Assembly (NCBI GenBank): GCA_019914995.1
Contig: CM034127.1
Location: 11,470,001-11,534,000, forward strand
Source: Acanthochlamys bracteata
Taxonomy: Eukaryota > Streptophyta > Magnoliopsida > Pandanales > Velloziaceae
DNA length: 64,000 nucleotides
Reading direction: 5' to 3'
The position numbers and the translations under genes are program-made. Below are positions 1 to 64,000 of the stretch, in pieces. A model generated the notes under the pieces. That model did not search any database, had not been told where the DNA came from, and saw only the letters and a program-made list of their open reading frames with translations. The first letter of the stretch is position 1; each line of letters opens with the position of its first letter.

Positions 1-8
1 TCTTACAG

Positions 9-1574
9 TGGATGGAAGACTTAAAGTTGGTGAACCTATGCATTGACTGCATTGCTTCAAAGGCTACCATAGACACTTCAGAAGTTGAGTGGTCATATAC
101 CTATAACCGACAAAAGCTTCCATCTGAAAATGGCCTTGACGCAAATTGGAATGGAGTAAAAAAGCAGCAGTTAGTGCCGAAGGACTGGTGGGTTGAAGAT
201 CTCTGTGAACTAGAGATGAATTTCTACAAGCGGGTTATCACAGAAATTAAAACCAAGGACACAGTACCAGGAGAAGTTATAGGAGAAGCACTTAAGGCTT
301 ACATTTACAGAAGGCTTCCTGGTTTTAAAAAAGGTACTTTGACGATACATCACAATGATATTATGAAATATCAAGTGATGCTGGAAATGATTGTGTGGCT
401 TTTGCCAGCTGGTAAGGGCTCAGCCTCTTGTAGTTTCTTGCTGAGGCTACTGAGAGCTGGAAACTTGCTGGATTGCAGTGAAATTGCCAAAAGAGAGTTG
501 ATAAAGCGAGTTGGCAGTCAATTAGAACAAGCTTCTGTGACTGATTTGTTGATTCCTTCTCCACAAGGAGACAGCACGATCTACGACATAGATGTTATTC
601 TGAGCATAGTCAAGGAATTCACCATGCAAGTTGGTATTACAAGCCAGCAGATTATGGAAGTGGTTCATGAAGTGAAAAGCCCCTCTTCAGTCCCAAATGG
701 ATCAAAGCTAGCTGTTGCAAAGGTAGTGGACGGGTGTCTTACTGAGGTTTCAAGGGACCCAAATCTTCCTCTTTCAAAGTTCATTAATCTTGCTGAGTTG
801 GTCTCAGCAGACTCTAGGCCAGTGCATGATGGACTTTATCGTGCTATCGATATGTATCTCAAGGTAACTGTCAAGAACCATCAAGATATAATCTTATGCC
901 TAAGTGTTGGTTCCGGAGTTTATTTTGACAGTTTGAAATGCAGTTTTTTCTTTTTGAAGTCTCACATTTATGGATGTACTGTTTTATATCTCTTTCATAA
1001 GACAAAAGAATATCTTCATCATCTAATACTTGATTTTCTTTGGGTCCTAAAACAGGAACATCCTGACCTGAGAAAGAGCGAGAAGAAGAAGATATGTGGA
1101 TTGATGGACTGCAAGAAGCTATCTGTTGATGCCTGCATGCATGCTGTGCAAAATGAGCGGCTCCCACTAAGAGTGGTTGTCCAAATCCTCTTCTTTGAGC
1201 AGGTGCGGGCATCTGCAACTGGAAATGCTTCTAATCTTTCAGAAAGTGTCCATTGCCTCCTCCCTCGAGAAAATGGGGGCTCAGATGGGAGCTCAAGATC
1301 TGCTCTGACTACTAACACGGAGGATAACTGGGATGCTATTCCTAAGGGTGAATATCTCATGTCTCTCAAGACATTGAAGTTAAATGGTAATGTTGCTGGT
1401 GGAGAGAGTGGACGGAGTAGTGTGAGCAGTGAAGCTCACAGGAATGGCGATCAAAGGAACAACAGCAAAGTGAAAGCTATCATGAGGCCAAAAAAGATAC
1501 TAAGCAAGCTATGGTCTGGTAAAGAACATGGAGTTGATCAGAAGAGTAGCTCAGATACTTCAGAGAGCCCATGA
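9..1574 (+). CDS. NPH3/RPT2-like BTB/POZ protein, C-terminal part (5' end outside window)
   Basis: This is the C-terminal part of an NPH3/RPT2 (NRL) family protein, closest by eye to the At1g67900 group. Family members are plasma-membrane-associated adaptors in phototropin and auxin-transport signalling and are thought to act with CUL3 ubiquitin ligases. Visible exons are 9-863 and 1056-1574, giving 457 residues; the first visible exon follows an AG acceptor at 7-8. The NPH3 domain fills most of it: the segment starting WMEDL, the conserved YDIDVILSIVKEF, and after the junction EHPDLRKSEKKKICGLMDC and LPLRVVVQILFFEQVR. The tail is Ser-rich and ends PKKILSKLW followed by an acidic/Ser stretch, as in this subgroup. 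The N-terminal BTB domain must lie upstream of the window. The 192-nt intron 864-1055 has no in-frame stop, so a naive ORF runs through it. Family assignment is firm; the exact orthologue is inferred. Confidence 0.93.
   Translation, partial: WMEDLKLVNLCIDCIASKATIDTSEVEWSYTYNRQKLPSENGLDANWNGVKKQQLVPKDWWVEDLCELEMNFYKRVITEIKTKDTVPGEVIGEALKAYIYRRLPGFKKGTLTIHHNDIMKYQVMLEMIVWLLPAGKGSASCSFLLRLLRAGNLLDCSEIAKRELIKRVGSQLEQASVTDLLIPSPQGDSTIYDIDVILSIVKEFTMQVGITSQQIMEVVHEVKSPSSVPNGSKLAVAKVVDGCLTEVSRDPNLPLSKFINLAELVSADSRPVHDGLYRAIDMYLKVTVKNHQDIILCLSVGSGVYFDSLKCSFFFLKSHIYGCTVLYLFHKTKEYLHHLILDFLWVLKQEHPDLRKSEKKKICGLMDCKKLSVDACMHAVQNERLPLRVVVQILFFEQVRASATGNASNLSESVHCLLPRENGGSDGSSRSALTTNTEDNWDAIPKGEYLMSLKTLKLNGNVAGGESGRSSVSSEAHRNGDQRNNSKVKAIMRPKKILSKLWSGKEHGVDQKSSSDTSESP
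864..1055 (+). other. Stop-free intron of the NPH3-like gene, length a multiple of three
   Basis: The intron starts AAG|GTAACT and ends AACAG|GAACA. It is 192 nt (64 codons) and open in the gene's frame. The encoded stretch is rich in F, L, Y and H and unlike any NPH3 domain, while the spliced junction gives the family-typical order YRAIDMYLK then EHPDLRKSEKK. It is therefore called an intron rather than coding sequence. Confidence 0.85.
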
Positions 1575-3501
1575 TCGAGCAACTAGGAAGAGACGAAATC
1601 CACATCTTCACGGAACATAAGACATTCCATGTCCGAGCAATGACACTGACATCAAGTAGAAGTAGAAACAGCTAGCATCAAGATTTAAACCAGGAATCTT
1701 TGAAGGCGAGAGTTGTAAGCAGCATCGCAATCAGAGGTATTGTTTCTTTTGTGATTAAAATTTTTTCCTTGTAAGGTTAGCTTAAGTTTTTGAGGAAATG
1801 CACTCGGAGAAATGTTACTGAAATTTTTGTGCTCCTGGAGAAGGAAAGAGTAGTTATAGCTTTGATCATTGTGTAGGCATTTTGACCATAATCTAGTGAA
1901 GCATGTTTGTAGTCTGCTTCTACAATTTAGAAGCTCATTTGTTGTATTCAATCCTCAAGGTGTTTCAGTTTAGTCGGCTCTACCACAACTAGTATGAACT
2001 CATTATGGACCGTTTTTGTTCAGTTTGATATATGTTATAACTCGACTATCTCGTGCTAAGTTTCAGAGACTGTGGCAAGAAGGCCTGTAAGGCAAGAGTT
2101 TGCCATCATTAACTATATGCAGCAGGCAAGAGAAGTTAGCAGAAGGCCTATAAGGTAAGAATAGCAATGTATTTGCTTCAGCCCTCCAAATAGAAAATGG
2201 TCCTTTTAGGGCCATCTGCAATGGTAAACCAAATTGTTGTGGACCTGATTTTCTATGACATGTTTCTTTCAATAAAAAACCAAGAGAGCTTATAGTGTAA
2301 CTGCCTGAACTGGGACTTGTTAGCAAGTTCCAAGACCACAATGGCAAAAGCGTTGCTGTAGTACTGAGACCAACTGTCTGGAATTAACTAGTACTTGTGC
2401 ATGGTTGAGCGGCTGACTACTCGTGTTGAAGTTAAAAGAGTGAAACGAGGCAGCAGCAGTGATCAATCCATTGTCAATGTAGTACTAAACCGAAACTTTG
2501 AGCAGTATTCTTGCATGGGAACGCATATGAGCTATATCTGATCTCATCTCCGCCGTCATTCCCATACTAAACTGAATTTATATGCAAACCCAAGTACTAG
2601 TCCCAAGAACATGTAATTAACAAATGCTTTCAGTTTGGGCCACAAAAATATAAACTCCGAGTACCATTTCTCTTTACGAGATCAATGTTAAATATGCGAA
2701 CGAATGTCACATAAAGCTAGTATCAAAATCAGTTCTACATCAGTATTAACTGTTTGATTTGTTCCTGTACATATCTATGCTGCTTGATTCATCTGAACCA
2801 TTTTAGTTCCGATAAGAAACTGATTGAAGACTATACTTTGAAAGTTCATATCCATTGAATCTAGATTGTTGATTTGCATGTATTCACATAAATGAGATTG
2901 ACATTACTTTGTGACTCTTACTAAATGCTTTCAAGTGCAAACACTGTTATGTATTATATATGAGTCTATCTAACCAATCTAAAACGGCTGTTTGTAGTAC
3001 TGATTACGTATAAAACATAAAAGCAGAACTCTAACCAAAACGCGTAGACATATATATACACAACCAAATATTTTCAAAGATGATGATCAAAAGGTTACCA
3101 ATGCAAACAAGAAATTAAAAGGAAAAACCAGAAAAGAGAGACGTGTAGGATTGGAGTTTTATCCAACGGTTCATTAAATCCTTCTCATCAACTGATGCAT
3201 TCCCTCCACTACAATCCACCAACAGAAGGAAAGAAAGAAAGAAAAAGCCAACTACGTTACAAATATTAATAGCCTCAATTTTGGAATAAAGTTTCTAACC
3301 AGTCAATCTAGATTTCAACATTAATTCATTACTACATCATCACCATTGAAAAAACGCTTATCAAAATTCGAAACAATTATGCAAATACTTTTCTTCAATT
3401 CCATGATTAGTTAAACACGTCAAAAAGGAAGACATCAAAGGCCTTGAACTTCAGTTACAACCTTTAGTTTGTAGCTGGAGGGCAATTCCATTTTTTTGCC
3501 C
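1575..3501. other. 3' flank of the NPH3-like gene and convergent intergenic spacer
   Basis: No gene is seen. The first few hundred bases are presumably the 3' untranslated region of the upstream gene; an AATAAA hexamer lies at about 2271. The right part should hold the 3' end of the convergent HLS1-like transcript. Short ORFs here have no recognisable domain. Confidence 0.6.
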
Positions 3502-4904
3502 TTAAATTTCACGTGGGTCTACAAAGATGGAGCTCCCTGGCGGCGATTTCGTCCAGTCACTAACGTCTCCGTCTTCGTTGTTTAGTTTCTTGGCGCACCA
3601 CAAGTCCTCAGGGCACGATAACTTGCGCCAGTGCGGGACGCCTATGCGCAACGGCTGACAAGACGCGACCTCCGTTACGATCACTTTACAACCCCCGTCG
3701 CGCGCCATGTTGTGCGCGTACCTGCATAGCTGCCTGACCATGTCCACTGCTTTCGGTCCTTCACCGCCGATCCCGTATAGAAAGTAGAATCCGAACGGTT
3801 TGAATAGGTTAGGTACTGATGGTAACTTTAGCCACGGCATTGCACGATCGGCTAACCTTGTCATTGTTGCAATTGCTCGCGTTGCTGCAGAAACTCCACA
3901 GACTTGAAGCTTGAAGACTTCTTTGCAGTTCCACAAACTCATTACTGTCCATGACTCTGGTGGGTTGGAAATAAAAGCTTGCATACTGGAGAAACGGTAT
4001 TGATGCGGAACAGCGATGTAGGTGCCAAGTGAAAGATGGTTATTGAGAATAGCATCTATATCAGAAGGAAAGAACTCGACGGAGGAGAAACGCGAGCGGT
4101 AGAGTATCGCAGCATCAGAAGGGGAGACGGAAATTATGTGGATTTTTCGATGACGAGAAGAGAGAGGAAGACGGTGCCCGGAGAAGACGGGATGGACGAG
4201 AACACAAGGCGTTCTGAATTTGGAGTACCCGCAACGGGTAGTGAACAGCTTCAAGGATGCTTCGTTTTCCTTGTCGGTAGCCATGTACGAGTACTCCGCT
4301 CCGTTTGATCCGAACCATTCTTCCATTGCCTTTACCAGCTTCACTCCAATGCCCATTCTCCTAATACGTAAACAAAAATTTTCACTTTCACTATACTGCT
4401 GATTATCTCCTATTATTCATCGATATAGAAATCGATCGTGTGCATGGAACTATAAGCAACATACATACCGGTGAGATGGAGATACACGGAGGCCGAGGAT
4501 GTAACCGAGCTTTGTATGGAACGATTTATACCCACCGCCGCAGCTTACTGTTTTAAGGCATCCTCGTACAACGCCGACTATTTCTTTCTCCGGCCCACCG
4601 ATTGTTTCTGCTACCTATGCTTTATGAAATTACAGAATTGAAATCAAACAGTCGATTTTCGTGCATGAATATGGAATATAAGAAGAAGAGGAAGAGAGTA
4701 ATAGAGCTATACGAGCATGAGGGATGACGGAGAGTTGCGGATACGGGATAAAGGATCACCGAGGAGGTCGGTGTAAAGAGAGACCTTTCCGCTCGGTCCA
4801 ACTTCACAAATCCGGTCGATGAACTCCGCTGCACGACGGTCTCTATCAGAGTCATACTCCCTGATGGTCACCGCCACAGCTTTAACTGGTGAATTTTCTT
4901 CCAT
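3502..4904 (-). CDS. HLS1: HOOKLESS1-like probable N-acetyltransferase
   Basis: A GNAT-fold protein of the HLS1 family, nuclear regulators of apical-hook formation and of ethylene, auxin and light responses; HLS1 is proposed to acetylate histones. Three exons read on the minus strand: 4904-4713, 4614-4469 and 4360-3502, with GT-AG introns of 98 and 108 bp, giving 398 residues, close to the usual length of about 400. Residues 15-52 hold the family block from REYD through CEVGPSGK and the YTDLLGDP motif. The acetyl-CoA loop RRMGIG is at about 113-118, split by the second intron, followed by MEEWF and NGAEYSYMATDKEN. The C terminus carries FEPFG-like FKPFGFYFLYGIGGEGP, EDLWCAKKL and the terminal DWTKSPPG...FVDPRE block. 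The ATG at 4904 begins the family's conserved N terminus. It could be HLS1 itself or an HLS1-like paralogue. Confidence 0.93.
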
Positions 4905-5138
4905 GGAATTATGTATTAGCTTTTGTTTATTTCAAGAACTAGTTATTTAGCTAGCTAGGTAGAGATCAAGAACGGGGATGATGATTGAAGAGAGAAGGTG
5001 GTTGTTGTCTCACGGGTTTGGTTCTACTTCTGGCAAAGCAAAAGTGGCTTTTGTGTTCTGAGGGATAGTTCTGTGTGAGCGACGACAGTTGTGTTTGTGT
5101 GTTTTGAGTAGTTGATGATTGAAAGAGTTGCTACTTGC

Positions 5139-5146
5139 TATTTATA
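5139..5146 (-). promoter_or_regulatory. TATA box of the HLS1-like gene
   Basis: On the minus strand this reads TATAAATA, 235 bp upstream of the ATG. It implies a 5' leader of roughly 200 nt. No other well-placed TATA motif is seen closer to the start codon. Confidence 0.6.
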
Positions 5147-8100
5147 CAGAGAGAGCCGCTTCTGATTCTGACTGTAGTTGTGGTTGTGAAGTTAGTGCGT
5201 GGCGTGCAACACGATCACAACCCACACATGAATGAGTCTCTTTTTTCATTCTCTAGATTAATTGCTTCAAATTCAACACAATCACTTCTCTCTCTCTCTC
5301 CACTATTAAAAGCACTAATCTCCTTAGTTATGATATGAGCTAGTTGATTTGCTCCCAGTCTTAATATCTATATATACATATAAAGTCGCATGTTCGTTTG
5401 TTTATAAATTTTACAATCTAAAATTTTTTATATTTCTTTAAATTTTAAAAAAAATTATAAATATTTGATAAAATTTAATAAAAATATAATATAAAAAATT
5501 ATAATAAAAGAAAAAGAAGCAACGAACAAACATCCCCAGAGGATTGCTATCTAGAACTAGGCAGCAGTCTAAACGGTTGCGCACGTAATTAGCCAAATGG
5601 AACGAGTACATGCATGAAGCACTTGGAGACGGCCCTTATTGGATGAAACATTTTGTAATGACTCGGTTGGAAGCTAAGGATGGAAGAAATTAATGCACCG
5701 GCACAAAAGTCTGCAAGACTTACAAAACCGTACCTTAGCTAATAAAAGGTACACGGTGAAGCATGCCATTTTCCAGTATTTTTATGGTTTTGTGTTTGTC
5801 GTACGTGCGATAGATGATGATCTTGATACACTTATTCATCTGTTTATATTATGTATGTAAAAAGTTAATTACATGCTTAACTAATTAGCCTTCGGCATGG
5901 TTATAGATTAAGAGCTAGCTAGGCAAATTAAGGCACCTACCTCGATATCACTGAACAATGTTGCCACTTACTGCAACAGCTTGCCTAGTCTGGGAAAGCA
6001 TGCAAGAGAAGCGCCGTGGTACTAACGTTAGGCCCAAGCATATACTTAAATTAGGATATAAAACTGTTTATATTTGTACGGAGAAGCTACACACGAAGGA
6101 GCCTAACTAGCTACCTACATCTCTAAGATTTTATTCTAACTAATTATTACATTACGTTTTTAAGTTTTCCCTTTTCGCAATATGCCTAGAAACTACTTAA
6201 AAGCTATGATCAAGTACCATCGAATTAATCAAGCTAGCTAGCTGTTTGTGAAATGGATTTCAAATATCGGTATGATTTTTTCTAATTGCTTCGAGACTGT
6301 CAAACTCTACTACTAAGTCTAGTAAGTAGGTCATAACTCAGAACAATTGACTTGTACTTTTCATGACTTAAAAAATTTTCTCTGCGAAGAGGGCGGCGAA
6401 CCAAGCTAATTAAGGAGCAAACTACACGTATACAGATATATCATCTACTATTTATATAAAGTTAGTTATATAATGGAATGAACCTCAAGGCCACTTCCTT
6501 GGCATGGGTTATTCTGCAGTTTTATGAAAAACCGGGAGAAGAGTACAAGACGAGGGAGGGAGACAGCAGGGAGGTATGTACTTTGTACTTCATAGATAAG
6601 ATTAAAAAAAACAATAATAAAGAAAGAGCTGTTTGTGTTTTTGTTTTATTTTGCTTTTATTCTTTCTTCCTATATATATTTTTTCCCCATGATCATGAAG
6701 AGTCGCCATCACAAGTGAAGGATACGTTTGTTTTTATATGGGCTGTGGACCGACAACTGGGCCAACTCCTGAGAAGCCAATCTGCTGCGGGGGCTATTAA
6801 CCTATCCTTATCTACCATACTCCACCTCTTTTGTTCACATGTGTCTCCGGACTCTCCAGTCCCTTTCCTTTCCTTTCCTTGTTTTGTTTTTGCTGTTCTT
6901 CTACTTCCCCTACTACTGCTAACTAAGACTACTGCTATCATAGATCACTCTCATATTTCCCGTTGCAGATTGTTTGAAGCCCGTTCCGTTCGTTTATTAG
7001 CTTATCTGGATTACAGAAGATCTAACAAAGTTAAAAACGTGGTGCCAACTTTCATCAAGTACAACACCCAAAAAGAATTAATATATAACTAGTTGGTCAG
7101 CTTAGAAAGTGCAAAATTATTTATTACTCATCGATCCAAAACAAACAACCTCAGATTCAATTTTTGAGGCCGCAAAGTTAGAAAATGCTACGGATAGAGA
7201 TGACTCTTACAGAAGATTTGTCTGAAAATTTAAATTATTTATTTTAATAAATTTTATAATATTTTATAAAATATAAAAGTTATATATAATAAATTTTTTA
7301 TATGTATAATTTTATTTGTTTTAAGTAAAACAATTTTTAAAATACTTTTATCTTAAAAAAAAACTTATTTTCTAAGTAATTCCAAAGGCTACTTTCAGTT
7401 TAGCTATCAATCTTGGTTATTAGAAAATACTCGGGAATAAGATAACTAGTCTAGCTAAAGAAACTATAGTCTGATATTGTCCAACCTGCGTTCGTCTGAT
7501 CATTTGTAGATTTTGAACAATTTCACCAATTGTTTTAATATTTTAGATTGAAGATTCAAATTTCTAATATAGTATTAGAGTATGTGAGTTTGGCTCACAG
7601 GCTCGTCTAATACAAGTGATTGTATGATGAATATTTACCCTTTCACATGAAAGTAAATATTAAAAAATATTTTAGTTTCACATTATCCAGCTAGCACTTG
7701 GCTAACAGTTAATACATCATGAGCAATTCCACGCATTGCTTTAAAATTTTGAATTAGAAATTTAAGCGTGCACAGTGCTAGCTGAGATAAATATTTATCA
7801 GAGTGCTTTGCATATAGTAATCAAGTAAAATTTCCCCAAATGAAGAAATCCACTTGAGCATTAGTTCATGAGTCGTAACCATATCATCTTTGTGAGTGAT
7901 AAGCCAACAAAACTATGAAACCGACAGGATAATGTTGATAGACTGATGAGATACTCTCAGGACAAATACTGTTACTAGCTTTTTTCAGACATCACTGTGC
8001 ATGATTGTTTTATCGACGACAATCATAATAATAACAACAAATAATAAAGTAATACCACATGTTCCAATTTATCTGCTACATTACAAAACCAACCTTGTGA

Positions 8101-9029
8101 GAAGATATGAGCTCGTTTGGCTTTACTTGTCAAATACTTTTCTATCTATTTTTTACTATTTTTTTATTTTCTAAAAACTATTTTATAATACTTAATTTTT
8201 TAATTTTAAAATATATAAATAAATTATATGTTATAAAACTTTATATGTATAATTTTATTATTTTTAAGCTAAAAAATATTTTTAAAAAAACTTCACTAAT
8301 TTTTAAAAAAATATCTTACTTTTAAATAATCCCAAAACGACCCCTATATCTCATCATAGATATATGTACATAGAGACAAACCATGGATTGATCGATAGCA
8401 CTGTCCTTATCTTTCAGGTCAAAGATTTTCACTAGATTCATTGAGAACAATTTTTATTACATATCAAGCTAAGAGGACCCATTTCATGGACGAATCTCTG
8501 TGTCCTCAATAAGTTGCTTATTTTAAAAAATAAGCTACGTCAAGAGAAAACCTACAGGATAAAGCCTTCATAACTAGCTAACAAGGCTGAGGTAGTTCAA
8601 CGGAGCCCAATGAATGGAAAATTTAGATTAGGAGCATAACCGAAATCTAAGAACGTCAATAGCTATGATAAGATACATAACCGACAATTTTTGTAAATCA
8701 ACATAAAGGTGGTCTAGCCAAAAATCTCCAAGATGACTCAAACTTGGAGACGTAAATATATATTACTATAAGCAACCAGAAGTACACCAAGTAGTAACTG
8801 GTTCTTATCAATTCTCCTTATTATTTCCACCTGAATGTAAATTGCATTAGCACATTAATACTGCCAACACTACAAGGGCTGGCTATAGACATAAATGACG
8901 ATAAGGTGTCCTCAGAACAGAAAAAGCCAGAACACGCCATAGCTACTATAAAACTCGCACGTTTATTAATAACAATAAAATGAGGATTAACAAAAACACA
9001 AATTAACACATCCCTAAACCAAATGGAAT
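5147..9029. other. Intergenic region, promoter side of HLS1-like gene, no supported gene
   Basis: AT-rich DNA between the HLS1-like promoter and the CK2 alpha pseudogene. It includes pyrimidine-rich and low-complexity tracts and parts of the dispersed AT-rich inverted-repeat family (near 5420-5520, 7200-7390 and 8110-8344). The longest ORF, 6478-7092 (+), is made largely of low-complexity F/L/S runs with no recognisable domain and is not called. Confidence 0.6.
8110..8344. mobile_element. AT-rich inverted-repeat element (MITE-like) copy
   Basis: The left edge reads GCTCGTTTGGCTTTACTT and the right edge reads AATAATCCCAAAACGACC, so the ends are imperfect inverted repeats around CGTTTGG. The interior is almost pure A/T with the TTTTAAAAA/TATATAAAT blocks seen in the other copies in this window. 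There is no coding capacity, as expected of a non-autonomous DNA transposon. Confidence 0.5.
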
Positions 9030-9745
9030 TTACAATACTAATTGCTGGTCGTACTGCTCTGTGTGCTCTGATAGATTGAAATAAGGATGAGCCTGAAACA
9101 GTTTAGAAACAGTGTCAGAATGCAAATGCCAAAGAGAATAGTATGTAAGAAACAAATAGACTACTATTGCTTCTTTGGCGATCAGCCTCTCCTGGTGGTC
9201 ATATCTAAGCAACTTGTCTAGTAAGTCGACTGCCTGTAAGAGAAGGCCACGTTATAACCAGGTCATTTGGTATATTGAACATAACTCAAGATAAGCTCTT
9301 TCCTCGAGATTTGCTAGATGCTGATTGTCAGTAGTAATTAACCTTGTCCATGGCTTCCTACTACTCCTGAAGCAAAGAAGTGGCAAAACCAAAAAGCAGA
9401 ACTTAATATAGTGAACAAAAGGTTGAGAATGCTTTATACGTCCAAATGTATTAGCAGGAGTAACATCCAACCACCTGACAATGGCCTAAAGATGTGGATC
9501 AAGCTCCAACCAGTATTTGTGAGATATGAGTTCAACTCGTCTGTTCCAAGAACCTACACAACAACATTGACCACTTCAACTATAATGTAAAGAATGAGTG
9601 AGCCAACTACTCTATTGCAGTAATCACCAAAAAATATTCACCACACAGTATCCAGAAGGGCAGAAACACACCAAGCAGAGTATGATGCTGAATGGCCAAA
9701 TACAGTAGAATATCACACAGCTGATGAAGGAATATATAATTAGGA

Positions 9746-9962
9746 CGTCTATTATGTTATAAAGTGCACAGAGATGCTGCATCAGGCTAGTGTGGGCTGC
9801 ATGGGCATCTTTTAGTAACAGCCATGTACACCAATTGAACAAAGAGCATCTGATTTTAGGGTTTAATATCAGTAGTTGAAAACAAAAAAAATGTATGCTA
9901 TGTTATGATGAAGTGCACTGGGATACTGCATCATACTAGTTTTGTTTGCATAGGCAGGCTTT
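9746..9962. repeat. Degenerate direct repeat of about 60 bp
   Basis: Segments at about 9750-9810 and 9900-9960 share ATGTTAT, AAGTGCAC, GAT.CTGCATCA, CTAGT and GCAT.GGC in the same order with small indels. They lie within a pseudogene intron and are an older duplication than the one at 10051. Confidence 0.5.
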
Positions 9963-10050
9963 GCTGCTGCCGCCTCCAAATAGCAGTTCCACACACATCC
10001 ATTGCATAAATAGCGTCCCATCTCTGAGTTAATATTTCTTGTCGGGTAAT

Positions 10051-10190
10051 GAAAGTTCATATTAATAAGTTGTTGCAGGGAGTTAGAAAATGCAAAAGCA
10101 TTTGTGTAACTCTGTCAAGTATTGAAAGTTCATCTAATAAGTTGTTGCAGGGAGTTAGAAATTGCAAAAGCATTTGTGTAACTCACTTTC
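10051..10190. repeat. Tandem duplication, two copies of a ~73-bp unit
   Basis: GAAAGTTCAT, an AATAAGTTGTTGCAGGGAG block and GCAAAAGCATTTGTGTAACT recur with a 73-bp period starting at 10051 and 10124, with few mismatches. The second copy runs up to the splice donor of the adjacent pseudogene exon (10252-10187). It lies within a pseudogene intron and looks like a recent local duplication. Confidence 0.8.
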
Positions 10191-13100
10191 GCTATCTTTA
10201 CTAGCAGATCATAGTCATCGTGACCATAGAAAAAGGGCTCTTTCCTGAATATCTGAAGCAAGAAAACTCAGAATATGATAACCTATAAACCAGATATTAA
10301 CGGGAGTGCTTACACTCCCTGCAAACATACAACCAAGGCTCTACAAGTCCAGTGAATAATCATAATCTTGTAAATCCACTAGCAACTCAGGTCCTTTGAA
10401 GTTTAAAGTATCTGAAAGTCAAAAGGAAAGCTTAACATCAGCACTGAGTCTCACAGAACCAATATCGCAATGCAAAAATAAGTACTATCAATTTGAATCT
10501 TTTTGCCAATTTGAATTAACCCAAATAAAAATCAACAAAGACCAGAAAAGAGATAGGGGCTACCTGCCTGGTTTCTTTTACTATAAAAATGATGTAATAT
10601 GTGCTGATTAACAAAAGCCAACAAAGGCATTAGGTAAACGTAATACTGTTTACTCAGTATATGCATAAACACCACACACAATCTTTATCCTAAAAGTTTA
10701 CAGTAGTAAAAACCTATTAAAATAAGAGTTTTGCCTTCTGTAAATTTTACATAATCTTTTTCTTGCATTCTTTACACATCCAGACACAAAATGCATACAT
10801 GCGTAACACAAGCAAGAACACACTACTAGCTTTCAGAAATGACTCAGACCTACATCTATCCAACAGTATCTCTCATCAACTAAATAATAAAAAGGTCCAG
10901 CGAAGAAAATTATGAAGTACTTGAGGCATATTCTGGTATGAGTCTCCATTTTGAATTTAATGAATGTAACCATAACCGACAAAATTTACTAATACAAAAG
11001 GTCCATGTCCATATCTTCAAGTTTTAGTTCTTTAAATGTACATATTTTTCTTAATGCTAACATTTGAAAATTAATCTTAACGGAATTAATTTGGTTTTAT
11101 ACTTTAGGAACATCACCCTAGTAGTAAATGAGTATCAATCATAAAGAACCTTCAGCAATAACATTTCTTTTCCAGATAATAAGAATATTGGCAACTTGTT
11201 TTCTCATAGTGCTATCACAATTGGAAGACAAGCCAACGACTAAAATGGTTAACCTTTTTAATTAAATCATAGACAAACCGTGAGGCAACTTGAACATTAT
11301 ACTCTTTTCCCTGGATGATAAATTCGAAGACCCCAGTCAATGAGATGAAGCTTGCATTGCTCATGGTCAATCATAACATCGAGGGGCTTCACATCTCGGT
11401 GCATAATTCCTTGAGAATGACAATACTCTAGAGCCTAAAAGTTCACGAGAACTTGAAGAGCAATCACATGTTACTCACAAATATCACGCTAGATTTAGAC
11501 TTTCGATAGTATCTTAGAAAACACCTAGCTAAAGAGTAACATCACCACCATAGGTTTCAACAAGGTGAGCCTGTGACGACATGCTAAGAACCAAAGAGAA
11601 AACAAAAAATCAAATTAATCGAAGTATATCAACGCAACTTTCACATTGTATGTTAACAACATAATAAACAATCAACAAAAGGGTACCTCTTCATCATCAT
11701 CTTTCAATAAATAATTTCTAAACATGTTTCCTTATGTCTCAAATGAGGTAACAAAGCATTCTTCAGATATTTGATGTTGGACACGACAATCAAGTTTATG
11801 CTAGTCGATGAAGAGTTCCTAGTTTTAGTGTCTTGTGTGTCTGAGACATCTCCATCAAGAACCAGACAACTTCGAGATGTCTGGGGGCCAATAAGAGAAT
11901 TGACTTTAAGCGAAGTGAACTCACATTTGAAGGATAACTTAGAGCATAAACATCATTAAATTTATTACTAAGTACAAAATTCAACCAGGATCCAAAAAAT
12001 CAATGAAGATGAGAGATTAACACATACAATTTATCCAACTACAAATAACCTATGCTTAAAAACCCAGGCACACCTTTAATAGCTCATACATGTAGGATCG
12101 GCTGTCGTAATCTGATAAGGTTGGATAAAGTATTTCGAAGTCCGTATTGTTGACGTACTCAAAAACTAAAGTTGGAGTCTTGGAATTTTGATCTCGAACT
12201 ATACAAGAAACTTCATAATGAATGAGCCTGCAGTTCTGCAAAATCTTTACTTTCCTCTTGATCTGCATCTCCGTAACTAATCCAGTAAGTGTTAAGAGTA
12301 TTTTATTAGGATTGAGATAATCAATAAGAACAAACGTTCGACTTGTATATCTAATAATACCACCATTCATGCTTGCAGAAACAATTTAACAATCACCAAA
12401 ATGATGACCTAAAGAGAAAAACAAAGCAGAACTGCAACAAAAAGGATTGAGTTTAAACTCAGTGAAGTGGCCATTCTCTTTCAACTTTACTGAGCTTAGT
12501 TAGTGATTATTCCTTACAAACAAAAACAAGCTAAAGAAGATTGCCTCTTCATTACATCCAAAAGGAATATAGCTCTTTAACAAACCCTTTGTTAACAAAT
12601 GGATGGAAGGAAGACAACGGGAAAAGACTCTGAACTATAAGGTAGATAGACCTCTAGAACAATTATATATCGTTACGGAATTTAAAAGATATGCACTTTT
12701 TTGAACAATGCCTTAAAACAAGAACAAACTTTGCAAAATGATTATGTAAACCCTTTTTCAAAGAGATCAATGTTTAAATAATACACAAATCCAGAACATT
12801 TATCCTATATTCAAGTTTCTACTACAGCAGTCATCCTTTCATAGATCAAAATGTATTTCTAGCACCAAACAATAACAAAATTAAGCCTTATCCCACTAGT
12901 TCAACCTGTTCTATTGAAGACCATATCCTCAATCAAGTCACTAATAAGCAAGTCATTTTCAACGGTAGCTGACCAAGTCTTTTTAGCTCTTCCTCTACCC
13001 CATCAAATATTGAAAAAGACATACTTTCGACTTCGTTGCTGAGGACTAGCAATAAACATTATAATAATTTTCAAATGCCTTATGCAATGACCACATATGT

Positions 13101-14455
13101 TGTAGTTGCAGATGCATCAAGCTTCAGAAGACTCATGTCACGGCCTAAGCAGTTAAACTCATTGCGTTGGTTCATGATTGAGTACGTGGCACACTTCACC
13201 TCATATGAACAAAAATATTGAAAACTAGAAAGATAAGTGGAAGCCAATCTCTTCGCCTATCATTCAACCATTAAACTGATACAAACTGTGAAGCTTGAAG
13301 TTGTAAATTTTAATTAATATGTTCTTCGTCAAAACTAAACACGAAATTGCTTAAGATGTTAGTAGCTAAAGTTCAATTAATAACTCCACAGATGAAAAAA
13401 TGCCAAGCTTGCGTTTATCAAACGATGTCATAAACAAAATCTAGATGTAAGGAATATACTGACACGGTGACACCATCTATTGTCATTAGATGCTAATACA
13501 TTTATTATTCCTGATCTCGACTGTTTCAAATTCTGTTAAATCTATGAAAAACTAGAAATTTGTATGCATGCATTCACATTGGATCAATCTGAAATTCCAT
13601 GATAACATCACAAGTAAATGTAAAGACATACTAATTTCAAAAGACTGAAACTTCTTCTTCACTGGCTTAAGAAACTTGACGATGCACTTTTCTTGGCTAG
13701 GCAGTTGACCCCTTCAAAAACCTCACTGTACTTCTCCTCCCCACCTTCCTCACCACTTCAAAATCATCCTGATCTCTGCAAGTCCAAACAAGAACATCAG
13801 CATAGCGCTAATCATCATCATAGCTAAACCAAATACGGCACAAAACCAGTGCAATTATAACAAATAAACAAATTAGTTTATAATTTCTTTTTTCTTCAAA
13901 AAAATTCTCCATGAGTTACAACATGCTTCCAAATTGACCACAAGGAATTAGCATTAATAAAACCCAACTCTGATCAGTCTGAAGTAGTAGTCACAAGGAA
14001 TTCATGTTGCACATTAAAAGAAGCTAAAACGAAAAGCAGTGAATAAACACCATCTACAAAGAAGAGAATCCATTGACGTGAAGCTTAGCAATTGCCGAAA
14101 GTAAAAAATCAGCTATGAACTAAACAAACTTGGATACGTTCCCAACCACAATGAAAAAAAAAAAAATCAAAAGCAACTACGGGAAAGCATCTGTAATAGC
14201 GAAGAGAAGAGAAACGATAGCAAGTAAATGGAGGAAGCATTACCCCCACTGAACAGTAAGAGACTCGTAGTCCCAGTACTCCTTGGGCTGAATCACCTTA
14301 ACGTCAGCATGAGCCCGGGCCTTGGAAGGAGCGCCAGGGTGTCGACGGCTGCTGCAGCTCGTATGGCCGAAGCACGTGAGGAAGCGACCGAGAAGAGGGA
14401 GGAGTGGTGGCAGAGGTAGGAGAAAACAAGAACGGAGGGAAGGGGCACTGGCCAT

Positions 14456-14934
14456 TAATCAGAGGAAAGCCCAGCAAGGCCGGCGGCCAGGAACCTATAA
14501 TTCCTCGTTGTTGTTATTTATTTCTTTGAATTCAATAGTAGATTTAGATTTATAATATAGTGGTGACGAGTTTTTTTAAAGAGTGGTAACTTGACTCTGG
14601 ATCTAGACTTGGTAAATGGGTACACGCGAAAATCTCGGAGGCGAAAGGATATGACGTGTCACCATCGATGGAGTTCCTTTCAATTCAAGGAGGGTGCGAA
14701 TCTGCATGAAGAAAGCGGGAAAATAGGTCAACGTGTCAAACCCCAAAATCAAACCTATATAAGGTCATTACCGTCAATTGCCACTAAATCTAGACGGTCA
14801 GTGTAGCGGGAAATCAAACAAAAAGTTTCACTATCTATTATCACTACTATTCTTTATCTTTCTTTCTTCGCCGCCGACACAGAGAAAGAGAGAGAGAGAG
14901 AGAGAGAGAACAGAATAGTAGTGATAGAGATTTA
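14456..14934. promoter_or_regulatory. Divergent promoter between CK2 alpha pseudogene and QNG1-like gene
   Basis: The two start codons are 479 bp apart, head to head. On the plus strand a CTATATAAG TATA motif lies at about 14755-14763, 170-180 bp before the QNG1-like ATG. GCGGGAAA, the plant E2F/DP core, occurs at 14715-14722 and again at 14806-14813, one on each side of the TATA box. A (GA)n tract at about 14883-14909 lies in the predicted 5' leader. Which transcript uses the E2F motifs cannot be told from sequence. Confidence 0.6.
14883..14909 (+). repeat. (GA)n microsatellite in a 5' leader
   Basis: A run of about 13 AG dinucleotides, with one variant near its left end, directly upstream of the QNG1-like start codon. 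Repeats of this type are common in plant 5' leaders and are often variable between individuals. Confidence 0.85.
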
Positions 14935-17900
14935 ATGGAGGAAGTGAGAAGGTCGACGGCTTGGGTTGCTGGGCAAGCGAGACATGTCACCATTGATTAT
15001 TCAGGTTTTTCTTCCTCCCGTTTTTTTTTGGGGAGTGTTTTTGTTATTTGTTAGTTAGCTGGTTCTTATTTTCTCGCTTTTATTGAGTTTTTACTGGTAA
15101 ATTTACATGGAAATTATGCCAATGATCTAATAGAAAGCTTTGTTTTCTATTTTTGAAGAAAAATGAAATGGATGATGTCTTCATTTTATAAAAATATGCA
15201 AGATAAACAAGATAATCGGGGATGCTTGGCTGAGGATCGCTCTAAGCTATAAATAGAAGGAAGTCGATGTGTGTTGTTGTTAAATAAATTAAAGGTAGAT
15301 AACCCCTTGAAATAGTTCAAAAAGTAGCAGTGCTATCTATTATGGTTGTATTTGGCCATCCATAGCTAGGTTGGTTTAGGCATAAGAAATTTTTTTTTTA
15401 CAAAGCTTAAGTTAGTAATTATAAAGCAAACTATTAGATGCAGGGATCAATGTCGTTCTGCTAGTTGCCCAATTATCAAGTTACCACGTTTTCATTTAAT
15501 GGTTTCTTCTTACATTTCTGAGGGCTAGAATTGAAACTGATGCCAAAACCCAGAACAGAAAATGTGGTTTCAAATGGAAAAACATACCCAAATCAGATAT
15601 CTAGCTCTTATCACATCTTAGTTAGTATTAAGAACGATTTTTCCATTGACCGGTTCATCATATAATACCTTCCTGGTTGAAACTTATGGTTACGAAGTTA
15701 GTGTGGTGTTCAACCGGAACTAAATCCTAACTTGAAGTCAGCCTCCACTCAGGTGGCAGCGTAGACTATCTTTGGAGGATGCCCTTTCTCATCAATTGTG
15801 TAATCCAGCTGCAACCATCTTGTGGTTCATGGCCATGATGCTCAAGACTAGTAGCGGTTTCTAAATTGATTTGGATATGTGCAAGACTAAAAGATGAGCT
15901 CCTCAAACTGTCCTACAAGAAACAAATCTCTTTCTTTCATAGTATAGCTAAAGTTAGAGTCCAAGCAAACTACTTTGTCTAGCATGAAGAGAAGTTCTCA
16001 ATACGAATTTTAGCACTTATTATATCCTTGTTACTAGACACAACTATTTGAATTTTTGTATAGTTGTATCTTGGTTCGGAGTGCAAACACAAGTTTCACA
16101 TTGGCAGCTGTGTTAGATTGTTATTCGTAAGTCATATGTGCTATATCTTTTCAAGTTCGGATAAGAGTTCAGTTTGGCTGCTGGCTTAGATTGTTGGTAT
16201 GTGCTATAACTTACATGACTTTTATCTGGGTGTATACGATATTGGGTATTATGTTGGGCTAACCATCCACATATTTGTCATTGCCATGATTACTCTTCTA
16301 CCATACAATATAATCGCTAGAAATTTCAAGTCTATGAGAATGACGTCCCTAATCTACTTTTATACCTTTGCTTAGGATGCCACTACTGTAATATGTTTAA
16401 TTAAAGCAGATTACTGAAGCTCTGTCTTTGGTTTCTTTCTAGAACTTGGGAAACTGGTGGACGAGGTTCATGATTCAATTCCAAAAATCAAATGGGATTT
16501 TGAAGGAATTCACTATTTCGACAATGGCCCAATTACAGTTCAATACTTGCTTGTGCTGGATGCATTAAATTTTTGTTTCTGGCCAGGTACATTCGCAATT
16601 CTCCTGGAATGTACCCGAGACTTATTTTCTGCTTTATTGGGCTACTAATCTGAATTTGCAGTACACAACCTAGCCATTGTCTTTTGTAGAGAGCTTAGTT
16701 ATATTGAAGGATATATAATTATTACCTTTTGTGGATTATTATTTATTGTTGTCATTGTTGTTATTATTATCACTGTCATCATCATCATCATCGTCATCTG
16801 TCATTATTAATTGCTCTGTCATAGCAAATTTCTTTCTTTCTGGTATTTTGTGCTTCTCTTTTTTTTTCTACTTATTTGTGGGGTGTGGAAGAGAAGAAAG
16901 TGACGTTGCGATTGATTAAGATAACTCCCGTTCCCCCAAGGTGAGGCCCTAGGAAGTATACATACCAAAGGTAATTACAATTACAATATGTTCAGATGAC
17001 CTGATTGTAGAGAATCCAATTAATTAGATGACACATTCGGCCCTCAATATTGGATTGGAGAGTAAGAATTAAACCATTCAGGTCTTCCACTTGTCAAGAA
17101 GGTTCAATACTACGTCAAACTATATAGGAGAAATGTGGAAGGTTCATATTGCTTTGCATATTTAGGGTTAGACCTGTTGATTTTGGGTATAGTTGGTTTC
17201 ACAGTTTGCAAAGGGTTAGATTTTGGAATGAAGAGATCCCATCTTGAGTTCTGTTTTATCATGCCATGGTATGCTGTAAAATTTGTAACAACGCCTTCCA
17301 AGTAGAAATACAATGTCTTCTAGTCTCAAGATACATTTGTAGTAATGTGAAGCAATATCCACATATTGTCAATTGAGTATGCATTTGCTGCTTTATTGAT
17401 ACTGCACTCTATAACTAAATTGCTTTCACAATTGTTTTTCAAACAGATAAGGATTTGAATTATGATCACTTAGCCTCAGGATTAAAAGCAGCTTTGGAGA
17501 GTGACAGTTCTACGCTTGATGCTGACCGTCTACAGAATTATACTGGTATTGACTTGTGCTCATGCATATATATACTATATATATATGGCCTTGTCTTCTT
17601 GTTGCAGCAACGTATTCTGCAAAATTTTGAGCTTGTTTCATGTTAGGCCTACAACTGCGCAAATTGCTAAACTGGCCACGGCCACTTCCTCTGGAAGATG
17701 AACGTGTCCGTTTGCTGCATGAGGTACCAGCCTTTCAGTACATTTAAAGCAATCTTTTAAAACTTACTGCTAATTTTCCAATGCTAGAAAACCATCCTCA
17801 ATCCTGATCAGCATTGTTTACTGAAAGTCAGTGCCTCTTCGTTTATCACATTTTAGTAGGTCTTTGATGGCGTACACTTAAGTTATCTTTATACGGTTAC

Positions 17901-19972
17901 TAGGTTGGACTGGAGCTGGAGAGGAACTTTGCTGGAGAGGCTGCTAATCTTGTAAAATCTTGTGGGAAGTCAGCTGTTTCTCTTGTCGCCCTTTTAGCTC
18001 GGCATTTTCCTGGTTTGCTTCCATGATATCTGGTTAATTTTAGTAATCGTTTATCAAGCAACTGTAGCAATTCTTATCGTATTCATAATCTTCTCCACAT
18101 GCTATATGCAGCATATAGTGCATCGTGTGTCATATAAATAAGAAAAGGCATGAGAGATGAAGTTTTACAGGATTTCTATTGAGAGTTGCAGTAGCTTCGG
18201 ATTTTTTTCCAAGTGAAATTCTTTTCTCCAGAATTACCTATCTCATCCGCAAAAAATGACAGCTTCCACAAGGCAATAATGCGACATGGCATGCTAAATC
18301 CTTGGGGCTAAAAGTCAAGCAATAGATTTCTGTGTTCATATTTTCCTTATTAAGTGGTTTGACCTTTAAAATTGATCTCATTTGTCAAATTTTCATTTTT
18401 TTTTTCAAACCAATGTGAAACTTCATAGAAAATGGGTTTCAAGCTATCTTCTAGAATTGCAATTTAGGTGGCAAATATGCTGTCATTGATGGTAGCGATC
18501 AAGGGAAAATGTTAGAGTCATGTCATCATTGTATTCTGGTTTTCTCTATGAATGATCAGCTCTTGGTCTTCATCAAGAAAGAGAATAGAATGCTCTATGC
18601 TCTAGATGTAAATAACAAAATGTTGCTAAAGCTTGGTGTTTTTCTGCATTAAGAGAGTATTCAAGACAAAAAAACGAAAGATCAGGCAGATGATCCTTCT
18701 CTCGGTGGTTGTTTTATGTGCCTGGGAAACTCATCTTTTGTTTTCACTTAGATGAATTTATTGGAATTGTCGTATGGTTGTATGCTCCGTCTTAGATCAT
18801 TTGTCATTTGTAAGTGTGCCGGGGAAACTCATATTATAATGAAATGCTGATACATTTGAAGAAATACTTTCTCAACATTGATTGTTGTACTAGGTTTTCG
18901 GGATCACACATTATATAAGGGTCATCAGATTTTCTTATATAAAAGGGCACAAATCTTTGCCTCTGACTTGTGGAATGCATTCAAGGGCCAAGGTTATGGC
19001 AACTTCTATGATATAAGCTCCATCACAATCTTTGCAGACTACATAGTTCCTGCTGTACTCAGGGATCTGGGTGTACTGAGATACAGTTCAGCAGTAGCAA
19101 ATACTATCGATAATAAATATGAGATAAGTTCTGGCAGTGAGGAAGAAGTTGAGCTACGTGCCTGCTCTGTTCATGCAGTTGAAAGAATGAGAGAACTACT
19201 GCAAAAGAAATATGGTATCCAGGTACCTAGGTTGCTTTTTTATGGTGTTTTGATTCATTTTATAGTGTTAATATGTGGCACTATCTTTAGCCGACTGATT
19301 TATCTTTTCTTTTCCTCCATTTACATCTAATAGTGAAATGCTCATTGACTACATAAAGTTCCTTATAACTTCCAGATGCTATAAAACTTTCTATTCACTG
19401 TTTTTGATGCTTGGTCACACTGATACTACAGGAATCTCAGATGACTAGAACTATCATTCTATATGCCTATCGAGATTGAGTCAGTTATCAGATGTAATTA
19501 GAATAAGGTACCACATATAGGGGGACCGCTCCTGAAAAAAGTCCTTGATCAACATTGGGTAAAAATTATTATATTATAGAGAATCAGAAAATGTTCTGAA
19601 TGAGGAACATTAATAGAAGTATGTGATATCTTTAACTAAAAAAACACATTGAGCTCCATATCACTTCCGTGTTTTCTTAAAACATAAATTTTACTGTTAT
19701 ATGAAAGAAATTTAGTGCGAATACTCTAAAATCAGAACTCCGATTGTAAGGTTATTATTTTCAACCATCCAAAGTTACTTTCTCTTGTATTTCAACATAG
19801 CATTACCTTAACATAAATTTGGCATGAGTTTGCTGATACCTTATTGTTCTGACATTGCTGAGTGGATGCATGCACACAGCTCTTGAGTGTTGAATTGGAT
19901 CTGTGGCTCTGGGCAACTGGCGTTAAGAACCTGTCACTGAAGCACCACCGAACACTCTCGGTATATTATTGA
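14935..19972 (+). CDS. QNG1: Queuosine 5'-phosphate N-glycosylase/hydrolase-like salvage protein (DUF2419)
   Basis: A plant member of the QNG1 (human C9orf64, DUF2419) family, which releases the base queuine from queuosine monophosphate so that it can be reused for the wobble position of GUN-anticodon tRNAs. Plants cannot make queuine and rely on salvage. Seven exons join in frame: 14935-15004, 16443-16586, 17447-17545, 17647-17723, 17904-18012, 18894-19222 and 19880-19972, giving 306 residues, near the family length of about 340. Family blocks are in order: DALNFCFWP, ending exon 2, matches animal DTLNFSFW; LYKRAQIFASDLW and DISSITIFADY match FYKRAQILVADTW and DISSITMFADY; EEVELRACSVHAVE and the end, a D-W-W-W-H-H-R pattern closing in SVYY. 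The first exon is short and its ATG agrees with the frame of the rest. Function is inferred from the family. Confidence 0.9.
15005..16442 (+). other. First intron of the QNG1-like gene
   Basis: A 1438-bp GT-AG intron. Its middle (about 15720-15840) has higher GC than its flanks and, on the minus strand, short open stretches such as LQLDYTIDEKGHPPK; this may be a captured gene fragment, but I do not recognise it. The rest is unremarkable. Confidence 0.5.
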
Positions 19973-22900
19973 CAGAAGCGGAAACTTGTAGACAGCATTC
20001 ACATGGACATGATTTTGTTCACCATATTGATGGATTTTACTTTATTGATTACTCTAGTAAGTTCTTATCAACGTATCTGTCATTTTCTCAGTTTGCTGAT
20101 CATATAGTTTGGAAAAATACTTCCTTTAAAAATTTGCTATTTCTTGGTTTTTCTTCTTTTTATGGCAAAATTGCTGTAACCGCGTTTAAAACTGAAATCT
20201 CATTAATTGTAAAAATGCTCAAGTTACATGGTTGATGAGTCACATTTATTACATTGTTTGTTGATGTTCTTTTCCAATCCAGCCAAACAGTGCATGGAAC
20301 TTCAACACACACAACTGTGGTATTGTTAATGGAGTCAAAATCATTGCTTAATGATCATTCCTCGGGTTCCTCCTATCTAAATATATTGGCCAATAAGGTC
20401 CTGAGATTAGAGCCTAGCTGTGCACTGGATGAGAGCCAGTAGGCTCTGTGGTTTCAAATTCTCTAATGATCCAAACTGCAGTTTAACAATAAATCTCAGC
20501 GTGATTCTTATTAAAGGTGATTTTCCCTGTATTATATTGGGAATCTAGAGTTCTAGACACTGGGTGACTTTATTGTGGAGGGATGTTTCATATCCACTTC
20601 CATATGGTTTGAGTAGGATAAAGACTTGATGGCATCACTTAAATCATGTACAGAAAGCTCTTGGAAGTCTGAAGTAGTGCAATGTTGCATTTCATGCTAT
20701 TTATAGACATTATTCGTATGCTTCTATAGGCACTGATCGTTCAAGTATATACTTGGTGTATGAATTCAGTGTATTGTAGCGAGTCATGCTAAATATGAGT
20801 TTCATATCGTAACAGTTCTGAATTTTCATTGTTTCAGGTGTCGCGCTTGGATTTGCTATCACACAGTGCACGTGCACGGAACATTATTTCTGGAGATAGG
20901 TCTTAAAGAAAAACCACAACAAATTTAAAATAATGAAGAAACAAAACACTGTATTCTGGTAGGGCTACCATAAAAAGTTGCAAAGACCAGTTTATGTATA
21001 CTTTATCTTTTGATTATTTCTCAGACTCTTGATAGTACAAAGATTGTAGATTTTGTTAAATCATGAATGAAATTTTGTATTAGCTGTGTCACCAGTTTGG
21101 TCACTAGTTTTTCAAAAGACTATATATCTCCCAAATTCCCTTAGCAAGATCTTTATTGTGCTTGTGCAACCTTATAGAGTTTGAAAAGATTTTCAAGGTT
21201 ATCCCTTTTAGGTTTTGTCGTTGTGCTGATTAATAACTGATCAGAATAAATGTAGATCTATATTTTGGATCAAGCATACAACAAGTCCAGGCCACCTACA
21301 ATTGCATAGTAGTGCATATTTCTCTGATGCACTATATATATCTTCTGCAGGCTGCAGCAATGATAAGAATTTGATCTTCTCTTCTCGTCGTACAGCTCTG
21401 TTTATCATGTCGGAGTCTCCACAACATAGGCTACAAAGAATGCTTAGGTCAGGTTTGCCTATACTTAAACTCTGTTTTTTCTGTCAAAAATTCTACTTCC
21501 AATTTATTTTTAATAAAAATTAAAAAAACTTAAATAATATTCTGAAACTAAAATATTTATTTTTAAAGTCACTTTCATTTAAAGAAACAAATACAAAACT
21601 TAAATTTATCTTTACCAATTATTTTTTAAATCTCAATTTTTTAAACTTCAATTTCAAGCAAAGTAAGCATGACCTTAGTACTAATCCTTATCAGCCATTT
21701 GGTCCCATGCCCTTGTTTGTAAGCCAGTATCAACCTTTGGAAACTTACCATAATCCCACCACCCAGGAATTCTGAAGGTTCGATCGTTTCCGAGCACAAG
21801 AAGAAGGCCAATGTTGGTGTTTCCATAAGGTGCTGTGTGCCAAGAGTCAAGTTGTCTTGTCATTCAAGCATCAAATGAACTAGTTGAAGTTGTTCACTAC
21901 CAAGCCGTGGTTCACCAGAAATTATGGGCAGCTGGTAGAGTGAGCTTCTTTCTTCTGTTACTCGTTAGATATGAAGATTTTACACTACAAATCTTCTTCT
22001 TCTTCTATCTTTGATATGAAGCCACAAGTTGATACTTGTCTTTGCTTTAATAAGTTGTTGTGGTGATGCACATTCTTTGGCTTTAACTTTTGTGTTTGGA
22101 ATTGAATATTAGCTGTTTTAGTAATATACGAGGACATGTTTTTTATTTTTTTCATCTCGTCTAGTATTGAGTTTGGATTTCGTCTCCGTTAGCATAGCCT
22201 GATCAGATGGACTTGATAACTTTCAAGTAGTTTTTTGCGGAGCAGTCAATTCCTATTTATTTCTGAAATTTGTCTTCAAATTTCTAGTTTGCCTTCACGT
22301 ACCTTATATTTTCTGTTAATTACTGTTGATTGTTAGGTGAACAATTCTGTGGGATTATCATAATTTGCTTGTGTTGCATAAAAAGTTAACTAAAGCTGAA
22401 GTAAAGCTACTGAAATCCGTAGGTATACCGTGAAAAACTAATGGAAAATTTCCACAAAGGAATACAAGATATACCAATAGCATGCTCTAAAATATAGGTA
22501 ATGTGAAGCATTCTATTTGATAGTTGTTTCTAATTCAAATTCGAAACAATTAATTACATGAAAATACATTAAATATAAATAGATTAGCATGGTGTGAAAG
22601 AAATATTGGGATTGATGACCTGATTATAGATATGCTCACGCTTAGGAATTCTCAGTGCGGCGACCGTAAAAGAATCGCATTACTTTATATTGATAATCAG
22701 AATTTGAAAGGTAGTTATCTATCGTTAGTCACAAAGGATATGGGCATCTCTGGACAAGCTAAGCATATGAAAGATGAATGGACCCAAATCATTTATTCCA
22801 GATACGTTTACACAACGGTTGGACTGAATGAATGCAGATTTTCAAATATATCTCATCGTACCAGATTAAAACCTAACCATCATCTACAACCCATCTTCTG

Positions 22901-23227
22901 GAGAACAAGAATATATTATCAGCATCGCCTATTTACACCAGCTTTCATTTGATCAGAATGGAAGATGAAGTATCTGTATACAAGTTAACTCCACAAAAGG
23001 GAAAGAAAAAAAGCCATTCCTATGGTAATATTGCGTACAAAATTACAAGAATCCGTTGACCTTGGAGAAACTGACAAGGCAAGATGGGTCTGCTTCTTTT
23101 TTCACCAACAGGGAATTGACAAGGATCCGAACAAACACCATGCCTTGTGACCTCCCCTTTGATCCTTCAGTTAGCAAAAGACAGTGATGTGGGTTAGTTA
23201 ATCACAAAAGCAGTAACAAGGTCTGTT
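19973..23227. other. 3' flank of QNG1-like gene and convergent intergenic spacer
   Basis: No intact gene. The left part presumably holds the QNG1-like 3' untranslated region. An AT-rich segment with repeated TTTAAA blocks lies at about 21510-21660. An exon-like open stretch on the minus strand lies at about 21681-21925 (listed separately). The right end should hold the 3' untranslated region of the convergent QWRF gene. Confidence 0.55.
21681..21925 (-). other. Exon-like fragment, unrecognised
   Basis: On the minus strand this stretch has coding-like composition, ordinary for a globular protein, with text such as DSWHTAPYGNTNIG and RTFRIPGWWDYGKF; a GTAAGT donor-like sequence directly follows the WWDYG codons. 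The upstream half is open in another frame, so as it stands it is either a broken gene remnant or an isolated exon. I do not recognise the family and see no partner exon nearby. Confidence 0.3.
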
Positions 23228-26200
23228 CTATAATTGCAACGCGCTCGGTTTCCGCTTTAGTTGTAGCAAGTGACCCCTAAGGCTGCATTGCTTTACCTGA
23301 AAAAGTGCTGCATGAGATGTCTGCACGTGCAGTTAAAAGGAATAACAAGATAAAACATTGGACAAGTTGATCTCACATGCATAGCTGCCACTGACGATAA
23401 CACATCTCTGGACTGATCCAACAGAACCCGTTCCTGTGCTGCCATTTTAGCAAGCTCACACACCAATGAGCTTGTTGCCTCAACCTGTAATCAGAATGTA
23501 TCTGAGATCATTGCATAAATGAAAAATGAAAACGAAAGGTTTTGACTTTGTTCCTCAGAAAGAAAATACGATTGAACCAACTGGAATGCAGTACAAAATC
23601 CTATTAGACAAACCAGATGTTTTCATGTTCAAAGAGTAGTGTCAACATCACTATCTCTTGTTGGCGGAATGGGGAAACGAATTTTGAAAGCCGTAAACTT
23701 ATTAGAGAGCTCGAACTGCTCACCTTTGTCAATAACAACCAGATTGAGGATCCCATTGCTTGCATCACATCAACTGCTGAATTAACAGCATCTTTTACCT
23801 CTTGTAATTCTGCCTGTTGGTTCGAAAAGGTTACATGTAAAATGTATACACTTACACAAGAAAATTCTTCTTTGTTTGAAAAGATAACTTCAAGGTACAT
23901 ACCCTTGCTCCACCAACAACTGGAAGGCGGAGTGTGCTAGCCTTCAATGCTTGAATGGCTCCTGATAAAGAACTTGAATGATCTCTGTCCATGGTAGACC
24001 ACTCCTCCAGATAAGCCATCTGTAATAATCCATCATGACAAGAAAAATATCTTTAAACCAAAGAGAAAAACTACAAACTGACTTAACATACTAAGATGGC
24101 TACATCCTAAATCCTTAAAGGTCCAAAAAGCATTGAAATTACTCTATTTTCTAACAGATTATCCCCGTATTCACCCTTGTAGCATTCCTGTGTCAGTTCC
24201 CTCTAAGAAATTGGTGATCCCTAACCTTCAATGTGAAACCTTTATGGAGGATCAGTTCGAAACATATCCACTGACCTTTAGGTTCAAACTTTCTGTTTGT
24301 AGAAAACATTTTCGTCATGAAAATTTCTCAAACGAATGACTTTTATACCAAATTGGTTGCTAAGAAGCAAATGTTGTTAAAACTCTACTACAGCTAGATT
24401 TCCTACAGGAACTAGAGAAAAGGGATCTGTCTTAAATACAGGGTCAGCACAAATACGCAGAAGTAAAAGTCGTTGATACCTAATTATGCATTTTTTAAGC
24501 TTGTCCTCTCATATATTTTCTTATATACCCGTCACGTCATTTAGCTCTTCCATTTCAATATTTTATACCTAAGTTCTCATTGAATTGTTTTAGAGGATGT
24601 TGGTAAGTGCTAACATGCTGACAATAACCAAGAGCCTGATCTCCATAAAGGAATAATAATAATCATCATTATAATGAATAAAAAGATAAACTAGTAAAAA
24701 AGTATGCATCACTGTAGCAACTGAACCTACGGACGCTCTCGCTGAGACTAGGTAATATAGGTTCATAATAATCGAACATCCATAATAATCTAACAGGCTT
24801 GTTGCTACCCAGAGAAAGAATTGTAAAAGTTCCCTATGCTTTCATATAAAAATATCTACCAGAAGGCTTCACCATATGCTCACACTCCAGCATGGAGCAA
24901 TGCATTTTATAACTGAAGACCTCCTTTCAAAACCTTTGGGAGAGATTAGGGCAACTTCCAAATAATCTATAGAAGAGACTAAAACTTATGCTTACACTTT
25001 CACTGGAGCAACGCCACTTACATACGTTGTGAAAGTGTCTTCGTTTTTCTAGCTTAACTATTACTTTTCTGGGGAAAAGATGAGTTTTCCATTAAATTGA
25101 ATATACAATTTTGTATTGACACCCATTTGTATCATCTAGCAGAAAGTAATTATATCTTTGGCGCAAGAATCTGGGTAGTAGTGAAAACCTCAAAGGTAAT
25201 ATTGATTGAGAGAGAAGAATGGCCAACAATCCTTGACCTTACCACATGTATGCTCAAATTCGAAAAACTGATATGTCCAAGTATATATAGTTATTGTTGT
25301 TATAAAAAGGTATTCCCTCATAAAGTCCAAAAGAAAATGCTATTGCTAATTCTTGATTTTTGGATTGCTCTCTTTTTATTTTTATTTTTTATTTTTTATT
25401 TCTTTTGTTTTATTTTTTAATACTTTCCATCTAGATGAACAGGATATTGATAACGGTATAGAGGTAGCAATGTAGTATTTTGCAAAGTTATTATACTCAA
25501 CCACATATTAAGTACATGAAGCTAAAGAAAGCCAAGACAGTAAGAAACTGCAAGTCTGCAACACAGGAAAGTGCAGCATTTATATGTATAAGAAATTACT
25601 TACTTGTCCCTTAAGAATGGAATTTAGCTTCAAATTTTGTGTCAGTAGATGTAGCTTTATCTTTTTAATAGTCACAGAATCACGAAGCTCTGAAATTGTT
25701 AGCCATGCATTGTACAGGTTTTCCTGGTACAAAGTAAGCATTAGATAGTTAGTGATTAGTTATCCAAAATGTAGGTCAGTATAAATAAATTTTAAATTAT
25801 AAATATTCAAATAAACGAAAAGCAGCAATAGTGAGTTGCTACACAATTAAATTAGAACATCAATAAAGTCCTCTTACCGCAACTTAAGTTTAAGACTTGC
25901 ATCAAAGATAATTAATGGTAATTCTTTATGAACCACAAGATACAGAAATGTTGGCCACTAAATTAGGTGATATGAGTCTCTGACTGTAATCCAATTGTCT
26001 ATATCGTCACAAAAAACATCGCATCCACGCCTTATTGATGCTTTTTTTGAACTAGGCTACACTTAGAATGTGGCATTGTAAATCCTCTTATTGCTACTAT
26101 AGATTCATAAACAACTAAAGAGTTACAGCCAGACACTACAAGTGGCTCACTGATATACCTCACCACTAATATTGTTAGAGCCATAACTTTATAACATCAA

Positions 26201-29200
26201 ACTTAAGCAATTCAAAGCTAAAATTCATTTCAATAACCCTATATGTATTTACAGTAATAATGGTCTACTTACATAACAGCCACTCCAAAGAAAAGTCGAA
26301 ATTACAATATAAGTACATCAAGCCAAAGAACTTCTTTCCTTCAAATTGAAAACTCTTTGCAATGCTCCCTCAATTTAGACTAGTTATCTTGATGACTTAA
26401 TGTCTTTTGGAAGCCTTGAAAACTAAAATTACCTTAACTATCAAAATTTGATAGCTTGAAATATCAGAATGCAAGGTAGAAACTGAAGGAGAACTGAAAA
26501 GATTGGGATGATGATAATGCATGGAAAAAGCATTTTAGTGCTCATGCTACTATCTTAAAATCTTTACAGTAAACACAATCACTTTACATTAAGGTTTACT
26601 AAAGAATAATGAATTAATAAGTGATAGAAGTGCTTAAAGTTAAAAGTAATCAGCTAAGTACTTCGATACTGCCTCAAACTAACACAAGGCATGTAAACCA
26701 ACCAATGATTAAATCCAGTATAACATCTATAGTTGCGATAATTATCCTCTATCATCTTTGAAAGTTACAGTTTCATAACCCAATCACACTATGTAGTTCA
26801 AGATATAGAGCAGAATCATTTTATGCATGCTATTATACTTTCTAAGCATACATTTCTCATTCGAGAAACTAAGTTAGGTTTGTGATGAATTTGTTAGTTT
26901 GCCACATCCACCCTCAACGCATTATATGAAACTTGTGAGCAAGAGGAAGCCATCTCTAATCTGTGAAAGCAATTTCAATTGAACAATATTGCAGTTGAAG
27001 ACTTGAAGTTTCTATGATGTATTTACTTTTGGAGCCTTTGCTCAAACATCATTACTTCATCTTATATATTTATGGTTGTAAATATGATCAAACACATAGT
27101 ACTTGTTGGAATTCTAAAACAATCTTCTTTAATGAGAGTTCCAAGCCTTGCCAAGTCACTCTAAGGATGAAGCAACTACTACTTTCTACAGCAGATCTGA
27201 ACTCAAGCATTTTATATTTTACTTTAATGAGATAATTTGGTTCTTATCCGTTATTAATAACCATCATAGAAGCAACTAGAGAGAGCAGACACTTGATCAA
27301 TTTAAGGATTTGTTGTGGGATCACGAACATGCCTATAATAGCAGGCCCAATTGAAATCTCTTGGACGCTAAAACTATAGCTACTTGAACCCCCACGAACA
27401 GATCTTCGTTATTAGAGAATAATATATCCTTGCATTTTTTGTTATAACCATGTGGTGGTTCAAAAACAAAGAGAAGCACATGCAAATTCCAACTGATTCT
27501 TGTTGGGAAAACCTGAGATAGCTACTTTTGCATCATATCGTAGAAGCTTTTATCTAATGGCATCTTTATTGCTCAAACTCATCACTATTACAACTATAAG
27601 TGCACTTCAATCAAAATACCAACAGAACATGGAAAGGAATTCTAAAAAATAAGAAGCAAATAATACTTCATGACAATCATTGTTGCTTCAAAAAATGAAA
27701 GAAATAAGAATGTACGTCTACAATGTAGTTGGTGTTAAAACATCGACCATGAAAATCCCTTAACAAACCAATGACATAGGAAGCCGTGCAGCTTGTATCA
27801 GACAGACAAATAGCTTAAGAAGTGATACTGTACGAACAAAATGCAGTATATGGGGTGCAAGAGATAAATGAGATATGAAATCATTTTACACTTTTCCGAA
27901 TACACTTACATCATAGAGGACTACGAGAATAACCGATATATAATAAGAGCACCTTCTAGGAGGATAGGACAAGAATGCAGAACAAAAAGATTACTGAAAG
28001 AGGAAATTTGAATTACCTCTGCTGTCTGTTCATGTACAGAACGAGCCTGCTTGGTTCTTGCATTGACCCACCGCCACTGCACATGCCGGTTATCATACAA
28101 ACGCAGCAGGTGTGCCTCCTCGATCCGGTTCTCCCCTTTCTTTGCCCTCCTCACTTCCGCCGCAAAACTTATAATTGAAGGTGCATTCACCAGTTGCTGA
28201 CTTCCAGGACTCGCAGTTGCTACTGTACTCCCATTCCTCCCCCTCATCGGACTCACCATTCCCCTTGAAGGAGAACTCACAGCAAGCTTGTTAGGTGAAG
28301 AGGGTCGTACCGTTACTCCACGGAGCGGTGACGAAGATGACCTTGGAGATAAAGCGGGGCTACCCACCAATGATCTCCTTGCAGCTGAATTCACTGCCGT
28401 TCTGAATACAGGTGACGGCATTGGCGTTGCAGGAGTTTGCGGCAATCGCCGGAGCCGATTATTCGTCTCCTGCCAAAACCTTGCAGGCACACTGATTCCT
28501 CTAGGCAAGCTTCTCCTTATCTGCTGCGGCGCACTGTGCTCAAGATGATTCCCGGAATTGCTTCCAGAGGAAACGCTATCCGTATCCGAAGAAGCCGCCG
28601 AGTGCAGCTCCGACACATCGAAGGAGTTCCGGCGTGTTCTATCATCATCAAAAATCATGGAATGCTGCTGAAGCAGCCGCATTGCAGCGATAACCGGTTC
28701 TTTTCTCTCCAGCACAGTGCAATCAATGCTGCGGCTAAGATTTGGTTTTGCAGCTGCAGGCCACCGGTGGTGTCTCGAGTTTTCAGGCTCAGCGGTTCTT
28801 GTTGGCGTGCTAGCACGATGGCGCGCTGGAGAACCCCCGCTCCCCGCCGAGCGGGTTTTGCTCGTCTGGTAGAAGAACGATCCACCTTGAAAAGAAACCG
28901 ACAGACTCCTCGTCATGGTACACAGCGCTCTGGCAGCTGCTGACGTGGCATCTCCGGAGGCAGGTGTTGTCGCCGGTAGCGGCGATGATCGATGACGCTC
29001 CGCAGAGTGAGATCTGCGTCCGGGAGTGGAAGGATGCGGGGTGAGCATAGGCGAAGGGTACCTCCGTGAAGAAGAAGAAGAAGACGCAGAAGAACTTCCG
29101 GAACTTGAAATGGTAGAGTTAGAAGAGGAGTTAGAGGAGTTAGAAGAGGAATAAGAGGAAGATAAATATCTCGAAGAGATCCGCTTGGACTTTGGTCGGC

Positions 29201-29306
29201 GAGATGAAACCGCATTATCTTGTTCCGAAGGAATCAACGGCGGTCGATTCGGATTACCTCCGGTAATTTCTTCCGCCGCCGGTTTCTGTACCACCGCGGC
29301 TACCAT
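23228..29306 (-). CDS. QWRF motif-containing protein (augmin subunit 8-like, DUF566)
   Basis: A QWRF/DUF566 family protein, related to augmin subunit AUG8 and EDE1, which bind microtubules and influence cell division and growth. Six exons on the minus strand: 29306-28017, 25723-25604, 24019-23903, 23813-23724, 23484-23377 and 23296-23228, all joined in phase 0, giving 597 residues. The long N-terminal exon is basic and Ser/Pro/Arg-rich and disordered, with SSRYLSS near the start and a long Ser-only tract. The namesake motif is at residues 410-413 as QWRW. The rest is helical: NLYNAWLTISELRDSV, ILKGQMAYLEEWS, DRDHSSSLSGA, STLRLPVVGGAR, SAVDVMQAM. Start: the frame is open further upstream, but only a GTG, not an ATG, is available before 29306, and family members begin MVAA as here. 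Closest by eye to QWRF1/QWRF2; which one is not resolved. Confidence 0.92.
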
Positions 29307-32300
29307 TGTCTTGTCCAGATCTACGGTCACATCACCCCGTGGGGAGCACCGGAGCTTAACTCCACTTCTTCTTCGTCGGAGTTAGTTGAGTTAAAATAGT
29401 TAACTCTGCTCTGTCTGTCAGTAGTACTGATGTATCTGTGTCTGTCTGTCAATCTCACTCATCAGTGCTTTGCTTTGCTTCGGTTTCGGCATTGCTGCTT
29501 TGCTACGTTAGAGAGGAAATAGTGAGGGTTAACAACTTGGAAAAACTGAGCTTTATTTTTAAATTAATTTATAATTTATCTTATTAACTCCAATGCAAGG
29601 TGCACTACTAAATTCACCACTGTACTACCGCTACTGATCTGTGAAGAAGAAAAATTAGGGTTAACGGAGTTAAAGGGAATAACTTAGAATCAGTTAATTA
29701 CGCTTACTATTATAAAGTTAATCAATTAACAGTATAAGAAGAGTTATTTAAAAACTTGTGAATAATTATTTGTAAATGAAATAAAGAGGCAAATATAGGA
29801 GTTTTGAGTTGCCTATTAAAAATATGTCTAATAGGAAATTTAATTGAATTTTTAAGAAAACAAGTAGGCTTTTAGTTAAAAAATCTTTATATAATAATTT
29901 AAAACATAAATCTTCTATATTTTTTTATTTATAAAGTTTTTTTCAATATTGTATAAGATGTTTTCACATATGCGAATGGCAATATAAAATTGTTTAAACA
30001 ATTGCCAACAGCTCCAAATAGTGTAGGTGAGGTGTGGTGACCGGAGGTGAGATAACGGTGTGGTTATGAGTGTAGCAAGTAGATCTATCGGAGAATTGGA
30101 CGAGAACGGGCAAGTCCATTCGGTGTGGGACCGAATTTATAAGGTGACGTGTGGGTGATTAGTTTTAACGGGTCGGATATAATTTGTTAAAGGAGAATGG
30201 AAATCCGCTAAAGAAATATTGGGAACTGTAAACTAAACTAGTATCTCTAAAAGTTGAAGAAATAAGTTGGACACATGAACCTGGAAGCAAACAAAAGAGA
30301 ATTTTAATTTGTTTAATTAAAAGAAAGAAATTTTGCAAAATGGGTCCACAACAATGGATACGCAACTATTGATTGAAATGTTTGTTTTTTGTCGTTTGTT
30401 ACAAAAGCATAAACAAAAACTTTCTGTTTTGTAAAACAAGAAAGCATGATTAGAAATTAGATTAGAAATTAATCAAGGGATTATGTTGAATAAAGAATAA
30501 GTTCCACATCTTCAAAAAGGCCGTAATCACAATGTTAGCTTCCAAAATAATAATAATAATAGTGTGACTTAAATTCATGGTCACCGGTATATGATTTGCA
30601 AAAACTTTGATTACCATCTAAATCTATACTTTATCATTATTGTAATTATTAATACACACACCTTAATGAACATTATTTATATGATTGGTTTTTCAAATAA
30701 GCATAAACAAGTGACTCAAACATTTTTGTAATTTTTCCAAACATGTACTACACATGACGCACCTATGTCATTGCATCGGGTCACACGTTCTATTATGCCG
30801 TCGGTATTTTAGAATACTTACAAAATATTTTTATTATATTTTTAAAAAATAAATATTATAATATAATAATTTTTATATTTTTATTAATATTTTTAATTAA
30901 ATTTGTTATATAGACTTATTTAAAAAATATTAAAAAAATATTTGTTGAAAAGTTTCGAAAAATAATGAAAAGAGCATCCTAAATGGCATTGGTGCTAACG
31001 ACTGTATAGGTTGATTTTTTTTTTTTGCACGACGTGTGTTCAAATGTTATTTTCATTAAAAATTGTTTTGGTCGACGTTCTTTTCAATCATCATTTCATA
31101 AAAAGGTGCAACATCACGATTTGCTTTTTGTGTGCATGGACAAATTAAGGTTGGGTCGATTGGTTAGCTCTTGTATCTAATATGTTAGTGAGCAACGAAG
31201 TCAGGCAAAGCAAAAATTTGAAACTTAAGGTTGGGTAACTAATGTTGGTTGGAGCAAAACCACATAAATAATCCGTAGTCACCTAATTAATAAAGGTCAA
31301 TTGGTAGAGGAACATGATTGTTTTGTTTAATTAAAGAATCACGTAATTAATATTATGTCTCAATGTCCATAGAGCGGTTGAGAGTTGCATTTATGCTATA
31401 AAAAAAAAAGAAAAACAAACCTCGTACGCATTACCTACTATTTAATATTTTCAAAAAAATTAACTTCTGTAGATATTAATATAAAAATTATATTAAATCT
31501 TTACATATTAATACATTTAAATATTTTAAAAGATTCGATATAATATTAGATATTGATGAGATGTGCTATTATTTCTTTAAAACATAAAACAAATAGTGCT
31601 AATATTATGTTTAAATAATTAGTCTTTCTAGCTAAAATTATTAGCCTTTCAGAAGAATAGATTCATGTTCTTATATGACAATATAAAAATTCATAATATA
31701 TTGTCAAATGTGTGATTATTTTTCTACACAATATTTTAAAATTAACATTCAAAACAATTAAGGGGACGTTGAAAGTGCTTATAAAATATAATTTTTTTAA
31801 AATAAAAAATATTTTTGTTCTTTTTAAAAAATAAATTTTATTTTTTATCTTCAAAAAATAATAAAAATATATAATAAAAAAATTTTATTATATAAATTTT
31901 TATATTTTCTAAAATTTTAAATAAATTATATAAATATTTATAAAATATATATTAAAAAATAAAAAATTAAAATGAAACGTTTGAAAAATGCAATCCCGCT
32001 CACTAAATTAAGAGTTAAAGTTTAATTTATATATATATGGATTAGTGACGTCACCTATTTGGTCAGTATTTAGTAATGTAAAAATATTTTTTCATAAGAA
32101 TTAGGAGAATATAAAGAGAGAGAATTCTTTCATAATTATTTGTCCGGATTTTTATTTTTTGATGATTATTGCATCTATATTATTATAAATTACGTGTATA
32201 GCTAAGAAAGATAGTTTCATCAACTTAAAATTAAGTGTCAAATTAAACCAAACCTAACTAGCTAATTTATTGAACTAAGCTGTTGTCTTAAAGAAGGACT

Positions 32301-34845
32301 TGTCAATAATCAATAGCCTCATCACATGCTTGCATGATTGTATCTAGGAAACACTTGAGATTACTTATAAAAATAAAAAATTTATTTAATTATTTTAAAA
32401 ATAAATATAATTTTTAATTATAAAAAATTTATAACAAAATATTTATTTAAAATATAAGTACTTCAAATGTAATGCTAAATGTCACAGAGATGCTGAGAGT
32501 AGTTGAAACCGCACATGGCACGAACAAAGTTCTTAAAAATAAAAAAAAAACAATTTTAGTTTGATTTTGGACCACCTTCACTACACTACCGCTACGACCA
32601 AGTTATGTGTTTGTCCTTCAAATTACATGGCTACAACCTTATTAACAATATCCATTCTGGATTTTTTATTTCCTCAGAAACAAAGAAAAATTCTTGAGTT
32701 TTATTTTCCTTATATTTAATTAAAGAAAGAGAATGAATGTCCTTGTATTCATTTATCATGTTGTATTCATTTGAGGGGTTCCTGTTCGGTATGAAGTTAT
32801 TGAAATTTCTATTTATTGTAACAAACAATAGCTGTTGCAGACGAGACTAACAATACTGGAATTAATTGTTTGCAGCATGTTCCTGTATTTGGAGATTTTA
32901 TATAATTAGGAGGTGTAGCTTTTTCTTGGTTTAGTTAATATTATCCTAACAACTCTTGAATCTCACACGCGGAAACAACTTTGGCTTCTTTTGATCTTCA
33001 TAAGAGTTTCATGAAAAAATATCAATAGAAGATCATAGATGAATTTGTCTTTCTAGATACTGAATAAAATCAGATTCAGAAACTGTTGGAAGAATTCCAG
33101 GCTGAAAAAATAAACAACAGCTTACCTGAACGTTTGAAAAACAGAAACATTATTTCTGGTTCTTTTTGTTCTTCCTTTGCTCTTGCTGCAACAAAAAATT
33201 AAAGCTAATTAAGATTTATAGCTAAATGCATGATTTACAAGCTAAGATTTATAGGTTTTGCCGTCGAATCAAAACTAAGATTTTTTCATTAATTTCTTCA
33301 TTTGAACTTTTTCATTAAGTTAATTAAACAGTTGTGCTGCAATACTGTGTCACTTTCTTTCTTTGAAGTTTGAACTTTGCTTTCAAGGAGGGTTTTGTTT
33401 TTTATTTTCAGCTGATAAGCAGAAAACTTTCCAAACTGTTGTTTAACAACTTTACACTTTGGGTACCCACATACATTCCTCTGTTTTACAGTAAGGTAGA
33501 CAACATGATCACTTGCCTTTTCCTTTCTTCTTTAACAACTCTCTTTTCCAGAATCAAGTGAACTGGATGGATTAAGATTTCATTGAAATTATGTGTGCTG
33601 TATATGTGCTATCTTGCTTTTGCTAAAAGCTTCTTGTAGTGCTTTACTATAACAAGTTTGTTGTTTGTTCACTATGTAGTAGCCGAACTAAAGTTGAGCA
33701 TTTAGTGTATATTTGTGTACAGATTTTCATGTTAACGTGCAGCGCTTGATGAAAATCGAATTCTAGATTTTAACGAACTTGACAAGATTCTAAACTTGAT
33801 GAGGACATTATCATAATGTGAAAGTCGTAATAATTAAATTAAACCATGGCAATTTTTTAACTTGAATCACACTCATAATAATGTCATGAACCAACTAAGA
33901 ATGTTTGGCCAGCAAAAAGCAGAGACCCAATTGTAAGCTATTGCGTGGATTAAGTATAAAAACTTCATCCAAGTTTATTAATTAGTAATAATTACTTCCT
34001 TTGCATCTGCTGCACACTTCTACCTAAGAAAAGATCATAGGAAAATAATTACAAGGTATCAATGAGAAAGAATTGCTAACATTTGAAAATGAGAAACCTT
34101 CTTTTGCTCGTTTGTCATGTTGGCAAAGAGAAAGCTTATTTTCTAAAAGGATAGCAATTAAGATAACTTGGGATAGCAAAAGCTATATATATAAATATAA
34201 ATGAGTAGCAATGAAGTTGGTAGAACTGGTATTGTTTATGTTTTTTTTTCAACTTGTGTGGCCTTTACTAAAGCAAAAAATAATAATAATAATAAAAGAA
34301 AAAAAAGGAAGTTCAACTCTCAGCATCATTTACTAGGAAGGTCCTTATCTGAGAACTTACATCTCAAGCACTTGTAGTTTAATACAAAATCACAATATCA
34401 TAATATATAGAAGTGTACTTATATATGTAAAAATTTCATATCAGTTTAGCAACAAGTTGTTGCTTGAATGACAAGAAGTGTATGTTTATTATGGAACATA
34501 AAGATAATAATGTAATCACTTGCTAGATCATGTTTATAAATAGTCCTGCTTTCAGTACAAGGTAACTCGCTGCTGAATATAGTTCATGCACAACACAAAG
34601 GTAACTTCACTTGAAAAACATAAATGATTTCGTTCCACGAGGTAAAAAAAAAAAACAAAACAAAACAAAAAGCACACGAAGCTTCAGAACTGTACGAACA
34701 ATCAACAGCATAAGATAAAAGCATTTAAGTCGATAACAGGAAATTGTAGATCAGGTTGATGCAGAAAAACAACTGGATCAGAATTGAGTAAAGACCATTT
34801 AAGTATACAGTGGAAGAAGGTGTTGTGTAGTTCAGAAGCTAATCT
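29307..34845. other. AT-rich intergenic region upstream of the QWRF gene
   Basis: No gene supported. The first 900 bp should include the QWRF promoter; AACGG cores, the centre of plant mitosis-specific activator elements, occur at 29663, 30054 and 30167 on the plus strand. From about 30800 the DNA is very AT-rich with several copies or fragments of the inverted-repeat family (near 30800-30960, 31763-31996 and 32340-32460). ORFs here are short and low in complexity. Confidence 0.55.
31763..31996. mobile_element. AT-rich inverted-repeat element (MITE-like) copy, diverged
   Basis: It begins GGGACGTTGAAAGTGCTTAT and ends near ACGTTTGAAAAATGCAATCCC, inverted relative to each other. The interior shares the order of A/T blocks (TTTTAAAAAATAAA, AAAATAATAAAAATAT, CTAAAATTTTAAATAA) with the copies at 37596, 44011 and 55873, but is more diverged. 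Confidence 0.5.
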
Positions 34846-36521
34846 TTATGGCGTCCCGTGCCTTGGGTGACTCGGTGGTGTTGGATTCGATATATATGGC
34901 ATGAGAGGAGTTCCATGCTCTATTGGTCCTGCTTTGACAGCAGCCTTTGAGCTTGGTGAGGGATCGAATTGGGGGTAGTCCTCCATTGTTAATCTCTCCA
35001 TGCTCTCCTTGTGCCTAGAGATTTCTATGACGTACGAATGTGCCTGAGAAAGAAAATATTCAATGATGCACTTAACTACGTAACTCAAGGCTCTACGATA
35101 CTCGCGTGGAAGTGCTCAGAACCAATCCTGAAATTTCTCCTAGGCGTCACTAAATATTTCAGCAAGAAATCTATTTCATATACATACCTTTAGCTTCCTA
35201 GGAGCACAAGTTCCTTCGGCATCTCCATCACATACTGTAGCTGAAATGCATTTTAATCAAAAACCTTGAAATGAGTTAAAGTTACTGACTTTGTGTATTC
35301 TTTAACACAGAACAACTAACACATTTTTATGAAACAAAAACTTGACGTTGCATAGCCTCGTATGTGAAGAAACAAACATCTTCATCAAACTTGGACGACA
35401 TTCATATAAATGCATTCTAAAAAACTTAAGCCAATGCTCCTACAAATAGAATTATAGTAGTATAGCAGTTCCAACATTAATAAGATAACATCATTCAGAT
35501 TTGAATTAGGATCATGTCTTTATAATTTTTCTCTGTTTTCATTTAACTTTTTTTCTTTTATTTTCAGGCAAAGTCTTTCTTGCTTGGTATACTTGATAAA
35601 TTTAGTTACCATTGCTGATATTTTGTTTCTGATAAAGCTGGACTAAGAAGGACACTTATGTTCACTAACATAATAACTATCATCAATTCATCAGACAACA
35701 GAAATAAAAACTTTACTATGTAAAATTTTGCTTTGCCATTTTAAAATTAACTACGAGAAAGTACTAAGAATCACCAGTGATATGATTACAGGAAGACTTT
35801 AATACACAGATACAAACTCATAGCAATCTCTAAGAACAAGGAATAGAATAAAAGAGAAACAAGCTCACAGTTTTTGTAAAGTATGACTTCTGATAGTATC
35901 CTGAAGTTCCCAACATATGGTCAAGAACAAATTCCAAGAACAATTCCCACCAAAAAAAAAAACCATGGGGAATGCAATTCCTAATTAAATAAATTTTTAT
36001 TTGGAATTTTATCGACTGACTAATTGATTCTAGTATCTTCTGATTATCCAATAAAGGAAAAGCTTTGGAATCTGTAGATGAGGTACAAAAAAGAACTATC
36101 TTCTTACCTTTTAGAAAGTGTTACTTTATTTTCCTTCATCGTCTTTCCAACATTGTCATTCAATGTACGCAGATTGATTGACATAATTAATATCATAATG
36201 AGAAAACATTAGGTACTTATATTTTCACATAACATAGAAGCAACAACAGATTGCAATAACTAGAAGATTAGAACTACCAGAAAAGTTAAAACCAAGAAAA
36301 CTGATGAAGATTTCAAGTAACCATAAAAGACTAACTTCAAACAAAAACTATATGTGTGTTTAAGTACAAGAAATTGCTCGCATTCTGTAGCATTTCTAAC
36401 AAACAAGATTAAATGAGACCTGAAAATTTCTACGCGCAGTACCTATGTTGCTGCTCAAAGCAAGGGAAGCAAGACCTGTTTCAACCAAGACGAAGAAAAC
36501 CAAAAACGCCAGAATTCTCAT
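34846..36521 (-). CDS. Small secreted protein, possible peptide-hormone precursor (unassigned family)
   Basis: Three exons on the minus strand, 36521-36443, 35240-35188 and 35043-34846, join to a 109-residue protein with consistent phases (first intron after the first base of a codon, second between codons). Residues 1-20 are a strong signal peptide (MRILAFLVFFVLVETGLASL). Then come a short acidic segment with two Cys (VCDGDAEGTC), a basic APRKLK, a helical AHSYVIEISRHKESMERL, and a Pro/Ser/His-rich tail holding EDYPQFDPSPSS and ending SHPRHGTP. An acidic residue plus Asp-Tyr before a Pro-rich stretch is the pattern of tyrosine-sulfated plant peptides (PSY, CIF, RGF), but the rest matches none that I know. 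The first ATG in frame gives the signal peptide directly. Secretion is well supported; hormone function is inference. Confidence 0.72.
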
Positions 36522-39170
36522 GTCTTGTTTCTTTCGATTTCCTTCAGAGTTAGAGAAAGAACTCAGCTTTAAATAGTTTGCTTTAAGCAAGACTTGAAAA
36601 GCAATGAAATGAAATAAAATGATAAAAGGTGATTATGAAAGCAAACCACCGCCAAAGGAATAGTCTTTTCAAAGATCTGCCAGAAATTCTGGGGAAGGAG
36701 CAATTGTCCAAGTTCCATCACCTGCTTCACTGCCCACGCATTTTCTTTAGTTTATTTCTTTGCTTCTGATTATAAAATAAACGATCATAGACTATATGTA
36801 GCATATATCATCCAATTTTATTATGCATAAGTAAAAATTAATAGAAGGTTATGAAGAGGAGTGTGTTCAACATTAATGGAAGGCAATTGAATGCAGTGAT
36901 GGAAATCGAGCCAGAAACAGTGAAGTAAATGGTGCCCCTGCACCGCGTGCTAAGCTATGCTCTGCTGCTACGTGCATGGCTTGGTAATTTGTTTTTGTTT
37001 GGGCAGAAGAGAAATAATGGTGTCCAGTTCATGAAACATGCTTGCTAGATAGCTAAAAGAAATATTGAACTTGAGCTGCTACAAGTGAAGAAAGAGAATT
37101 CATTTGAACATTTCCAACTCCTGATTTCTTTTCTCTTCTTCTTGTGGTACGTTGGCTACAAGTCGGCTAAAGTTGAAATTTCTTTTATAAAAATGAAGTG
37201 ATGATTTCGTTGCTGTAATTCATCAAACACTTAATATCATCAGACTACACATATTAAAATGGTGTAGGAAATCAAACAACAATAACAAATTCACTTCAAA
37301 ATAATAGGAAAGTCAAATTAAATGCCTGGAAATCTTGTTACCTTCTTCGGAATCGGAAAGCCTGCTGCCGCCTTCTGAATTTCGAGTGTTTTTAGAATTT
37401 TATCTCTTTCTTAACAATTATTTTTCACAAAATCTTTTGCGGTACTATAAAAAAAATTTTAAAAATTTAAAAGGCAGAGTTGAACTATACGTTATAAAAT
37501 TATAACATAAATTTATATTTCTAAAAACTTGCAAGTCTTTTTTCACAAAAAAGTTTATATTTTAAACTATCTCTAACGACCTATGTAACATGAAGGAGAC
37601 GTTTGGGAGTGTTTTTGAAATAAAATTTTTCTGAAATAAAAAAATTTTTTTTTTTGAAAAACGAGCTCTATTTTTTTTACTTCCAAAAAAATAATAAAAA
37701 TATGTAATAAAAAAATCTCATTCTGTAGAATTTTTTTACACTTTCTAAACTTTTAAATAAATTTTTTATATACTTATATATATTAAAAAATATAAAATAA
37801 AAAAAAATTAAAAAGTAGCGTTTCAAACGCTCTCGAAATTCTTCTATTCTAATATTAAAATCATAGTCTCTCTTCCAAGTCAAACAACATTGTTAGCAAC
37901 TAACGACAGTTATCAGTTCGAATTTCAAAATTTTCAACAACTCACCAAGAGCATTGACAAATTTCATATCAATTCAAATAAAATATAATTATATATTGTA
38001 GTACTTAGTCGAGATTAAATTGAGCCTTCATTTGGTAGAGCTTATCAATCAGACCAATAAATAAAGCCTAATAAAAGTTTAATTCGTCCGTTGATAAACA
38101 AGCCCAATAAAGATGGGGCCGAATTCCATGGATCCACACATATTGAGAACCTTAATGTGCGGCCTTCCGCTACATAAAACACTTGATTAACTTCTTATCA
38201 TCTTGCTAGTGGAGCTTGATTTGCTCTTTACAATTAAATTAAGTACATACAATATGCACTTCATAGGAGGAAATGAAAATTTTCATATTAAATGTGACCA
38301 TTTTTGAAGATGTTCCAACTCAGAGCATCTCACAGTATAGTGTCAAAGTGGTGGATAAGATTTTGATGATAAGCTTTCATCTTTATTAGTAAACTTCACG
38401 CAAGGTAGAATAACTTACTGCAAACTATCCACAAGCCTAAAAGAATGAAAATTGGCATTGTAGATCAGTACAGGTAACGTCAACCCTCCAAACAGTTGGA
38501 TGCACATCAAATGTTTACATCCTCTCAACTATGAAGCTCAAAAACATATGATTATGAACTACATACATTATGCATAACCACTGCAAAAACCTTGAGATAT
38601 CAGAGAAGTACAAAAACACTTCTGAGATTTTAAGGTACAGCTCCGTAAAATAAAAGTATGTTCTTTTGCATCCGAAAGTAATTTTTTTCAATAGAAAGTT
38701 ACTTACGTGATGAGTTTTTATGTTTGTAATAATTTATTCTGTAACTTATTTTTGCATAAACTTACTTCAATTCTTCGAAAAGTCACATTTTAGAAAGCCA
38801 CTTTAAGAAAAAAACACTCTAAAAAAGCAAGCTACTCTATATGTATGTACTACCTTGCCATTATATAGAAACTTTTTGGTGTAATATTTCTCTAATAAAA
38901 TATAAGAGAGATTAAAGCAGCTAATTTTGTGATTGTTCCTTTCTAATTAGGAGTACACAGCAATCAAAGTAATTCCACTAAAGATAATTTAATAAACATC
39001 AAACCTATAATTATAGCCCTAAACAAAACAGATCTGTTAGTCCTGAAAACAAGTTCAAGATAAGAGGATTATTACTTACAAACAAATGGACGCATCAAGA
39101 TTTCCATGCCTGCACAACCAAGCAATGAAACATTATAATTTCTTTAATTCTTTGCTTTGTTTTGATAGGA
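36522..39170. other. Intergenic region between the secreted-protein gene and SCL32-like gene
   Basis: No gene seen. The left few hundred bases should hold the promoter of the secreted-protein gene. A well-preserved MITE-like copy lies at 37596-37834. The right end should hold the 3' untranslated region of the GRAS gene. Confidence 0.6.
37596..37834. mobile_element. AT-rich inverted-repeat element (MITE-like) copy
   Basis: Left end GAGACGTTTGGGAGTG, right end TTTCAAACGCTCTC, i.e. inverted terminal sequences around GCGTTTG. The interior carries GAGCTCTATTTTTTTTACTT, AATAATAAAAATATG, AATCTCATT, TTTTTTTACACTTTCTAAA in the same order as the copies at 44011 and 55873, so the three are clearly one family. 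Confidence 0.75.
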
Positions 39171-40544
39171 TTAGCAAGGTGCCCATGCAGAAGCAAAGAC
39201 AACGTTGTGCCCTTTCCAAGTAAGCACAAGACCATCACCTTCCTCCCTCTTCATTCCCCACCCTGCCGCATGCTCATCAAGCATTCCTTTCACCTCAGTC
39301 GCCGCTTCTTCGCCGAACGCCGCCGTTCTAAATCCTGCCCCTCTCAGTCTCTGCACCCACTTCGCTCTATTCTCCTGCCGTTCAACTCTTTGCAACCCCT
39401 CTTGTGCTATAACATTCTCAATCTTCCATCCAATTCCTGCTTCATGCCATCTCCGTTGTTCACTTCCTTTCGGAAGCAATGCGTCCGCCACATCGTAAGG
39501 TATCCACATGTAATTGAACGCTGATCTCAGCCTGTCCACGACATCCTTCGCCGTTAAATCCACGTCCTCGTCGACTACGGTCATTAGTGTTGGCTCTAGA
39601 CTCCTGATCGCTTTCAAGAACATCGATCGTAGTGATATATGGCGATGAGAGCTTGATCCAGCTGACAGAGAACTGATATTATCTTCTGGAATGCAGTGAA
39701 GCATCATCTGGCAGTTTATCACCAATGCCTCGCCTTCAGTGACTAGGCGGTGCACGCGAAGGTGTTCGATCAAATTGTTAAGCCCATCGGAAGGGCTCGA
39801 TTCTACGATTCTGAACTCCATGGCAATGTTACGTGACTGCGCAAACTTCACTAACTTCTCGCCTAGCTCTTCGTAGGACATGTCTAGAGCTAGTGGCGGA
39901 GAGTTATGCCTCGGTCCTTGCACAGTGAGCCGGATCATCTGCGGGCCTTCAGGACGGCTTGCGAGTGTGTCAATCAGTGTAGGCATCTGCATGCAGTATG
40001 TAGTGCTTAAATCAACAATGTGGACGGTGGAGAACCCATCAACGGCGTCTGCAATAGCTACATTCGATGCGGTGTAGCCGAACCGGTGCCATGGAGTAAG
40101 GTCGATGAAGCTGGCAAACTCTACTGCCGAGAGACGGCGCGGTGGGTAGTCCAGTGATAAAACTCTACTGTTGGCCACAGCTGCGAGCGCCTTACATGCG
40201 CCTGTACGAGAGGCGCGGGCAACAAGTGCGCGGAGAAACCCTGCAGTCAGGCGCTGGTTTGAGTCACCGTCAGGCGGGGCAATGTTGTTGAGTACCCAAA
40301 TGAGTTGCTGAGCAAGAGTTGAATCGTTGCCCTCAACGGCGTTGGCGCAGTGAACCAGTAATTGCTCCATGGAGGCTGTACTAGAGAAAGTTCCTAGTGA
40401 AGATTTTACTGTGGAAAGGCTGGTTTTGGAGGTTGTAAAGCCTGGCCATGTCCGGGCTGTAAGATGTAAACGAATATTATCGTCGCGACCACCGTCAAGG
40501 TCTAGCAGCGGCGGTGGTGCTGGGCTTTGGCTGAATTGCATCAT
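39171..40544 (-). CDS. SCL32: GRAS-family transcriptional regulator, SCL32-like
   Basis: A single-exon GRAS protein of 457 residues, nuclear transcriptional co-regulator, most like Arabidopsis SCARECROW-LIKE 32. The N-terminal 58 residues are variable and disordered. The GRAS domain then starts at about MEQLLVHCANAV (59-70), the first leucine-heptad region with the LLxHCA-type motif. VHIVD at 174-178 is the VHIID motif, followed by CMQMPTLIDTLA, the SCL32-type variant. A second Leu-rich stretch follows VINCQMMLHCIPED, then the PFYRE-region block with FNYMWIPYDVADALLPK, and the SAW block near the end (WVQRLRGAGFRTAAFGEE and LTWKGHNVVFASAW). The frame opens with two adjacent Met codons; the first is used. 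It is complete and undamaged. No miR171-type target site was noticed, as expected because that site belongs to the HAM/SCL6 branch. Confidence 0.93.
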   Translation of the reverse strand: MMQFSQSPAPPPLLDLDGGRDDNIRLHLTARTWPGFTTSKTSLSTVKSSLGTFSSTASMEQLLVHCANAVEGNDSTLAQQLIWVLNNIAPPDGDSNQRLTAGFLRALVARASRTGACKALAAVANSRVLSLDYPPRRLSAVEFASFIDLTPWHRFGYTASNVAIADAVDGFSTVHIVDLSTTYCMQMPTLIDTLASRPEGPQMIRLTVQGPRHNSPPLALDMSYEELGEKLVKFAQSRNIAMEFRIVESSPSDGLNNLIEHLRVHRLVTEGEALVINCQMMLHCIPEDNISSLSAGSSSHRHISLRSMFLKAIRSLEPTLMTVVDEDVDLTAKDVVDRLRSAFNYMWIPYDVADALLPKGSEQRRWHEAGIGWKIENVIAQEGLQRVERQENRAKWVQRLRGAGFRTAAFGEEAATEVKGMLDEHAAGWGMKREEGDGLVLTWKGHNVVFASAWAPC

Positions 40545-42421
40545 GTGGTTTAATCAACAAATCAGTTGATCCAAAGAAGAGATTATTAGTTGTCTGCAGA
40601 ATATCAATATTGTTGTCTCCAGGCCGTGTATGAAGTATGGAAGGAAAGAAAATCTACATGAATTATTGCAGACAAACAACGAGTTGACTTTGGTAAGAAT
40701 CATTGTACTGACTTATTTTGTGTACAAAAAGCTGCTGATTGACATACAGAAGAAGGAAAGAGAGATGAGGTTTTAGTCCTGAGCAGCTTCATGTCTGCAA
40801 GCAAAGAAAGCTTGAAGAACCTTCTAGCTAGCTAGCATCTGCATGCAGTGAGATCATTCCTGCAATTAACCAACACCTCTCAAACAGAAACCTGCTAAGG
40901 TAGCAAGCACACCTGAAGAACTGCAGTAAGAAGACTCTGATCTGCTCTAATGGGGTCTTCTTCTCTGAAGATATGAATATTGAGAAGAGATTAAGAAACA
41001 TATGAACAGAAAGAAAATGAAGATAGCGGTAATGTTTTTTTTTTTTTTGGGAGCATGTGAAGGACATGAGGTGGTGGCTGGCCATATATGGCACAGTCTG
41101 TACTTGATGAGAAGGGTTCACTCACTCACGGGTCAAAATCATATACAAATGATTTGGTCAGTTTGATCATTTAGGCGTAGAGGACCCCTGCCCGTTTGAG
41201 CTACTAACACCATGCATGCTCTCGTAGGTAGAATGAAGCCAACTGCTAATTTGGATCCCATATCTTCAGAATTTTTGCAGTACAGTAGACAATGACTCGC
41301 TTGTATTCTTCTATATACATATACTCTCCTCTCCATTCTTGCGTTCTATGCCATTTTCTCAATATTATCATAATACAGATGGATAAGGTCGGCAAAAAAA
41401 TACTACTCCTTTCTGCAGTATAATTGATCAATGGATCTGTATGATCATATACGTATAATAAAAAAGGTAATTGTTCCTAAACCTAATTCGATGGCTAGGG
41501 TTAGATAATTTCTTCCTGATCTTAATAGAAACTAGAAACAATCAAAGTATGAGATGCATGTAAGAATGATGATGATTAACTAATAAATAAAACTATGATT
41601 TATACACGTATGTTTATTGAGATTTATGTGGCTTTGTTCGACTAGTAGTGGAAATCCTTGTCAGAAACCTTGTATATGGTTGGGTGGGTACGCAAGGTAC
41701 GTAATGCATGCATTGCAAGATATTCAAAATTATATATGGACCCCTTAATATCGATCTATATATATTATGATAGAATAATAATGACCTTATGATGAATGCT
41801 AAAACAAGAAACTTTACATCTGATACATACATGCAGATAACTTTCCACATATTTTAATTTTGGGTGATGTAGAAAACATGCACATGAAAGTAATATTTTC
41901 AAGTTTCTGTAAGTCCCTTCTGTGACAACTACTCTAAATCAACCAGATCAGTTTTCTAACTTGTTCTGTTTAAAAATCGGATTAACGAATTCGATCACTT
42001 TGATAAAACTGATAAGAGTGCATTAAATTACCTGGTAGATTCCATCCATGCATGGCAAATAATCTGTTGTAGTCCTGAAAGTCAAGTGAAAACTTTCCCT
42101 TCCATGCTATATGACCTGCTTAATTGTGCTTGTGTCCAGAAGCTGAAATAGGGTACACAATCATGCCAGCTCTTGCCTAGAAAGATAGACAGTCCCAACA
42201 TATATGCATGAGCTACTACTGCCAATTGATCAACATAGCTAACTGAATGCAACACGTGAGAATGCGATTCACGCAGATCTCTACGTTCGTGTTCCTGCAG
42301 GGAAAGGGATCAAAGGACACCTCTCTCAAAAAGCATGGACGGTCCTGCACGTGGTCCTCTTTTTGTTCCTTTTGGAAACTATTTAAGTTTTTCCCCAACT
42401 CTTCCAAAGATAATACACTAC

Positions 42422-42620
42422 TAACGTTTGGCAGTGCTTATAATATAAAATAAATTTTAAAAAGTTTTTTTTAAAGAAACCTTTTCATAAAATAAGTTTG
42501 ATTTTTTTATTTAATATATATAATTCTTTTATATATTTAAAAAATTTTAAAATATAAAATATTTGAAAATATTAGTGCTTATTTAATGATATATATTTAA
42601 AAGTAATGCAGAACGTTCTA
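42422..42620. mobile_element. AT-rich inverted-repeat element (MITE-like) copy, short
   Basis: Begins TAACGTTTGGCAGTGCTTAT and ends AAGTAATGCAGAACGTTCT, giving imperfect inverted ends. The interior is A/T only with TTTTAAAAA blocks. It is shorter than the 55873 copy and more diverged. Confidence 0.5.
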
Positions 42621-44010
42621 AAGTATAAGCTGATGGGACCTTTACATATATATATAAAATACGTTCTGAATATACTTATCATACCAAGAATATAGCAGGA
42701 CATAAAGAAACTACCAGGAGAAGATCTATGGCCTGCTTGTTTTGGGCATCTATCAAAAATTCACTCTGCATATTAGAAGAGTTAGGTAAATTGCTAATAA
42801 AAGTTCATGAGATTCTCCAAGAAAACATTTATCTTAGGAAAAAAAGAACTAAAACTAACAAACTAGCTTTTCTGGATACAGCAAACCAACAGCATGTGAC
42901 ATAAATTTAGTTCAAACCAATTAATCAATTTAGACTGAAAATGTCAAACGTATACTAGTAAGAATTATAATTTGAAGTTGTGCATATATACCTTTAGGTT
43001 GATTTCTGGCACCAAGTATTATCTGAAGGCCCTTATGCGCTAGAAATCAAAACATACTTACATAAAAAGCTGACAACTTCTCTGTCAGCTTATTAATTCT
43101 GAAATATTCTTGTTGAATATTATATAGTAGGCATTTGAAATGTTTCAGTAACCTATAAAAGAGACGACAAGGGTATTAGAAGAATCTTATGTAAAAGCAT
43201 AAGATGAAATTGAGGTAAGTTAAGCTGGCAACTTTTATTTAATCAATTTACCAGACCTTAGAAAACGATAGATAGATTATTATTATGATTATTCGTAAGC
43301 TTGATGTAACAAAGACAACAGGACGGCAAGCTAAACTATAAGCACTTAATCCCTGCATTGCGCTTTCTCGAGGGAATTCTCTTTTTTTTTTTTTTTTGTT
43401 GCTTTTGCTTATTCTCCAACGACGCCGAAAACAACAAGAGATAAGCACATGGAAGTAGAGAATGACAGGATGTGCTTAAGATACCGTGAACTCGGTTTCA
43501 GAACTATTTATTTTGTTTAATTAGGATAAAACAAGCTTTCTCTTAGCTTATATTCAAATCTAATGTTAGTGCAAATATACCCTAGAGGCGAGGAAGCCAA
43601 GAAGAAGATGACAATTTCTAGAGATTTTATATTAAGTGTCCTTTGCTATTTGTGAGTTGGTCTTTTAAATTGACTAGCTAGCTAGCTTGCTCAATCATTT
43701 GATTAGAAGTTCATATCTACATAGCTGCTTTATGCATACATGTGAATTAGAGTAGTTTTAGCTTGTTGTTTGTTGTTTATCATTATTTGATTTTTTTTTC
43801 TTTTTTTAAATTTAGTTGTATAAGTTCCCAATATATTTGATGTAGCTGTTATCTGAACTGGCCTTTTATGGAGTAACCTTTGAATAATGCAATTTGATTG
43901 ATGTAGATAGATTTGGTTTACATAGAAAAGAATGGAGTTTTTAAATTTTATCAAGAACACTATGGCCCTAATACCTTCATATTGAAAAGGATTTTTGATA
44001 AACATATATA

Positions 44011-44271
44011 GAGAGCGTTTGGAATTGATTATGAAATAGAGCTTTTGTGAAATAAAAAGTATTTTTATCTATTTTAAAAAATAAGCTCTATTTTTTTTAC
44101 TTCAAAAAAAATAATAAACATATGCAATAAAAAAATCTCACTTCGTAAAATTTTTCTACACTTTCTAAATTTTTAAATAAATTTTTTATATACTTATAAA
44201 ACATATATTAAAAAACGTGAAATGGAGAATTGAAAAATTTTGTTGGAAAAAAGCTGAACCAAACAGCCCCT
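44011..44271. mobile_element. AT-rich inverted-repeat element (MITE-like) copy
   Basis: Left end GAGAGCGTTTGGAATTGATT, right end GCTGAACCAAACAGCCCC. Interior blocks (AAGCTCTATTTTTTTTACTT, AATAATAAACATATGCAAT, AATCTCACTTCGTAAAATT, CTACACTTTCTAAATTTTTA) are in the same order as in the copies at 37596 and 55873. Confidence 0.7.
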
Positions 44272-44325
44272 AAAGAGACCGCTTTGTTTATTTGCAACAC
44301 CTACAGGCGTAAAAATTAGATTAGA

Positions 44326-44540
44326 TTCACACATGGTTGTAAAATTGCATTTCCAGCTAAAATAATTGCGGTATCTTTCCTATACTTTGCTCTTCGCCTT
44401 TGAACAATGAGGAGGTACATTATTCACGGCTTTCCCAGGCATTCCAACTTCCCTCAGCTTGCAGAACCTACTTGTAGATGTAGTCTTGGTGAGAAAAAAT
44501 CTTGCAAAATACCAAAGGGAATCTGTACAGATTATGAAAA
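44326..44540 (-). other. Exon-like stretch, possible last exon of an unidentified gene
   Basis: On the minus strand, after an acceptor-like TCTGTACAG, a frame stays open to a TAG near 44383 and includes RFCKLREVGMPGKAVNN and PPHCSKAKSKV. Composition looks like coding DNA and differs from the AT-rich surroundings. I do not recognise the protein, and no donor exon in a compatible phase was found. Confidence 0.28.
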
Positions 44541-45111
44541 ACAGCCTAGTTATGCCTTATATCCAAAGCTTGACCTATAACAGGCTTGTTTTTGTACCTA
44601 AAACTGAAGAGAGGAACCCATATTGAAGAAAACTGCAACTGAAGCACTCCCAAAACAATGAACTAGCATGGTAGCACCTAATGAGATGCATATGCTAAAT
44701 TAAGCAATATAGAACAGATAATTAAGCTCAATGCGCTACCATTACCTAACCCAAGCACAGATTGCTTGAAAAATGTAGATATACTATTTAACAGTACAGC
44801 ACGGTGTCATCTAACTTGTCTGTTTGGAAAATTCATCACTGATACTGCAACAGAAATCAGATTGATAAGCATAATAACATAACAGAACCCTATCTTTATA
44901 AGTTAGGCCAATGAAAACTCAAACAGTTAATCTACAATTTAACCAACATACAGCTAGACATCAAGTTCAGAAGAAAGCAGAATATACACCATAACCAACT
45001 TGTTCAGTTAGATCTCCAGCTCATCACACCGAGCCTAACCATCTTCTTTAACATCTAACCTAAATATCCGAACTTGTACATCTTACTAATCCACTGTAAG
45101 CTCCATTTTTA

Positions 45112-45297
45112 TTAGGACTTTAGCTGCACCAACTCACTAATGACAACTCCAGAATCATGTTGGACGATCGCTATCATCGAATTATGAACACCACTTAAAA
45201 GCAAAATTTTATCCTTATGTTCACCCATAAAATCATTCCAACCTTTCCTCTCTGGTATAATCCCAGAAACCAAAATGCAATTTTGCATAAATGTCAC
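45112..45297 (-). other. Open stretch of 61 codons, unrecognised
   Basis: An ATG-started frame with coding-like composition, including PERKGWNDFMGEHKDKILLL and HNSMIAIVQHDSGVVISELV. No domain is recognised. It could be an exon of the same unidentified minus-strand locus as 44326-44540, a gene fragment, or chance. Confidence 0.25.
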
Positions 45298-46403
45298 CCC
45301 ATTACCATATTTATTAAAGTAATTATCATATCAAATTAGTGCATGTCCCAGGTTTTAGCCAATTTGCAGATTCACTACTTTGTGATATATAAGTTACACG
45401 AGACACTAAATTTTAGCTCTATGCATTGGATCTACCATATTCTTTTGCAAAGAAATCCATACAAGCCAATACTGATAGAAAAACAATAACATCCCCAAGG
45501 AATCAATAATAAGTCACAGGCTTGCTACATACCTAGACCTTCAAGGGAACCCCAGGTTGATGGGTTGATAGGTATAGCCAATCTTAAAGTCAGCAATGCG
45601 GCAAAGCCACAAAAATTAGCAATACGTCATGGGGTCAACATGATGTCAGGCTTTAGAATATCCACCCTAAGCTCCAACTGCTGTTTTACAGTTAATGCAC
45701 ATATAGACAAGATAAAGCAATCGAGTGCTGTTAGTAGATCTATTTCTTGTCTAACGTAGAAGCAATCAACTTAACCATATGCAAGGTATATCGAGCAAAT
45801 AGTAACCAATTCTAATGATAATGATTCTTATGACCAATTTCATACACAGCAGAACCTTGATTTGTGATTGAACGGGCAATTGAAGAATTGAAAAGATATG
45901 AACTTGAACAATCATCGCCACCTTGATAAAATCAATCTCTCTGGCATTGCTGAGGCCTGCAGCAAATAAGTCCACATTTGCAAATCAAAGCACGGGCATA
46001 CCACAAACTCGGCTGTAAAGAATAGTAGAACTACAGTTACAAGCTGGTGAATACTACAGGAGTGGTGATGGACTTTGAAATTCCCATTCATGTAAATTAG
46101 CAGAATACTCAAGGACAAAATTCAACACACTGCACAGGATCAAACATAAAAGATTATAAGTTATCAACCAAAAACCTCTGTTCACGAAAAATTGGCTAAC
46201 ACTCTAATCTAATCCTTTCAACCTTGACAAAATCAATGGTTCAAACTCCTTGTTTTCCACCCACCTTATTGTCCATGTAATCACAAACGAACCAAAACCT
46301 ATCCACATTCTACTGAATCAAAAAGCTCAAAATCCAACGCTAAATCATAATAAAATCGATATCAAAGATAAAAAAGAACGAATGTTTAGAAGAAATTGCT
46401 CAC

Positions 46404-46468
46404 CATGCCCGTGAATCAGGCAGTATCTTCGATCGTGAGTTCCAAACGTCCGAATGCCGCCATTCCAT
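46404..46468 (-). other. Possible first coding exon, head to head with the zinc-finger gene
   Basis: On the minus strand an ATG at 46468 opens 21 codons (MEWRHSDVWNSRSKILPDSR) followed by a GCATG|GTGAGC donor. The upstream CTAGGGTT is typical of plant 5' leaders. It starts 190 bp from the plus-strand zinc-finger ATG. The next exon could not be fixed because tested acceptors gave an early stop. Confidence 0.3.
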
Positions 46469-46658
46469 TCTGATCCAAGAAGAACTTTAACAAATCTGTA
46501 ATGGCGGCAAAGCCAAAGATCTGTTTTTCTTGTTTCAACCCTAGTTATACTATTTCAGATGATATTTACCAAATTACCCCTGTATTCCTCTATTAAGAAA
46601 ACTAAAAACCAAAATTTCTGATTGCGGGCTCTGTGTGCTGTGTTGGTTGTGAGAATCC

Positions 46659-49600
46659 ATGGCGGGGAAGGAATCTAGCAGTTGGATCCAGTCTGTTGAA
46701 GAAGAAGAACTGTTGGGAGCAGAATCCGGTTGGGTTGAAGCGCGATGGCATTGCGATCACATCTCTTCCCTGTCTTCTGATCTCGTTCATATCCCTCTAC
46801 CCTCGTCCCATTGCTCTAGGTTTGTTTCTTTTTCAACTGATCTTGATTGTTTGAATGTATGAATATCTCTCTCTGATTGATTGGCTTGTGAATTTCTTTT
46901 GGTTGTTCATGAATTTCGAGTATGAGAATTGGTTCTATGGTATTGTAGTGTGTTGTCCATGATTTGTTTGACTATAATAAATACTTGGTTTTGTCATATT
47001 GCACAAAGGTTGCATTTTATGTAATGTAAGTGATACACCTTAGATTAAACTACAAGAGAAACTAGGAAGACTACTAGTAAAACTAAGTAAATAACTTGTT
47101 TCATTCATGAATCCTTCTCTCCTACCTCTACACCTATTTGTAAGTGTAGTGTTTATACATAACTAGAATTCCACTTGAGGGACATCTCCTCAATCAAACA
47201 ACACTTTGAAATACTTAAACACCTAAGAGTCCCTATTGGACTCAAATATCTAAACACTTGGTAACCTTCTGGCATGCTCGGGCATTTTGTATTTGGCGCC
47301 CCAGCACTTTTCAAAAAGTGCCCGAGCACATTAATTGGCGCCAGGACACTTTTCAAAAAGTGTCCTGGGCGCTATGTTTTGCACCCAGGTCAGTCAGCTG
47401 GCCAGGGTGCTCTTGGAGGCACCCTTTGTATATTCAAGTCCTGCACCCTATGCAGGACTGACATGGCCTCGCTGGCCTCCGGCTCTGGCGAGGCAGTCTC
47501 CGGTCATCCCCTCCGGTGAGCTCTAAACCATCTCTAGTAGTTTCTTCCTTATTTCTTTGTCCCTCATCATCATCTTCCTTACTTGTATCACTAAGTTTCT
47601 CCTAGTAGTAGCTGACATTTGGTATTCCCTTCCTAGCTTGGGATAATACTTCATTGCATGCTTGATGCTAAGTCCTAATCCCTCGTTGAATGAGAAAAAT
47701 TAGCTTGCCAGTACTAAGCAAACTTCATCTACCACACATAAATGTTTGAGGGTCAATTTGACTGCAGACCTTAGGCCATTTGAAAGGCCTTGGTATTTGA
47801 TACTATCATTACCCAAAGTTCATAAGTGATTTTATATGTTGTCCCCTAGGACAGGGTGGGGTAAATGTAGGTAAAGATTCTTTTGTTGAATGATTATAAG
47901 GCTTAAGGCCAAAGCAGCCAAGTTTAAAGAGGAGGAGGAAAGGTCAAACATTGGTCACACCATTCTTTCCCCTTTCACAATAGGATTTTTGTGTTGATTG
48001 TATCAGAAATCCTATTTTCCTGGTTAGTGGTTAGTATAAAATGTTACCGGGGTGCAGTAGTGCAGAAATTCTTGTAAGCATCTCTATAAAATGAAGACGG
48101 ACACTAGTTTCACTTCTATCATTAATTAAATCAAGCTATATCCAAATAATCAACATGCAAGAGCGATTCATTGTGGTTGGACATTTTTCTTGGATGTATC
48201 GCTTGACTCTATGAAGGTCTTAATTACCAAAAGGTGCATGCATCTTCTATTTGAAAGTGTTGGGGTTCTTTGGATTTAGTTTGGCTAATTTGATATGGCT
48301 TTGATGATTCTTTATCTTGTTAGCTGAGCCATGTTACCAGGTTAAGTAATTTGCCTATTCATCCATTAAGTTTATTCATATCGTACATGGTGTATGCAAA
48401 AGATTCTTAGAGAAGTTGATTTTTGTCAAAAACTTAGATTACTTTCAAGTTTTATAAGCATCACTAGCTACCATTGTATTAGTTTTTCCTAGTAGTTTGG
48501 CTAATATAACTACATCTTTCTGGGATGGAGTGATTGTAAAAATCAGATAATATTCCTCATCCTTCTCCCTAAGATTATAAGTCCTATGCAATCCCAAATT
48601 CTAGTCTTGCTCATAAAGTTAACTGACTATCCTTGTCCCTGTAAACACTCTAGAAATTAGAGAAGGCATCCTTCAAGTGCCTGATAAGGATCCCATATCA
48701 TATTTGAGGAGTTGGATGACCAACATGCCCTTTTCTATATTAGGAATTCAAATACTACAGAACACCATGTGTGGTTTGCTTATGAAATTTATAAACAATG
48801 CTGCTGGCCTTGCGTCTCATCCTTATTTTTCTGACTACTATTCAACAAATCTTTATTTCATCTCTCATTTCCTGATTCTCCTTTGATAGCTAGATTCTGA
48901 AACAGAAGAGAATTACCATTAGAGGAATAAGCTATTCTTGCCCCTCTTTTATAAGCATTTTTGCTGAAGTACCAAAAATCTAAATTGAGTGGTGCGATTA
49001 ACTGCAGTTTTTGGTAAAATTGTCATTTTATATTTCAAGCATTGAAATTTTAATAGTATAAGATTGATCCTCCAAAAAAAAAGACGATAATATTGTATTT
49101 AATTTCTTTTCTTTATGTTATATTGTTTTACATATTGACATAAGTCTAAGTTGAATTTCACTAAGTCAAATGATCTAGGTGAATTTTACGGTATTGTGCT
49201 ATGTTATAAGCAATATGTCCATCAGATCACTGATAAGTAATGTGAAATATATAATCTGAAAACAATCAATTTGTGAAGCACATTGTAATTATTATAAAAT
49301 GGATACTTCATTCTATGAATATGAATATTTGAATGAATTTCTAAAACACAATAGCGAATGTGCTTCTATAAGATAGAACTCACACAATCATTCCTAAGTA
49401 ACAAGTTCCAAACTTCAAAAGTTCTTTCAAGGTAACGAATTTTGAATACCAGCAACTTTACGGTTAGAGTGGTATAGAAAAAATAATAGATAATAATTTT
49501 ATTTATAGTTTAATTTACTTTGTTCATAGTGCATATATTATGTTTTATATATTGTGTATATTAAAAACTTCTTTTCATATACTAACTATTCAGATAAAAA

Positions 49601-50724
49601 TGACATCAGCGGTAGCACCTGATTCAAACAGGTTATAAAATTAGAAATAAACAACCAAATTTTAGTTTGTTAAAGTTTCATCAACTCTTTATTCAAATAA
49701 AAAATTTTAACGAAATATCCCAAGCTTAGCACATTGTAGTTTATTAAGAAAAACAACAGAAATGAGTTGGGATTGCAAAACTTCCTGCTTCAGCATGAGA
49801 TCTATACATCATTCACTGATGACCATTACCTTTACAGTGAGCAAGTATTGCATTTCTAGTGATCCATTGAATTTTACTGTGACTTAAAGGTATATAGGCT
49901 ACATTCTTTTTTCTAATTTCAAGCAATGACATTTTGTTCTTGCTGGAACGGGCTGATCGTGGAGTTCTTGCTGGAACTGGCTGATCGTGGAAGCACTTGT
50001 GGTTAGTCAACATTGACTGCACCAATAATGGTTTCCTAGCACATCCGACATTTACAATAGAAACTATTACTCTGTTTCTCTTTGCCAGTGTTCATGTCTG
50101 CTTGCCGTAGTTTCTGCTTCTCTTTGCCAGTGTTCATGTCTGCTTGCGGCAGTTTGTTATGACTGAAGCTTTTTGAGGAAAGAGTGATACATTATTCATT
50201 CATATAAAGGGATAGGACATAAATTATTATTGTTTGACATGAAGTAGAGAAAGCAAAAGTGATTTTGTAGTACATGAAGCTTGAAGTTGATGATTGAAAC
50301 TTGGTTAGAGTTTTAACATGATCTATATTATGTACTGCAGATGCGACCACCCACATGAAAACTGGCTATGTTTAAGTTGTAAAGATGTACTTTGCAGCCG
50401 CTTTATCAACAAGCACATGCTTGAACATCATCAAGAGACTGGACATTGCGTATCTCTCAGCTTCAGGTATCGAGTTATGATTCCTTTGTTTTTTCAATGT
50501 GCAGCACCCAAACAAAGAATCTTATTAATTTTTTACATATTTGGTTTGACAGTGATCTGTCAGTCTGGTGTTTCGCATGCAATTCCTATCTAGATGTTCA
50601 GAAAATTTTGCAGCTACGACCTGTTTATGAAGTTGCACATCTGTTGAAGTTTGGACACGCCCCATTTCAGCCTGTTATAAACACTGAAGTTTCAACTAAC
50701 CCAGGTTCTTCGTCCAGTTTTTGA
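46659..50724 (+). CDS. Free-standing UBP-type zinc finger protein (HDAC6/BRAP-type ZnF-UBP)
   Basis: A 152-residue protein made almost entirely of one UBP-type zinc finger, the fold that in HDAC6 and USP5 binds the free C-terminal Gly-Gly of ubiquitin. Exons 46659-46819, 50341-50466 and 50553-50724 join in phase with GT-AG introns of 3521 and 86 bp. The complete set of cross-brace ligands is visible: C32-x-H34, C52-x2-C55, C64-x2-C67, C72-x6-H79-x3-H83-x5-H89 and C102-x2-C105. SDLSVWCFACNSYLD carries the aromatic residue expected in the ubiquitin-tail pocket. No deacetylase, protease or RING domain is attached. The N terminus is acidic (EEEELLGAES) and the tail ends in GSSSSF. Probable role: cytosolic or nuclear sensor of unanchored ubiquitin; this is inferred from the fold. 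The first ATG after the leader is used. Confidence 0.9.
47031..47590. mobile_element. LTR-like insertion (candidate solo LTR), hairpin-rich
   Basis: A 560-bp block bounded by TGATACA on the left and TGTATCA on the right, a perfect 7-bp terminal inverted pair of the TG...CA type. It is flanked by GTAAG and CTAAG, four of five matching bases, as expected of a target-site duplication. No internal coding region or second repeat is seen, so a solo LTR is the simplest reading. The middle is GC-rich with several perfect hairpins. A foldback or MITE origin is possible. It looks old, since one flank base differs. Confidence 0.5.
47276..47459. repeat. Cluster of perfect inverted repeats inside the LTR-like insertion
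   Basis: GCTCGGGCA (47276-47284) pairs with TGCCCGAGC (47319-47327). Inside it GCACTTTT-CA-AAAAGTGC lies at 47304-47321. A 13-bp stem with a 2-nt spacer, CCAGGACACTTTT then AAAAGTGTCCTGG, is at 47341-47368. AGTCCTGCA and TGCAGGACT pair across 5 nt at 47437-47459. CACTTTT-CA-AAAAGTG is shared by the first two hairpins, so one may be a copy of the other. Confidence 0.9.
49936..49991. repeat. Tandem duplication, two 28-bp units
   Basis: The unit starting GTTCTTGCTGGAAC and ending GGCTGATCGTGGA is repeated once with a single mismatch, at 49936-49963 and 49964-49991. Confidence 0.9.
50076..50159. repeat. Tandem duplication, two 42-bp units
   Basis: A 42-bp unit beginning TTCTCTTTGCCAGTGTTCAT occurs at 50076-50117 and 50118-50159 with a few mismatches near its end. 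It lies close to the 3' end of the zinc-finger gene's first intron. Confidence 0.85.
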
Positions 50725-51394
50725 ATTCGCACAGTCCGTTATCTGGTACAACTTTGAGATTGAATTTACATAGACATCCTGTAATTCGGTCTCTTCTACA
50801 TGCATGATTCAAAGAATTTTCTATTATTTGCACGAGCAATTGAACTCCTCCTGAAGGCTTATATACACTTAGCTTTAGATTGTCATGTATATATGTCGTG
50901 CACTGACCAGAATGAGCAGCTTCACTTCCGTACTAAACTTTTTAAAGAGTCTGTTGCAAGTAGAGACGTAATATATTACTCGAATACAGTCATCTCACCT
51001 ATGAATAACATCGTCGTCTCTGTTAATGCAGTGCGTCTTTGTTGTGACTACGAAAATATCTACGTAAAGATTCACAATTAAATCACACATATTAGGAAAA
51101 GCCGTAGACAGGTTTTTTTTCTTATTCAAACACTCGGAAAAAAGAATCCTTTTACATATAACAACTTCAACTCCACCAGTCAGATGGCTCAACTACAATA
51201 TTACTTTCAGTATACATGCATAAAAATTAGTTGTAACGATATGATACTAACATAAACCATAGCTCAGGTTCCAAGTCTATAAACCGGACATAACAGAGTC
51301 GGATGAAACTTTGTAGATCAGATGATAACCAACAGTAGAGAACCATTGGATAGAGGTAGAGAAAGACGAGGACTATAATTTCAGGAGAAGCTAA
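50725..51394. other. Convergent 3' spacer between zinc-finger gene and small basic protein gene
   Basis: 670 bp between two stop codons of convergent genes; it presumably holds both 3' untranslated regions. ORFs here have no recognisable domain and lack supporting splice structure. Confidence 0.55.
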
Positions 51395-51849
51395 TCAGAA
51401 GCTGCCGCAAACATTCATTCGTGTGCTGCGGCGAGCCCACTCGACTGCGTTGCCCCAGACTTGCCGCCTTCTACACTTAGTGGCATGCACACCATTGAGC
51501 ATCTCCCACATGATATGCACGTCCTCGTACTCGCACGTACGCACCTCCTTCCCCAGCCTCCTCAAGCCTTAACGAATCGCCAAGAGAGTAAAAATTTAAC
51601 AATTATGATTATGATATGCAAAGGAATAATAAGAACCAATTAGAGAAGGAAAACTGATTTAGATCAATTGCTTTTCTTCAAGGATCACAAGATCTTTAGT
51701 TTCAATTCATGGAAGAAAACTTTGGCAAAATCTAGTGAACCGATGCGAAGAGACAATTGCTAGGTACCTGTTTTGCGAACGCCGACGCGGACGGCAAGCC
51801 CGTTCCAAACTCGCTTGATCGGGAAGACAATGCGGTCCAACCAATCCAT
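51395..51849 (-). CDS. Small basic protein of unknown function, 84 residues
   Basis: Two exons on the minus strand, 51849-51768 and 51567-51395, split after the first base of a Gly codon, give an 84-residue protein. The N-terminal half reads MDWLDRIVFPIKRVWNGL, an amphipathic, Arg/Trp-rich helix; then VGVRKTGLRRLGKEVRTCEY, EDVHIMWEMLNGVH and a basic end with RRRQVWGNAVEWARRS. From memory, plants have a family of similar short proteins with a CEYEDV-type centre and no assigned function, but I cannot confirm that without a search. Start choice: an in-frame ATG lies 45 codons upstream at 51984, but the TATA box at about 51998-52004 would put the transcription start at or after it, so the 51849 ATG is preferred. 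No transmembrane segment or signal peptide in this form. Confidence 0.7.
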
Positions 51850-51997
51850 ACTCCACCGACGATAGACCAACAACAAGCTACAGACGAAACTCGAAAGAAG
51901 AAGATTAGAAAGTGGGAGAGAAAATCTTCTTCTTTTTCTTCTTTGTTTTTGTATGAAGAAGCGAAGCCAATCTTTTCCGTCCACGAACAGGGCGGCA

Positions 51998-52008
51998 CTT
52001 TATAAAAG
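51998..52008. promoter_or_regulatory. TATA motif readable on both strands
   Basis: CTTTATAAAAG gives TATAAAG on the minus strand, about 150 bp upstream of the 84-residue protein's ATG, and TATAAAAG on the plus strand. Only the minus-strand direction leads to a supported gene. Confidence 0.5.
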
Positions 52009-52326
52009 AGAACCCGCTGATGAAATTAAAATCGGTTGTGATCGGGACGTGACGCGGACGTGCTACCTACTTACTGCCGCACGCGTGTTCCTCGACTCGA
52101 GCACTGTCATTGTTTACGCGGCTTATATTTTTTGTACTGCAAAAAAAAAAGAAAACAAAAAGAAGAAAAAATTGAAAAAGAAAATAGAAGAACAAATTGG
52201 CAACTTGATTTTTCTGTGTGGTATAACTTTCTTTCTTTCCAAGTTCTAAATAGTGATTATGTCGGTGTTCCTCAGATGGACATGGGACTCGTGATCTCTG
52301 TTTGCCGTCCTTTGCGATTTGCATTA

Positions 52327-52563
52327 AGAATGTGTTTATTTTGAATTAAATTTATTTTTTTCAAATGAGTTTTAAAAAAAAAATTTAACCAAAAATAAAT
52401 ATTTAATAAAATAAGTTTATATATTATTTTATATTAATAGTAAGTTCTGAAATTAAAATAAAAAATAATGTTTGATAGAGAATTTTGTTTTAAATTTGTT
52501 TGTTTATTTTATGTTAAAAATAACTTTAAAAAATATATAACTTCAATGGTAGATAAACACGCT
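52327..52563. mobile_element. AT-rich inverted-repeat element, second subtype
   Basis: The ends GAATGTGTTTATTTTG and GTAGATAAACACGC are inverted around GTGTTTAT. It differs from the GCGTTTGG subtype in end sequence but shares the A/T-only interior. Confidence 0.4.
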
Positions 52564-52798
52564 CCAAATAAATGTTTGGCATAGTATTTTTAATTTATGT
52601 TTTTGTTTAAAATTTACTCTCAACCAATATTTTATAATAATTTTAAATATTATTTTAAAATTTAATCTTTACAATTAAATTATAATTTTAAAACTTTATA
52701 TTTTTTTGAAAGTAAAATTTTTTTTTTCTAAAACTTCTAGCAATTCCAGTATCCCCTCCATCTTGGAGGAAGGGAAGGAAATGATTGACAGAATTAGA

Positions 52799-53233
52799 CG
52801 TCTTTGGGCGTAAACTTATTTTAAAATAAATTCAAATATTAAATTTATAAATTAAAATATTTAATAAAAATAAAATTTTATATTAATTTTGTATTAAATT
52901 TAAAATTTAAAGAAAATTTAATAGAAATAATTTATTTAAATTTGATGTTAATTTATATTAAAATTGAGTTTAATAAAAGTGATATTTGAGTAATTGATAA
53001 AAGCGTTTTTTATTTTTCTCTGAATTAAACTTTTTAAACTAAAATTTTAAAATAAATTACTTTCAAAAATAATTTTGAAAATAAGTTTGATTTTTATATT
53101 TAAAATGAATTTTTAATTCAAATTTTAATTTTATAATAAACTTTTTGGTAAAATTTTATATTTACTTTAATTAAAAAAATTAAAAGTTAATTTTCAAAAA
53201 AAAAAGTAAGTTAAAAATTATTAAACACGCCTT
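52799..53233. mobile_element. AT-rich inverted-repeat element, longer copy
   Basis: About 435 bp with inverted ends (GGGCGTAAACTTATTTTAAA on the left, AAGTTAAAAATTATTAAACACGCC region on the right). The length suggests two overlapping or nested copies. Limits are approximate. Confidence 0.35.
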
Positions 53234-53512
53234 ACGGGACCCAAATAGTGCTTCTGAATCACAATTAGAACTTCTTTAAACTGTAGAATATATAAAGAAC
53301 AACAATACAAAATAAATAAAATAAAAACAAAAAACAGAAAACAAAAAGAATAAGAGAAAAAAAAGCACACTTCAAAATGCCATTATTGATCCCAATGCAA
53401 CAAAAAAGCTGCCAACCACATTGCCTTTGCTTCGCTACGACACTTCTTTATTCATCATCCTAAAAAAATTTCAAGTAATTCACAAAGCTCAATCCAATTA
53501 AAATAATTTTAG

Positions 53513-55139
53513 TTAATTGAACGCCGCGCAATTGCGTCGAATGTTGCCTCGGTTTCCGGTCTTAACTCCGACGCGACCCAATTTGGTCATAGCCGTTATG
53601 AAGGCTCGGTTAAACGCAGACGGGCTTCGAGCCCACAAGTTTACGGTCGGCCTAGACCGTCCGTCGGTGAACAAGATTTGGTCGGAAGTGAACAATCCCC
53701 TTCCGCGTTGTAAGTTCTTGAAATACTGGTTGTCGAATGTCCGTGGAGTAACTGGGTCCATCTGGATGGCGATAGCAGGGTTAACGTTCCTCGGGCACAT
53801 TTGCCTGAGCTGGGCTGCATAGTTCCGGTTTAGTGTTGCGTCAGGTCGGCGTCCGAATATCCGGTTCGAAAACTTGTTGCAGTGGGAGAAACCCAGTGTG
53901 TGCGCACCTGCAACCAATTTTGATCGTTTTGTTTGTTAATTACCAAAAAAAGTAAGCTATGGGTAAGCTATGATGAACTATGAGTTGGTTAAAAGATAAC
54001 AATCTATAAGAGGATGGATGGACGTTTGATTTAGGTCATAGGTGAACAGATTAATTGGTCCCAGGCTCAGCGGGTGCAACCCATCATATATATATATATA
54101 CGTATTGTGTCTCTTTCTTAATGTCGGGAATATTAACTTAGATCCTATGGGTAAGCTATTTTATTTAATCAGAGTCATGATGCATGATGGCGCAAACATG
54201 CGAGTGATGGATATATATGTTCTATGACTCACCACGCAAACGAGTAGACTAGCTAGCTTTTCTTTTTATCAACAAAAACTTCATTGCATGTGAAAACAAT
54301 CGACTTTCTTCAAACAGTTTCATCACTAGCTAGCTAGGTAGCTGCTGTAGTGCAAATACTTAATTACCAGAGAGGGCAATCATGTCGGTCCGAGAAAGCC
54401 CCATCCTTGCGAACCTTGCCGTCAGTTGATCCAAGTGATGAGTAGGTTCCGGTAGGTTAACGCTAGACGCTCTTGAAACCAGCCCATCCTTCCGTCCTAG
54501 CTCCACCGCGTAGGAAGGTCCACCAGCCTGATTTCATCCATTTAACATTAATTGATCGTAATTATAAACTATTACATTTTAACCAACGGCATCGACGACG
54601 TTGAATTAATGAACGGAATATGATTTCAGTACTTACAAGAGCAACTACATCCCTAGCAGCCATGGCAAGAATATCAGCACAAGAGACCTTGTTGCGACAC
54701 CGAGGGATCGCGTCAAGTGCAGCCTTTGCCTTTACAACAGTGTCGAACCCGTCACCGGCTAGAGATAAGTTATCCGGGTGGTCTTTTTCTGCCTTGTTGT
54801 TCCCAGTTGAAGCAATCATTATCGATGCATCACAACCCTTTGTAGCAAATTATCACAATCAATATACAACACATATAGCGGATCACATCAGATAAATTCT
54901 GAAGTTTAAGGTTAAGTACTTACGCTAACGGCGCAGTCATGGAAGAAGAGGCGAAGAGTGGCCGGAACGGTGACGAAGGTCTGTTGAGCCTTTTGCCTGA
55001 CGACATTCCTAACAATGTTCTCAACATTGGGGCAAATATTGGCATAGAAATTTCTCCTCAATTGAGCTGATCCTCTTTGTGGCAAGAAACAAACACTGAG
55101 TGCCAGTACCAAGATCAACGCTCTAGAGTACTTCTCCAT
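53513..55139 (-). CDS. Class III peroxidase, peroxidase 16-like, secreted
   Basis: A complete secretory heme peroxidase that oxidises phenolics with H2O2 in the cell wall or vacuole. Exons on the minus strand: 55139-54924, 54837-54637, 54527-54368 and 53907-53513, the four-exon layout common in this family, giving 323 residues. A signal peptide covers about residues 1-25, cut before QLRRNFY. The distal site RLFFHDC has Arg63 and His67; the proximal heme ligand is His195 in [11 protein letters not shown]. The eight cysteines of the fold are present (e.g. C36, C69, C202, the GCDAS and SCADIL cysteines and the near-terminal NCAAFN). The residue after HDC is Ala, where Phe is usual. The sequence follows Arabidopsis peroxidase 16 closely ([47 protein letters not shown]). 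Confidence 0.95.
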
Positions 55140-55201
55140 TAATTTTGTGAGAGCGAGATGAAATAAAAGATTGGTGAAGTAAAGAAATGAAATTCAGTCT
55201 G

Positions 55202-55209
55202 TATATATA
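55202..55209 (-). promoter_or_regulatory. TATA box of the peroxidase gene
   Basis: TATATATA, 63 bp upstream of the ATG on the minus strand, implying a leader of about 30 nt. Confidence 0.7.
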
Positions 55210-56663
55210 GGAATGAGGTTGGCTGTCGCTGTAGTTAAGTAATTAAGAAGAAAACCTAATTTGATTATAGAAATAGTTCATGGAGGTCATGCTAGAGATG
55301 ATGGTAGGGAGATCTCTAGTTTTAAAAATTAGAGAAGACAGCTACCTTCAACTAAGGTAGCAGAAAGAAATAAGAATTGGTCTTTCCCTTACATGGTTGA
55401 TGTTTGGAGTTTAAAAATAAAAATTATGTTGTTGATAGTTTTTGTTTCGATTTGGTGAAGTGAAATTGTTGTTGATAGGTTGACATTTAGATCTGGCTGA
55501 TAACGTGCATGCCATAATGACAGGGATCAAGATTAGTATCAATTGCTTTGTATGCTCTTTTTGTTACTAATTACGAATTGTACATGTGGATTAGTTAACA
55601 GTAATTATTAATAGGAATTATATGATTTTGATAAGAATGACTTTTTTTTACACTGGAAAGCAATTGATTTTTAGTTACAGTAATATAGGGATGTCTATAA
55701 GAGTGCTTACAATAAGATGCTCATTTGGAATAGAATTTAGTTTGAAATTTTTTGAGAAACAAACTTGATTTTTTTAACAAAAAGTAAATTTTAAATATAT
55801 AAAAAATTTACATGTAAAAAATACACTAATACGATCCGGCGCGCTAGGGTTAACTACCCCACATGTACTACGGGTGCGTTTGGCGCAGCTTATGAAACGC
55901 TGCTATTTAACTTTTTTCTATTTTATATTTTTTAATATATATTTTATAAGTATTTAAAAAATTTGTTTAAAAATTTAGAAAGTGTAAAAAAATTCTACGT
56001 AATGAGATCTTTTTATTGCATATTTTTATTATTTTTTTAGAAGTAAAAAAAATAAAACTCGTTTTTCAAAAGAATAAAAATATCTTTTATTTTAGAAAAG
56101 TTTTATTTCATAAGCAATCCCAAACGCGCACTACATGTGGTGGGTAAACTATAGACATAACGAAAAAAAAATCAGTGATGGCTAGTAAGTAGTAATAGAA
56201 ACATTTTTTGCACTATTAAGAATTTAAGACTGCCAAGACTTAAAAGAGAATTGTTTATTGATTCAACAACAAAAAAAAAGAATGTAACATATTTAATGTC
56301 ACATGTTTGGAGCAAATTGCATTATAGTTACTTCAACTTTTTATCATTTTCAGCTTGGTGCTTAATTTTTTCTTTATAGTTCTGAAAAGAAAGTTTATAC
56401 CGTTCTTCGAGCAAATAATTTCCGTCTAATTTCTGTATCGGTTTTATATAATAAACAATAATTGATCTAAAGTGTGGGTCAATTTTAGCCGCGTTAATCA
56501 ATTATTTTTAATTCAAGATACAATTGAATGTTAGCTAGCTACCATTATTTCACAATTTCAAATTACCCTCAATTTAAGAATCTCTAAATTGTCACAAGTT
56601 GATCAAATAACTTATCAAAACATTTTTTTGCTGAAATAACAACCATGCATGTAAGTCCTCTAA
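55210..56663. other. Intergenic region upstream of the peroxidase gene with a MITE-like copy
   Basis: No gene. It holds the peroxidase upstream region and the best-preserved member of the inverted-repeat family (55873-56131). AT-rich fragments of similar type lie near 55715-55810. Confidence 0.6.
55873..56131. mobile_element. AT-rich inverted-repeat element (MITE-like), best-preserved copy
   Basis: The left end GTGCGTTTGGCGCAGCTTAT and the right end, read inverted, TGCGCGTTTGGGATTGCTTA match over about 25 bp. The flanks read GTACTAC on the left and CACTAC on the right, a candidate short target duplication. The interior, about 210 bp of A/T, lines up block by block with 37596-37834 and 44011-44271. 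No ORF. A non-autonomous DNA transposon; superfamily not determined. Confidence 0.75.
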
Positions 56664-57086
56664 ATTAACTCTAAACAACTCCTCCGTTCGATTCTTTTGC
56701 CACTGGTTTTGGCAAGACCGATCGATACTTCGATTAAGTTCATCCTTGAAATCATAGCGCCCGTTCCGGTTCTGGGGTGTTGTTATATTGCAGTTGGAGC
56801 TGTTGTCATGCATTGTCGCTACGATAAGTTAATTGCGCTGCTCGACGAACGGTTCTTCCACCAGCGGGCGTTCGGTTTTTTAAAGGACTTTTGTGGCTTT
56901 TCAGTGTATTGGCCTGCACGTTATTTCGACATATTAGAAAAGATTGAGAAGGAAGGTGATGGTTATGCCAGGATTGAAGTAGCAAGTGTTGGATGCATGC
57001 AGCTGGAAAAGGTCTTAGAGGAATTCAAAGAATCTGTCCAACAGCAGCATGATCGAGCAGCAGCAGCAAAAAAGTACCCAAACTAA
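56664..57086 (+). other. Coding-like ORF without a clear start
   Basis: An open frame of 141 codons ends in TAA at 57084-57086. Its composition is coding-like: a hydrophobic segment (FILEIIAPVPVLGCCYIAVG), then HCRYDKLIALLDERFF, KDFCGFSVYWPARYFDILEK and a helical EFKESVQQQHDRAAAAKKY. The first ATG, at 56808, comes after the hydrophobic part and would give 92 residues. TATATTGCAG at 56784-56793 could be an acceptor, making this the last exon of a gene whose earlier exons I cannot find. No family is recognised. Confidence 0.35.
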
Positions 57087-57782
57087 CAGCAGATGCGCTA
57101 TTTACGTATAGCATTGATTCATGATCAAGAAGAATCCCTCGAGTGGTGCAGGAGCATCTACAACTCAACCAATTGAATTAATAAAGTGAGCCCTTCTCTT
57201 TATCTGGTAGAAGGCTATTGTCCAGTTTTGCTTTAACGAGTTATGGAGTTAGCTATCACTGTATGTTCATGATAAAGATGTGATTTGTGGATTTAAGGAA
57301 AAGCAGCATAGCTAGTGCGCCTATGCATATTGACAAAAATCAAATAAGCAATGTACCGTAGGAGACGCTAGAATTAGTTATTTAGAAAGTGAACTCCATC
57401 TGTCAATAAAGTTCCGTGCACAAATCTTGATCTTAATTGGTTGCGGTAGAGAAAATTTGTAAATACTTATAAAATAAATTTTAAATAAATAAAATTTAAA
57501 AAATAATAAGAATTTATTGTCTACAAATTTTTTTAATTTTTAAATTTTAAATAAATTTCATAAACTAATGTAGTAAACTATATTAAAAAATATAAAATAC
57601 AAAGTTGAAATGAAATGCTCGTAAAACTCAAATGATGTCTTAACTATTAAGTATAGATACCGGAAGTTTGTATCTGTCTTTTTCTAGAGATCGTTTAGAA
57701 GTATTTAAATAAAATTTCTTGTAAGAAAATTTAGTCTATGCTTTTCAGAAAATAATTTGATTTTTTGTTTCCAAAAAAATAA

Positions 57783-57804
57783 TATATATATATATATATA
57801 TATA
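57783..57804. repeat. (TA)n microsatellite
   Basis: About eleven uninterrupted TA units within AT-rich DNA. Confidence 0.9.
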
Positions 57805-58246
57805 ATACGTAAAATTATATATTTTTAAAATATAATAAATTAATTAAAAAAATTAAAATTAAAATAAATAAGTAATCAAGTGAAATAAAATATCAAATAA
57901 TTTAATATTTTTAGAAGACCTTTGAAAAAGCTTTAAATAAACCTTTTTTAAATAAATATATTTTACTAATATTTGAAAATAAATTATTTTATATTTCAAT
58001 AAAATAAAAGTACTAATAATATTTATAATATTTAATTTTTAAATACTTTTTAAATATCAGTTAAATTCACAAAAAAGTTTATAAATCCATATTAAAATAA
58101 AAAATTGTTGATAAACTGTTTGAAAACTAATCGGCCCTAAAACGATTTGTAGGACAACTAAAATATGAGTGACATCCGGCGAGTCAAACGGCGGTTTTCG
58201 CCATGTCAAAGTTGAATTTGTTGGCTTTTTGCATACACATAAATAA

Positions 58247-58474
58247 GAGATTGCTTTTGGTATGAAAAGAGAATATTTTTATTTTTTTTAATGAATTTTA
58301 TTTTTTTATTTTAAAAAACTAATAAAAATAAGAACTAAAATATTTTACTGTATAGAATATTTTTATATTTTAAAACTTTAAGTAAATTTTTAAGTAATTA
58401 TAAAAAATATGTTAAAAAATATAAAATATAAAATAAAATAGAATTTTTAAAAAATATTTTTTCAAACGCTCTTA
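58247..58474. mobile_element. AT-rich inverted-repeat element (MITE-like) copy
   Basis: Left AGAGATTGCTTTTGGTATGA, right TTTTTTCAAACGCTCTTAAG; the right end matches the GAGCGTTTGAAA end of the 37596 copy. The interior is A/T only. Confidence 0.5.
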
Positions 58475-58976
58475 AGTTGATAATTGGACAAAATACCGAC
58501 TAACAAAATAGTTTCCATTTTGACGACCGTAAAAGAAATCATACTGTAAATTAGACATATATTGATTATAACACATAATTAGTCGGTAAATATATTAGTG
58601 ATTTATTATGGACCAAATATTAACCGAATTTATTTGAATTGTACCGATTGAAGTTACTCATATATCGACTTAAATACTTAAAACGTATAGAAGAAATTTG
58701 TAGTAGTGAGATGCATGGATTTCCTATTAATTTCCTATTGCACAAAATACCATCTTGGTGGATAAAAGCATGAGACTCGTATGACCATACTCACTTGCAT
58801 TAAAGATTTAATCTTGAAGGAGTCTGGCTCTCAATTTTGAGCCTAGCGCAATTAGCGCGAAGACCTCGATATTTAGTCTTTTCATTTGAAGGTGTTTTAG
58901 TTAAGAGCCCATCAATGGAGAACCGTTTTTCGGCTGGAGGCCCATTGATGAGATAGTCAAATGAGAAACAGAACTG

Positions 58977-59178
58977 GGCTGTTTGGCAAAACTGTTTCAA
59001 AAAATTATTTTTTATTTTTAGTTATATTTTTTAATATAATTTTTATAAGTATTTAAAAGATTTATTTAAATATTTAAAAAATTAAAAATATATATAATAT
59101 AAAATTTTTATTATTTTTATAAAAAATAAAATTTATTTTTTATAAAAATTCTATTTTAAAATACTCCGAAACGTCCCC
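58977..59178. mobile_element. AT-rich inverted-repeat element (MITE-like) copy
   Basis: Left GGCTGTTTGGCAAAACTGTT, right TTTTAAAATACTCCGAAACG then TCCCCC, imperfectly inverted. The interior consists of TTTTAAATATTTAAAAA-type blocks. Confidence 0.45.
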
Positions 59179-60607
59179 CGGACCGAATTGCTGCATGCGT
59201 CAACAATTCACAAAAGCTTTGGAAATTTTCCGTTTGTACTTCTTGTGTTGACAAATTTTCGGTACAGAATAGTAACACAGTACCCTGTACATAAGTTTTC
59301 GAGAAACAGAAAACGAACCAATACCAAGCAAAGCCGCTTTCAGCATGCCTTACCATTACGGCAACTATAGGACGTCCGACAAAATCCATCTAATTTACCC
59401 TACCAAATTGTACACCATTCTATCTCTATCGCAGACGCGAACGTACGAAGAAAGAGAAATAACCGAATGACAAGAGCCAGATATGTAGACACCAAATAAG
59501 CACCAAACTTGTTCATTTCAAAGTTAAAAACCATATCGCACACATTGCTTTTGGTTTCTTGCTTGGTTTAGTTTCTTTCTTCTGTTAGCCTCAAATCAAA
59601 TGTACGACTGTCGGCACATATCCATAGGACCAGTTCGTCACCATTGACCAATCAATCAAACCTTCTCTGCTTCTGCAAAAAAGAGTAATTAAATATTAGA
59701 TCATAAGACTCGTATGCATGAGTTCATAAACATTTCATGAAAATTGTATATATAGGCATGTGGTTTTGTTTACCATAAAAAAAAAATGGAAGAAAGAAAG
59801 AAAGAATCAAAATGTGGATGAGTTGTAGATGCTTTTATGTACAAAATTATTTGAAGAAGAGTCCAGATTGTGGAAACATATATAACCCCACAATACCTCA
59901 AAGATTCTTTGTGTTCAAAATATAACAAAGAAAAGCAATGGTCCCTTATATTGTCTTTGTTTTGTTTCTTTTCTCCCCTTGATTTCATGAGCTTTTTATG
60001 TAGTGGGGGAAGAAGACAAATTAACAAACTAAAGAAGGGGTGTATCTATGTCGTTGATATGATATGAAGAGTAAACTCAAAGGTTTGCTAATACTATTAT
60101 TATCATTGTTCTTTATCAAAGTTGCAATCTTTGTACATATGATGAGAGGAAGAATCTTGTTAAAGTAATATGCTTAGTATTCTTTGACATTTGATATTAT
60201 TAAGAATGAGAACTAAAAAAAAGGTTATTTATGTCTTCTGGAGATCATCATCGATCATGGAAACTAAAATGAGGATCTGGTGCTTACTTCAATTTTTGAG
60301 TAAATACTAATTTGGTTGTGTTTTCCTTTAATTTGTCAAATGATGGATTTTAATCAGTAGTTAATCTTTGGGATCCAAATCATAACCTTTTGCAAGTATA
60401 CCATGGATTTTACTATCAAAATAAAAAAAAATTGCCTTTAAGTATCGTTGGAAAAAATTTGCTTCACAAATTTACTATATATATATACACGGTATATCTG
60501 AGAATGTATCTTGTTTTTATTAAGTCATCCTTGAGTCTCAACCTCAAGAATTAACTTAGAAGATCAGAGAGTCTATAATCTATATAAGCAATAATTCAGC
60601 TTTACAA

Positions 60608-60830
60608 ATAAGAGATTGTTTGGGATTGCTTATAAAAAAGATATTTTTAGTGAGAAAAAATTTGGTAAATTTTCCAAAATTTAAACTTTTTTAGATTAAA
60701 AAAAATAAATTATATATATTGATACAAATTTTATCTATATTTTATGAATCTTTAAATTTTTTTTTGTAAAATTTGTATAAAATTTATTGAGAAATAAAAA
60801 TTGAAGAAAAAAGATCAACTTTTGTAGGAT
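60608..60830. mobile_element. AT-rich inverted-repeat element (MITE-like) copy, right end unclear
   Basis: The left end TAAGAGATTGTTTGGGATTG with GCTTAT matches the inner end of the 55873 copy. The right end is diverged and only approximate. Confidence 0.4.
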
Positions 60831-62786
60831 ATGTACATAAACTTCAACAACCACCAAGAACAACATGGTGCTCCCTCATGTCAACTGAGCCTGATGCTTC
60901 ATGCCATGTACGTGCAATGATTCATTCGTTTTATATACAATACAGCTAAGCGCAAAAGGATACGGAAAGGGGAGCCAAAGAAGGCGTGTTGGTTTTTTTG
61001 TCTACTTGATTCTTAGCAGGCGTTGGATCCCATATTGCATATGCATTCCATCTACCCAAAGCGCACACACATGACAACCCAACCATTATATCAAAGATTA
61101 AGGGCGTTTTCTATTAACCAAAACTTCAATTTCTCCTATTAAATTTGAAATTTTAATAAGTTCACATATTTTAAACGTACTCGGCATGAGAAAATTAACT
61201 TCATATTGCGTCAAATTTTCTATTATAATAGGCCCAAAAAACAGAAGAAGCCGCCTAAATTTTACATGTAGAGTTATTATGTGTCAATCAGCTCAAGTTT
61301 CATAGTTTTCCAAGAGTTGCAAGTTACATAGAGCTGTCATACAATGAAGAACCTGTAATTTTTTACTTGTACTTAAATTTCAAGTAATTATTAGTTTCAT
61401 TGCCACTTTTCTCGTAAACTACATAACTATACTACTACAATTTAAAGTTACGAGAAGAAACATGTATACAAGCATGCACTAACTGTTACGAAACAGAGTT
61501 CATTTCTAGTTTACTGGGATCAATGGTGCTTTTCCAGTCCTGAATTTAACAAGCTCCTTAAACTACAATGTAGCTCATGCAATGATGCATTAGTCTAGTT
61601 CGTAGCAATGTAATTCAGGAGTTAATCATTTCGATTCTCTTTCCCTAGGTCTAGTTAATATATGTACATGTATTTTCCAATGTTTCTTGTTGAAAAATGC
61701 CACAAACGAAAAATGGTTTCAGTATACTAGCAAGCTAGAGTTTGAAATTTTAGATTGCAGCTTTTAATTGTTTCTGTTTTACTAGTGTTGGGATTGATTC
61801 AGACATTATCATGATGCATGGTTCAACTCATTAACAAAATATGAAAAAGTGGTTATAAAGCCAGACCCACTCATTGTTTAAAATTTTTTTAATCATAAAA
61901 CAGAAAACAGAAAAGACAAGTGTTTTTAAACTGGACCAGAGTCGCTAAGAAAACAATCCATATATATATCATAATTTCTGTAAAAAATATAAATCTGACT
62001 TCATGTAGTAGATAAGAACAAGCGACTGAACAGTGAATTCGTTACGCATTAAAAGCTACATGAACAAGTGGCCAGAATTCCATGATGGTCTGAACAAAAG
62101 TGAAGTATTGCTTATGATCATTAATAGTTTCTTTTGAAGTTCTGAAGTTTGGTAACAAACTTTTTCGTTTTTCAGAAAATGATAAAAAAAAATTAAAAGG
62201 TTATGACAAAAATGCATGTAATACATATGGTTTTACAACTTTTAACAAAAGATGTTATTATTTGGAAAACGTTACCAAAACATAAACGCACATAACAAAG
62301 CATCTATCTAGTAACTAGTCCAATACTTTTTTTTTGAACTAGCTAAACCACTAACGCAAAAGAAAAGAAAACAGAAACGCAACAAAAAAAGAAAAAGCAA
62401 AAAAAGAAGACGACCAATGCACTAACAATAATAATAAGTAAATAAAAGATGGCATTAATCTTGTTTCCTTTTATAGTTGCATGCTCATTAGTCTTGATTT
62501 CCGGAAAGATTCAAAAGTAGCTTTTTTTTTTCCCTATCTTCAAAACCATTAACAATTAATAATCTAATCACACCATTTTGATTCCGGTTATAATAAATCA
62601 ATCTAACTTAGCATTACTTAATAATAACCTCCAAATTTGCACAAGTCTGATACTTTTGATTTATTGACTTTGTTATTAAAAGAAAAAATAAAGAGAAGAA
62701 AAGCAAAGTAGGGGAATGATTTCTGCTCATGTTCTACTGCTCCATCCATTCTTTTTCCCTTATCTCATCGTTTAGGATTAGATTGG

Positions 62787-62870
62787 TGGGCCAGCGGAAC
62801 CTATACGGCTGCGCCTCCCCGGGCCGGCAGCGCGTGCGCCAATGCCGGCCCCTCACCCACACAACAATCA
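62787..62870. repeat. GC-rich island with a 9-bp perfect inverted repeat
   Basis: Within DNA that is otherwise mostly A/T, about 80 bp are strongly GC-rich. GGGCCGGCA (62821-62829) pairs with TGCCGGCCC (62843-62851) across a 13-nt loop GCGCGTGCGCCAA. No gene spans it; the ATG-started ORF over it (62729-62935) has no recognisable domain. Confidence 0.6.
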
Positions 62871-64000
62871 ACACACACATAAAACAGACTCTCCCTTTCT
62901 TTCTTCTCAAACTTTCTACTCTTTATGCATTATAAAATCACTATATAAATTAATAATTAATTATAATATAATAAGTTAAATATATATTTATATTAAAATA
63001 TCAAATGTTAAGGAAGATGAATCATCAATCAACAAATTGAAAAGCCAACAGTTAAAAATTTTAAAACATCTTCTAAAAAATGAAAGGAAAAAAAAATTAA
63101 ACATTAATAAAAAGATAGAAAGACAACCATTCGAAAGTTCAAAATTCTTATTGGGGCATTATATATATGAATAAAAAATATTTGCTTGAAATATGATAAA
63201 AGATTAATCACATCATTCACAATATCAAATGTGAGAGATAAAAATAAAATATTCTAATAAAAGTTTTCATTTAAAGTGTAATACATGAGTTTATAATTAT
63301 TTTGATTTAGTAATTTTTTAAGACTAATTTGTCTTCTCGTAGAGCTTTTTTATTTTTCTTTTCACATAAATCTCTTATTTTTATATTTATCTTGCTCTTG
63401 TCTCAATTTTAATATTATTTACATAAAATTTTTGAATATATTTTGTGTTTTCGCTACGTCTATCGATAACCGAACATACTTTATATCTTTCAACACTCTA
63501 TTCTGTGCTCTTTTTATTTTGGAATTCCGTATATAACACACTACTAGTCTATTAGACAGATGCATAAATTGGTTGTTTTGAATGTTTCTATATTTTATTT
63601 TTATAATAATGCATTGTCCCTAATAAATTACATCCTACTAATATAGTTGAATAAAGATACATTTTTCTTTCTTATAAGTACTCTCGTATTCTCATAATCT
63701 TAAGATTCACTCCTTTCAAAGAATAATGCATTTATTCTTTGCTGTCATGACCACTTGATTGAATCACGACCGTTGGATTGTTTGATCCATTAATTTGAAA
63801 ATGAAGTACGCATAAAAAAAAGAGATGCCTATATTCTCTTTCAGATATGTTGTGTATGTCGAAATATAGTTCATACACATGCAAAGAAGCATGAGGTATA
63901 TACGCCTTACGTGTAATTTATACAAGTGCAACTATAATGTATATTTCTGTCACCTTCATGTTTTAACTCTCGTAACACATTTTTAAACAGTGTGAAGAAG

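Follow-up and report, generated by a model that had tools for sequence, protein, structure and literature searches.

A very probable TWISTED SEED1 homologue, one of two in the genome of Acanthochlamys bracteata

Gene structure and genomic setting

The window analysed here, a stretch of 64,000 nucleotides from Acanthochlamys bracteata, carries on its minus strand a small three-exon gene whose product resembles the precursor of the peptide hormone TWISTED SEED1 (TWS1). The parts of the gene, with positions in the window, are as follows.

36443-36521, minus strand: exon 1 (79 nt), with the ATG, the putative signal peptide and the beginning of the pro-region; phase 1 at its end
35188-35240, minus strand: exon 2 (53 nt), coding for ATVCDGDAEGTCAPRKLK of the pro-region with both cysteines; begins in phase 1 and ends in phase 0
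34846-35043, minus strand: exon 3 (198 nt including the TAA), with the end of the pro-region, the mature peptide and the C-terminal tail
34915-34980, minus strand: predicted mature peptide DYPQFDPSPSSKAAVKAGPIEH, residues 66-87, delimited by alignment to the mature peptide of Arabidopsis TWS1 (AtTWS1) and by dN/dS
34849-34914, minus strand: C-terminal tail GTPLMPYISNPTPPSHPRHGTP, residues 88-109, which a cut between His87 and Gly88 is predicted to release

Both introns have GT-AG borders and lie in phases 1 and 0. The product, MRILAFLVFFVLVETGLASLALSSNIATVCDGDAEGTCAPRKLKAHSYVIEISRHKESMERLTMEDYPQFDPSPSSKAAVKAGPIEHGTPLMPYISNPTPPSHPRHGTP, is a precursor of 109 residues and of the small TWS1 kind, with a hydrophobic, signal-peptide-like start (MRILAFLVFFVLVETGLASLA, approximately residues 1-21/22 as judged by eye), cysteines at positions 30 and 38, and a predicted sulfation site at Tyr67 within the mature peptide. 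The initial annotation had described a protein of this length with a signal peptide, two cysteines, the motif EDYPQFDPSP and an HPRHGTP end, and all of these were found, the signal-peptide-like start by eye. Its reading of the product as the precursor of a secreted signalling peptide of the Asp-Tyr, sulfation-type class is likewise supported.

The proposed three-exon structure is real, as indicated by the minus-strand GT-AG sites and by a second copy of the gene with a matching plan, matching phases and an open frame. This copy (L002, C1:12181039-12182073) is likewise split into three exons (79, 59 and 198 nt) by introns with GT-AG borders, and its exon 1 donor, GTACTG, is common to both copies; the exon 3 match has 87% identity over 61 residues. 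A Pfam family was found for eight of the ten open frames tried in the window, and the neighbouring genes named in this way were the following.

3-1571, plus strand: NPH3
3505-4416, minus strand: GNAT acetyltransferase
18860-19327, plus strand: queuosine salvage protein
27927-29381, minus strand: QWRF
39177-40553, minus strand: GRAS
53519-54849, minus strand: peroxidase, in three pieces

Among the matches listed, the window from about 10 to 55 kb (10000-55000) is collinear with C1:12162-12198 kb, including the QWRF, GRAS and peroxidase genes. Synonymous divergence (dS) was 0.47 for the GRAS pair, 0.45 for the QWRF pair and 0.30 for the TWS1-type pair, the last value resting on only about 75 synonymous sites. 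Duplication of the whole block is apparently the simplest origin of the two copies. A few of the collinearity matches listed fall on repeats in other parts of that C1 stretch.

Similarity between the copies extends upstream of the coding sequence, and positions 36436-37111, which comprise exon 1 and approximately 590 upstream bases, align at 77%. Two elements were distinguished within this region.

36666-36725, minus strand: noncoding block that is conserved, 145-204 bases before the ATG; 57/60 bases identical in the C1 copy
36973-36978, minus strand: CATGCA, a hexamer of the RY type, with CGT after it (CATGCACGT); lies 457 bases before the ATG, in a stretch identical in both copies

RY-type CATGCA sites are targets of seed B3 factors. 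The kept CATGCACGT element is suggestive of control by such factors, which would suit expression in the embryo. Five simple promoter patterns were tried, and an L1 box was not found among them in either copy.

Selection along the precursor

Selection was measured on one paralogue pair, the window gene and its C1 copy, and was uneven along the precursor. Over residues 1-25, 20 of 25 positions were identical between the copies, with a dN/dS of 0.33, and a two-residue gap separates the copies immediately before residue 26. From residue 26 to residue 64 only 21 of 39 aligned positions were identical (18/39 differ) and dN/dS was 0.98. The mature peptide together with the glutamate preceding it (residues 65-87) had 22 of 23 residues identical and a dN/dS of 0.04, and the tail (residues 88-109) had 21 of 22 identical and a dN/dS of 0.10. 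Comparison of residues 26-64 with the mature peptide and tail taken together (2/45 differ) gave a Fisher p of 6.3e-6, and comparison with the tail alone a p of 5.5e-4, while the mature peptide and the tail did not differ from one another. Purifying selection is concentrated on the mature peptide and the tail, a distribution typical of processed peptides. The initial annotation had offered as a check that EDYPQFDPSP and the C terminus should be the most conserved parts of the protein, and on this one paralogue pair that expectation holds, for the stretch from EDYPQ to HGTP and the C terminus.

The two cysteines, which had also been put forward as features of the protein, are present but are not conserved. 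Because both are serine in the C1 copy, whose single cysteine sits elsewhere, in DQRCVTE, they are regarded as incidental and not as a feature of the design.

Between the two copies the tail is as constrained as the mature peptide. There is an outside chance, judged from this constraint and from a repeat of the cut-site motif at the end of the tail, that the tail is a second functional element, which might act as an inhibitory cap recognised by a subtilase or receptor or might be excised as a second peptide, GTPLMPYISNPTPPSHPRH. None of the tail strings searched were found in the open-licence literature, and the primary TWS1 papers outside that set may well discuss the tail; six further strings searched in the same literature returned only AtTWS1's own. 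Conservation of the tail on a par with the hormone is relevant to the question of why the precursors of TWS1 and CIF3/CIF4 have extensions at all. The tail closes with RHGTP, an echo of the EHGTP at the cut site 19 residues before, and both are kept in the C1 copy.

Match to TWISTED SEED1 and competing readings

The AtTWS1 mature peptide is given as DYNFPVDPTPTTKASIKPGPIEH within an 81-aa precursor (PMC11534595), and its protease sites, with the cut marked here by a slash, as MKVGLE/DYNFPV for SBT1.8 and PGPIEH/GTPLNP for ALE1 and SBT1.8 (PMC13082318). The end of the window precursor, TME/DYPQFDPSPSSKAAVKAGPIEH/GTPLMP, aligned to the AtTWS1 peptide and to both cut-site contexts, and in the alignment of RLTME/DYPQF-DPSPSSKAAVKAGPIEH/GTPLMP the string GPIEHGTPL was identical, with one gap near DY. 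Against the 35 residues of AtTWS1 used for this comparison, as printed in two reviews, the window protein scored 103 (shuffle maximum 54, with none of 2000 shuffles reaching the score) and the C1 copy 102 (shuffle maximum 46). When the 195.5 Mb genome was searched one way, with the AtTWS1 stretch as query, two places came up at E <= 10, one being the window exon (61% identity, E 4.1e-6) and the other its copy (63% identity, E 5.5e-6). Thirteen peptides, including two PSY and two RGF peptides, were compared with the mature peptide by simple global alignment, in which the raw, length-dependent score was 72 for AtTWS1 and at most 40 for the 12 other CIF, PSY and RGF peptides.

The mature peptide carries the TWS1 pattern DY...DPxP..KA..K.GPIEH, and the C-terminal extension (PIEH/GTPLMP here, PIEH/GTPLNP in AtTWS1) carries the TWS1-type GTPLxP after the His/Gly site. 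At the N-terminal cut (TME/DYP here, GLE/DYN in AtTWS1) the Glu/Asp-Tyr is kept and the Asn at P3', which has been linked to SBT1.8 specificity (PMC13082318), is not. From these alignments we regard the gene as very probably a TWS1 homologue, one of two in the genome. The gene shares the layout of TWS1, a divergent CIF-family member; the initial annotation had stated that the layout matched none known to it, but DY...DP.P..KA..K.GPIEH/GTPL.P is the layout of TWS1. Nor is the precursor undescribed, as had been supposed, for its end, from TME to GTPLMP, aligns with known TWS1, and the peptide that it carries is this plant's form of a known one and not a new hormone. TWS1-type genes have already been reported outside Arabidopsis, since a patchouli study names PatTWS genes; of the 33 species it covers, 29 had homologues of the CIF family, with those of spruce and ginkgo on the AtTWS1 branch (PMC11855783).

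Several wider searches accompanied this comparison. No Pfam family or PDB sequence matched the protein at E <= 10. When the motif was written as a degenerate DNA pattern with fixed codons it gave no genome matches, its own gene being missed too. Pattern matches numbered 9 in prokaryote genomes and 19 in viral contigs, and no microbial or viral mimic was confirmed among them by tblastn at E <= 1e-3. Two plasmid matches, with 30-34% identity at E 4 and 7, appear to be chance matches.

The closest relatives to be weighed against TWS1 are the CIF peptides. The soybean xylem-sap peptide GmXAP3 is described as a CIF homologue, DYGRYDPSPSLSKPPFKLIPN (PMC9369194), and the CIF1/2 peptides end in PPFKLIPN with no C-terminal extension (PMC11534595, PMC13082318). 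Four CIF1/2-like places with the PPFKLIPN ending or a near form of it were found in the genome.

L010: CIF-like peptide DYGSYDPSPAMVKPPFKLIPN
L011: CIF-like peptide DYGRYDPAPAFGKPRFKLIPN
L012: CIF-like peptide DYGTYDPTPALERPPFKFIQN
L013, C14:365771-365830: CIF-like peptide DYGRFDPAPAFRKPRFKLIPY, which ends in IPY and not IPN and whose open frame has only 24 aa

Three of these four loci (L010-L012), read by eye, have the plan of the window gene, in which the exon for the signal peptide ends in phase 1 and is followed by a short middle exon and a phase 0 last exon. The one PSY locus of four that was worked out, L014, likewise read by eye, has phases 1 and 0, and because it reads alike the intron phases of 1 and 0 are not proof of CIF membership. 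The single exon plan that L010, L011, L012 and L014 appear to have may point to a common origin of the sulfated peptide families.

That the window gene encodes a canonical CIF1/CIF2-type peptide of the root Casparian strip would fit its DYxx[FY]DPSP start, which is common with GmXAP3 and close to the CIF-like places of this genome. The PPFKLIPN ending is nevertheless absent, its place being taken by GPIEH and a 22-aa tail, while the four other places have that ending or its near form; a search with GmXAP3 at E <= 10 misses the gene, and among the 13 peptides GPIEH occurs only in AtTWS1, so that we consider this reading very unlikely. A PSY or RGF precursor, to which the Asp-Tyr, the Pro/His content and the phases 1 and 0 of L014 (by eye) might point, has a probability close to nil. 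The PSY motif, DYXXXX[AP]NXXHXP as cited (PMC7913133), is absent from DYPQFDPSPSSKA. RGF/GLV/CLEL peptides are DY peptides with a length of 13-16 aa and HN or NN as their last residues, and this precursor ends in HGTP; the scores against PSY and RGF peptides were 1 to 23, compared with 72 for TWS1.

Two further readings set the resemblance to known hormones aside. According to one, the gene would belong to an undescribed family of sulfated peptides that came to resemble TWS1 by convergence on Asp-Tyr and a Pro-rich composition, for which the lack of a Pfam family or PDB chain at E <= 10 and of tail strings in the open-licence literature searched can be cited. We give it very little credence, as AtTWS1 shares the DY, DP, P, KA and K together with an unbroken GPIEHGTPL across the C-terminal cut site, none of the 2000 shuffles reached the alignment score, and AtTWS1 matches only this pair at E <= 10. 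The other holds that the encoded secreted protein is decaying or structural and has no part in peptide signalling, and would account for the Pro-rich tail and for residues 26-64, which are without evident constraint (dN/dS 0.98). Conservation is uneven, with dN/dS at 0.04 in the mature peptide and 0.10 in the tail, and both copies have kept an open frame and their splice sites, which makes decay or a structural role highly improbable.

Predicted processing and comparison with known systems

In the cited accounts of Arabidopsis, the TWS1 precursor is produced and secreted by the embryo, and its tyrosine becomes sulfated; the cut before the Asp is made by SBT1.8 and depends on this sulfation, and endosperm ALE1, and also SBT1.8, cut after the His. 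A sealed cuticle parts the ligand from the protease, thereby ending the signal (PMC11534595, PMC13082318, PMC13022542). In Arabidopsis the peptide helps the embryo to seal gaps in its waterproof skin. With the window gene read as a TWS1 homologue, secretion, sulfation of Tyr67, two subtilase cuts and binding to GSO1/GSO2 are likely here also. The precursor would be secreted by the embryo, Tyr67 would be sulfated by TPST, an SBT1.8-like subtilase would cut between Glu65 and Asp66, and an ALE1-like subtilase of the endosperm would cut between His87 and Gly88. The freed 22-residue peptide would then bind GSO1/GSO2 at the embryo surface and lead to deposition of the embryonic cuticle, and the signal would end once a sealed cuticle kept ligand and protease apart. 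We infer each of these steps beyond the sequence match by carrying it over from the Arabidopsis work. On this basis a small and easily missed gene would take its place in the known dialogue between embryo and endosperm that checks the embryonic cuticle, and the genome has retained two copies of the likely ligand.

Set beside other sulfated peptides, the product shares most with TWS1 and only parts with its relatives. PSY peptides have the Asp-Tyr motif as here, but their [AP]N..H.P core is absent. The DYxx[YF]DP[STA]P start of the peptide described here recurs in GmXAP3 and at the CIF-like places in the genome, and CIF1 and CIF2 begin with DY; the latter two end in PPFKLIPN with no extension, whereas this peptide ends in GPIEH and is followed by a 22-aa tail. 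CIF4 (AT1G28375) is cited as having an extension cut between His and Gly, at VPH/GSL (PMC13082318), and so resembles the present precursor in this respect, while the middle of the peptide differs, with 8 identities in 23 columns. Arabidopsis TWS1 (AT5G01075) is likewise a small secreted precursor with Glu before the Asp-Tyr start, DPxP..KA..K.GPIEH and GTPLxP after the His/Gly site. Differences from AtTWS1 lie in the length of the precursor (109 aa here, 81 aa in AtTWS1), of the mature peptide (22 and 23 residues) and of the tail (22 and 27 residues, the latter from the published numbers of 81 aa and a cut after residue 54), and in the third position of the peptide (P3'), where Pro stands here and Asn in AtTWS1, which counts against a full transfer from Arabidopsis. 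The Acanthochlamys bracteata genome has two copies of the TWS1 type.
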